The notes below the pieces were generated by a model, which saw nothing but the letters and a program-made list of their open reading frames with translations, did not search any database and had not been told where the DNA came from. DNA of 43,973 nt from Buttiauxella izardii (GTDB taxonomy: Bacteria; Pseudomonadota; Gammaproteobacteria; Enterobacterales; Enterobacteriaceae). Position numbers and translations under genes: made by a program. Positions 1 to 43,973 of the stretch are shown here, piece by piece. The stretch lies in contig NZ_QZWH01000032.1 in the NCBI RefSeq assembly GCF_003601925.1, positions 1-43,973 of the forward strand. Direction: 5' to 3'. Each line of letters starts with the position of its first letter. Position 1 is the stretch's first letter.

Positions 1-271
1 TTTTTTTCGGCCCCCAGTCGGGGTGCCGTACGCGCATATCGATAAGCTGCTGAACAATCCCGGCGGGCAGGCGTTCATCATGCGTGAGGCGGGCGCGGGG
101 CTGGTCAAAAAGAGAGGCCGGGTCGTCGGGGTTAAAACGCTGCAGCCATTTATACCCGGTTTTGCGGCTGATACCGAAGTGGCGGCACAGTTCGGAAACA
201 GGAGCCGTGCCTGCGTGGCAGGCACGGATGAAATCAAGACGTTGCATGGGTCGGGTCTCAGTCCAGGGCAT
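1..271 (-). mobile_element. IS481-family transposase, N-terminal part, runs off the left edge
   Basis: The minus strand from an ATG at 271 reads without a stop to base 1. It gives a protein beginning MPWTETRPMQRLDFIRAC, followed by a helix-turn-helix stretch (SELCRHFGISRKTGYKWLQR). That N-terminus is typical of IS481-family transposases. Only about 90 codons are present; the DDE catalytic domain would lie outside the window. A GGAGA ribosome-binding sequence precedes the ATG. Whether the full element is intact cannot be judged from here. Confidence 0.85.
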
Positions 272-353
272 AGTGAGTCTCCTCTGCTATGCCGTTTATA
301 ACTGTTACCCATGTGTCCGGTCTAAAGTGTTACCTAGGTGTCCGGTTTGTACC
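272..353 (-). repeat. Terminal region of the IS481-like element with two direct repeats
   Basis: Read on the minus strand, the element end begins around CGGTACAAACCGG. It contains two near-identical copies of ACCGGACACNTNGGTAACA, ending close to the transposase start. These are probably the terminal inverted repeat plus an internal transposase-binding repeat. The outer end is near 352-353, inferred from its match to the last bases of the window (about 43952-43973). Confidence 0.6.
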
Positions 354-417
354 GATAGCGTCATCCACCATTTTCACCGGTATTGACGGATGAAGCAGGC
401 GCTTATCCGGCCTACGC
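354..417. repeat. REP-like palindromic repeats at the IS border
   Basis: The stretch AGCGTCATCCACC directly beside the IS end looks like the 3' half of a REP element. A second REP-like unit (GACGGATGAAGCAGGCGC, then TTATCCGGCCTACGC) follows at about 384-416. The left half-unit has no partner, which suggests the IS inserted into a REP. This is inference from motif resemblance. Confidence 0.5.
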
Positions 418-567
418 AAAGATTTGTATCACTCCTGGGTCGGCGGCAATGTCGGCCCATTTTTTTGTTTGGACTAAGATCTATTAGCGAAAGATTTGCG
501 AAAAGCGATCCTGCTCGCAAAGTAACCACATCACCCTGACAAAGGACTGTTTCCCTGCAATTCAGTG

Positions 568-583
568 GTGTATAAACATACAG
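568..583. promoter_or_regulatory. Putative LexA (SOS) box upstream of sbmC
   Basis: GTGTATAAACATACAG differs from the LexA consensus CTGT-N8-ACAG only at its first base. It lies 27 bp before the sbmC start codon. E. coli sbmC is a known SOS gene, so a LexA site is expected here. The single mismatch would be expected to weaken repression somewhat. Confidence 0.65.
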
Positions 584-610
584 TGTTTTTTAATTGAGTC
601 AGGAGGTCAT

Positions 611-1081
611 ATGGAATTTAACGTACAGCAAGTGCCCGAGCGTAAAGTAGCCGGTTTTCATATGGTAGGGCCGTGGGAAAAGACGGTTCATCAAGGGTTT
701 GAGCAGCTCGCCTTGTGGGTGAAAACACACAAAATTGCCGGGGAAGAGTGGCTGGCCGTTTATTACGATAACCCCGACGTCGTGCCAGCGGAAAAACTGC
801 GTTGCGATACGGTTGTCTCGGTGCCTGAAAACTTCACCGTGCCTGAAAACAGTGAAGGCGTTATCACTACCAAAATAGAAGCCGGACAGTATGCGGTGGC
901 GCGTGCCCGTGTTGATGACGGTGATTTTGCCAAGCCGTGGAACCTGTTCTTTGACAGCCTGCTTGAGGATGAGCGTTATCAGATAACCGGGAAACCGTGT
1001 TTCGAACACTATTTGAATGACGGTTCAGAAAGTGGCGTCTGGGAAATAGACATGTTTATTCCGGTTGCCAGAAAAAGCTAA
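611..1081 (+). CDS. sbmC: DNA gyrase inhibitor SbmC (GyrI)
   Basis: The 156-residue protein matches E. coli SbmC/GyrI (157 aa) along its whole length. Shared blocks include [37 protein letters not shown] and DDGDFAKPW. The family binds gyrase in the cytoplasm and protects cells from gyrase poisons such as microcin B17; its fold is the AraC effector-binding (SRPBCC-like GyrI) domain. The start is well supported: a strong AGGAGG lies just upstream of the ATG at 611. A LexA-like box precedes it and a strong hairpin follows the stop. Synteny with yeeA and yeeX resembles E. coli, but dacD is not seen next to it; an IS end lies on that side instead. Confidence 0.95.
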
Positions 1082-1090
1082 TGCGCTTTA

Positions 1091-1132
1091 CAGAATACCG
1101 CTAATAATAAATTAGCGGTATTCTGAGTTATG
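1091..1132. terminator. Perfect 15-bp hairpin between convergent genes
   Basis: CAGAATACCGCTAAT (1091-1105) and its exact reverse complement (1111-1125) flank a 5-base AATAA loop. It lies between the convergent ends of sbmC and the acyltransferase gene and probably terminates both. The following bases are only moderately T-rich on the plus strand. Confidence 0.75.
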
Positions 1133-1171
1133 TTTCTAGTTTTTCTTTTTCTCGGGGATGAATATTATTGC

Positions 1172-1831
1172 TTATTCGATAATTGCTTTGGGTTTAGCTG
1201 GATTACCCATAACCGTGATGCCAGGGGGGACACTTTTTGTCACTACAGCACCCATGCCGACAACAGCCCCAGCGCCGATCACTACAGGTCTGTTTGCTGT
1301 GCCCTGCTTGATAACAGCGCCTGCTCCAATGTACGCATGATCTTCAATGGTTACACTACCATTGCATCTTACACCCGGCGCAAACGTGACGTAATCCCCG
1401 ATTACACAATCGTGTGCAATGTAGGAGTGGACGTTAGCATGGAAAAATTTACCGATTTTGGCATTAGCCGTAACTGTAACAAAAGGGCATAAAATTGCAC
1501 TTGGATGAATCTCAGACTCAGTATAAATGACAGTATTTTGGTGCGTTACTGTGAATGGCACCGCGCCTGCCTCAATCAGCAGATTGGCAATTCGCTCTCT
1601 GATCTTACTATCAGCGATAGCAACATTAAAAAACTTTTCATCATGAGATGAGTTTATAAATTCTTGTTGTGAAAGGACTTTGTAGCCATTTATTTCTGAG
1701 GTTTCTGAGGTTTCAAGGATGAAAACAACTTCAGTAGAATGCCCGTGCGGTAGATCGTTAATCATCTGTTTGACAATGGGGATGACTTCTCGACCAAAAC
1801 CACCGGCTCCAGCGATGCCATACAATTTCAT
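1172..1831 (-). CDS. NeuD/PglD-type sugar O-acyltransferase (left-handed beta-helix)
   Basis: The protein has 219 residues. An N-terminal nucleotide-sugar-binding Rossmann-like part with the motif GIAGAGGFGREV is followed from about residue 105 by hexapeptide repeats forming a left-handed beta-helix (IHPSAILCPFVTV, VIGDYVTFAPGV, AYIGAGAVIKQG, VIGAGAVVGMGAVVTK). It ends with the family signature GNPAKP. His in the AHDCVIGD segment is the probable catalytic base. Members N- or O-acetylate sugars of surface glycans using acetyl-CoA. The start ATG at 1831 has a GAGG Shine-Dalgarno. No glycan genes lie nearby, so its substrate is unknown and the gene may be a stray acquisition. Confidence 0.85.
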   Translation of the reverse strand: MKLYGIAGAGGFGREVIPIVKQMINDLPHGHSTEVVFILETSETSEINGYKVLSQQEFINSSHDEKFFNVAIADSKIRERIANLLIEAGAVPFTVTHQNTVIYTESEIHPSAILCPFVTVTANAKIGKFFHANVHSYIAHDCVIGDYVTFAPGVRCNGSVTIEDHAYIGAGAVIKQGTANRPVVIGAGAVVGMGAVVTKSVPPGITVMGNPAKPKAIIE

Positions 1832-2246
1832 TTTTACCTCAGTTTTTTACTGTTGAAATAATATGGAATATAATAGTTTGGCATAATGACAAATGCTAGT
1901 TTTTGTTGATGGACATTATAAACAATGTTCGGGTTTATTAGTTGCCTGAAAACTGGGTTAATAAATTGTTGTCTTGTTTCTTGAGTTTAATACATGATTG
2001 ATGAATTTTTTATCAATCATTCCTTTCGTCGGGGTTTTAATTTTTCAGGTTTGATTTTGTAATGCTCTAAATAATTAGAGTTGTAGGTTGGCAGTAATGC
2101 TAATTATTTAGAGTATTACGAAAGTTGTTATGTATTCCATTTGCAAGCATTCTTTGATACTAATTAGAAACGTTAGCCTAAGTATTGCGATACCCGTAAG
2201 AAAAAAACAGGTACAATCCCGTTTTTGTTTTTCAGGAGAGCCGGGT
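1832..2246. promoter_or_regulatory. AT-rich intergenic region with a long inverted repeat
   Basis: This 415-bp gap separates the divergent acyltransferase gene and yeeA. It must hold both promoters, but no confident -35/-10 pair was assigned. Its clearest structure is the inverted repeat at 2059-2119, listed separately. Reading in the yeeA frame continues upstream to 2130, but that stretch lacks homology to YeeA. Confidence 0.4.
2059..2119. repeat. Inverted repeat, 19-bp arms, 23-bp spacer
   Basis: GTAATGCTCTAAATAATTA (2059-2077) and TAATTATTTAGAGTATTAC (2101-2119) are reverse complements apart from one position, which would still form a G-U pair. The repeat lies about 130 bp before yeeA. 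It could be an operator pair, a transcript stem-loop or the remains of a small mobile element; the sequence does not decide between these. Confidence 0.6.
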
Positions 2247-3305
2247 GTGCGCCCCGACAAATCACTAAGCCCGTTTGAGCTCCGCGTTTATCGCAACTAC
2301 CGAGTCGTGCATGGCGTGCGTATCGCGCTGGCATTTGTTCTCACTTTTCTTATCGTCCATCTTCTGAAAGTCCCTGAAGGCACCTGGCCACTCATTACTC
2401 TTGTGGTCGTCATGGGGCCGATTTCCTTCTGGGGAAACGTTGTTCCACGCGCTTTCGAGCGTATTGGTGGCACCATTTGCGGCGCCACCATGGGGCTGGT
2501 TGCGCTCAAGCTTGAGCTGTTTTCACTGCCTTTGATGTTGGTGTGGTGCGCGCTGGCGATGTTTATCTGCGGCTACCTGGCGCTGGGAAAACGTCCGTAC
2601 CAGGCTTTGCTGATTGGTATCACACTTGCCGTGGTTGTTGGCGCGCCCGCGGGTGATATGGAAATTGCGATGTGGCGCAGCGGTGACGTTATCTTCGGTT
2701 CGCTACTGGCGATGCTCTTCACCAGCATTTACCCGCAGCGTGCCTTCATTCACTGGCGCATCCAAATGGCGAACTTCGTCACCGCGTTTGGCCGGGTATA
2801 TAACGCCGGTTTTTCTCCAAACTTACTGGAGCGCCCACGGCTGGAAAAGCATCTGCGCCAAGTGTTAAGCGATGTGGTCAAAATGCGTGCTTTGATTGGG
2901 CCGAGCAGCAAAGAAACTCACATTCAGAAAACCATTTTTGAAGCGATACAAACCGTCAGCCGCAACATGGTGTGTACGCTTGAGCTGCAAATTAACGCTT
3001 ACTGGGCATCACGAGAAAGCCATTTCCTGATGATTAACGCCCATACGCTGCGCGACACCCAGCAGATGACACAACGCACACTCGCGGCTATTGCGCTGGC
3101 TTTGCATGACGGCAACCCGTCGCCAATTTCTGCCAATCACGAAAAACTCACGGAAATCGTCAGTGAACTGCGTCAGTTGATGCAAGAGGGGCAGAATGGG
3201 AAACTTCAGGAAACCCCCATTCACGGCTACGTTTGGTTGAGCCTGGAGCTCGCCCGTCAACTGGAATTGCTCTCACAGTTGATCTGCCGCGCGTTACGCA
3301 AATAA
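2247..3305 (+). CDS. yeeA: YeeA, FUSC-family inner membrane protein
   Basis: From the GTG at 2247 the product is 352 residues, the same length as E. coli YeeA. It begins VRPDKSLSPFELRVYRNYR, against MRADKSLSPFE in E. coli. A TCAGGAGAG ribosome-binding site at 2232-2240 supports this start over the longer frame open from 2130. The N-terminal half has hydrophobic membrane segments (about residues 25-170). The C-terminal half is soluble and helical and ends QLELLSQLICRALRK. The family (fusaric acid resistance/aromatic acid exporter-like) is thought to be transport-related, but YeeA itself has no firmly assigned substrate. It lies between the acyltransferase and yeeX, as its own unit. Confidence 0.93.
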   Translation: MRPDKSLSPFELRVYRNYRVVHGVRIALAFVLTFLIVHLLKVPEGTWPLITLVVVMGPISFWGNVVPRAFERIGGTICGATMGLVALKLELFSLPLMLVWCALAMFICGYLALGKRPYQALLIGITLAVVVGAPAGDMEIAMWRSGDVIFGSLLAMLFTSIYPQRAFIHWRIQMANFVTAFGRVYNAGFSPNLLERPRLEKHLRQVLSDVVKMRALIGPSSKETHIQKTIFEAIQTVSRNMVCTLELQINAYWASRESHFLMINAHTLRDTQQMTQRTLAAIALALHDGNPSPISANHEKLTEIVSELRQLMQEGQNGKLQETPIHGYVWLSLELARQLELLSQLICRALRK

Positions 3306-3528
3306 TTGCTTAGCATGATGCGAATTGCTGGTTTCGATTCAGCACCAATTGAGGTTAAGATAGCGAAAGAGACCCATCGCCTGTATGTTCGGGTTGCAGC
3401 TAATCGCCATGCAGCTTGAAGAATGACATTGTCAGCGGGCATCGCTACCATTAAGGTAAGTCGATGACCGTTAACGTAATGAATCGTTATTTAACGAATC
3501 CGAGTATGAAATTAGCAGGGGTATAAAA
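3306..3528. other. Intergenic region yeeA-yeeX
   Basis: These 223 bp have no convincing ORF. The end carries an AGGGG ribosome-binding site seven bases before yeeX. No repeat or terminator stands out. Confidence 0.4.
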
Positions 3529-3849
3529 ATGGAACCAACCAAACCATCTTTCCAGGACGTGCTTGAGTTCGTGCGTCTGTTCCGTCGTAAAAACAAACTG
3601 CAACGTGAAATCCAGGACGTGCAGAAAAAGATCCGTGATAACTCAAAACGCGTTCTGCTGCTCGACAACCTGAGCGACTACATCAAGCCGGGTATGAGCA
3701 TTGAAGCTATCCAGGGCATCATCGCCAGCATGAAAACCGACTACGAAGACCGCGTTGATGACTACATCATCAAGAACGCTGAGCTTTCTAAAGAGCGTCG
3801 TGAAATTTCCAAAAAGCTGAAAGTGATGGGCGAAATTAAGCCTGAATAA
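3529..3849 (+). CDS. yeeX: YeeX, DUF496 family protein
   Basis: The 106-residue product is almost identical to E. coli YeeX, including [34 protein letters not shown] and [20 protein letters not shown]. It is highly charged and predicted mostly helical, with coiled-coil character around residues 15-45 and 75-105. DUF496 proteins are conserved in gammaproteobacteria; no enzymatic motif is visible and I assign no function. It has its own ribosome-binding site and a terminator downstream beyond an ERIC element, so it is probably monocistronic. Confidence 0.95.
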
Positions 3850-3850
3850 T

Positions 3851-3977
3851 TTTACCCGTCATACTTCGAGCTGCCTCTGCGTTGGCTGCGCTCACTTACC
3901 CGAATCACTTACTTATGTAAGCTCATCGGGATTCGTTCACTTGCCGCCTTGATGCAACGCGAATTATTTAGGGTAAA
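3851..3977. repeat. ERIC element, 127 bp
   Basis: The element is bounded by TTTACCC and its reverse complement GGGTAAA, exactly 127 bp apart, the standard ERIC length. It holds the ERIC core CACTTACTTATGTAAGCTCA followed by GGGATTCG. It sits in the yeeX 3' untranslated region and is the mirror-image partner of the ERIC at 5084-5208. Confidence 0.93.
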
Positions 3978-3993
3978 CGCTTTTTGCGTGCAG

Positions 3994-4020
3994 AAACCGC
4001 CGATTCGGCGGTTTTTTTTC
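3994..4020 (+). terminator. Rho-independent terminator after yeeX
   Basis: AAACCGCCGATTCGGCGGTTT forms a GC-rich stem, followed by a run of T on the plus strand. It terminates yeeX transcription that has passed through the ERIC. It lies 9 bp from the end of the convergent pduX gene and may also act weakly on that strand. Confidence 0.88.
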
Positions 4021-4028
4021 GCCTGAAC

Positions 4029-4889
4029 TTAGCGCACTCCGCCCTCAACCATCTTCACCAAATGCTGGCGCGGGTAGTGCGAATCAACATCCAGGCGTTT
4101 TATCTGCCAGAGCAACTTCTCAACATCATGCTTGCTTGTATCGAGCATCAAACCCACCACGCTGCCGCTGTGTGCGACATTCAGCCCGTACAAATCAAAC
4201 TCTTCAATCAATGCCAGCAGCTGCGAAAACAGCGGTTTTTCCAGCAACTGCTGACTGGCAATGGCGCTCAATGTCGCGGCTTCCCCAAGCAAAAGAGGAT
4301 CTTGCTGTTGGCAAGCGCGTTGTAATTTCAGCCAGGCGCTATCCAGAATCTCAGCATTGCGCCGTAAGGCAGGTTCGCGCTGCTGACGGCGATAATCCTC
4401 CGTCAGCAGTGTTGTGTGACTTTCCAGAATCAATAAATCCAATTCAGGAGCGGCCTGGCAGCTAATCTGAGTCTGGGCATTAAGATGATCAAACAGCGTC
4501 GGCATGCGAAAAATGGTGCTGTCCGTGGGTTCGATCTGCACGCACAACGCCGCCAGCGTGGATTCATCAAGGGTTTCGCCCAAATGCCGGGCGGTTGCCA
4601 CAGCCGTTGCAGCGATATCTGCGGTACTACTCGCCAGACCTTTACCCACCGGGATCGTTGATTCAAGCGTTATGCTCAAGCTGTCTGCCACTGAAACAGG
4701 CCAGCCAAAATGCGCCACAACCCGCTCCAGCATCAGGCGCATTCGCGGGCGCTCTTCGCTAATCCTCGGGCCTTCACGTACTTCAGCGGTGCTAAACCAG
4801 TCAACAGGGCATGACACCAGTTTTTCCCCGCCGCCAATCCAGCCCTGAATCAGTTCACCGCAGGACGCCGGGCAGCTTGCTTCAGCCAT
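4029..4889 (-). CDS. pduX: L-threonine kinase PduX (GHMP kinase)
   Basis: The product has 286 residues; Salmonella PduX is about 300. The N-terminus EASCPASCGELIQGWIGGGE and the GHMP ATP-binding motif PVGKGLASSTADIAATA (about residues 96-112) identify the family. PduX phosphorylates L-threonine, and CobD then decarboxylates the product to (R)-1-amino-2-propanol phosphate for the cobalamin side chain. In Salmonella the gene ends the propanediol operon. Here it stands alone, transcribed away from cbiA, with no pdu genes or pocR in the window. That places it functionally with de novo cobalamin synthesis. The two ERIC elements bracket it. An AGAGAG about 10 bases upstream is a modest ribosome-binding site. 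Confidence 0.9.
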   Translation of the reverse strand: MAEASCPASCGELIQGWIGGGEKLVSCPVDWFSTAEVREGPRISEERPRMRLMLERVVAHFGWPVSVADSLSITLESTIPVGKGLASSTADIAATAVATARHLGETLDESTLAALCVQIEPTDSTIFRMPTLFDHLNAQTQISCQAAPELDLLILESHTTLLTEDYRRQQREPALRRNAEILDSAWLKLQRACQQQDPLLLGEAATLSAIASQQLLEKPLFSQLLALIEEFDLYGLNVAHSGSVVGLMLDTSKHDVEKLLWQIKRLDVDSHYPRQHLVKMVEGGVR

Positions 4890-4967
4890 AACAGTGGCAA
4901 CTCTCTTTCATCAAAGATCTCATCTTGTTTCTTCGCCACAAGGCTTAAAAAATCAATAAAAATTGTT

Positions 4968-5050
4968 ATAGCGCAACACTCGCTATCTATTAGCTTTTAC
5001 ACTGTTCGAGCTTTTATATATTCACGCGCATGATAGTTTGAGTGTCATGC
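4968..5050. promoter_or_regulatory. Two short inverted repeats in the pduX-cbiA divergent region
   Basis: ATAGCG-N7-CGCTAT lies at 4968-4986 and GCATGA-N11-TCATGC at 5028-5050. Both are perfect dyads of the size bound by dimeric regulators and fall in AT-rich sequence that should contain the promoters of both genes. No known consensus was matched with confidence. Confidence 0.4.
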
Positions 5051-5083
5051 ACGTTACAACTGACTCGTTTATGCCATATATAT

Positions 5084-5208
5084 AAATCCAAAATAATTCG
5101 AGAGGCAGGAAGGCGGCGACGCAGCGAATCCCCTGGAGCTTACTCTAGTAAGTGACTGGGGTGAGCGAGGAAAGCCAACGCACCTGCAACTTGAAGTATG
5201 AAGGATTT
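5084..5208. repeat. ERIC element, about 125 bp, in opposite orientation to the one at 3851
   Basis: It contains CTAGTAAGTGACTGGGGTGAGCG-like sequence (about 5144-5166), corresponding to the classical ERIC2 priming site. It is bounded by AAATCC and GGATTT. It abuts the cobalamin riboswitch, so it would be transcribed as part of the cbi leader if the promoter lies upstream of it. Confidence 0.92.
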
Positions 5209-5376
5209 AATGTGGCTGGGAAGGGGGTGACATTCCCCCGCAGCCCCCGCTGCTGTGATGCCGACGAACCCGCGTAACCACTGATCTCACGATTGGGAAG
5301 GGCGGGCGAGAATGACGCTAAGCCAGAAGACCGACTTGTCTGTTCACTTTAAACAACTCCTTCGGTGGGAAGTTAG
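5209..5376 (+). promoter_or_regulatory. Cobalamin (AdoCbl) riboswitch and leader of the cbi operon
   Basis: The element shows the conserved 5' motif GGGAAGGGGGTGA (5218-5230), a central GC-rich CCGCTGCTGTGATGCCGACG region and the B12 box AAGCCAGAAGACCG (5320-5333). Downstream, ACAACT (5353-5358) can pair with AGTTGT (5375-5380) as part of a possible expression platform. Binding of adenosylcobalamin would reduce expression of the whole operon. This is the only recognisable cobalamin-responsive control seen, since no pocR is in the window. Confidence 0.93.
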
Positions 5377-5454
5377 TTGTCATCAGATGCGTGCGGCCTG
5401 CGGTTGCGCGCACGTGCTGACATCCGCTTTTTGCCCAGACGTAAAAAGGCAACT

Positions 5455-6837
5455 ATGGCAGGGGCAGCAAAACACGCATTCGTTATTGCAGGAACCAGCA
5501 GCGGCTGTGGCAAAACCACCGTCACGCTTGGGCTGCTCCGCGCCCTAATTGCGCGTGGTCTGCGCGTCCAGCCTTTCAAAATCGGCCCCGATTACCTCGA
5601 CAGCGGCTGGCACAGCGCGGTGTCCGGCGTGACCTCGCGCAATCTTGATGCGTTCATGCTGCCGACGGCCACACTCAATGGTTTGTTTAACCGGCAAATG
5701 CAACAGGCGGACGTGGCGGTCATCGAAGGCGTGATGGGGCTTTACGACGGCTACGGCACCGACCCGAACTATTGCAGCAGCGCTGCGATGGCAAAACAGC
5801 TCGGCTGCCCGGTGATATTGCTGGTGGACGGCAAAGCGGTTTCCACCTCCATCGCCGCCACGGTGATGGGCTTCCAGCAATTTGATCCGTCGCTCAATAT
5901 CGCGGGTGTGATCCTCAATCGCGTGAATAGCGACAGCCATTATCAACTGCTTGCCGAGGCGATTACCCGTTTTTGCGGGCTGCCCGTTTTAGGGCGCGTG
6001 CCGGTGATGGCAGATGTGGAATTGCCCTCGCGCCATCTCGGCCTGGTTCCCGCACAAGAAAATGCCCCGCAGGATGTTCGCTGGCAGCAACTTGCGAAGC
6101 AGCTCGAAGAAACGATCAATATCGATCGTCTGCTGGCGTTATCTCGCCTGAACACTCTCCCTGAAGGCGACGCCCCCGCAATCCCCAATTCCGCATTAGC
6201 CGACGGGCTGACCCTTGCCCTCGCCGAAGACGAAGCCTTTAACTTTTACTACCCGGATAACCTCGAGATGCTCGAGCAGGCCGGGGTGAAGATCCAGCGT
6301 TTCAGCCCGCTTCATGACCGCACGCTGCCTGATTGCCAGATGGTCTGGCTCGGCGGCGGCTACCCGGAAGTCCATGGCGCAAAACTCGCGGCAAACACCC
6401 GCATGCTCGAATCCATACAGCACGCTCATCAGCAACGCATCCCTATCTACGCCGAATGTGGCGGGTTGATGTATCTCGGGGAATCATTAACCGACGGCGA
6501 CGGTGAAACTCACGCCATGTGCGGCGTGCTCCCCGGCCATAGCCAGATGGGCAAACGCCTGACGCGGTTTGGCTACTGTGAAGCCACCGCCAAACAAGAC
6601 ACTTTGCTGGCTAAAAAGGGCGAAACCCTACGCGGCCACGAATTCCACTATTCCGATTTCAACGGCCCATTACCCGCCGCGCTCGATTGCTGCAAATGGC
6701 GCGATGGTGTCGCGATTTCCCGCTGGCAGGGCGGCTTCCAACACGAGACCACTTTCGCCAGCTATCTGCACGTTCATTTCGCGCAACGCCCGGAAATGCT
6801 CAATCACTGGTTAACGCTTGCGAGGAATCATCTGTGA
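5455..6837 (+). CDS. cbiA: Cobyrinate a,c-diamide synthase CbiA
   Basis: The ATP-dependent enzyme amidates the a and c carboxylates of cobyrinate using glutamine. From the ATG at 5455 the product has 460 residues (Salmonella 459). It carries the nucleotide loop GTSSGCGKTT (residues 13-22) and a C-terminal type-1 glutamine amidotransferase domain with the nucleophile in YAECGGLMYLG (Cys335) and a late HVHF histidine. The frame is open 26 codons further upstream, but those lie in the riboswitch leader and have no homology. AAAGG precedes the chosen start. It is the first gene of the operon and overlaps cbiB by four bases (GTGA). Confidence 0.97.
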   Translation: MAGAAKHAFVIAGTSSGCGKTTVTLGLLRALIARGLRVQPFKIGPDYLDSGWHSAVSGVTSRNLDAFMLPTATLNGLFNRQMQQADVAVIEGVMGLYDGYGTDPNYCSSAAMAKQLGCPVILLVDGKAVSTSIAATVMGFQQFDPSLNIAGVILNRVNSDSHYQLLAEAITRFCGLPVLGRVPVMADVELPSRHLGLVPAQENAPQDVRWQQLAKQLEETINIDRLLALSRLNTLPEGDAPAIPNSALADGLTLALAEDEAFNFYYPDNLEMLEQAGVKIQRFSPLHDRTLPDCQMVWLGGGYPEVHGAKLAANTRMLESIQHAHQQRIPIYAECGGLMYLGESLTDGDGETHAMCGVLPGHSQMGKRLTRFGYCEATAKQDTLLAKKGETLRGHEFHYSDFNGPLPAALDCCKWRDGVAISRWQGGFQHETTFASYLHVHFAQRPEMLNHWLTLARNHL

Positions 6838-7793
6838 CATTACTCGCCTGGGGCGTGGCCTGGCTGCTGGATTACTGGCTCGGCGACCCGCCGAACTGGC
6901 CGCATCCGGTGCGCTGGATAGGCAACCTGATTAACGTTTCTCAGCGTCTGATTCGTCGGTTATGCAAAAGCTATCGCGCTCTGAAAATCGGCGGCGGCGT
7001 GCTGTGGCTGGTGGTCGTTGGCATAAGCTGGGGGGTGAGTTGGGGAATATTGCACCTCGCAAACCTCGTGCATCCATGGCTCGGCTGGCTGGTCGAAGTG
7101 TGGATGATTTACACCGTGCTCGCCGCGCGTTGCCTGAGCGACGCCGCCCTCGAAGTCTACTGCGCCCTGAAAAATGGCACCCTTGAACAGAGCCGCGAAA
7201 AGCTATCATGGATTGTCGGGCGCGATACCTCGCAGCTCGAACGCCCGCAAATCACCCGCGCCGTGGTGGAAACCGTGGCAGAAAACAGCGTCGATGGCGT
7301 GATTGCGCCGCTGTTTTTCTTAATGCTCGGCGGCGCACCGCTGGCGATGGCCTACAAAGCCATCAACACGCTCGATTCCATGGTCGGCTACAAAACGGAA
7401 AAATACCGCGCCATCGGTTTTGTCAGCGCAAAACTCGACGATCTCGCCAATTTCATTCCCGCCCGGTTGAGCTGGCTGCTTCTGAGCATTGCCGCTTTTT
7501 GTTTACGCGCCAACTCGCGCCAGGCCCTGCGCATCGGCTGGCGCGACCGTTACCAACACAGCAGCCCAAACTGTGCCTGGCCTGAAGCCACGGTTGCTGG
7601 CGCGCTAGGGATTCGCCTCGGCGGCCCGAACCTCTATTTCGGCGAACGGGTAGAAAAGCCGTGGATTGGGGACGCTCAGCGCGACATCGCGCTCGACGAC
7701 ATTCCCCGCACCATTCAACTCATGATGTTGGCTTCGTTTTTCGCTTTGCTGCTGTTTGCCGCACTGCGCACACTCACGCTGGGCATCGCTTAA
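6834..7793 (+). CDS. cbiB: Adenosylcobinamide-phosphate synthase CbiB
   Basis: The inner-membrane enzyme joins aminopropanol phosphate to adenosylcobyric acid. The GTG at 6834 overlaps the cbiA stop in a GTGA junction and gives 319 residues, identical in length to Salmonella CbiB, beginning VTLLAWGVAWLLDYWLGDP. A longer frame open from 6687 lies inside cbiA. Conserved blocks include WPHPVRWIGNLI, SWIVGRDTSQL, RAVVETVAENSVDGVIAPL and NTLDSMVGYK, with several hydrophobic membrane segments. It uses the product of the PduX-CobD route, linking it to the divergent pduX gene. Confidence 0.97.
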   Translation: MTLLAWGVAWLLDYWLGDPPNWPHPVRWIGNLINVSQRLIRRLCKSYRALKIGGGVLWLVVVGISWGVSWGILHLANLVHPWLGWLVEVWMIYTVLAARCLSDAALEVYCALKNGTLEQSREKLSWIVGRDTSQLERPQITRAVVETVAENSVDGVIAPLFFLMLGGAPLAMAYKAINTLDSMVGYKTEKYRAIGFVSAKLDDLANFIPARLSWLLLSIAAFCLRANSRQALRIGWRDRYQHSSPNCAWPEATVAGALGIRLGGPNLYFGERVEKPWIGDAQRDIALDDIPRTIQLMMLASFFALLLFAALRTLTLGIA

Positions 7794-7802
7794 GGATTCA
7801 AC

Positions 7803-8435
7803 ATGAATTACCTGCAACAACCGCAACTTATTGAACAGCATAGTTTTGAAATCATTAGCGAAATTATTGCCGCCGAGCGCCCGGACTATCGTTTTAACGA
7901 CGCCACTCAAGAGGCGATGATTAAACGCGTGATTCACACCACCGCCGATTTTGAATGGCTGGATATTCTGTGGTTTTCGCCTGATGTCATCGAGCAATTA
8001 ACCGCAAGTTTGCAGCGTGGCTGCACGCTTTACACCGACACCACCATGGCGTTATCCGGCATCAACAAAACGCTGCTGGCGGAGTTTGGATGCAGTTGCC
8101 GCTGTTATATCAGCGACCCGCGTGTGGTGGCTCATGCTAAAGAACAGGGCATTACGCGCTCAATGGCGGCGGTCGATCTCGCCTTGCAGGAAGAGGGCGA
8201 GAAGGTTTTTGTCTTCGGTAATGCGCCCACCGCGCTGTTCCGGTTACTCGAAAAAGAGGCCAAACCGTCAGCCGTTATCGGCGTGCCGGTCGGATTTGTC
8301 GGTGCCGAGGAATCCAAAGAGGCTTTGGTGGAAAGTGGCCTGCCAGCCATTGCCGCTCGTGGGCGCAAAGGCGGTAGCAACGTCGCAGCCGCGATTGTCA
8401 ACGCGCTGCTTTACCGCATGCGGGAGGCGGGGTGA
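7803..8435 (+). CDS. cbiC: Cobalt-precorrin-8 methylmutase CbiC
   Basis: It catalyses the 1,5-methyl migration from C11 to C12 that converts cobalt-precorrin-8 to cobyrinate. The product has 210 residues, the family length. The active-site segment [11 protein letters not shown] carries the conserved histidine (His45 here). Further conserved blocks are [12 protein letters not shown] and [20 protein letters not shown]. It starts nine bases after cbiB, with AAGGA as ribosome-binding site, and overlaps cbiD by four bases. Confidence 0.97.
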
Positions 8436-9580
8436 GCGAGCAGCAAGCCGATTGCGTCTGGCATAAAGGCAAGGCGTATCGCAAAGGTTACACCACCGGA
8501 TCGTGTGCCACTGCTGCGGCGAAAGTCGCTGCGCTAATGGTGTTGCGCCAACACGTGATCGACCAGGTTTCTATCGTTACGCCTTCTGGCGTCACGCTGC
8601 AACTGAGCGTTGAAATGCCGATGATTGAAGGCCAGCAGGCGACGGCGGCGATCCGCAAAGACGGCGGAGACGACGTTGACGCCACCCACGGCATGTTGAT
8701 TTTTGCCCGCGTGCAGCTAAACGACAGCGGTGTTATCACGCTTTGCGGCGGCAATGGGATTGGCAAAGTCACACGCAAAGGTATCGGTTTGCCCATCGGC
8801 GAATCGGCGATTAACCGCACTCCGCGCCAGACTATCGAAGCCGCCGTGCGTGAAGTCATTGGTACTGAACGGGGCGCGGATATCGAAATTTTTGCCCCGG
8901 AAGGGGAAGAGCGAGCGAAGAAAACCTACAACCATCGGCTCGGTATTCTCGGCGGCATTTCGATTATTGGCACCACCGGCATTGTGATGCCGATGTCCGA
9001 AGAAAGCTGGAAACGCTCGCTGGCGCTGGAGCTGGAAATGAAACGCGCCGCAGGGCTGGACAAAGTGATTCTGGTGCCGGGCAATCACGGCGAACGCTTC
9101 GTGCGTGAACAGTTGCAGCTCGATGGCGAATGCGTGGTGACGATGAGTAACTTCGTCGGCTACATGATTCAGGAAGCGGTGCGCCTCGAATATCGCCACA
9201 TCGTGTTGATTGGCCACCCCGGCAAACTGGTGAAAATCGCCGCCGGAATCTTCCACACCCACAGCCACATTGCCGACGGGCGCATGGAAACACTGGTCGC
9301 GCACCTGGCATTAATGGGCGCGCCGCTTGAATTACTCACCGCCGTCAGCCTTTGTGACACCACCGAAGCCGCGCTTGAAATCATCACCGAACAAGGCTGG
9401 CAGAGCGTGTTTGAACGGCTGGCCATTCGCATTTGTGAGCGCATCGAAGAGATGCTGCGCTTCACGCAATCGCCGCCAAAGTGCGATGCGATTATGTTCT
9501 CGTTCGATAACCAGGTGTTGGGCAGCAACCGCCCGATTGCCGAAATTGCTCAGGATCTGGCTGGAGAAAAGCGATGCTGA
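8432..9580 (+). CDS. cbiD: Cobalt-precorrin-5B C1-methyltransferase CbiD
   Basis: It methylates C1 of the corrin ring in the anaerobic branch using S-adenosylmethionine; CbiD is unrelated to the other cobalamin methyltransferases. The 382-residue product carries [19 protein letters not shown] near the N-terminus, [30 protein letters not shown] and [11 protein letters not shown]-type blocks. Translation starts at GTG 8432 inside the cbiC stop (GTGA), with GGGAGG upstream, so the two are probably coupled. It overlaps cbiE by seven bases. Confidence 0.97.
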
Positions 9581-10176
9581 CTGTCGTCGGAATTGGCCCA
9601 AGCGCTGCCCAATTACTGACTCTCCAGGGGCAGGCCGCCATTAACAACGCGCAAATTCTGGTGGGCGGCGCTCGTCACCTGGATTTATATGCTCATCTCG
9701 GCGCACAAAATCGCCTGTTAGATAGCGACCTCGACGGCTTAATCGACTGGCTGCGCGAGCATATCAACCAAAACATCGTGGTTCTGGCTTCCGGTGACCC
9801 GTTGATTTACGGCATCGGCAAACTATTGTCGGCGAATTTCACGACCGCAGAGCTGTGCATTATCCCCGGCATTAGCTCGATTCAATATCTGTGCGCCAGA
9901 GCGGCGGTGGATATGAATGACTTATGGATAACCAGCAGCCACGGACGCGAACCTGATTTCAATGCCATCGCCGCGCACCAAAAAGTGGCGATGGTGACTG
10001 ACAAAATCATCGGCCCTTATGCCATCGCCCAAGCTTTGCTCGCACGTGGCCTGAACCCCACTTTGATTATTGGCGAAAACCTGTCGTCCCCCGATGAACG
10101 AATCCATTCCCTGCGCGCCAGCGATGTGGCGCAGTCTTACGAGATGAACGTGGTGTTAATCCTCAATGAAAGATGA
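9574..10176 (+). CDS. cbiE: Cobalt-precorrin-7 C5-methyltransferase CbiE
   Basis: The 200-residue protein belongs to the tetrapyrrole methylase family. It shows the N-terminal motif [19 protein letters not shown] and the substrate/SAM loop [14 protein letters not shown]. It methylates C5; C15 methylation and decarboxylation are done by CbiT. The two are separate genes here, as in Salmonella, rather than the fused CobL of aerobic producers. It overlaps its neighbours by 7 and 11 bases. Confidence 0.96.
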
Positions 10177-10735
10177 TCTGTTTTTACGCGGCGCACGCGT
10201 GCCGATGACCAAAGAAGTGGTGCGCACTCAGGCGCTGGAAAGGTTACAGCTTCAGCACGCGCGGCGGTTGATCGACATCGGCGCGGGAACGGGCAGCGTC
10301 TCGCTTGAGGCGGCAATTCGTTACCCGGACTTGCAGGTTTCGGCGATTGAACGCAACCCCGACGCGCTGGTTTTGATGGCGGAAAACCGCGAACTTTTCG
10401 CCTGCCCGAACGTGGACATTATCAGCGGCTACGCACCCGTTGAGCTGGATGTGATGGCCGACGCGGTGTTTATCGGCGGCAGCGGCGGGCAACTTACCGA
10501 GCTTATCGACTGGTCGTTGGCGCATTTGTATCCCGGCGGGCGTTTAGTGATGACCTTCATCCTGATGGAAAATTTAACCTGCGCGTTAACTCACCTTGAG
10601 CAGTGCGCCATTCGCGATTTCGACTGCCTGCAACTGCAAGTTTCGACGCTGGCGGCGCTGGGCAGTGGCCACTACTTCAAACCGAACAATCCCACTTATT
10701 TGATTTCTTGCAGCAAGGAACAATCCCATGACTGA
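10166..10735 (+). CDS. cbiT: Cobalt-precorrin-6B C15-methyltransferase (decarboxylating) CbiT
   Basis: The product is 189 residues (Salmonella about 192), a class I Rossmann methyltransferase. The SAM-binding motif [16 protein letters not shown] lies at about residues 35-50, followed by [11 protein letters not shown] and the FIGGSGGQL loop. It methylates C15 and removes the C12 acetate carboxylate. The gene begins inside the end of cbiE and ends inside the start of cbiF. Confidence 0.96.
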
Positions 10736-11501
10736 CGTTTTTGATACCCGCAAAGTCTGGTTTGTCGGCGCAGGGCCGGGCGATAAAGAGCTGATCACCC
10801 TGAAAGGCTACCGCGTGCTGCAACAGGCGCAAGTGGTGATCTACGCCGGATCGCTGATCAACCCTGAGCTGCTGGATTATTGCCAGCCAGGCACCGAATG
10901 CCACGACAGCGCCGCGCTCAATCTTGAACAAATTATCGAGCTTATGGAAAACGGCGTAAAAGCCGGGAAGCTGGTGGTGCGCCTGCAAACCGGCGATCTC
11001 TCCCTTTACGGCTCTATTCGCGAGCAGGGCGAAATGCTCACTAAACTCGGCATCGGCTACGTTTCGGTGCCGGGCGTCAGCGCATTTTTGGGAGCCGCCG
11101 CGCAACTTGGCGTGGAATACACCGTGCCGGAAGTTTCCCAAAGCCTGATCATCACGCGCATTGAAGGCCGCACGCCGATGCCGCCGCTCGAGCAGCTTGA
11201 GTCATTTGCCAGACACCAAACCTCGATGGCGATTTTCCTTTCCGTGCAACGCATTAATCGCGTGGCGGAGCGGTTAATCGAAGGCGGTTATCCGGCGGAT
11301 ACGCCCGTTGCCGTGGTCTACAAAGCGACGTGGCCAGACTGCCAGGAATTGCGCGGCACATTAATTGATATCGCCGATAAAGTGCGTGACGCAGGCATTC
11401 GTAAAACCGCGCTGATTATGGTCGGGGCATTTTTGGGCGAGGAGTATCACTATTCCAAACTCTACGACGCAGGGTTCAGCCATGAATACCGCAAAGCCTG
11501 A
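10728..11501 (+). CDS. cbiF: Cobalt-precorrin-4 C11-methyltransferase CbiF
   Basis: The 257-residue tetrapyrrole methylase transfers a methyl group from SAM to C11. Family motifs are [46 protein letters not shown] and [15 protein letters not shown]. It overlaps cbiG by 20 bases, the largest overlap in the operon. Confidence 0.97.
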
Positions 11502-12543
11502 GACGATTGCGCTGTTCTGCCTGACGCCCGGCGGCGTGACGTTGGCGCAGCGACTGCAAACGGCGTTGCCGCTCACCTGTTTTACCAGCGAAAAACTGCT
11601 GCAACCGGGCTTTATTCCCTTTGGCGAAAGCTTCGCGCAGACGGTTCAGCAGGCATTTAGCCAATATTCCGCGCTGGTGTTTATTGCCGCCACGGGAATA
11701 GTGGTGCGGGTGATTGCGCCGCTGTTAAGCGACAAACTCCACGACCCGGCGGTGGTGGTGATGGACGAACGCGGCGAGCACGTCATCAGCCTGCTCTCCG
11801 GGCATTTGGGCGGCGCGAACGATCTCACGCGCCAGTTAGCGGGCAGTTTAGGTGCTGACCCGGTGATCACCACGGCGACTGATGTTAACCATCTGGCGGC
11901 ACTCGACACGCTGGCGGCCAGGCTTGATGCCACGCTTAAAGATTTCCGCCTGGCGGTAAAAACCGTGAATCAAATGCTGGTGAGCAACCAGCGTGTTGGC
12001 CTGTGGTGGGATGCAGATTTTGCGAGCAGCGCCGCACTTTACGACACCCGAGGTTTTATCGCGGTTGAAAACCTCGAGGCATTACCAGAACTCGATGCGC
12101 TGGTCTGCGTCACGCTGCGTAACGAACTGCCGCCACAAACTATTCAGCTATTCAAACTGGTGCCAAAACGTATTGTTGCGGGCATCGGTTGCCGCCGCGA
12201 TACGCCGCCGCAAATCGTCGCAGAATTATTAAATCAGCACCTGCTAGAAAACCATTTTGATCCACTGGCGCTGCGTGCCATCGGCAGTATCGCCCTTAAA
12301 AAAGACGAACCAGCGCTGCTGGAACTGGCGCGCAGCCTGCAAATCCCTTTCAACATTTACAGCGTTGACCAACTCGCCCTGCACGAACAGCGCTTTCCGG
12401 CCTCGGAATTTGTGCGCGCCACCGTCGGCGTCGGCAGCGTGTCACAACCAGCGGCGTGGCTCATGAGCGACGGCAAACTGGTGGGCAACACCCTGAAACA
12501 ACAGGGCGTCACCATAACTTTAGGAGTTTCAGACAGATGTTAA
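11482..12543 (+). CDS. cbiG: Cobalt-precorrin-5A hydrolase CbiG
   Basis: It opens the ring-A delta-lactone, releasing the C20 methyl-bearing carbon as acetaldehyde. The 353-residue product (Salmonella 351) has the N-terminal segment [18 protein letters not shown], the block [20 protein letters not shown], and a C-terminal CbiG domain with [28 protein letters not shown] and GVTITLGVS. It overlaps cbiH by seven bases. Confidence 0.97.
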
Positions 12544-13262
12544 CGGTAATCGGCATTGGCCCCGGCAGCGAAGCGATGATGACCCAGGAAGCCATTGCTG
12601 CCCTGCAAGAAGCGGAAATTGTCGTCGGCTATAAAACGTATACCCACCTGGTGAAGCCATTAACCGGCGACAAACAGGTGATCAAAACCGGCATGTGCAA
12701 AGAGATTGAGCGCTGCCAGACCGCCATCGAACTGGCGCAGGCCGGGCACAAAGTGGCGCTGATCAGCAGCGGCGACGCCGGAATTTACGGCATGGCCGGG
12801 CTGGTGCTGGAGCTGGTGACATCCCAGAAGCTCGACATTGAAGTACGGCTGGTGGCGGGCATTACCGCCAGTATCGCTGCCGCATCTTTGCTCGGCGCGC
12901 CGCTAATGCACGATTTCTGCCATATCAGCCTCAGCGATTTGCTGACGCCGTGGCCGGTTATCGAAAAACGCATTATCGCCGCCGCGTCTGCCGATTTTGT
13001 TATTTGCTTCTACAACCCGCGTAGCCGTGGCCGCGAAGGGCATCTGGCGCGGGCTTTCGAATTAATGCGCGAGTTTACCGATGCAAAAACGCCGGTCGGC
13101 GTGGTGAAAGCGGCTGGGCGTAAGAAAGAACAAAAATGGCTGACCACTTTTGGTGAGATGGACTTTGAACCGGTTGATATGACCAGCCTGGTGATTGTCG
13201 GTAACAAAACCACCTTTGTACGCGATGGCCTGATGATCACTCCGCGAGGTTACGAGCTGTGA
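12537..13262 (+). CDS. cbiH: Cobalt-factor III/precorrin-3B C17-methyltransferase CbiH
   Basis: It methylates C17 with ring contraction, the step that forms the corrin skeleton in the anaerobic route. From the ATG at 12537 the product has 241 residues, matching Salmonella. The alternative start at 12456 lies within cbiG and adds no homologous sequence. TAGGAG lies upstream of the ATG. Motifs are [47 protein letters not shown] and SLVIVGNKTTF. It runs into the REP-bearing start of cbiJ. Confidence 0.96.
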   Translation: MLTVIGIGPGSEAMMTQEAIAALQEAEIVVGYKTYTHLVKPLTGDKQVIKTGMCKEIERCQTAIELAQAGHKVALISSGDAGIYGMAGLVLELVTSQKLDIEVRLVAGITASIAAASLLGAPLMHDFCHISLSDLLTPWPVIEKRIIAAASADFVICFYNPRSRGREGHLARAFELMREFTDAKTPVGVVKAAGRKKEQKWLTTFGEMDFEPVDMTSLVIVGNKTTFVRDGLMITPRGYEL

Positions 13263-14089
13263 GTTTCGTAGGTCGGATAAGCGAAGCGTCATCCGACATG
13301 ATAAATCCTGGCGCGGTGCTGGTATTCGGCGGCACCAGCGACGCCCGATTTATCTGCCAGATCCTCGATGAACATCGCATTTCGTACACCCTCTCGGTGG
13401 CGACGGCGGTGGGGGAGTCGCTTGCGGGAAATATCGGCGGGCAGATTCGCGTCGGGCGCATCGACGCCGACGAAATCGCCGATTTACTGGCAAGCCTTGC
13501 GGTGCGCTGGGTGATTGATGCTTCGCATCCGTACGCGGAAATTCTCAGCAGCAACATCGCCAGCGCCTGCAAAAAAGTGGGCGTAACGCTAAGCCGTTAC
13601 CAGCGCCGCAGCGAACTCAACGATCTCGGTCACCCGCAGTTGTACAAAGTGGCAAACCTGCAAGCTGCCTGCGCGGTGGCAAATCAATTTGGCCCGCGCG
13701 TGTTGTTAACCACTGGCAGCAAAGAGCTGGCGGCGTATCAACAAGGCTTGCCCGATAAAACGCTACTGGCGCGCGTATTGCCGACCCGCGAAGTGATTGC
13801 CGAATGCGAGGCGCTGGGACTTGGCGTCGATAACATTATCGCGCTGCGCGGCCCGTTCAGCGCCGAGTTCAACGCCGCACTGTACGACTTCTGCCAGCCC
13901 GATGTGGTGATCACCAAAGAGTCCGGTGCCGAAGGCGGGTATCTCGACAAAGTAAACCCCGCGCTGGCACGAGGCATTCCTTGCGTAGTGGTGACGCGTC
14001 CGCAACCGTTAGTTTTTGGCCCTGAATTATTAGAAAGCCGTGAAGATGTGAGCCGCCGCGTCATGCGCTGGCTGCAAGAGAGAAAATAA
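13259..14089 (+). CDS. cbiJ: Cobalt-precorrin-6A reductase CbiJ, with REP-encoded N-terminus if the GTG start is used
   Basis: It reduces cobalt-precorrin-6A with NADH/NADPH. The core is typical: VLVFGGTSDARFICQIL, RWVIDASHPYAEILSSNI, RVLLTTGSKELA, LRGPFSAEFNAALYDF and VVITKESGAEGGY. Two starts are possible. GTG 13259 forms a GTGA overlap with cbiH and has GAGGT nine bases upstream; it gives 276 residues, the first 13 from a REP element. ATG 13298 gives 263 residues, the usual size, but has no evident ribosome-binding site. I favour the GTG because of its Shine-Dalgarno and the operon-wide overlap habit, with moderate certainty. It overlaps cbiK by one base. Confidence 0.93.
   Translation: MSFVGRISEASSDMINPGAVLVFGGTSDARFICQILDEHRISYTLSVATAVGESLAGNIGGQIRVGRIDADEIADLLASLAVRWVIDASHPYAEILSSNIASACKKVGVTLSRYQRRSELNDLGHPQLYKVANLQAACAVANQFGPRVLLTTGSKELAAYQQGLPDKTLLARVLPTREVIAECEALGLGVDNIIALRGPFSAEFNAALYDFCQPDVVITKESGAEGGYLDKVNPALARGIPCVVVTRPQPLVFGPELLESREDVSRRVMRWLQERK
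13267..13297. repeat. REP element inside the 5' end of cbiJ
   Basis: GTAGGTCGGATAAGCGAAGC followed by GTCATCCGAC matches the other REP units in this window and can fold as a REP hairpin. It contains no in-frame stop, so it can be translated as the N-terminus of CbiJ. Confidence 0.9.
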
Positions 14090-14883
14090 TGAAAAAAGCC
14101 CTGTTAGTGATCAGTTTCGGCACCAGTTACCACGACACCTGTGCCAAAAATATTGTCGCCTGCGAAGAGGAACTTAGCGGCGCATTTGCCGACCGCGACC
14201 GCTTCCGCGCGTTTACCTCCGGGATGATTATTCGCAAATTAAAAAGCCGCGATAACCTCGATATTGATTCCCCCGCGCAGGCCTTACAACGCCTGGCGGC
14301 CATGGGTTATCAGGATGTCGCGGTGCAATCGCTGCACGTGATTAATGGCGACGAATACGAAAAAATCGCCCGCGAAGTCCAGGCTTACAGCCACTTATTC
14401 CAACGTGTCGCGTTAGGCACTGCGCTGCTGAGCGACTTCAACGATTACGAGTTATTGCTTAACGCGCTGCAAAGCCAGATGCCACAGCTTGCAGCCGACG
14501 AACGCGTGGTGTTTATGGGCCACGGAGCCAGCCACCATGCGTTTTCTGCCTATGCTTGCCTCGATCATATAATGGCGGCGCGTCAGATCCCGGCGCGAGT
14601 TGGCGCGGTTGAAAGCTACCCGGAGATCGACCTGATCGTGCGCGGTTTGCAGCAAGATAAAGTGCGTAAAGTCCACCTGATGCCGCTGATGTTAGTGGCG
14701 GGCGATCATGCGATTAACGACATGGCCTCTGACGAAGAAGACTCGTGGAAAACGCAATTGCAGGAAGCAGGCATCGAAGCGCAACCGTGGTTGCAAGGTT
14801 TGGGAGAAAACCCGCAAATCCGTGCGATGTTCGTCAACCATTTGCAGCGTGCGCTGGAAAAATCACACCAGGTGACAGCATGA
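14089..14883 (+). CDS. cbiK: Sirohydrochlorin cobaltochelatase CbiK
   Basis: It inserts Co2+ into sirohydrochlorin, the early cobalt insertion that defines the anaerobic pathway. The 264-residue product has the Salmonella length. Conserved metal-site residues fall at the expected positions: His145 in VFMGHGASHH, His207 in LVAGDHAINDMASDEEDSWK, and Glu89 in NGDEYEKIA. No ATPase subunits are needed in this class. The ATG at 14089 shares a base with the cbiJ stop, and the end overlaps cbiL (ATGA). Confidence 0.97.
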   Translation: MKKALLVISFGTSYHDTCAKNIVACEEELSGAFADRDRFRAFTSGMIIRKLKSRDNLDIDSPAQALQRLAAMGYQDVAVQSLHVINGDEYEKIAREVQAYSHLFQRVALGTALLSDFNDYELLLNALQSQMPQLAADERVVFMGHGASHHAFSAYACLDHIMAARQIPARVGAVESYPEIDLIVRGLQQDKVRKVHLMPLMLVAGDHAINDMASDEEDSWKTQLQEAGIEAQPWLQGLGENPQIRAMFVNHLQRALEKSHQVTA

Positions 14884-15587
14884 GCGGACGTTTATATGCC
14901 CTCGGCACCGGGCCTGGTGCGAGTGACCTGATCACCGTTCGTGCGGCGCGCATCATCGGCAAACTCGACGTGCTTTATGCTCCCGCAGGGCGCAAAGGCG
15001 GCGACAGTCTGGCGCTTTCCATCGTGCGCGAATACCTCAGCGACACCACCGAAATTCGCACCTGCCATTTCCCGATGAGTGCCGATAACGACGAAAAAGC
15101 GGTGGTGTGGGATGAAACCGCCGCCGCCCTTGTGCGTGAAGTCGAGCAGGGCAAACAGGTGGGGTTTATCACGCTGGGTGATTCGATGTTATTCAGCACC
15201 TGGGTGTTTTTACTGGCGCGAATCGGCAACCCGGAGTGGCTGGAAATCGTCCCAGGCGTGACTTCGTTTGCGGCGATTGCTTCCCGCGCCCAACTGCCGC
15301 TGGCGATGGAGCAGCAGTCTTTGGCGGTGATGTCTTGCACCGCATCACATCAGGCGCTGACGCAGGCGTTACGTTCCCACGATTGCGTGGTGTTGATGAA
15401 GGTTTACGGGCGTTTTGCGCAAATCAAAGCGCTTTTGCAACATCTTGAGCTTATCGACAGCGCGGTGTTAATGGCCGAAGCGACGCTACCGGGTGAGCAG
15501 TGCTGGCGAGATCTTAACGAAGTTGCGGATGACCAAAAGCTGCCGTATTTCTCGACCATTTTGGTCAACAAAAAGTGGCAGCGCTAA
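14880..15587 (+). CDS. cbiL: Cobalt-factor II C20-methyltransferase CbiL
   Basis: It transfers a methyl group to C20 of cobalt-factor II. From the ATG at 14880 (ATGA overlap with cbiK) the product has 235 residues, close to the 237 of Salmonella. A frame open from 14745 lies inside cbiK. Motifs are LYALGTGPGASDLITVRA, DVLYAPAGRKGGDSLAL, VGFITLGDSMLFSTWVFLL and EIVPGVTSFAAIASRAQLPL. It is the last ring-synthesis gene before a REP cluster separates it from the cobalt transport genes. Confidence 0.96.
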   Translation: MSGRLYALGTGPGASDLITVRAARIIGKLDVLYAPAGRKGGDSLALSIVREYLSDTTEIRTCHFPMSADNDEKAVVWDETAAALVREVEQGKQVGFITLGDSMLFSTWVFLLARIGNPEWLEIVPGVTSFAAIASRAQLPLAMEQQSLAVMSCTASHQALTQALRSHDCVVLMKVYGRFAQIKALLQHLELIDSAVLMAEATLPGEQCWRDLNEVADDQKLPYFSTILVNKKWQR

Positions 15588-15594
15588 AACCATT

Positions 15595-15734
15595 GGTGGA
15601 TGACGCTGGCGCTTATCCACCCTACGAAAACAAAGGTTTATGAAACCGCGTATGTCGGATAAGTGCAGCGTCATCCGACAAAAACAAAGGCCTTATGAAA
15701 CCGTGTAGGTCGGATAAGCGCAGCGTCATCCGAC
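15595..15734. repeat. Cluster of three REP units with a tandem duplication of about 53 bp
   Basis: One REP in reverse orientation (15595-15626) is followed by two in forward orientation (15651-15679 and 15705-15734). The forward pair belongs to an imperfect direct repeat. Each copy runs from AAAACAAAGG through TATGAAACCG to CATCCGAC (about 15627-15679 and 15681-15734). The cluster fills the only sizeable gap between cbi genes (cbiL-cbiM) and lies in the transcript. Confidence 0.92.
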
Positions 15735-15755
15735 AATAAACAAGCAAGGAACCCA

Positions 15756-16487
15756 ATGGAATCGCGACTTAAAAAACTCTCATTGACCGGCCTCGGCATG
15801 GGAATGTTGCTGCTGATCGTGCCGCAAGAAGCCTTTGCCATGCACATTATGGAAGGTTTTCTGCCGCCGATGTGGGCGCTGACCTGGTGGATTTTATTCC
15901 TGCCATGCCTGTATGTCGGGCTGGTGCGCCTGCGCCAGATTGTCGCCGAAGACAGCAACCAAAAGGTGCTGCTGGCATTATGCGGCGCGTTTATCTTTGT
16001 GCTCTCGGCGTTAAAAATCCCGTCGGTCACCGGAAGCTGCTCGCACCCGACGGGCGTAGGCCTGGCGGTGATTTTGTTTGGCCCTGGCGTCGTCGCCGTA
16101 TTGGGCGCGATTGTGCTTTTATTCCAGGCACTATTACTGGCCCACGGCGGCTTGACTACGCTCGGTGCCAACGGCATGTCGATGGCGGTGATTGGCCCAA
16201 TCGTCGGTTATCTGGTGTGGAAACTGGCGTGCAAAGCCGGGTTCCGTCGCGACGTGAGCGTGTTCTTGTGCGCGATGCTTGCCGACTTAACCACCTATTT
16301 TGTCACTTCCATTCAGCTCGGCGTGGCGTTCCCCGATCCGCACTTTGGCGTTACCGGTTCCTCGATGAAATTCATGGGCATCTTCTGCCTGACGCAAATC
16401 CCGATTGCCATCGCCGAAGGCCTGCTGACGGTGATGATTTACGACCAACTCACGAAGCGCCATTTGCTTCCGGTTAAGGGCCAATAA
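15756..16487 (+). CDS. cbiM: Cobalt ECF transporter substrate-capture protein CbiM
   Basis: It is the membrane S-component of the CbiMNQO cobalt importer. The 243-residue product begins with a signal-like segment (about residues 10-30). The mature N-terminus would expose [10 protein letters not shown] after FAMH; in the family this N-terminal His-containing loop helps to bind the metal. Further blocks are [38 protein letters not shown] and [18 protein letters not shown], with about six or seven membrane helices. The start ATG follows AAGGA. It supplies cobalt for CbiK. Confidence 0.97.
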
Positions 16488-16488
16488 C

Positions 16489-16770
16489 ATGAAAAAGACG
16501 CTGATTTTGCTCGCCCTGGTGGTGGGATTGATGATTGTGCCGTTCTTTGTTTCGCACGGCGGCGATTACGGCGGTTCCGACGACCAGGCCGAGGGCCAGA
16601 TTTTAGTCGTCGCCCCGCATTACAAACCGTGGTTCAAACCGCTTTACGAACCGGCGAGCAGTGAAATCGAAAGCCTGCTGTTTACGCTGCAAGGCTCCCT
16701 CGGCACGGCGGTGATTTTCTACATCCTCGGCTATTACCGGGGCAAGCGCGAAGACCATGCTGGGGATTGA
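16489..16770 (+). CDS. cbiN: Cobalt transporter auxiliary subunit CbiN
   Basis: The product has 93 residues, the same as Salmonella. It has two membrane helices (about 4-22 and 66-86) around an extracytoplasmic loop containing SHGGDYGGSDDQAEGQ and YKPWFKPLYEP. CbiN interacts with CbiM to load cobalt. It begins one base after the cbiM stop and overlaps cbiQ by 14 bases. Confidence 0.97.
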   Translation: MKKTLILLALVVGLMIVPFFVSHGGDYGGSDDQAEGQILVVAPHYKPWFKPLYEPASSEIESLLFTLQGSLGTAVIFYILGYYRGKREDHAGD

Positions 16771-17434
16771 TAAACTCAGCTACCAAAGCCGTTGGTGCCA
16801 GGTTTCGCCGCTGCGCAAATTCGCGCTGTATTTGCTGCTGATGGTGCTTGCCTTTGCGTTGCCGCCCGTCGGGCAGGGTATTTTGCTGCTGGTGATTGCG
16901 GCGTTCACCTGCTGGCTGCTGCGCGTGGGGCCGCTGCGTTACTTGCGCTGGCTGGCGGTGCCGCTGGGCTTTTTGCTCATCGGCGTGGTGACGATTATTT
17001 TTAGCGCCTCGCACCACGCGCAGTCATTGCTGTGGAGCGTGCCACTCGGCTCGTTTTACATCGGCATTGATGCGCAAGGCATTGTAGTCGCGAACCAGAC
17101 GTTCTGGCGCAGCCTGGCTGCGCTCGCCGCCACGTATTGGCTGGTGCTCAATCTGCCATTTCCTCAGCTGATTCAGTTGCTCCAGCGTTTGCGAGTGCCG
17201 CGCTTATTGACCGAGCAAATCCTGCTCACCTGGCGTTTTATTTTTATCCTGTTGGACGAAGCGCAGGCCATTCATCGTGCTCAGTCACTGCGTTTCGGTT
17301 ATCGTACTTTGCCTGGCGGATACCGCTCGCTGGCGATGTTAATCAGTATGCTGTTTTCCCGCGTGCTGGTGCGCTACCAGCAAATGGTGACCACGCTTGA
17401 CGTCAAACTTTACCAGGGTGATTTTCACCTGTGA
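16757..17434 (+). CDS. cbiQ: Cobalt ECF transporter transmembrane protein CbiQ
   Basis: It is the T-component coupling the CbiM/CbiN unit to the ATPase CbiO. The 225-residue product has several hydrophobic segments. The coupling-helix region lies around PRLLTEQILLTWRFIFILLDE and HRAQSLRFGYR, where ECF T-proteins carry the ATPase-contacting Ala-Arg-Gly-like motifs. The start ATG at 16757 lies inside the cbiN end. Confidence 0.96.
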   Translation: MLGIDKLSYQSRWCQVSPLRKFALYLLLMVLAFALPPVGQGILLLVIAAFTCWLLRVGPLRYLRWLAVPLGFLLIGVVTIIFSASHHAQSLLWSVPLGSFYIGIDAQGIVVANQTFWRSLAALAATYWLVLNLPFPQLIQLLQRLRVPRLLTEQILLTWRFIFILLDEAQAIHRAQSLRFGYRTLPGGYRSLAMLISMLFSRVLVRYQQMVTTLDVKLYQGDFHL

Positions 17435-17445
17435 GAACCGCACCA

Positions 17446-18252
17446 ATGCTCGCAACCCATAATTTATCGTTTAGTTATCAAGACGAAACCGTTCTGCACG
17501 ACTTAACTTTCGACTTTGGTCGTTGTGCCGTCACCGGGATTGTGGGCGAAAACGGCTGCGGTAAATCGACACTATTTATGAATCTCAATGGCGTATTGCG
17601 CCCGAACAGCGGGGCCGTTTTGTGGCAAGGCAAGCCGCTTAATTACAGCAAAGCCGGGCTGATTGAGCATCGCCAGCGCGTCACCACCGTGTTTCAGGAT
17701 CCGGAACAGCAAATTTTTTATACCGATATCGACAGCGATATCGCATTCAGCCTGCGCAACCTTGGCGTCAATGAAGCCGAAATCACCCGCCGCGTAGAGC
17801 ACGCCATTGAGCTGGTGGACGCGCAATCTTTTCGCCATAAGCCGATTCAGTATTTAAGCCACGGGCAGAAAAAACGCGTGGCGATTGCCGGGGCGCTGGT
17901 GATGGAAGCCGACTATTTATTGTTGGATGAACCCACCGCCGGGCTTGATCCTTCAGGCCGCCAGCAGATGATTGAGATCATCGCCCGCATTGCCACGCAG
18001 GGGAAACATGTGGTGATTTCCAGCCATGATATTGATTTGATTTATGAAGTTTGTGATGGCGTGTACGTGATGAATCGCGGCAAAATTGTGGCGCAAGGTT
18101 CGCCAGGCACTGTCTTTAGCCAGAGCGAAATGTTGCGTGCTGCCGGATTAGTTCAGCCGTGGCTGGTCAAACTACACAGTGAACTCGGCTTCCCGCTGTG
18201 CAAAACCGAAACCCAATTATTCAACGCGTTACGCGAAACAAAGGAAGCATGA
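17446..18252 (+). CDS. cbiO: Cobalt ECF transporter ATPase CbiO
   Basis: The ABC ATPase energises cobalt import. The 268-residue product from ATG 17446 begins [14 protein letters not shown], aligning with Salmonella CbiO (MLATSDLWFRYQDE). Motifs are Walker [11 protein letters not shown]-loop [10 protein letters not shown], signature [15 protein letters not shown], Walker [13 protein letters not shown] and the switch His in [13 protein letters not shown] at 17431 in the same frame overlaps the cbiQ stop as GTGA with AGGGTG upstream. It would add five residues and cannot be excluded. Confidence 0.95.
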
Positions 18253-19787
18253 TGAGCCTTTCAATAATGGTTCAGGGCACCGCCTCGGACGTTGGCAAAA
18301 GTATGCTGGTGGCTGGTTTTTGCCGCATCTTTGCCCAGGACGGCCATCGCACCGCGCCGTTTAAATCGCAAAATATGGCGCTCAATTCGGGCATCACGCC
18401 GGATGGCAAAGAGATGGGCCGGGCGCAGATTTTCCAGGCCGAAGCGGCAGGCATCGCCCCGGATGTGCGCATGAACCCGGTATTACTCAAGCCGACCAGC
18501 GACTGCAAAGCGCAGGTGGTGTTGATGGGCAAAGTCGCCACCAACATGGATGCGGTGACCTATCACAACTACAAACCGCAGCTGAAAACGCAAATCCGCG
18601 AGGTCTACCAGAGCCTGGCGGCAGAGCACGATGTGATGGTGCTTGAAGGCGCGGGCAGCCCGGCGGAAATCAATTTACGCGACCGCGATATCGTCAATAT
18701 GGGTATGGCGGAACTGGCGCAATGCCCGGTGATTCTGGTGGCGGATATCGATCGCGGCGGTGTGTTTGCCTCGATTTACGGCACTATCGCGCTGCTGCTG
18801 GAGCATGAAAAGTGGCGCGTCAAAGGCGTCATCATCAACAAGTTTCGCGGCGATGTGGCGCTGCTTTATTCCGGTATCGAACAGATTGAAGCGTTAACCG
18901 GCGTGCCCGTTTTGGGCGTAATGCCGTGGCTGAACGTGGATCTCGAAGATGAAGACAGCGTGGTGCTCGATCGCGGGAAATATGATTCGGTGACGGCGAA
19001 AGATCTGGATATCGCGGTGCTGCAACTGCCGTATATGTCGAACTTCACCGACTTTAACGCGCTGGCGGCGCAACCGGACGTGCGTCTGCGTTACGTCAGC
19101 AAAGCCGATGAGCTGCAAAACAGTGATCTGGTGATTGTGCCAGGTAGCAAAAATACCCTCGGTGATTTGCGCTGGCTGCGTGAAAACGGTTTCGAGGCGG
19201 CACTGCTGGCCCATCATCGCAACAATGGCGCGGTACTGGGGATTTGCGGCGGCTATCAGATGCTCGGGCAGCACATTTACGACGAAGTGGAATCTGGCCT
19301 GGGCGAAATGCCGGGCATCGGGCTGCTGGATGTCGTGACTCGTTTTGCCCATGAAAAAACCACCACCCGCGTGGCCGGAAACGTGCAGTCAGATTTGCCT
19401 GGCATTTTTGCCGCCAGCGCAGGCACCTCACTCGCGGGTTATGAAATCCATATGGGCGAAACCCAACGCGGGGAAAACATCTCGCCATTTGCGACGTTCA
19501 CCGAGTGCAATACTCAGCCTTATCATAATCTTGACGGCGCAATCAGCGACGATGGACGCGTGCTGGGCACTTATCTCCACGGCCTGTTTGATAGCGGCGA
19601 ATTTACCCGTAGCCTGCTCGACAGCTTGCGTCTTCGCAAAGGGCTCAGTACCTGGGAAGGCGAAGTGTTTGATTACCAGAAACACAAAAATCAGCAGTTC
19701 GACATTCTGGCGGACGCGATGCGCGAACATATTGATATGGCAAAGATTTACCAGATTATGCGTGAGCATCAGGAGCAGCCTCAATGA
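18252..19787 (+). CDS. cbiP: Cobyric acid synthase CbiP
   Basis: It amidates the b, d, e and g carboxylates of adenosylcobyrinate a,c-diamide with glutamine and ATP. The product is 511 residues from the second of two adjacent ATGs (18249, 18252); AAGGAAG spaces better to the second. It has the nucleotide motif [16 protein letters not shown], conserved [28 protein letters not shown] and [12 protein letters not shown] glutamine amidotransferase domain follows, with the catalytic Cys in [10 protein letters not shown] and His in [11 protein letters not shown]. It overlaps cobU (ATGA). Confidence 0.97.
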
Positions 19788-20326
19788 AACTCGTTACCGG
19801 CGGTGCGCGCAGTGGGAAAAGCCGCCATGCCGAACAACTGGCGGCAAACTTTGAGCGCGTGATTTATATCGCCACCTCGAAAATTTTCGACAGTGAAATG
19901 GAACAACGCATCCAACATCACCGCGACAGCCGCCCGGCGCACTGGCGCACCGTGGAGCAATATCGCGAACTCAACACCGTGATTAATCAGCAAAACGAGG
20001 CACACGAAGCGGTGCTGCTGGAGTGCATTACCACGCTGATTACCAACGTGATGTACGACGCCGCAGGCGATAAAGCCGAAGACGACTGGGATTTTGACGC
20101 CATGGAAACCGTGGTGAATCAGCAAATCGACATTTTGCTTGCCGCCTGTGAAGCCAGCCCGGCGGAAGTGATTCTGGTGACTAACGAAGTGGGAATGGGC
20201 ATCGTGCCGGAAAACCGCCTGGCGCGGCATTTCCGCGATATTGCCGGGCGCGTCAACCAGCGTCTGGCGCAGAAAGCCGATGAAGTCTGGCTGGTCGTTT
20301 CAGGGATTGGAGTCAAAATTAAATGA
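19784..20326 (+). CDS. cobU: Adenosylcobinamide kinase / adenosylcobinamide-phosphate guanylyltransferase CobU
   Basis: It phosphorylates adenosylcobinamide and then attaches GMP. The 180-residue product has the P-loop [12 protein letters not shown] near the N-terminus. His46, in [11 protein letters not shown], is at the position guanylylated in Salmonella CobU. Translation is linked to cbiP and cobS through ATGA overlaps at both ends. Confidence 0.97.
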
Positions 20327-21069
20327 TTGTTCGTTTGTTCTTCGCCACCTTGCAGTTTATGAGCCGCATTCCGGTGCGTGCGCGCTGGGCCGATGGCATC
20401 GAAACTCACCAATATGTGCGCGGCATCGTCACGTTCCCGTTTGTCGGCCTGCTGTTGGGCGCACTGGCGGGCGGGGTGTTTACGCTGTTGCAACCGTGGG
20501 CGGGTTTACCGCTGGCGGCGATGGGTTATGTGCTGGCGCTGGCGCTGTTAACCGGTGGTTTTCATCTTGATGGCCTTGCCGATACTTGCGACGGCGTTTT
20601 CTCGGCACGTACTCGTGACCGCATGTTAGAAATCATGCGCGACAGCCGCCTCGGCACCCATGGCGGGCTGGCGCTCATTTTCGTGATTGTGACGAAAGTG
20701 CTGGTGGTCAGCGAACTGGCGCTGCGAGATGGCAATATGCTGCCAGTGCTCGCGGCGGCTTCTATCGCCGGGCGCACCGCCTGCGTGCTGATGATGTACA
20801 ACCACCAATACGCCCGTGAAAAGGGCCTCGGCAACCTGTTTATCGGCAAAGTGACCGGCACACAAACGCTGCTGACATTGCTCGGTGGCGCGGTGTTATG
20901 CACCGTTCTGTTGCCGACTTCCGGCTTGTTGGCGCTGGTGGTTACGCTGCTGGCGGTCTTTGGCCTCGGCTGGATGCTCAAACGCACCCTCGGCGGGCAA
21001 ACCGGCGACACGTTAGGGGCCGCAATTGAATTGGGCGAAGTGGTGTTTTTATTGGCACTGCTGCGCTGA
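20323..21069 (+). CDS. cobS: Adenosylcobinamide-GDP ribazoletransferase CobS
   Basis: The integral membrane cobalamin synthase joins adenosylcobinamide-GDP and alpha-ribazole. The product has 248 residues (Salmonella 247). The acidic metal-binding signature [14 protein letters not shown] lies near residue 84, and [17 protein letters not shown] and [14 protein letters not shown] are conserved. Hydrophobic segments make up most of the protein. A REP unit follows its stop, so cobT is not overlapped. Confidence 0.97.
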
Positions 21070-21070
21070 T

Positions 21071-21101
21071 TGTCGGATGACGCTGCGCTTATCCGACCTA
21101 C
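21071..21101. repeat. REP element between cobS and cobT
   Basis: TGTCGGATGACGCTGCGCTT followed by ATCCGACCTAC is the reverse complement of the forward REP units in the cbiL-cbiM cluster. It occupies the start of the 67-bp cobS-cobT gap. Confidence 0.9.
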
Positions 21102-21136
21102 TAGGCTGATTTTTATAACGTTTTTGAGAATAAAAA

Positions 21137-22189
21137 ATGCAAACTTTAAATTCCCTTATGGCAATGATTTCCCCGCTTGATAGCGAAGCCATGGCTCGCG
21201 CCCAACAACACATTGATGGCCTGTTAAAGCCGTTTGGCAGCCTCGGTCGCCTCGAAGCATTAGCGGTGCAACTGGCGGGAATGCCGGGCATGAAAAACGG
21301 CCTGAATACTAAGCGCAAAGCCATTCTCGTGATGTGCGCCGACCACGGCGTGTATGCCGAAGGTGTGGCGATTTCCCCGCAAATTGTCACCGCCATTCAG
21401 GCCAGCAACATGACGCGCCACAACACTGGCGTGTGCGTATTAGGCGCTACCGTCGGCGCGGATATTCACGTAGTGGATGTCGGTATCGACAGCGACGCGC
21501 TGCCCGGCGTGCTGAATATGAAAGTGGCGCGCGGCAGCGGCAACATCGCTCGAGGCCCGGCGATGAGCCGCCAGCAAGCCGAAGATTTGCTGCTGGCAAC
21601 CATGCAACTCACCATGCAAAAAGCGGCAGAGGGCGTGACGTTATTTGGCGTGGGCGAACTGGGCATGGCGAACACCACGCCAGCGGCGGCGATGGTCAGC
21701 GTGTTAACCGACAGCGCACCAGACGACGTGGTCGGCATGGGGGCAAACTTCCCGAGCGACAAGCTGCACCACAAAATTGCCGTGGTGCGCCAGGCGATTG
21801 AAACCAACCAGCCGGATGCCGCGGACGGTATCGACGTGCTGGCAAAAGTCGGCGGTTTTGACCTCGTCGGAATGACCGGCGTGATGCTCGGTGCGGCGGC
21901 GGCGGGGCTTCCAGTAGTTCTCGATGGATTCTTGTCTTACGCTTCAGCGCTGGCGGCCTGCCAGATTGCACCAGGTGTGCGCGATTACCTGATTCCGTCG
22001 CATCTGTCGGCTGAAAAAGGCGCGGTGATTGCGATGAATAAACTGGGGCTTGAGCCGTATTTGCAGATGGGCATGCGTCTGGGCGAGGGCAGCGGTGCGG
22101 CGCTGGCGATGCATTTAGTGGATGCGGCGTGTGCGATGCACAATGAGATGGGGTCGCTGGCGGATAGCAACATTGTGTTGCCTGCCTGA
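21137..22189 (+). CDS. cobT: Nicotinate-nucleotide--dimethylbenzimidazole phosphoribosyltransferase CobT
   Basis: It makes alpha-ribazole 5'-phosphate from nicotinate mononucleotide and dimethylbenzimidazole, activating the lower ligand. The product has 350 residues. The general base Glu317 is present in [13 protein letters not shown]. Other conserved blocks are [41 protein letters not shown] and [13 protein letters not shown]. It is the last gene of the operon. The ribosome-binding site (GAGAA) is weaker than that of most genes here. Confidence 0.97.
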
Positions 22190-22204
22190 CGATAAATCTG
22201 CTTT

Positions 22205-22278
22205 GTAGGTCGGTTAAGCGCAGCGTCAACCGACATAAGCGAAAAAAGGTGGATAGCGTTAACCGCTTATCCACCTTA
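22205..22278. repeat. REP unit and hairpin after cobT
   Basis: A REP unit (GTAGGTCGGTTAAGCGCAGC, then GTCAACCGAC, 22205-22234) is followed by a hairpin with AAGGTGGATA and TATCCACCTT-like arms (about 22246-22278). It lies between the convergent cobT and acuI genes and probably protects or ends both transcripts. There is no T-run, so terminator function is uncertain. Confidence 0.8.
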
Positions 22279-22295
22279 CAACGGCTTAGTTCAGA

Positions 22296-23270
22296 TTAGC
22301 TCACCTTAACCAGCGTCCGCCCCTGAACCGCATTATTCATAATGTCATCGGCAAATTTCGCTGCCTGCTCCAGACTAATCTCCGTCGTCGCCGTCTGATA
22401 GAAACTCTCCGGCAGCAACTTCGCCAGACGCTCCCACGCAGCAATGCGGCGCTCAATCGGTGCGCTCACTGAATCCACGCCTTGCAGACGCACGTTACGC
22501 AGAATAAATGGCATCACGGTGGTTGGCAGCGAGAAGCCGCCCGCCAGGCCACAAGCGGCGACGCAGCCGGAGTAGTTCATCTGTGCCAGTAGTTTGGCGA
22601 GCACGTTACCGCCTACGGTATCGACCGCTCCTGCCCACACTTGTTTTTCCAGTGGGCGAGTTTCAGCAAATTCACTGCGCGGCAGAATGCGGCTGGCACC
22701 CAACTGGCGCAAGTAATCATGGGTAGATTCACGGCCTGAAACCGCCACAACCTGGTAGCCCAACGCGTGGAGCAGGGCGATGGCGGTGCTGCCCACGCCT
22801 CCGCTGGCGCCGGTCACGACTACTTCACCGCTTTGCGGCGTGATGCCTGCTTCTTCCAGAGCCATCACGCACAGCATGGCAGTGAAGCCCGCGGTGCCGA
22901 CGATCATCGCTTTGCGAGCGGTTAAGCCCGCAGGCAGTGGCACCAGCCATTCGGACTTCACACGTGCTTGTTCCGCCAGGCCGCCCCAATGGTTTTCACC
23001 CACGCCCCAGCCGGTCAGCACCACTTCCTGGCCTGCGTTAAAGGCGCTGTCGCTGCTCGCGGCCACGCGGCCTGCGAAATCAATGCCTGGCACCATCGGG
23101 AAGTTACGGATGATTTTGCCTTTTCCGGTGATCGCCAGCGCGTCTTTATAGTTCAGGCTTGACCACTCAACATCAACCAGCACGTTTCCCAACTCCTCGC
23201 CAGGGACGGTAATTTGCTTCACTTCTGCCTGAGTCTGGCCTTCAACTTGTTCGAGTACGACTGCTTTCAT
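22296..23270 (-). CDS. acuI: Acrylyl-CoA reductase AcuI (YhdH), NADPH-dependent
   Basis: The cytoplasmic medium-chain reductase/quinone-oxidoreductase family enzyme reduces acryloyl-CoA to propionyl-CoA. It is 324 residues from ATG 23270, the length of E. coli YhdH. GAGGA lies seven bases upstream; a TTG two codons earlier is less likely. Motifs are WSSLNYKDALAITGKGKI, PGIDFAGRV, GWGVGENHWGGLAEQARV, the cofactor loop VTGASGGVGSTAIALL and SGRESTHDYL. The zinc-binding residues of true alcohol dehydrogenases are absent, as expected. A link to neighbouring genes is not evident. Confidence 0.95.
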   Translation of the reverse strand: MKAVVLEQVEGQTQAEVKQITVPGEELGNVLVDVEWSSLNYKDALAITGKGKIIRNFPMVPGIDFAGRVAASSDSAFNAGQEVVLTGWGVGENHWGGLAEQARVKSEWLVPLPAGLTARKAMIVGTAGFTAMLCVMALEEAGITPQSGEVVVTGASGGVGSTAIALLHALGYQVVAVSGRESTHDYLRQLGASRILPRSEFAETRPLEKQVWAGAVDTVGGNVLAKLLAQMNYSGCVAACGLAGGFSLPTTVMPFILRNVRLQGVDSVSAPIERRIAAWERLAKLLPESFYQTATTEISLEQAAKFADDIMNNAVQGRTLVKVS

Positions 23271-23509
23271 AATCAATCCTCTTTCTTTGAACCGGGGGTT
23301 CCGGCTGAGATATTTCTAATGCCCAACACGGTATACCTCTCGCGCCCGAGAATAAAGAAAACCGAACCTGTTCCGCGCTAAACGCCTGCTTTTTAGCAGG
23401 TTATAAGATTTTCCTATTTTAACTTTTGACCTTGCTCCTCGTATGTTTGAAACAAAAGTTTCTAACCGTTGTGACAAACGTTTCACAATTCCCCTTTGAG
23501 GAGATAAGC
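23271..23509. promoter_or_regulatory. Divergent promoter region acuI / ABC importer
   Basis: It contains a short hairpin CCTGCTTTTTAGCAGG (about 23385-23400) and a pairing GGTTCCGG (23297-23304) / CCGAACC (about 23362-23368). No riboswitch of known class was matched; a partial likeness to a TPP element was considered and rejected. A GAGGAG ribosome-binding site lies just before 23510. Confidence 0.4.
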
Positions 23510-24496
23510 ATGCGTGTATTCACCCTGACAACCGCTGTAGCCCTGGCCCTGGTAAGTGCGCATGCGAGTGCGGTAGATAAGCTCAAATTGCAGCTCGACT
23601 GGATGCCGAATGGCGGCGATAAAGCGTTCGTTTTTGTCGGCGTCCAGGAAGGATTTTATGCCGCCGAAGGGCTGGACGTGACCATTTTACCCGGCCGTGG
23701 CAGCAGCGACACCCTGACTAAAATCGCCTCGGGCGCGGCGGATATCGGCACTGGCGGCATTGCTTCTTTAATGATGGCGCAGGCAGAAGGCGGCATTCCG
23801 GTGAAGGCGATTATGAGCATCTACTCAAAACAGCCAGATGCGATTTACTCCTGGCAGGGTAGCGGCGTCACCGACATGAAAAGCCTGAAAGGTAAAACAC
23901 TGGGGATCCCGACTTTCTCGGCTTCTAACGCGCTGCTGCCGATTATGCTGCAAAACAACGGTGTGGATCCTGACAGCGTAAAACAGATCAAAGCCGACCC
24001 CGGCACGCTGGTGCCGATGCTGGCGCAAGGCCGTGTTGACGGCGTGGTGGTGTGGTCGACCAATCGCCCAAGTATTGAAGCGACGCTGACGCAGGTCGGC
24101 AAAAAACCGCTGGAACTGGCGTGGACGGATTACGGCCTCGACGGCTACGGCCTGTCGTTCTTTGCCTCCGATAAGCTCATCAAAGAAAAGCCAGACGTGG
24201 TGGCGCGCTTCCTGCGGGCGGCGAAAAAGTCTATCGAGTTTAGCCTCGCGCACCCGGAGAAAGCCGCTGCTGACCAAAAAGCGATGGTGCCGGAAGCGGA
24301 TGTGGCGATGTTAGAAGCTGACTTTAACGTCACCAAACCGCTGATCGTGAATGAAATTAGCCAGCGCGATGGCCTCGGGCAATTTGACCCGACGCTACTC
24401 AAACACACCTGGGAATGGGTGGCGAAATCGATGAAATATCCGCTCGATAAAGTGAACCCGGAAACACTGGTTGACCGTACTTATCTCGCCAAATAA
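23510..24496 (+). CDS. NMT1/THI5-like ABC transporter substrate-binding protein
   Basis: The 328-residue periplasmic protein begins with a Sec signal peptide (residues 1-20, MRVFTLTTAVALALVSAHAS; cleavage likely after SAHASA). The mature sequence VDKLKLQLDWMPNGGDKAFV, then GFYAAEGLDVTILPG and GAADIGTGGIASLM, is typical of the NMT1/THI5-like group. That group binds thiamine-pyrimidine precursors, riboflavin, taurine-like or other small ligands. The start at 23510 has GAGGAG eight bases upstream; the longer frame from 23426 is unlikely. It opens a four-gene unit with ATPase, permease and a deaminase-like enzyme. The ligand is unknown; a pyrimidine or other nucleobase-like compound is my inference from the enzyme. 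Confidence 0.88.
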   Translation: MRVFTLTTAVALALVSAHASAVDKLKLQLDWMPNGGDKAFVFVGVQEGFYAAEGLDVTILPGRGSSDTLTKIASGAADIGTGGIASLMMAQAEGGIPVKAIMSIYSKQPDAIYSWQGSGVTDMKSLKGKTLGIPTFSASNALLPIMLQNNGVDPDSVKQIKADPGTLVPMLAQGRVDGVVVWSTNRPSIEATLTQVGKKPLELAWTDYGLDGYGLSFFASDKLIKEKPDVVARFLRAAKKSIEFSLAHPEKAAADQKAMVPEADVAMLEADFNVTKPLIVNEISQRDGLGQFDPTLLKHTWEWVAKSMKYPLDKVNPETLVDRTYLAK

Positions 24497-24505
24497 GGGA
24501 ATGTT

Positions 24506-25285
24506 ATGCAGCCTGTTATAGAGCTAAGTCATGTTAATCAGACATTTATATCCGCCGATGGCACGCAAGTCACGGCGCTGGACGAAGTCAATCTGACGCT
24601 GCGCCGCCATGAGTTTGTATCGTTTATTGGCCCGTCAGGCTGCGGGAAATCCACCATTTTGCGCCTGATTGCCGGGCTGCTTAAACCGAGCAGCGGCACG
24701 ATTTCGGTGTATGGTAAACCTGTTACCGAGCCGCGTGACGAAATGGGATTTGTGTTCCAGAAACCCACTTTGCTGCCATGGCTTAACGTGCTGGATAACA
24801 TCACTTTTCCGATGAAACACAAATATGGCCGCGTCGATGCCAAAGACATTGCGCGGGGGCATGAGTTGCTGGAAATGACCGGGCTGACACAGTTTGCTGG
24901 AAAGCGCCCGGCGGAGCTTTCCGGTGGCATGCAGCAGCGCGTTTCAATTGCGCGTTCGCTGCTGCATGACCCGGATATTTTGCTGATGGATGAGCCGTTT
25001 TCCGCTCTCGATTCCCTGACGCGCGATGAAATGAGCTTTGAATTAATGCGTATCTGGAATGAACGCCCCAAAACGGTGCTGTTTGTGACGCACTCGATTC
25101 AGGAAGCGCTGCTGCTTTCCGACCGCATTGTGGTGATGAGTGCGCGCCCAGGGCGGGTGAGTGAAATTATTGATGTCCCACTGCCGCGCCCGCGCGATGA
25201 AGAAACGCTGAACCATCCGCTATTCCACGCGCTAACAGCCGAGATTCGCCACAAAGTCTTTAGCCGCCGCAAGGAGCCTGCATGA
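24506..25285 (+). CDS. ABC transporter ATPase, SsuB/TauB/ThiZ type
   Basis: The 259-residue cytoplasmic ATPase has Walker A GPSGCGKSTIL, Q-loop VFQKPTLLPWLNV, signature LSGGMQQRVSIARSLL, Walker B DILLMDEPFSALD and the switch His in VLFVTHSIQEALLLSD. This is the nitrate/sulfonate/taurine family importer ATPase. It begins nine bases after the binding-protein gene and overlaps the permease gene by four bases (ATGA). Confidence 0.93.
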   Translation: MQPVIELSHVNQTFISADGTQVTALDEVNLTLRRHEFVSFIGPSGCGKSTILRLIAGLLKPSSGTISVYGKPVTEPRDEMGFVFQKPTLLPWLNVLDNITFPMKHKYGRVDAKDIARGHELLEMTGLTQFAGKRPAELSGGMQQRVSIARSLLHDPDILLMDEPFSALDSLTRDEMSFELMRIWNERPKTVLFVTHSIQEALLLSDRIVVMSARPGRVSEIIDVPLPRPRDEETLNHPLFHALTAEIRHKVFSRRKEPA

Positions 25286-26040
25286 AAGCGTTTCTGGAAA
25301 GATATATCGCGCTATTGGCGCTGATTGTGGCGATTTTGCTGTGGGAAGGGGCGTGTAAATTATTCGCCATTCCGGTGTTTATTCTGCCGTCGCCGTCGGC
25401 CATTTTTGCTTCTGTAAGCACGCTGGATGCCGGGCGTTGGGCGACACATATTCTGGCGACGTTAAGCGTGGCGCTGAGTGGATTCCTGCTGGCGATTGTG
25501 ATTGCGCTGCCGCTGGCGATTGCCATCGTTAGCTCAAAATTGCTTGCCCGCCTCGTGCTGCCATGGCTGATTGTGATTCAGTCCACGCCGGTGGTGGCGA
25601 TTGCGCCGATTATTGTCGTCACGCTCGGTTCGGGCATGTTGCCGCGAGTGGTGATCACCACGCTGATTTCCTTCTTCCCGCTGGTGATTTCCACCGCCAC
25701 GGGCATGACTTCGGTGCCTTCTGAATTACTCGAACTCTCGAAAACTCTGCGTGCGCCGCGCAACCGTGAATACTGGCAAATCCGCATGCCTTATGCGGTG
25801 CCGTATATTTTCAGCGCGCTGAAAGTGGCGATTACGCTGTCGATAATCGGTGCGGTGGTAGCGGAGTTTGTCGCCGCCGATCAAGGGCTGGGTTATCTGA
25901 TTTTGTTCAGCACTTCATCGTTCAAAATCCCATTGGCCTTCGCCAGTTTGTTTTTGCTGGTGGTGTGCAGTTTGACTCTTTATGGCCTGGTGAGCTGGCT
26001 ACAAAAACGCCTGTTCCCATGGAGCCTTGATGCGAAATAA
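25282..26040 (+). CDS. ABC transporter permease, NitT/TauT family
   Basis: The 252-residue membrane protein has about six hydrophobic helices. A central inner-membrane-transport coupling region around ELSKTLRAPRNREYWQIRMPYAVPYI carries the EAA-like motif. ATPase and binding protein precede it and the deaminase-like gene follows 11 bases later, so the four form one transport/catabolism operon. Confidence 0.92.
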   Translation: MKAFLERYIALLALIVAILLWEGACKLFAIPVFILPSPSAIFASVSTLDAGRWATHILATLSVALSGFLLAIVIALPLAIAIVSSKLLARLVLPWLIVIQSTPVVAIAPIIVVTLGSGMLPRVVITTLISFFPLVISTATGMTSVPSELLELSKTLRAPRNREYWQIRMPYAVPYIFSALKVAITLSIIGAVVAEFVAADQGLGYLILFSTSSFKIPLAFASLFLLVVCSLTLYGLVSWLQKRLFPWSLDAK

Positions 26041-26051
26041 GGAAGGACAAC

Positions 26052-26552
26052 ATGTCAGTAAAACGTGGGCCAAAGCCGAGTAAAGAACAGATCTTGCGCC
26101 ATTTGCGCCGTTCCAATGCCGTGGCGGAGCGGGCGATTGCCCTCGGGCATCATCCGTTTGGTGCGCTGCTGGTGGCACCCGATAACGAAACCGTACTGCT
26201 CGAACAATGCAATATCGACACGGTAAACCACGCGGAATCGACCCTTGCGCGTATTGCTGCAACCAACTTTACCGCCGAATATTTGTGGCAATGCACGCTG
26301 TATACCGCCGTCGAACCTTGCTGTATGTGCGCCGGAACCGCGTACTGGGCGAACATCGGGCGCGTGGTTTTCGGCATGTATGAGAGCCAGTTACTGGAAG
26401 CCACCGGTAGCCACGAAGAAAACCCGACCATGAGCGTGTCGTCGAAATATGTTTTTGAACATTGTCAGAAACCGGTGGAACTTATCGGCCCGGTTCCGGA
26501 AATTATTGAAGAGACTAGGGCGATGCAGCAGGCGTTTTGGTCGCAGAGATAG
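26052..26552 (+). CDS. CMP/dCMP-type (guanine/tRNA-adenosine deaminase-like) zinc deaminase
   Basis: The 166-residue protein of the cytidine deaminase superfamily carries the zinc/catalytic motif His60-Ala-Glu62 in VNHAESTLARIA and the PCxxC motif (residues 89-93, PCCMC) in AVEPCCMCAGTAYWANIG. The layout resembles nucleoside/guanine deaminases. It follows the ABC importer genes by 11 bases with AAGGA. It therefore probably deaminates the imported compound, an amino-pyrimidine, purine or related ring, in the cytoplasm. It is too divergent to name; the tRNA-editing enzyme TadA is a less likely alternative because of the transporter context. Confidence 0.85.
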   Translation: MSVKRGPKPSKEQILRHLRRSNAVAERAIALGHHPFGALLVAPDNETVLLEQCNIDTVNHAESTLARIAATNFTAEYLWQCTLYTAVEPCCMCAGTAYWANIGRVVFGMYESQLLEATGSHEENPTMSVSSKYVFEHCQKPVELIGPVPEIIEETRAMQQAFWSQR

Positions 26553-26560
26553 AGGGTTGA

Positions 26561-26591
26561 ATGTCGGGTGAACGTTAGCCTCACCCGACAT
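26561..26591. terminator. Perfect 11-bp hairpin between convergent genes
   Basis: ATGTCGGGTGA (26561-26571) and TCACCCGACAT (26581-26591) flank a nine-base loop. It lies between the ends of the deaminase gene and cueP. Its sequence resembles REP cores. No T-run follows, so it may be a REP-derived transcript end rather than a classical terminator. Confidence 0.6.
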
Positions 26592-26599
26592 GACAACGG

Positions 26600-27142
26600 T
26601 TAACCCTGCAATTGCAGCGTGGTTAAACAGGTCTGGCTTTCTTTGTGCGTTGCAATCGGTGCACTGGCGGTTTTGCCCTGATATTTGACTTCAATCGTGC
26701 CTTCAATATCGCGCGGTAACCACACGCCGACAAACCCGTTGGCGTGGCTGGTCATGCTTTTCTGTAATACGACTTTCCCGCTTTTATCCGTCACCTTCAC
26801 ATCAAACGGCGTGTTCGCCAACTCACCCCGACAACCCGAAAGACTGTGGTTAAAACACGGATGGGTTTGCGTCACGTAAGGCGCGAACGACAGGTAAAAC
26901 TTGTCGCCCAGCGGGTAGCTAAACTGCTGAGTGCCATCGGAAAGTTTCAGTTCGGTGCTGGTGATCCCCGCGTTATAAGGCAAAGGACGCGCCTGGGTTG
27001 AGCCGTCGATCGCTTCCACCATTTGCTCGGTGGTTTTGCCTGAAAGACCGTGTGCGGCAAGGAAATCTGCATCGCCCTGCGCAGCTAACGCAGAGCCGCT
27101 GATGCTGAGTGCCAGTAAGGCGAAAAGCAGTTTTTGTTTCAT
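26600..27142 (-). CDS. cueP: Periplasmic copper-binding protein CueP
   Basis: The protein is 180 residues from ATG 27142, with a Sec signal peptide (KLLFALLALSISGSALA, cleavage near residue 20). The three cysteines known to bind copper in Salmonella CueP are at the same positions: Cys96 and Cys104 in HPCFNHSLSGCRGE and Cys172 in QTCLTTLQ. CueP binds periplasmic copper and is reported to deliver it to SodCII and to support copper tolerance. A TTG one codon upstream is unlikely as start. Control by CueR is strongly indicated by the promoter at 27183-27213. Confidence 0.95.
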   Translation of the reverse strand: MKQKLLFALLALSISGSALAAQGDADFLAAHGLSGKTTEQMVEAIDGSTQARPLPYNAGITSTELKLSDGTQQFSYPLGDKFYLSFAPYVTQTHPCFNHSLSGCRGELANTPFDVKVTDKSGKVVLQKSMTSHANGFVGVWLPRDIEGTIEVKYQGKTASAPIATHKESQTCLTTLQLQG

Positions 27143-27182
27143 CAATGAATACCTTTCAAAAGAGGAATTAAGCCTGCCGCAA

Positions 27183-27213
27183 AGACTAAACCTTCCAGTA
27201 AGGGGAGGGTCAA
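27183..27213 (-). promoter_or_regulatory. CueR-type promoter of cueP
   Basis: Read on the minus strand, -35 TTGACC (27213-27208) and -10 TAGTCT (27188-27183) are separated by 19 bp, the long spacer typical of MerR-family promoters. The spacer carries a dyad ACCCTCC/GGAAGGT (27210-27190), matching the CueR operator form ACCTTCC-N7-GGAAGGT with one change. This supports copper-induced transcription of cueP. Confidence 0.9.
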
Positions 27214-27271
27214 AATGATATGCAAAACTTTACATAGTGTGGGGGTATTTGGGGGTGTAGTGTTTGCCATG

Positions 27272-27289
27272 TATAGGTTTAAACCTATA
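27272..27289. promoter_or_regulatory. Perfect 18-bp palindrome, probable operator
   Basis: TATAGGTTTAAACCTATA is a perfect palindrome about 40 bp before the ORF that starts at 27329. Its size and position fit an operator for an autoregulated Xre-type antitoxin or regulator. Confidence 0.55.
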
Positions 27290-27328
27290 AAAGAGATATT
27301 TCCTTATCAGCAGATGCATGCAAAAGGA

Positions 27329-27514
27329 ATGAATGACATAAGCAGAACCCTCGAACAGATCCTGGCGACTGAAAAGCCCGAAGTTGTTGCGCAAGCGAAG
27401 GCTAAAGCCGCAGCCAGGTTTCGCAGCCTGAATATCACATCGGCAACACATATATTATTATTATGTGTTGCGCCTTTGCACACCTGTCGAACTCGTTGTG
27501 TATGTTGTCGATAA
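27329..27514 (+). pseudogene. Truncated Xre/antitoxin-like ORF (N-terminal remnant)
   Basis: The 61-residue frame begins MNDISRTLEQILATEKPEVV and continues AQAKAKAAARFRSLNI. From memory of the family this resembles the N-termini of small Xre-type antitoxin-like regulators, which continue into a helix-turn-helix. Here the sequence after RFRSLNITSATH is unrelated and cysteine-rich, so the helix-turn-helix is missing. I treat it as a remnant. A frame open from 27215 has no better start. It could instead be an unrelated small protein; confidence is low. Confidence 0.35.
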
Positions 27515-27613
27515 TGAACGAGTTCATGTCCTGCGAATATTTCACACTGCACGTAAAATAGCTCAACACCATAAGTCAATAAATTAAAAATGACATCTAA
27601 TTTAAATTTATAA

Positions 27614-28543
27614 TTATGATTTTTTTATTTCTTGTAAGAGTGATATCAACCCCTTGAAATTTTCATCTTTTAGGGAGCTTTTATTATATGTCATATAGAA
27701 TGTAATAGGTTTGGAAATAAACAAGCATTCTAAAATTTTAATATTAAAGCTGCTCATGAACTTTCTGGCAAACCAAGAGGGGACAAAACCAACTAAATCA
27801 GTTTTTTCAATTACCCCTGCGATAACAATAAAAGAGTGGCTAGAAAATAAAATATCTCTATCTTCAAAGTAACTTAGAGCATCATATTGGAATTTTTTAA
27901 TGTCTTCGGATGGAGTACTAAGAAAGGTTGATTTTTCAAGTTTCATCTCTTCTTTATTCAGGGTTAATCCAAGGCGCGGGTGTTCTTTACTGCACACTGC
28001 AACAGTTTGTTCTATGAGAAATGCCTCACAAACAGTAGAAGATGAATAATATGGTTTGGTATCAAAAACTACATCAGCTTTCCTGTAAGTCAGAATGTCT
28101 TCGGTATTCTCGAGCATTACGTCAGCATTCATATGGATAATTTCACAATTAATTTTATTCTCTTGGAGCACTGAGTAAAAATCAGGAATTATACGCAAAG
28201 CGAGGTATGGTGCAGCATGTATAACAAATCTACTTTTTTCGTTCATGCTGGGAAATGAGTTAATACTTTCTAATAACGGATTAATATTCTTACTTAATTT
28301 CGTGTGTAAATTAACGGCAACCGTTGTGGCCGCTAGTCCATTTTTCTCACGAATGAAAAGGGGATCTCCAAAAAAGAAACGCAATTTGGTAAGAGCCTGA
28401 CTAACAGCTGAAGGTGTAACATCCATAAAATTGGCGGCCTTTGTCACACTTTTATGAAAATAGACAGCCTCAAAAGTTAAAAGAAGATTAAGATCAAAAT
28501 CCCTAACTTTAAGCATTCCAGATAAAAATGAATCACTTACCAT
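27614..28543 (-). CDS. LysR-family transcriptional regulator
   Basis: The product is 309 residues from ATG 28543, with AAAGG seven bases upstream; a TTG five codons earlier is less likely. The N-terminal winged helix-turn-helix is clear: VRDFDLNLLLTFEAVYFHKS, VTKAANFMDVTPSAVSQALTKLR and DPLFIREKNGLAAT. An effector-binding domain follows. It is AT-rich and differs in codon use from the cobalamin region. It probably controls genes in the neighbouring AT-rich island, but no target site was identified. Confidence 0.9.
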   Translation of the reverse strand: MVSDSFLSGMLKVRDFDLNLLLTFEAVYFHKSVTKAANFMDVTPSAVSQALTKLRFFFGDPLFIREKNGLAATTVAVNLHTKLSKNINPLLESINSFPSMNEKSRFVIHAAPYLALRIIPDFYSVLQENKINCEIIHMNADVMLENTEDILTYRKADVVFDTKPYYSSSTVCEAFLIEQTVAVCSKEHPRLGLTLNKEEMKLEKSTFLSTPSEDIKKFQYDALSYFEDRDILFSSHSFIVIAGVIEKTDLVGFVPSWFARKFMSSFNIKILECLFISKPITFYMTYNKSSLKDENFKGLISLLQEIKKS

Positions 28544-28670
28544 GCCAGCACCTTTCAAAATTCATTGACTTATAAGCAAAATAAAAAACATAAAATTACT
28601 ATAGCAGAACGATTGCGGTCTATAAGAAAAACCATTAGAAAAATCAAAAAATAATTACATTAGTGACCAC

Positions 28671-28904
28671 TTAGTTAGTTGAACACTCATTCAGAACATC
28701 TAGCCATAGAATCAAATCATCCTTGTAAATATAGCGGATGCTACTTCCTGACATATCAATGAGACATGGGAATCTAGCGGGTAAAGATTTCAAAAATTCT
28801 TCTTCCACCTCTGAATCTTCTAATATAGAAGGATACTGTGAATCCTTCAGATACACCTCATGAAACCACTGCCTAAAATGTTTAACATTTATAATAACTT
28901 TCAT
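28671..28904 (-). CDS. Small protein of unknown function
   Basis: The 77-residue acidic protein begins MKVIINVKHFRQWFHEVYLK, with no signal peptide or membrane segment and no family I recognise. AAGAAGG lies about six bases before the ATG, which supports real translation. It sits between the LysR gene and the adhesin, all on the minus strand, so it may be transcribed with the fimbrial genes or the regulator. Confidence 0.55.
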   Translation of the reverse strand: MKVIINVKHFRQWFHEVYLKDSQYPSILEDSEVEEEFLKSLPARFPCLIDMSGSSIRYIYKDDLILWLDVLNECSTN

Positions 28905-29015
28905 AAAAACCTTCTTTTTAGTTAATCAATTGTAAGTGGAATAAAATATTCACAATTAATTTAGGTATAGATTCCAAAGTAAGATTATCTAAAAATTCAT
29001 TATCTATAAATTGAA

Positions 29016-29981
29016 TTAATTGTAAGTGATGGTAAAATTAGCTACAGCACTGGCATCACCAGGTTTTATTATGTTATCCGTCTGTATATATGCAGCAGTT
29101 AGCGGAATGCTGAACGTGCCGTTTGTTTGAGATTGGGCAACATAGAAAGATTGACCAAATTTGATCGGATTCTTATCATACATTAATTTTATTCCAATAC
29201 CTTGTGCCCCTCCGTCGGCAAGATCAATAATTCCATCTCCAAGAGAGGACGTTGCAGAAAAGCTGATATTAACATTCGTGCCTGAATCACAATTTAAAGG
29301 GATAGTAATTCCAACAGGATTACTTGTTGAGCCTTTTCCATGCATTGTATCTGTTGTCAGCTCCCCCATTTCTACCGGAATAGCAGTAGCTCCTGTTATT
29401 TCACATGCTGATTGTGTCACGGAGCCGGATGTCAAATTATAACTTGCTGCCTGAGTAAGACCTGTGCTGGTTGCAAGTTTGTAATTTAAAATCTGCCCTA
29501 TCGGCAGGTGATCAGAAACAATATTCCCGGTTTTATAAAGCTTTATTGTAATTTTAGGGCTTAATGCCTTTTCTTTATTTTGTGTTAATAGTAATGTTCG
29601 GTTAATAGGTTGGTCATCTACTCTTGCTGCAAAACCGACGCCTAAAATTGTAGTTTGGTATACATTATCCCCATTAATTATAGTAGAGTTCCCGTTCGCA
29701 AAGGTTGGCATAAGCTCAATGCTGGCATCGTAATCACCTCCAGAACAATTAGCTAATAATTGCCCGTATGCAAAGTCTTTTACAGCCAAAAGCGAACCTA
29801 TAGGCAAGTTTCGCTGAGCGCTAATATTACCAAAGTCAGCATTAAAATCATGAGTTCCGGGATCCAGAGTACATATCCCATTGGTCGCTGAAGCCGTTGC
29901 TGAGAAAAAAAATGGTGAAAATAATATTGTAAAAAAAAGAACAGGAATTTTTTTATTCATTTTTATACGGAAGCCTTTCAT
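29016..29981 (-). CDS. Fimbrial tip adhesin, two-domain
   Basis: The 321-residue protein has a signal peptide (hydrophobic KIPVLFFTILFSPFFFSATASA). An N-terminal domain (about residues 35-190) is followed by a pilin-like domain from about residue 192 (SACEITGATAIPVEMGEL) to the C-terminal beta-strand FTITYN. That strand would engage the chaperone and the next subunit. This two-domain plan is that of FimH-type adhesins, the receptor-binding tip of chaperone-usher fimbriae. It is the last gene of the operon. The receptor cannot be deduced. AAAGG precedes ATG 29981; an internal ATG eight codons later is possible. Confidence 0.88.
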   Translation of the reverse strand: MKGFRIKMNKKIPVLFFTILFSPFFFSATASATNGICTLDPGTHDFNADFGNISAQRNLPIGSLLAVKDFAYGQLLANCSGGDYDASIELMPTFANGNSTIINGDNVYQTTILGVGFAARVDDQPINRTLLLTQNKEKALSPKITIKLYKTGNIVSDHLPIGQILNYKLATSTGLTQAASYNLTSGSVTQSACEITGATAIPVEMGELTTDTMHGKGSTSNPVGITIPLNCDSGTNVNISFSATSSLGDGIIDLADGGAQGIGIKLMYDKNPIKFGQSFYVAQSQTNGTFSIPLTAAYIQTDNIIKPGDASAVANFTITYN

Positions 29982-30002
29982 CTTGTAACCTTTTTCATAG
30001 AA

Positions 30003-32657
30003 TTAATGGCATTGGGCAATAGTTTGTTTTATCAGGTCCATTTTATTTTCTGATGGGGTATCCGAGTTTAAAACATAATCTCCCTGGCATTGCTGGGCAC
30101 TGCCATTTCCCCATTTAGCGCTTATTTTTCCTGTTTCAGGTAATCCAGACAAATATACCTGCCCCTGATCGCTGACAATACCGGTGATAAGACTGTCGTT
30201 TTCTTTATCAACTAAGGTCACGGTCGCTCCAAATGGCACTGGTTTTCCAGAGAATAATAATTGAATGAGCGCACGCTGACCTACTCGGGTTTTGAAATCT
30301 GCAAGTACCACAGCCCCTCGAGTTGGCGTAACTGTCTGACTATTTATGTCCATATCCACATCATCACCAAATGTTTGTGTATCTAAGTCGATAGCATTTT
30401 TGCGATAGGGCTGTACATAAGGCACCACAGCATAACCACGCCAGTCGGTTTTAACTCCGGTATTATTTTTGACATCAACACCACCCACATTAGGCGCTTT
30501 AACCAGTGCAATAGTGTCACTCAGTGGCTGAGAAAGCGTGATACCATTCTGATGTAACAAAACTCCACCCTGGATACCATAATTCCATTGCTGAGTGTTA
30601 TTGTCATAGCTATAACCAATATTGCTCTCGCCAAGATTACCTTTGTAATCCAAAGAAGCGTTCCCTGAAGAGCCTTTACCTTCATTTTCATAACCCTGCT
30701 GTACTGCATAGCTCAGATTATTTTCTTTCAGCAATGTTCCATTTATTCCAGCCTGTTGTGTCGTGGATCCATTCTTGGTGCTGTTCATGTTATATGTCAT
30801 CCATGCACCGCTGTGTCCCAATAATAAATCGAACGGCACTGACATATTAAATGCGATTACTTTATCCGCATTTGGTGAGCCTGGATTTTTCGAATAGTTA
30901 TAATTTAACCCAATGCTGACGCCATGAATAGAAGTGGCATATCCCAGTTGGATTAGTTTCTCCATTCCATCGCCACCCCAATAGTTTTGACGGCTGCCAC
31001 TGATATTCACAGAACCATAATCACCAAGCGTCTGATTTATCGTAAGCTGAACTTTGCTACGTTGATTATGCGAGCGATTATAATTATCAATATCGTTACC
31101 TGTATCACGCTGATAATCCTGTACGTCACTAAAACCGTAGTAACCCTCAGTTGAATAGCGATAGCCAGCAATTTGTAGATTGGTATCGGTCTGGTCGAAG
31201 TTTTTCGCATACATAGCTCGATAAGACTGACCCTGTTTTCTACCCATCAAATTGTCATCGAACTTGCTGACAGCCTGAGTACCATCGAAGGAGACTGCAC
31301 CCCAGCGACCCAGATCTCTTCCCAACCCAATAGTCGCTGCCTGGTAATTATCCGCATACTGGATCCCGCCATAAATAGTGGTCAGTGCAGTAAGACCGTA
31401 AATATTTGAGAGCTGAATAAACTCTGGCGTTTTGGTATCGTCGTTACCCGAGCGATATTTACCCAGTACCATATTGTATTTAAGGCGATTTTCACGCTGT
31501 AAAATTGGCACTGAACTGGTGGTTACAGTGAATTTAGTTACTGAGTTATCAGCTTCCGTCACGGTGACTTCCAGATCTCCCCCATTGCTGGATGGGTAAA
31601 GATCAGTAATCGCAAAGGCACCTGGAGAAACGTTGGTCTGATAAATTACATAACCATTTTGCTTGATGGTGACCTGAGCATTCGATTTAGCAATCCCACG
31701 TACCGTTGGTGCAAACTGGCTCATCGAATCCGGCAGCATCTGATCATCAGAGGCCAGTTGCGCTCCGGTAAACTGTAAACTGTCGAAAACATCCGCCGGC
31801 GTAGATGTTTGCCCCACCGTAAGCTGTCCACCTTGTAATAGCTGCACATCTCTCTGCAGATATGTATTTATCGACTGATACTGATTTTCGCTACTATCGC
31901 TGTTACCCGACGAGGTATTACTTGTTGCACTGTAAGTGGAATAGTTACGTAAACGCCAGGCACCTAAATTTATTCCGCTTCGTAAGTTTACAAAATTACT
32001 TTGGGAGTCACCATCGTCGCGTTTAGTTGTTGAACCTGAATAGCTGTAATTTAAAAGTATCGCTGGAATACCGTTGTCCCAGCTTTTAGGATCCACTGCG
32101 TTACGTGGACGACTATTTACACCGACCTGAGGAACAGTGATATTATAACGACGATTATTTAAATCCAGTGTTTCTGTTGCATCTTTAATATAATACTTTA
32201 ATGGATGATCCAGGTTTTCATCTGGAGGTGCAGATTTAAGGTCTGGAAAAGTATTGAGAATAACCCCATAATCGGCTAATTCTGCTGGCTTCAATTGCCC
32301 ATAAAGTTCCCCTGGCGAACCAGGGGAGCTAATAAACTTTACTTCTCTTGCATCTACTTTCTGACTATTAAGATACACATCTACCTTATAATAACCAGGC
32401 ATTTGACCACCTTTTTCTGAAAAGTAGTCAAGGTTTATCCCTTGTAAATCAGTTACCCCACCAATAGATTTCAACATCTCCGGGTTAAATTTTTCTGCGC
32501 ATATAACAACAGATGGGAAAAATAATAAGAGAAAAAATGAGAGAGCTTTTGCTAACACATTCAAAAATATCGGCCTCAGAACAACGCTGCCTTTATTTAA
32601 ATGGTTACACATCCGCTGTGGTTTTTCTTTAGTGTTTTTTATTTTATTATCTTCCAT
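30003..32657 (-). CDS. Outer membrane fimbrial usher (FimD-like)
   Basis: The 884-residue protein is full length for an usher. The signal segment lies unusually far in (about residues 36-54, ALSFFLLLFFPSVVICA), after a charged leader; ATG at residue 16 would shorten it. The N-terminal chaperone-binding domain (FNPEMLKSIGGVTDLQGINL) is followed by the 24-strand pore with the FAPTVRGIAKSNAQVTIKQN and GAFAITDLYPSSNGGDLEVT plug/barrel signatures, then two C-terminal domains ending in a cysteine pair (QCQGDYVL, IAQCH). It assembles and secretes the fimbria. It sits 39 bases after the chaperone gene and 21 before the adhesin. Confidence 0.95.
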   Translation of the reverse strand: MEDNKIKNTKEKPQRMCNHLNKGSVVLRPIFLNVLAKALSFFLLLFFPSVVICAEKFNPEMLKSIGGVTDLQGINLDYFSEKGGQMPGYYKVDVYLNSQKVDAREVKFISSPGSPGELYGQLKPAELADYGVILNTFPDLKSAPPDENLDHPLKYYIKDATETLDLNNRRYNITVPQVGVNSRPRNAVDPKSWDNGIPAILLNYSYSGSTTKRDDGDSQSNFVNLRSGINLGAWRLRNYSTYSATSNTSSGNSDSSENQYQSINTYLQRDVQLLQGGQLTVGQTSTPADVFDSLQFTGAQLASDDQMLPDSMSQFAPTVRGIAKSNAQVTIKQNGYVIYQTNVSPGAFAITDLYPSSNGGDLEVTVTEADNSVTKFTVTTSSVPILQRENRLKYNMVLGKYRSGNDDTKTPEFIQLSNIYGLTALTTIYGGIQYADNYQAATIGLGRDLGRWGAVSFDGTQAVSKFDDNLMGRKQGQSYRAMYAKNFDQTDTNLQIAGYRYSTEGYYGFSDVQDYQRDTGNDIDNYNRSHNQRSKVQLTINQTLGDYGSVNISGSRQNYWGGDGMEKLIQLGYATSIHGVSIGLNYNYSKNPGSPNADKVIAFNMSVPFDLLLGHSGAWMTYNMNSTKNGSTTQQAGINGTLLKENNLSYAVQQGYENEGKGSSGNASLDYKGNLGESNIGYSYDNNTQQWNYGIQGGVLLHQNGITLSQPLSDTIALVKAPNVGGVDVKNNTGVKTDWRGYAVVPYVQPYRKNAIDLDTQTFGDDVDMDINSQTVTPTRGAVVLADFKTRVGQRALIQLLFSGKPVPFGATVTLVDKENDSLITGIVSDQGQVYLSGLPETGKISAKWGNGSAQQCQGDYVLNSDTPSENKMDLIKQTIAQCH

Positions 32658-32696
32658 AACAACCGCCCTGCAAAACGTAAATTACATTTACGGAAA

Positions 32697-33377
32697 TTAA
32701 AATTTGGCAGAAAACTCTTTAGTTAAGCCACCATAATCATTAATCGCTTTCCAGTTGATAGAACCACTCGTTGCACTATTTTTAATTTTTAGAGATGATT
32801 TAGGAGCAACCATATAGCCTTCTCGTAACGTATTGCCATTAATCTTTATTTGACTCATGTTAACAAAATATGGCGTTGGGTTATTTGCCTGTAAACTGTC
32901 TCCAGAATGAGTAAACGTCAACTCACTTGAAGCATTTTCAGCTTTACGAGGGTCATTTAATGCTTCAGGTCTGTAAAAAAGCTTAATGCGTGTATTGAGT
33001 GAAAATTGTAAGGAATTCGTTGTCTTCTTTTCAGACTCTGGTGGTATAGCCAGCGTGTTTAACCAGTATACAGATTCTCTATCTTGCGGTAGATTTGAAG
33101 TCGTTTGGTTTATTCTAATATTATTACTTTGCCCCTCTTCAAGACGAAATAGTGGTGGTGTGGTCAGAAAGGGGACCTTTGCGCCATCTATATCTGAACT
33201 TACCCAGGAACGGATTAGATAAACCGAGGAGTTATCACTGTTTTTAACAGACAGAGACGCCTCTTTCATATCTCCAGAGAATATTACTCGTGTTGCACCA
33301 ACGGTTAGCCCTGCATAAGAAGGAATAGATGCAATTAATAAAGTGCTTGCAATAATTGTTCTATAAGAAAACTTCAT
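32697..33377 (-). CDS. Periplasmic fimbrial chaperone (FimC/PapD family)
   Basis: The 226-residue protein has a signal peptide ending in PSYAG. Domain 1 contains VGATRVIFSGDMKEASLSVKN and the conserved PapD-type stretch LPQDRESVYWLNTLAIPPES. Domain 2 starts near RIKLFYRPEALN. The G1-strand donor motif is in the segment NSLQFSLNTRIKLFYRP. The short F1-G1 loop indicates an FGS-type chaperone. It folds pilins by donor-strand complementation and hands them to the usher. Confidence 0.94.
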   Translation of the reverse strand: MKFSYRTIIASTLLIASIPSYAGLTVGATRVIFSGDMKEASLSVKNSDNSSVYLIRSWVSSDIDGAKVPFLTTPPLFRLEEGQSNNIRINQTTSNLPQDRESVYWLNTLAIPPESEKKTTNSLQFSLNTRIKLFYRPEALNDPRKAENASSELTFTHSGDSLQANNPTPYFVNMSQIKINGNTLREGYMVAPKSSLKIKNSATSGSINWKAINDYGGLTKEFSAKF

Positions 33378-33404
33378 GATACTTTCACCTCAAAATTAAA
33401 ATAA

Positions 33405-33433
33405 GAGTGATTGCCATACGCTGACAATCACTC
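33405..33433 (-). terminator. Intra-operon hairpin between pilin and chaperone genes
   Basis: GAGTGATTG and CAATCACTC form a perfect nine-base stem with an 11-base loop. On the minus strand it is followed by TTATTTTAATTTTG. It lies between the second pilin and the chaperone. A partial terminator or RNA-stabilising loop here would make pilin more abundant than chaperone and usher, as known for other fimbrial operons. Confidence 0.7.
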
Positions 33434-33462
33434 AACTTTACATATAAATCATGTATTAATCG

Positions 33463-34011
33463 TTACTGATATGACAACTCGTAATTAATGACAGCATTCA
33501 TAGTACCAGTGGTTACTGGCTTGTTACCTGTGGTGCGACTCATACCAACCAAATAATCCAGACTATTATTACCGGCTGTCAATGGTTTACCATATACAGT
33601 GCTAGTATTTGAAACCAAATAAGTAGAAGGAGTTGCTGCTTCGCTAACAACATAACCTACCGTGCCTGCAGTACCAGTACCAGAAGGACCAGTAAATATC
33701 TTATTGTTATAACCTGAAACCAGACCTGACAGTTTCATGACTGCGCTTTGAATTGCGGTTGGGCAGTTTTCCAATTTAATAGAAAAAGGCTTCTGCAGCT
33801 CAGATGTTGTAGTACCTGAAGCAAGAGGAGAAAGTGCTGCTACAGGCATTGCAGTAAAGTTTACAGTTAAATTTTCTGCACCTGTTACAACATTACAACC
33901 AGGCGAGGTCACGGTGCCGTGGAAGTTGATAGTACCATCTGTCGCTTGCGCTGCATTAACACCCAGACCCAACATAACAATCGCAGCAATACTCAGTTTT
34001 TTCATTTTCAT
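33463..34011 (-). CDS. Fimbrial subunit (type 1 pilin family), second in operon
   Basis: The 182-residue pilin has a signal peptide (KKLSIAAIVMLGLGVNAAQA, cleavage near residue 23). The mature start TDGTINFHGTVTSPGCNV carries the first cysteine of the conserved disulfide, and the partner is in IKLENCPTAIQ. The C-terminus MNAVINYELSYQ is the chaperone/donor-strand recognition strand with penultimate Tyr. It is probably the major or a minor shaft subunit; which of the two pilins is major is not decided by sequence. Confidence 0.93.
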   Translation of the reverse strand: MKMKKLSIAAIVMLGLGVNAAQATDGTINFHGTVTSPGCNVVTGAENLTVNFTAMPVAALSPLASGTTTSELQKPFSIKLENCPTAIQSAVMKLSGLVSGYNNKIFTGPSGTGTAGTVGYVVSEAATPSTYLVSNTSTVYGKPLTAGNNSLDYLVGMSRTTGNKPVTTGTMNAVINYELSYQ

Positions 34012-34034
34012 AATTGGTTTTATCCTTTTAACCC

Positions 34035-34082
34035 TAGTCAGTAATATAAGAACATTTACACGCCATTAATATTAACTGACTA
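34035..34082. repeat. Inverted repeat between the two pilin genes
   Basis: TAGTCAGT-AATAT (34035-34047) pairs with ATATT-A-ACTGACTA (34069-34082). The stem-loop lies in the 80-bp gap between the pilins and may stabilise the upstream pilin mRNA. No T-run follows it on the minus strand. Confidence 0.55.
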
Positions 34083-34091
34083 CTGGCAATA

Positions 34092-34616
34092 TTAGTTGTA
34101 TGACAGAGTGAAGTTAGTCGTAGCGGTAAATTCACCATCAGTTACCATTCCACCGTTTGACATCGCAGCTGCTTTCAATGGGATTGTTGCCTCAGCAGTT
34201 ACCTGATCAATGGCTGCAAATGCAGAGGTTGAGTTCAGGTTAATTTGCGTGTCATCAGCGTTATAAATAGCAACACCAAGACCCGTTACACCACTAACAG
34301 CAATCAGTTTGCTGTTCGTTGCATCAGCAGCGCCTGAAGTCAACAGGTTTACACCTGCCTGGCTGATAGGACAAGCTGTAAGATGAACACTAAATGGCAC
34401 CAGTGCTGAGTGATCGCCAGCCGCCTTAAAATCGGCAACCGGTAAAACCCCCAATTCAACAGGTGCCGCAATGCTTGCGGCATCGACTGAACAACCGGCA
34501 CTAATAATACTGCCCGTTACAGTAATTGAGCCCAAGCTATTATCAGCATATGCTCCCATTGATGCGGTAACGGCCGCAGCAAGAACACCCATTTTTAACC
34601 ATGAAGTCATTTTCAT
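34092..34616 (-). CDS. Fimbrial subunit (type 1 pilin family), first in operon
   Basis: The 174-residue pilin has a signal peptide ending SMGAYA. The mature part has DNSLGSITVTGSIISAGCSV, the disulfide partner in VHLTACPIS, and the C-terminal strand FTATTNFTLSYN. It is the promoter-proximal gene of the fimbrial operon and thus a good candidate for the major shaft protein. It is richer in Ala and less AT-biased than the rest of the island. Confidence 0.93.
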   Translation of the reverse strand: MKMTSWLKMGVLAAAVTASMGAYADNSLGSITVTGSIISAGCSVDAASIAAPVELGVLPVADFKAAGDHSALVPFSVHLTACPISQAGVNLLTSGAADATNSKLIAVSGVTGLGVAIYNADDTQINLNSTSAFAAIDQVTAEATIPLKAAAMSNGGMVTDGEFTATTNFTLSYN

Positions 34617-35071
34617 ATTTTATCCCATAAAATTAAAATGATTAATTTAAGAAAACAAATTAATCAGCCATGCGGATGCTGTATTTACCAACAATCTACG
34701 CTGGCCTTTATTATTCACGATATGAAAATGAAAGGAAGCGAGATGGCTTAAACAGGTGTTAAGCGTAGCTAAATGTATTAATCATCAATGCATTGCATAA
34801 TGTCAAAACACAAAATTATCTTTATTAAATAACGTTAGCTGTTAATTCAACCTAACTCTATTTAGCGTTACTAAATACTTTCATGTTATTTGTTAGCGTT
34901 AATTAAAAGACTGTGCCATGTCTGATATGATTTTGTTGAAGGTATTTAATCTTGACAAGGTCATCATTTTCAAATTAATGTAAAAAACTAAATACCAATT
35001 TTTTCTCAGAAAAAACCAAAACCAAAATTAAAATTGGCAATGGAATTGTTCTACAATAAGGAATTGTCAAA
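34617..35071. promoter_or_regulatory. Divergent 455-bp regulatory region, fimbriae / autotransporter
   Basis: This is a very AT-rich gap with no ORF and must hold the promoters of both surface systems. A motif related to GTTAGCGTTA recurs: AACGTTAGC near 34842-34850, TTTAGCGTTA near 34861-34870, TTAGCGTTAATTA near 34893-34905. AAGGAA precedes the autotransporter start. No fim-type invertible element with long inverted repeats was seen. The composition suggests H-NS silencing (inference). Confidence 0.5.
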
Positions 35072-38000
35072 ATGGAAGCATGCCAAAAAAACACCTTACC
35101 ACTTAAGGGAAGAATATTAATTACTACTCTCTTTGGGGTTCTCTCCTATCCTTTTCTGGTTTTTTCATCTACCACCTATGATGGTGGAAAGCCTATTTCA
35201 ATTGATTACCTCCCAAAAACATTAATCAATGTTGATACTGAAAATGCTTTTAATATTAAGGGCGCGGGTACTGATATTGATGTGGCGGGTGGAGTAGATA
35301 TTAACGGTACGTTTACCTCTATAAAATCTTTAGTTTCCACCGAAGGAAATGATTCTTTTGCATTTAATTTGACTGATCACAGTATGCTAACGCTTCGAGA
35401 CGCTGATATAGCAACACAGAATTCGAGAAAAACTATCAATATCGATTCCGGTGCCTCCGCAACATTTGAAAATGTGGATATTCGTTCTGCTGAAGCAGGA
35501 AGTAGTGTGATTTATGTTAGTGGACAAGACTCATCCCTTCACGGAGAGGGTATGCGGATCAGTAGTGATGGGTCTCAGGCGATGGGCATTGGTTTATATT
35601 CTGGTGCATCAGCAAATGACCTTTATAACGTCAACATAAATCTGAAAGATGCTCAATATTCTCTTTTTGTTAATGCTTCAACAGCAACCATTACCAATCT
35701 GACAATTGATCAACAGTCAACCCGCTCGCAAAGTGCCCTCTACGCACTAGGAAAGGATTCAACGCATAAATCCTTGATTACCATAAATAACGGTGACGTT
35801 AAAATGGTTGGAAATAGCGGGATGATTGTCAGCGCGAATTCTTACAGTGAAATACTGCTGGACGGAGGTCACTACGAAAGCATTGGCGATAATATCAGAG
35901 GGTTTTTCGTTTCAAGCACTGACGGTCACCTTACAGCAAATAATCTTACGCTCATCACCAACGGAGCCAAGTCAAACGCTATTGATGCCCGAAACGATGC
36001 ATATCTTGATAATGATATAGTCACTACGACAGGCACCGGATCTTACGCTTTGTATGTAGATTCAGGGGATAAAGCATCCAGCCAATTACCACCCGTTACC
36101 CTGTTTGCTACAAATATGACTCTACATACGGAGGGTAATAATTCAGCTGCTGCCGTGGCTGCATGCTCTGCTGCAATAGTATGCTCTGGAATTCTCAATA
36201 TTAATAACGCCTTCATCGACACAATCGGAACGGGAAGTAACCTTCTTGCTGCAATGAATGATTCTGTAATTCAAGCATCTTCTGTTACCGGTAATTCGTC
36301 GGGGCAGAATGCGGATTTACTCCGCTCCTACACGAACAGTCAGATAATCCTGAAAGACAGCCAATTGAATGCGACGGGGGACGATGCAAACGGAATATAT
36401 GCAACAGGCTTTGATGTCGCACACCAGGCAGTGGTGACACTGGATAACAGCCATGTAAAAAGCAGTACGAGTGAAGGGATCCTCACCTCCGGCGCGAACG
36501 TACAGATTAATGTGATTAACCGGTCTACTGTTGAAAGTGGTAATGGCGTTTTACTCCATGCTGGTAGCTCAACGAACAGTACCAGTGGCGTAGTAACAGA
36601 AAGTAAGGTTCATTTATCGGCCAGTAATTCAGCGCTTGAAGGGCTGATTATTGCTGATGCCGGGAACATCGTGGATCTATCTCTACAAAATCAGTCCGAA
36701 TGGAACGGGACAACGGACACTGTTGACAGTGTAAGCCTGGATGAAACTAGCCTATGGGAGCTTGCTGGCGATTCAACGATTAACACGATGACATCAAATG
36801 GCGAAGTACGTTTTAAACATTCAGGGGATAACTATTCCACACTGACCGTAAACGGAGACATGGATGGAAGTGGTGTGTTTAACATTAACACCTTTATTGA
36901 TGATAGTAATTCACCGACAGACAAGATCCACGTCATTGGTGATGTGACCGGTAGCAATACCTTATATGTTAATAATACTGGTGGGACTGGCAACAACACG
37001 GAGGGGAATGGCATTGAGGTCATCATAGTCGATGGCGTAAATACTCAGGGAAATGGGGCGTTCACTCTGGGAAATCCTGTGTCTGTTGGCGCTTACAACT
37101 ATAGCTTACGCAAAGGTGACATCACTACGGGTATTGGTGAAAACTGGTATCTGAGCAATTGTGCCAACTATAACTGCACCTCGACAATTCCAGATCCAAT
37201 ACCTGAACCGGACCCGACTCCTGAACCGGACCCAACTCCTGCTCCGGACCCAGCTCCGACACCATCCGATAATACGCAACCATGGCGTGAAGAAGTACCT
37301 TCCTATATTGCTACTCCGATGCTCAATCTGCATTACGGATTTGACTCTCTCGGTACTTACCATCAGCGTACTGGCAGCGATGTAGTGCGTGCTAATGGGA
37401 AATGGGGGCGGGTCGCGGGGCAGCATACAAATTATGATTCAGGGCGTTTTAGTTACGATACTGATACCTGGTTTGCACAATTAGGTGTGGATCTGATGTG
37501 GGATAAAAACTCAAACAATACAGAGTATAGCACCGGTATTATGATGACTCTGGGTAATCAGCAAACCGACTCAGAAGACAGTTTACGCAACCAAAATCCT
37601 TCCCTGTCTATAAATACGGGCAGCATCAGCAGTGATATTTACAGCTTTGGTGGCTACTACACGATAAAAGCTGCAGACGGCGGATATATTGATATTGTGG
37701 GGATGGGAAGCTGGTACGAAAATGATTACGACAGCACCCATAATGCCAGCCAGAACGGCTATGGTATTGCATTATCCATCGAGGCGGGTAAACCATTTGT
37801 CTTATATGAAAGCCTGAAAATTGAGCCACAGTTGCAGGCAATTTATCAGTATCTGAATTTGGATGGGTTTAGCGATGACATAAGCTCTGTTTCAGGCACA
37901 TCAATAAACATGGCACAAGGCAGGGCAGGGCTGCGTTTGTTCCAGGATAACCCTGAATGGAATCCTTATCTGACGCTGGATGCCGTGACACTTATTGGTA

Positions 38001-38194
38001 GCGAACCCGCAGTTCAGGTAGCCGAACAGCAAATCAAAGCGGACATGGGTAATGGTTGGTGGCAGGGTGGAATAGGACTTTCTGGAAAACTTTATAACAA
38101 TGCGACAATTTATTCAGAGATAAATTACCAACGAGGTTTTGAATCTGATATCGAAGGGTATAGCGCAACTTTTGGTTTGAAAGTTAATTTTTAA
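35072..38194 (+). CDS. Type V (classical) autotransporter adhesin, pertactin/AIDA-like
   Basis: The 1040-residue protein has three parts: an extended signal peptide (hydrophobic ILITTLFGVLSYPFLVFSS, about residues 15-33), a repetitive beta-helix passenger (about 35-700) rich in Asn, Ser, Thr and Asp, and a C-terminal autotransporter barrel ending in Phe (ATFGLKVNF). Between passenger and barrel is a Pro-rich linker of PDPTPEPDPTPAP type (about 706-730) encoded by 18-bp tandem repeats. The barrel starts after YIATPMLNLHYGFDSLGTYH. The passenger has Cys residues in AACSAAIVCS and NCANYNCT, uncommon in this class. It would be displayed at the surface as an adhesin. AAGGAA is the ribosome-binding site. 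Confidence 0.93.
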   Translation: MEACQKNTLPLKGRILITTLFGVLSYPFLVFSSTTYDGGKPISIDYLPKTLINVDTENAFNIKGAGTDIDVAGGVDINGTFTSIKSLVSTEGNDSFAFNLTDHSMLTLRDADIATQNSRKTINIDSGASATFENVDIRSAEAGSSVIYVSGQDSSLHGEGMRISSDGSQAMGIGLYSGASANDLYNVNINLKDAQYSLFVNASTATITNLTIDQQSTRSQSALYALGKDSTHKSLITINNGDVKMVGNSGMIVSANSYSEILLDGGHYESIGDNIRGFFVSSTDGHLTANNLTLITNGAKSNAIDARNDAYLDNDIVTTTGTGSYALYVDSGDKASSQLPPVTLFATNMTLHTEGNNSAAAVAACSAAIVCSGILNINNAFIDTIGTGSNLLAAMNDSVIQASSVTGNSSGQNADLLRSYTNSQIILKDSQLNATGDDANGIYATGFDVAHQAVVTLDNSHVKSSTSEGILTSGANVQINVINRSTVESGNGVLLHAGSSTNSTSGVVTESKVHLSASNSALEGLIIADAGNIVDLSLQNQSEWNGTTDTVDSVSLDETSLWELAGDSTINTMTSNGEVRFKHSGDNYSTLTVNGDMDGSGVFNINTFIDDSNSPTDKIHVIGDVTGSNTLYVNNTGGTGNNTEGNGIEVIIVDGVNTQGNGAFTLGNPVSVGAYNYSLRKGDITTGIGENWYLSNCANYNCTSTIPDPIPEPDPTPEPDPTPAPDPAPTPSDNTQPWREEVPSYIATPMLNLHYGFDSLGTYHQRTGSDVVRANGKWGRVAGQHTNYDSGRFSYDTDTWFAQLGVDLMWDKNSNNTEYSTGIMMTLGNQQTDSEDSLRNQNPSLSINTGSISSDIYSFGGYYTIKAADGGYIDIVGMGSWYENDYDSTHNASQNGYGIALSIEAGKPFVLYESLKIEPQLQAIYQYLNLDGFSDDISSVSGTSINMAQGRAGLRLFQDNPEWNPYLTLDAVTLIGSEPAVQVAEQQIKADMGNGWWQGGIGLSGKLYNNATIYSEINYQRGFESDIEGYSATFGLKVNF
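37188..37263 (+). repeat. Tandem 18-bp repeat encoding a Pro-Glu/Asp-Pro linker
   Basis: Imperfect copies of CCTGAACCGGACCCGACT encode (PEPDPT)-type units in the autotransporter. Such repeats can change copy number by slippage, altering linker length without breaking the frame. Confidence 0.75.
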
Positions 38195-38216
38195 GTAAAC
38201 AAAAAAACAGAGGCGC

Positions 38217-38248
38217 TTAGGTGTTTTTATGTCCCACCTAAATTTTTA
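38217..38248 (+). terminator. Rho-independent terminator after the autotransporter
   Basis: TTAGGTG (38217-38223) and CACCTAA (38235-38241) form the stem, followed by ATTTTTAC on the plus strand. It lies 23 bp after the stop codon. Confidence 0.75.
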
Positions 38249-38263
38249 CTAAAAACTAAATAT

Positions 38264-38302
38264 ATTATTCCTTTGATGCACTGACTGTGTCAGAGGAATA
38301 AT
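38264..38302. repeat. Stem-loop, ATTATTCCT / AGGAATAAT
   Basis: The nine-base arms at 38264-38272 and 38294-38302 may extend through TGA/TCA inside. It is the second of three consecutive hairpins in the gap before the secreted protein gene. Confidence 0.55.
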
Positions 38303-38312
38303 AAGTAATTTA

Positions 38313-38335
38313 AAATATCCGTTGCACGGATATTT
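38313..38335. promoter_or_regulatory. Perfect 10-bp hairpin 51 bases before the secreted-protein gene
   Basis: AAATATCCGT (38313-38322) and ACGGATATTT (38326-38335) flank a 3-base loop. The absence of a following T-run and the position make it a possible operator or leader structure for the gene at 38386. Confidence 0.5.
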
Positions 38336-38385
38336 CATGACTTAATGATTTTATTGAATGCTACTAACTATATTAAGGTATAACT

Positions 38386-38835
38386 ATGAATAGAACGAAA
38401 AGGCTTTTACTTATCGCTATTGTCTCTTCGCTTGGCTGTTTCTCCCAAGCCTATGCGGTCACTCAGGATAACGTTAAGTATCAACAGGTCTGCGGTAAAT
38501 CGATTGCGATAACTGTTAGCAATTTGGAGGGGAACGACCAGGGGCATACCCTTATTGGGTTAAAAAATAAGTCAACAATGGAGACTGATTTATTCCTTTC
38601 AGAAAAGCCAACAACGGAATTAATGCCTTATGAACAGTATAATAAAGTGTACTTTGATAACTTATCCGGGCGGTATCTTCCATCAGAGGATTCACTCAGC
38701 ATTGTCTGGGGAGGGGCTCAGGAAAATGGTAAAGAAATTCTTAGCTTTAGTCTTGCCTTAGGTTCACATGTTTATCCATGTGGAAAATTGGAAAAATTGC
38801 CCGATGAGATGCCAGATCGGCTTTATGGTGAATAA
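38386..38835 (+). CDS. Secreted protein of unknown function
   Basis: The 149-residue protein has a clear Sec signal peptide (LLLIAIVSSLGCFSQAYA, cleavage near residue 24). The mature part is acidic with two cysteines (VCGKSIAIT and YPCGKLEK) that could form one disulfide. I do not recognise the family. The start ATG follows TAAGG. It lies downstream of the autotransporter, beyond a terminator and two more hairpins, so it probably has its own promoter. An accessory role at the cell surface is a guess from context only. Confidence 0.7.
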   Translation: MNRTKRLLLIAIVSSLGCFSQAYAVTQDNVKYQQVCGKSIAITVSNLEGNDQGHTLIGLKNKSTMETDLFLSEKPTTELMPYEQYNKVYFDNLSGRYLPSEDSLSIVWGGAQENGKEILSFSLALGSHVYPCGKLEKLPDEMPDRLYGE

Positions 38836-38840
38836 TAAAC

Positions 38841-38868
38841 TGAACCGCCCGGTTTTCCTGGAAACTAC
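38841..38868. mobile_element. Possible terminal repeat remnant of an IS3-family element
   Basis: TGAACCGCCCGGTTTTCCTG followed by GAAACTA resembles the end of IS3-family elements (TGAACCGCCCCGG...TCCTGGAGACTA). An IS3-type transposase C-terminal fragment occurs at 39784-39931. Resemblance was judged by eye. Confidence 0.4.
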
Positions 38869-39091
38869 ACCCTCTGAGAGGGATATAGCGTAGCCGGTGA
38901 GCCGACGAAGCCAGGCATAGCCTGTACTGATTAATAGGATTCACCTATCCAACCTTTCGCCCAGCAAAGCAATAACCCGCTAATAATGAGCGTATTACCT
39001 TCTATAGGGGTGCATTTGGGAAACGTACAATAATTATCGATATCCAAACGGCCCCCTTAATGCTGGCTGACCGTTGCCTCTGCAGTGGCGT

Positions 39092-39604
39092 TCATTGACT
39101 TCGTGTCCGAGACCTATCGGTATAGAGAGAACCTGAACGGCGGTGAAAAGCCTGAAGGCTAAGTCGTAAGACGGGGTTGTAAGCGTATTCCCTACTATAC
39201 GGCTCGCCCTTCAGCGGCGAGGACCGAGCCTTGGATCGATAATGAAAGCCTCTGCAGTCAGGGTATCCAGGACGGCCTTCGCCCTCAAGCCATTCATCAC
39301 CAATACGCTGTGTCGACCGGGGTGCAGGTTCGGACTGCCAGTCCTTCGGTAACGCTTCTCTGTCCAATGAAACAACCAGCGCTTCGGGGACCTGTATGCT
39401 CAGTAGCGTATATCCTTGAATAAGATCCTCTATTTCCAGGTGAACCAGTGTCTCCAGCACGCACAGTGCCCGGGAGCTGCCAAGATAAACGCAGTTTTTC
39501 CCCGGAGAGTTCCACCTGCCGCCATACGTTCTGGCCCCGTAACCGTCAAAGGCATTTGATGTGTAAGGTGTTTTTACCAGCCTGTAATAAGTCTGCTCAC
39601 TCAT
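39092..39604 (-). pseudogene. RES-domain toxin, probably broken in its C-terminal part
   Basis: The N-terminal 100 residues match RES toxins (NAD-degrading partners of Xre/MbcA antitoxins): YYRLVKTPYTSNAFDGYGAR, YGGRWNSPGKNCVYLGSS, LCVLETLVHLEIEDL and PRSTQRIGDEWL. After DEWLEGEG the frame turns into an Arg/Ser-rich sequence unlike the family. The next frame there still reads AVLDTLTAEAFIIDPRL-like text. A frameshift or deletion near 39275 is therefore likely and the toxin is probably inactive. The ATG at 39604 overlaps the stop of the antitoxin remnant by one base (TGATG). Confidence 0.75.
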
Positions 39605-39783
39605 CAGGTGATAACGCCATGCTCAAGACGTCCGATAAGAGTCAGTACCGCCTCGGCGCCGGCCGGGGTTGATAACAGCTCTGCCGGTTTTTTTCCGGCA
39701 AGCGCTCGTGCAGGTTTATTCAGCCACTCAACCATCCGCTGCGTGTTACCGTTAAACAACTGACTGGCGGCGGTGATCACTCT
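39604..39783 (-). pseudogene. Xre/MbcA/ParS antitoxin, C-terminal fragment
   Basis: This minus-strand frame, too short to be called as a gene automatically, reads ITAASQLFNGNTQRMVEWLN, then KPARALAGKKPAELLST and EAVLTLIGRLEHGVIT before TGA. That is the DUF2384 C-terminal toxin-binding domain of antitoxins paired with RES toxins. The N-terminal DNA-binding half is missing and an IS3 transposase fragment begins directly beyond it. This indicates truncation by a transposon-associated deletion. Confidence 0.8.
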
Positions 39784-39931
39784 CTAATGAGATTTTGATT
39801 CGCTTCGCGTTATACCAGCGTATGTACCTGTCCAAAAAGCAGATAAAATCTTCCAGCGTTGTGTTGCTCCGGTTTCTGCAATAGTGACCCGTCCTGACAT
39901 TCTTCACGTCACGAATAAAAGCGACCACGCA
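39784..39931 (-). mobile_element. IS3-family transposase, C-terminal fragment
   Basis: The minus strand reads VAFIRDVKNVRTGHYCRNRS, NTTLEDFICFLDRYIRWYN and AKRIKISLES. The segment LDRYIRWYNxKRIKxSL is the typical C-terminal part of IS3-family OrfB integrases. A stop lies at about 39934 upstream and the fragment fuses into antitoxin sequence near 39783. No inverted repeat remains at this junction. Confidence 0.8.
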
Positions 39932-39969
39932 TTAGTCAGGTGCAGCCCCAGGCTTAAGAAGGGTAAGCG

Positions 39970-40623
39970 TTATGTTTTTGGGCATGCCGTGACTTGCGGG
40001 TAATTGCGGCATACCAGAGAGAGTTTGTATTTCGGCTCGAAACCCTTATCCAGCATGCATTGCTGAACATCAGCGGCTTTGCGCAGCGTCGGCACGTAAG
40101 GCACCGAGCCCAAAGGTTGCGGATAACCGCATTGATACATCACCGCCAGTGCTTGTTGGTCGTTTTCAATTTCATGAGAAAAATGCTGCGAGGCCCCCGC
40201 TTTACGCCAGGTAATCAAGGAAGAATTGCTCACGCCGGAATCCGGCTTTATCGGATGAAATCCTCTGTCCGCGACAAAAGGCAGCGCTTCTAGCTGACTC
40301 TGACTCAAGGGGTTCCCCTGTTCTTGCGTGCGGCAGGCGGGGGTATCATGGTAAACACGAACGCTGCAAATGTTGAATCCGTCTTTGCGGGTAAACCCCA
40401 TATTCTCCATGCATTGGTAATACAGAACTGACTCGTTATCCGTTTTGGGGATATCGGGGCCGGGGAGCTGCACGCCGCATTTACCCATTGCGACGCGCAC
40501 GCCATCGATATCCGTATCAGGACGTTTCCACTGTGTCAGGTCCGGTGCTGGGGGGCATCCTGTCAGCAGGAATACCGATGTCATAAGCAGAGGTAAAATC
40601 ATCAGAGTCGATTGACCGGGCAT
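39970..40623 (-). CDS. Lipoprotein with two cysteine-rich repeats, unknown function
   Basis: The 217-residue protein has a lipoprotein signal, LPLLMTSVFLLTGC, with the lipidated Cys near residue 23; +2 is Pro. The mature part contains two related units. Unit 1 has VAMGKCGVQLPG, YYQCMENMGFTRKDGFNICS and DTPACRT. Unit 2 has VMYQCGYPQPLG, VQQCMLDKGFEPKYKLSLVC and VTACPKT. Each unit has four cysteines in the same order, suggesting internal duplication and two disulfide-stabilised modules in the periplasm. AAGGGA precedes ATG 40623. I do not recognise a characterised family. Confidence 0.8.
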   Translation of the reverse strand: MPGQSTLMILPLLMTSVFLLTGCPPAPDLTQWKRPDTDIDGVRVAMGKCGVQLPGPDIPKTDNESVLYYQCMENMGFTRKDGFNICSVRVYHDTPACRTQEQGNPLSQSQLEALPFVADRGFHPIKPDSGVSNSSLITWRKAGASQHFSHEIENDQQALAVMYQCGYPQPLGSVPYVPTLRKAADVQQCMLDKGFEPKYKLSLVCRNYPQVTACPKT

Positions 40624-40907
40624 TAAAATCCCTTATTTATTATTGTTGCAGGTAGCCTCCATACTGCCCGTATTGCTCCTTTGCGACAACGTTGTCCAGC
40701 AATTGATTATGACTGAAAAATAAATCTCACCCAGCCTGGAATGATTAAGCCTCCACATTCAATTCTGTAACATTCTATCCGCTGTATTTTTCAGTTCAAA
40801 CTTCCGCGTGTCGCTCAGTGCAGACCATAATCGCCGAGCATTTGTCCGCTGCGTGCCAGGGGGCGGACGTTGCTAAGCCCGCATAGTATTAATTGTAGGT
40901 GTTCGGG
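40624..40907. other. Intergenic region with a short GCGGAC inverted repeat
   Basis: No gene is apparent in these 284 bp. TGTCCGC (40843-40849) and GCGGAC (40863-40868) flank GTGCCAGG; a close relative of this arrangement occurs at 42916-42941. Confidence 0.4.
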
Positions 40908-41810
40908 TCACGTGTTCTCGTTTTGGAAAAAATGCAAAAACTGAATAGTCTGCTGATTCATGGTTTCAATGGCCGCCAGATGCTCAAGTTTTTTCCACTT
41001 AATACCAATAATGTGCAGCAAATCCCGGTAAAAAATGCTGAATTTCCCCCAAGGGTAAAGGATCGCTAGCCCGTTATCCATTTGTGCCAACCATGTGTGG
41101 CAATGGCTATTTAATTGAATGGTGTACGTTAGTACGTCGTTATATTGCTTCTCGAGTTCTGGTTTTAGTGCGCGTAGTTTTTCATGCTCTTGCTCAACGA
41201 GCACTTCTTGGTCCTGAAAAGCGCGGGCTTTGGTCCAAGCCCCTTTCGCTGCGAAATAGATAATCGGCGCCGCAACTAGCCCCCCGAGTACCAGCATACC
41301 GCCGCTCATTCCAGCTCCACCCGCAGCGAGCGCACCACCACCGAACCAGGCTAGTGTCGCATTGGTTGCAGCGACACCAGACAACGTGCCGATAGCCGTG
41401 CCCGTAGACGCGGTGCCAATGGCTGAAACAAGCGCCCACGCGCCCAATGCCATTGATCCACCCATAATCCCACCAAATCCCACGCTGAGTACGCCGGAAT
41501 ACTGTTGATTGAATAGTTCAATACTCTGCAATGCATGCATAGTTGGCCGGGACTGTTTATCGAAAGAGGTGGAAGTGGTCTCTAATAATTGCTCGATATT
41601 ATCCAGTTTAGTTTTTACGGTTTTTAGCGTGTCACCCAACTCACTAATGCGATAATCAATCTTGGCTTTTATTAACGTTACTTCGTCATACGTTGTTTTA
41701 TAGGAAGCATGAGTGGATTCGAAGCTTGCTTTCGCATGCTCTAATTCCAGCGATCCACCGAGCGTGACGATAGCATTCGCAGTGCGAAGCCCTGCTTTTA
41801 ATAATCCCAT
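40908..41810 (-). CDS. Glycine-rich membrane protein flanked by coiled coils, partner of the HNH gene
   Basis: The protein has 300 residues. Residues 22-85 are heptad-like and charged (KTVKTKLDNIEQLLETTS). Residues 106-190 are hydrophobic and glycine-rich with zipper-like spacing (GFGGIMGGSMALGAWALV, FGGGALAAGGAGMSGG, LVLGGLVAAPIIYFAAKG), long enough for two to four membrane helices. Residues 195-240 are again charged and helical. There is no signal peptide or catalytic motif. It ends the two-gene minus-strand unit with the HNH gene, which ends 16 bases upstream of its start. The fold suggests an oligomerising membrane effector; function and family are unknown to me. Confidence 0.75.
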   Translation of the reverse strand: MGLLKAGLRTANAIVTLGGSLELEHAKASFESTHASYKTTYDEVTLIKAKIDYRISELGDTLKTVKTKLDNIEQLLETTSTSFDKQSRPTMHALQSIELFNQQYSGVLSVGFGGIMGGSMALGAWALVSAIGTASTGTAIGTLSGVAATNATLAWFGGGALAAGGAGMSGGMLVLGGLVAAPIIYFAAKGAWTKARAFQDQEVLVEQEHEKLRALKPELEKQYNDVLTYTIQLNSHCHTWLAQMDNGLAILYPWGKFSIFYRDLLHIIGIKWKKLEHLAAIETMNQQTIQFLHFFQNENT

Positions 41811-41826
41811 GTTGTGCCTTGTATGG

Positions 41827-42798
41827 TTAAACCTGGATTGCTTTTATTATCAGGTGGGAATTGCCATACATTTCAGTAAACGTTTTCCACCTTTCGACAA
41901 GGGCTCCACGATTAACTTTGTACGAAACACGCAATTTTTTCCCATGATATCTTGTGTATTCTTTATCTTGGATCTGAGGAGCAAAGTAAATAAGTAACGA
42001 GTCAGGATCGATAGCAAATAGATCCAGATCGTACAAAGTGTGCATGTCACAACGCAATAATAGCCCATTGCTTACGTGGTTGTGTGTATCATTTTTGTAT
42101 GGAGTGATGTGCGCTGCTTCGAGGATATCAACGATTGCACAATCACTAATTGCGCATTGAGCCGCTAGGGTTATCAAATTGTCACGAAATGCTTTTTGCC
42201 CACGCCTTTGCTTAATTTGCCGTATAACTGCTTTTCTCTGATCTTTTTCATTGAGGAGAGTATCGTCACTGTCTGCTTCGGTAGGGCCAAGTTGATTGAC
42301 CCCGCCAAACAAATGATTTGCCCATTCAAAGTCAATTTCTTGAATTGAGCTTTGAACGTTGTAGCGTGGAGTGTTAGAAATTAAATCTGTTATGGAGACA
42401 GAATTAATGGGTTTGTAGTTTTTTTTATAATCAGCTTTAAATTCCAATGCGGGAGCGTCTTCTACCTTTGGGTAATCAAATTCATGCCCATTACTGCAGC
42501 GCCACTCTGGTTTTTTAAATTTCCGATGGATCAACTTTGCTGGAACGCAGTCCTCATAAGGGCATCGGTTACGAATTTTTATGTATGGTGCCGATGACAG
42601 ATTATCTATAACTGATATTCCCAGGACATTTTTTCTATCAGTAACTATGACAATATCCCCTTTTTTAACCTGCTTATGGTTTGGGACAAAGTTGTCATAT
42701 CTGTAAAAACTAGTTGAGTCGTCGTGATAACCATTATTCCCAAAGTACCGAAGATCATCCTGACCAACAGCTTTAAAAGACCATGCCTTCTGATTCAT
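41827..42798 (-). CDS. HNH endonuclease with N-terminal EVE/PUA-like and zinc-finger regions
   Basis: The protein has 323 residues. Residues 1-75 (KGDIVIVTDRKNVLGISVID) resemble an EVE/PUA-type beta-barrel of the kind that recognises modified bases. Residues 79-105 hold Cys79, Cys84, Cys101 and His105, a probable zinc site (CPYEDC, WRCSNGHEF). The C-terminal HNH domain (about 197-265) has Cys215/Cys220, EAAHITPY with His230, and NHVSNGLLLRCDMHTLYDL, the HNH_2 pattern seen in restriction-like nucleases. It probably cleaves DNA in the cytoplasm. It is the first gene of a unit with the glycine-rich membrane protein. The EVE assignment is tentative. Confidence 0.82.
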   Translation of the reverse strand: MNQKAWSFKAVGQDDLRYFGNNGYHDDSTSFYRYDNFVPNHKQVKKGDIVIVTDRKNVLGISVIDNLSSAPYIKIRNRCPYEDCVPAKLIHRKFKKPEWRCSNGHEFDYPKVEDAPALEFKADYKKNYKPINSVSITDLISNTPRYNVQSSIQEIDFEWANHLFGGVNQLGPTEADSDDTLLNEKDQRKAVIRQIKQRRGQKAFRDNLITLAAQCAISDCAIVDILEAAHITPYKNDTHNHVSNGLLLRCDMHTLYDLDLFAIDPDSLLIYFAPQIQDKEYTRYHGKKLRVSYKVNRGALVERWKTFTEMYGNSHLIIKAIQV

Positions 42799-43043
42799 CC
42801 TGTTGATTCCATGATAAAAGTAGCAGTTGAATCATAAAACATTAATTAGTTGATGAAAACAAGCAGTACAACGTTTCAGCTTCGGAACCGGAGTGATGCA
42901 GGATATTAATGCTGATGTCCGCCCTGTGCCAGGAGCGGACATTCCACACTTCACAATATGCTAACTGGACACATGACTGGCAGATTGCGCTAAACTCAAA
43001 TCCCTCTGAATTAACCAATCGGTCAACGTTAAAGGCAAGATGT
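42799..43043. other. Intergenic region between divergent HNH unit and kinase gene
   Basis: It holds the short inverted repeat TGTCCGC (42916-42922) / GCGGACA (42935-42941) with loop CCTGTGCCAGGA. No gene with supporting homology was found. Confidence 0.4.
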
Positions 43044-43783
43044 ATGTCTGATGATAATTTATCACGCATGGGACTGCCAAAGTGAGGCTTTTGGTGGATG
43101 ACGCAGGCAATCAAGTCATCGAAAAATTTCCTGTCAATGATGTCGAGTTCAGTTTTTACCAACATGCTGCCAGGCATCTAGCTCAAGTGGACATTTCTAC
43201 CCCAAAGCTGTTGTTTGCCGATCCGTCCATGCGCAAGTTAAAACTTGAGTATATTCCGCACCAAGTTGATCAGGACGAAGTTGCACGAGACGGCGTATTG
43301 GAAATTCTGTCTCGCTTACATTGCTATCCACCGGACCCTTCATGGGTTTATCACAATCACTCTTGGTCAGAATCAGCCCTCGAAAAATCTCTCATATTAT
43401 TGGTATTAACGGGTAGAGCAGCAAAACAGTTGCGCTATTTTCAGCAAGCAAGTGATGCTCTTTTCAGTGGTCATTGCTTAATTTCGGGTGACAGTAATGC
43501 GGGTAATTGGGGAAAAAGGGAGCACGGTGATTTAGTTCTTTTCGACTGGGAGAGATTCAGCACTGGTAGTCCAGCCATTGACCTTGCCCCAATTATAAAG
43601 GGGATGGGTTCTAAACAAAAGTTTATGGAGTTTGCTGAACGCTATAACTGTATATCGCGTAATTATAATCTTAGTGATTTAGCTAAAGAAATTGCAATTG
43701 CTAAAGCATGGATAGTTACCGAGGTTGTCATACTGCTTAATGAACGGCAGAAAAGTGATTTTCAATTCTATCTCAACTGGTAA
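43044..43783 (+). pseudogene. APH/choline-kinase-like phosphotransferase with damaged N-terminus
   Basis: The main frame (GTG 43082 to 43783, 233 residues) has the APH-fold C-terminal lobe. The catalytic loop is in CLISGDSNAGNWGKRE and the Mg-binding segment in LVLFDWERFSTGSPAIDLAP. The first strands of the N-terminal lobe are missing. A separate 13-codon frame from ATG 43044, with AAAGG upstream, reads MSDDNLSRMGLPK and stops inside the GTG (GTGA). That looks like the true N-terminus of such kinases, joined by a frameshift or deletion. If GTG 43082 is used, the protein lacks the glycine-rich nucleotide loop. The family includes small-molecule kinases; antibiotic resistance is not implied. 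Confidence 0.65.
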
Positions 43784-43951
43784 AGAGAAAATCTTCCCGC
43801 CTGGTTAGATGACACTTTAAAAATGCTTTGAGGGTACGTTTTCGGGCTGCCAGAACCGACATCTGGGAAATCACTCGCGACGAGTGGAATTCCCGTCAGG
43901 TAGGATGACATAAGACATGGATTGTCCGCTGTTCGCGGGTAGGATCAGTAG
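43784..43951. other. Non-coding tail
   Basis: No gene was found. TGTCCGC recurs at 43923-43929, but here its reverse-complement arm is not evident. Confidence 0.4.
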
Positions 43952-43973
43952 TCGGTACAAACCGGCCACATGG
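43952..43973 (+). mobile_element. Possible second IS481-like end cut by the right window edge
   Basis: CGGTACAAACCGGCCACATGG matches the outer end of the left element (CGGTACAAACCGGACACCTAGG on its minus strand) with few mismatches, but in the opposite orientation. The transposase would lie beyond the window. Confidence 0.5.

Follow-up and report, generated by a model that had tools for sequence, protein, structure and literature searches.

An EVE-HNH-type nuclease gene and a PDC-M09A-like membrane-type protein gene, probably of separate origin, adjoin in Buttiauxella

Two adjacent genes in the window (the whole 43,973-nt stretch of Buttiauxella izardii DNA analysed here) are, on balance, best explained as an EVE-HNH type IV restriction enzyme gene that was joined in Buttiauxella to a separately derived gene of the PDC-M09A type. 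That the nuclease is an EVE-HNH enzyme is concluded with good confidence, and base reading, DNA cutting and membrane insertion are the activities that we infer for the two products. Both open reading frames, their minus-strand orientation and the 16-nt gap between them, as given in an earlier note on this DNA, were confirmed (Table 1).

The two genes and their predicted products

The earlier note had described the first gene product as an HNH_2-type nuclease with a PUA/EVE-like N-terminus, and both parts of this description hold. Residues 215-264 match HNH_2 (E 3.6e-10, above the Pfam cut-off), the catalytic-type His230 is invariant in a 22-row alignment of nuclease relatives, and the predicted fold of the N-terminal part is EVE/PUA-like; Foldseek returns two matches at E <0.001, both of them chains of VcaM4I, and VcaM4I is also matched, in its HNH region, by a profile built from the nuclease relatives (E 5e-8). 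EVE-HNH proteins are presented in PMC7897488 and PMC7641849 as a class of modification-dependent restriction enzymes, and the shared architecture together with the Foldseek matches places the nuclease in this known class of modification-dependent (type IV) enzymes. The combination of an EVE-like sensor with an HNH nuclease thus makes a modified-DNA-dependent restriction enzyme the best reading of the predicted domains, in agreement with the suggestion that the protein senses modified DNA. Residues 2-307 also match phrog_21425, a family of functionally uncharacterised phage proteins (E 1.1e-107), and the PADLOC models that match are HNH ones only. A cysteine/histidine site noted previously is indeed present (C79-x4-C84 / C101-x3-H105); in the 22-row alignment C84 and C101 do not vary and C79 is almost invariant, but H105 is neither invariant nor nearly so.

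The 300-aa protein encoded downstream matches two models of PDC-M09A, a PADLOC defence candidate (E 1.5e-19 and 8.2e-19), and a Pfam scan of it gave no domain above the cut-off. Its reported glycine-rich hydrophobic block is present, with Kyte-Doolittle means (19-residue windows) of up to 1.91, although just one non-overlapping window in the protein reaches 1.6; the flanks are long helices in the predicted model, whose mean pLDDT of 44 is too low for structural inference. The protein is a probable but unproven membrane-inserting one. Conservation within the family is highest in the glycine-rich motif. Holin-like profiles match weakly, both to residues 55-107 (E 0.015), which are mostly the coiled-coil part, and to the motif region of one relative (E 0.024). 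A scan of viral contigs found no relative when queried with the membrane protein itself and three when queried with the glycine-rich motif alignment. Candidate solved-structure relatives obtained with the membrane alignment were dismissed as coiled-coil chance matches, such as viral glycoproteins, among the best 60 of 285.

The pair had been placed in a region of toxin-antitoxin and IS debris. A RES-domain toxin-like ORF at 39092-39604 (-) is supported by a match at E 8.9e-24, and the IS3-like and antitoxin-like fragments beside it are recognised by eye only. An APH-like phosphotransferase ORF is present at 43082-43783 (+), with a match (E 0.0019) below the Pfam cut-off.

Table 1. Positions of the two genes and associated features in the window.
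Feature	Position	Strand	Details
EVE-like / zinc-ribbon / HNH_2 nuclease gene	41827..42798	-	323 aa
EVE/PUA-like N-terminal domain	42301..42798	-	residues 1-166; predicted fold
Zinc-ribbon-type insertion within EVE-like domain	42484..42564	-	C79, C84, C101, H105; putative metal-binding site
HNH_2 nuclease domain	41929..42204	-	residues about 199-290
Invariant His230 of nuclease	42109-42111	-	
Glycine-rich coiled-coil membrane-type protein gene, PDC-M09A-like	40908..41810	-	300 aa
Glycine-rich hydrophobic block	41232..41498	-	residues 105-193; conserved ASTGTAI..LSG.AATNATLAW.GGG motif
Recombination junction	41850..41871	-	ends of two homology blocks, in last codons of nuclease ORF
Block common to window and B. 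agrestis	40853..42882		96% identity; different neighbourhood there
Imperfect palindrome upstream of pair	42917..42940		24 bp
Imperfect palindrome downstream of pair	40844..40868		25 bp; orientation same as upstream copy

Distribution of the genes and the junction between them

The two genes had been regarded as one unit, and as a conserved pair this unit of the earlier note fails, homologues of the two being rarely neighbours. Among 392 family-level genomes (nuclease relatives counted at E<=1e-20 and membrane-protein relatives at E<=0.001), 16 have a nuclease relative, aligned over most of the protein in 10, and 23 have a membrane-protein relative; both are present in four (G000, G019, G165 and G334) and adjacent in two, the window and B. 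agrestis (G019), which belong to a single genus. The pair is likewise adjacent in one of the 16 loci of a genome-wide nuclease scan, and a membrane-protein relative is present in one of 24 fetched nuclease loci, several of which are duplicates of one genome; in both cases the locus is that of B. agrestis (L049 in the fetched set). On these co-occurrence counts we reject a conserved two-gene system. At a cut-off of 1e-20, a profile search at order level matched the nuclease in 11 of the 394 genomes. When 5426 E. coli genomes were searched by blastn, a close relative of the membrane gene was found in one and a 113-base match to the motif in a second, and the Citrobacter copy of the nuclease gene matched no similar sequence.

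Comparison of the DNA shows where the two genes meet. Homology to seven nuclease relatives (L007-L009, L035-L038) ends at 41863-41871, and homology to the membrane gene of E. coli EC291 begins at 41850, within the last codons of the nuclease ORF. The last dozen or so nuclease codons, which lie beyond its conserved domain, therefore derive from the other cassette or from sequence adjoining it; homology blocks of different sources meeting here argue that separately mobile genes were joined. The EC291 membrane gene stands alone, with no nuclease in its operon, in an island (L003 1-11742) at a tRNA-Leu that also contains type I restriction genes, a PDC-S08 nucleotidase, an integrase and a convergent gene annotated as a PT-dependent restriction enzyme, which has an HNH_2 domain. 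In B. agrestis, the 2-kb block carrying both genes adjoins genes resembling McrBC (by eye). Since the split from B. agrestis the two genes have evolved with dN/dS values of 0.157 and 0.227, and both are under purifying selection; truncation of the B. agrestis nuclease was ruled out, its stop codon yielding 321 aa versus 323.

The pair is flanked by imperfect palindromes of the form GTCCGC..TGGCAC..GCGGAC (24-25 bp). The longer form has four copies in the genome, two of them flanking the pair, and none in a backwards control, whereas the shorter core is found at 34 places versus 28 in the control and so tells little. Five further regions were fetched, and in two of them (L126 and L129) a single gene lies between copies with up to four mismatches. 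These palindromes may have helped gene exchange, as possible marks of exchange sites; a role as a classical terminator was set aside, a T run after the palindrome being absent by eye.

The 16 loci of the genome-wide scan are in Buttiauxella, Citrobacter, Klebsiella, Enterobacter and Pantoea, and in Sphingobacterium, Chryseobacterium, Kitasatospora, Micromonospora and Streptomyces; a single Pseudomonas match covers the HNH part only. Several relatives of the nuclease lie in P2-like prophages. P2 gpQ or a fragment of it is near the nuclease gene in L005, L054, L057, L086, L087 and L089, and gpA-like genes are near it in L055/L088, L056, L057, L086, L087 and L089. The nuclease gene lies between the gpA-like gene and gpQ in L057, L086, L087 and L089, a region identified in PMC9122126 as a defence hotspot of P2-like phages, and is instead at the repressor end in L055 and L056. 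In phage SEN8 it adjoins the portal gene, with one further gene before a putative cos site. The gene downstream of the nuclease is convergent in 16 of 21 relatives and on the same strand in five. Its product has a predicted TM stretch in nine of the 21 (for comparison, 35 of the 198 ORFs encoding 100-400 aa at these loci do so), and three of the nine are one cassette (L007, L008 and L050). A same-strand TM protein is encoded downstream only in L055 (7048-7869) and L056 (7165-7974), 25 and 67 nt from the nuclease gene; these 4-5-TM proteins share 39% identity and are not related to the membrane protein of the pair. A recurring membrane partner of the nuclease would be consistent with these neighbours, but such cases are too few to establish it. 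The Micromonospora relatives L093 and L094 adjoin genes that by eye resemble DrmB and a UvrD-like helicase, and an ASCH-like protein (by eye) is encoded near the nuclease in the Pantoea P2-like locus L089 (9809-10219).

Partners of the glycine-rich module elsewhere

The glycine-rich motif was classed by its neighbours at 48 other loci, a set from which the window and B. agrestis were left out, as were a duplicate genome and a Vibrio plasmid whose sequence was not fetched. A predicted nuclease is fused to or beside the module in 33 of these. The partner is an HNH-like B protein in 13 of the 48, a B protein with an E-D-QxK pattern in 12, and in five a protein of a third type, one of these fused, in which E, D and QLK are invariant; single loci have a fusion to an Endonuclease I domain, a fusion to a stretch bearing VVVVEAKGG, and an HNH-like neighbour. 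One further locus, excluded from the 33, has a divergent HNH-like neighbour. Six modules are accompanied by a related small coiled-coil-like protein, three are orphans (L003, L006 and L146, one of them seen with about 1.5 kb of flank), and five are unclassed fragments or weak matches.

Only the Endonuclease I fusion (L134 679-2583, -) is a nuclease by significant family match, the rest of the 33 being assigned from motifs recognised by eye and a weak profile match. This 634-aa protein joins the glycine-rich module to the Endonuclease I domain, with a preceding hydrophobic stretch; the domain matches Endonuclease_1 in Pfam (E 2.2e-29) and also has an NCBIfam match (E 2.1e-58, below the 372-bit cut-off). 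The weak match is that of the HNH-like B partners to GmrSD_C (best E 0.034, seen in 5 of the 11 members alongside unrelated matches that are just as weak); hhalign of this family against GmrSD_C gives P 0.009 with a probability of 4.4%, compared with P 0.23 to 0.51 for four other regions. An NCBIfam scan of the other partner families gave no match, no nuclease emerged when the two main B partner families were searched against solved structures, and the HNH-like partner family did not match the window HNH family when their profiles were compared. The window HNH family is itself without a GmrSD_C match (P 0.52), so the profile comparison is insensitive. A PDC-M09B-type protein (L071 5460-7031) and its relatives have an HNH-like signature and a hydrophobic C-terminal part, a weak assignment as nucleases.

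Interpretation and relation to known systems

In the explanation that we favour, a modified base in DNA entering the cell would be flipped out and read by the EVE-like domain, including its zinc-ribbon insertion, and cleavage close to that base would be the task of the HNH domain. The nuclease is probably able to act alone, because it has phage and defence-island relatives without the membrane gene. Recombination in a Buttiauxella ancestor would have put a PDC-M09A-type gene directly downstream, giving a two-gene cassette that is now in two different neighbourhoods, with the membrane partner an opportunistic or possibly functional addition. Should the two cooperate, the form of cooperation that we favour is a possible tethering of the nuclease at the inner membrane, the site of phage DNA entry.

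It is quite possible that nothing but recombination, perhaps at the repeats, brought the genes together, and that they encode a type IV restriction enzyme and an independent defence protein or toxin. The junction of two unrelated homology blocks, the rarity of adjacency, the three orphan membrane relatives, and a window in which no PDC-M09B, YkgJ-type or WYL-type relative was found all agree with this, but both genes have stayed intact under purifying selection after joining and the block has been kept together in two neighbourhoods. This same retention and selection, together with the 16-nt spacing, would fit a true two-gene system, in which the glycine-rich protein either tethers the nuclease to the membrane in a SNIPE-like manner, modified phage DNA then being cut as it enters, or gates the toxicity of the nuclease; membrane-module and DNase units would in that case form a larger class, within which the lineage-specific pairing is an exchange of partners. 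The frequency of predicted nucleases beside or fused to the module, the Endonuclease_1 fusion and the same-strand 4-5-TM proteins of L055 and L056 speak for such a system. We nonetheless consider it rather unlikely, given the single significant nuclease family match among the module partners, the failure of solved-structure searches with both main partner families to find a nuclease, the loci with a small coiled-coil-like partner (6 of 48) or none (3 of 48), the close EC291 relative with no nuclease in its operon, and the predominance of convergent genes downstream of the nuclease relatives.

Two further proposals concern the membrane protein. The STGTAI-GGG module could be a general membrane platform with interchangeable DNases (predicted to be HNH-like, PD-(D/E)XK-like and Endonuclease I), to which recombination in Buttiauxella added an EVE-HNH enzyme, forming a two-gene restriction system that screens entering DNA for modified bases at the membrane, and this we regard as unlikely. 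An abortive-infection pore, in which the membrane protein is triggered by nuclease activity or by infection and depolarises the membrane, seems improbable; the glycine-rich hydrophobic block and the weak holin-like matches suggest it, but the conserved polar motif and the frequent nuclease partners fit anchoring equally well.

If the two proteins cooperate, the pair would combine the sensing of modified bases with DNA cutting at the membrane, each of which is a known idea, and would hint at a role for the uncharacterised PDC-M09 candidates. Even without cooperation, the locus illustrates how recombination assembles defence cassettes.

Several known systems bear comparison. The window membrane protein matches PDC-M09A, but an EVE-HNH nuclease stands where PDC-M09B would, and assignment of the pair to PDC-M09 was rejected; an adjacent PDC-M09B was not found within the contig, which ends at 43973, and none of 50 query proteins of the PDC-M09B, YkgJ and WYL types had a tblastn match in the 43,973 nt at 1e-3. 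Open-licence PMC papers gave none on PDC-M09 or on such a pair among the top matches, and the PDC-M names in the accessible text of the papers checked are PDC-M13 and PDC-M30, not M09. SNIPE is described in PMC13190303 as a membrane-bound anti-phage nuclease, in which a single polypeptide combines a TM helix with DUF4041 and GIY-YIG. The likeness is at most a possible analogy, that of a nuclease held at the inner membrane, and membership was rejected, neither window protein having a Pfam match to DUF4041 or GIY-YIG at E up to 5. The PT-dependent HNH restriction enzymes (NF045808), such as SprMcrA and ScoMcrA, share an HNH_2-type C-terminal nuclease; assignment to this family was also rejected, the match (21.5 bits against a curated cut-off of 180) being confined to nuclease residues 193-278. 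The best structural match is VcaM4I (PDB 6YEX, PMC7897488), which has the same order of EVE then HNH in about 310-320 aa. It differs in having only 11-13% identity to the window nuclease in the structural matches, and in the zinc-ribbon-type insertion of the latter, the word "zinc" being absent from the available text of PMC7897488. The locus marks a zinc-ribbon variant of the EVE-HNH enzymes that is found in Enterobacteriaceae, Bacteroidota and Actinomycetota.
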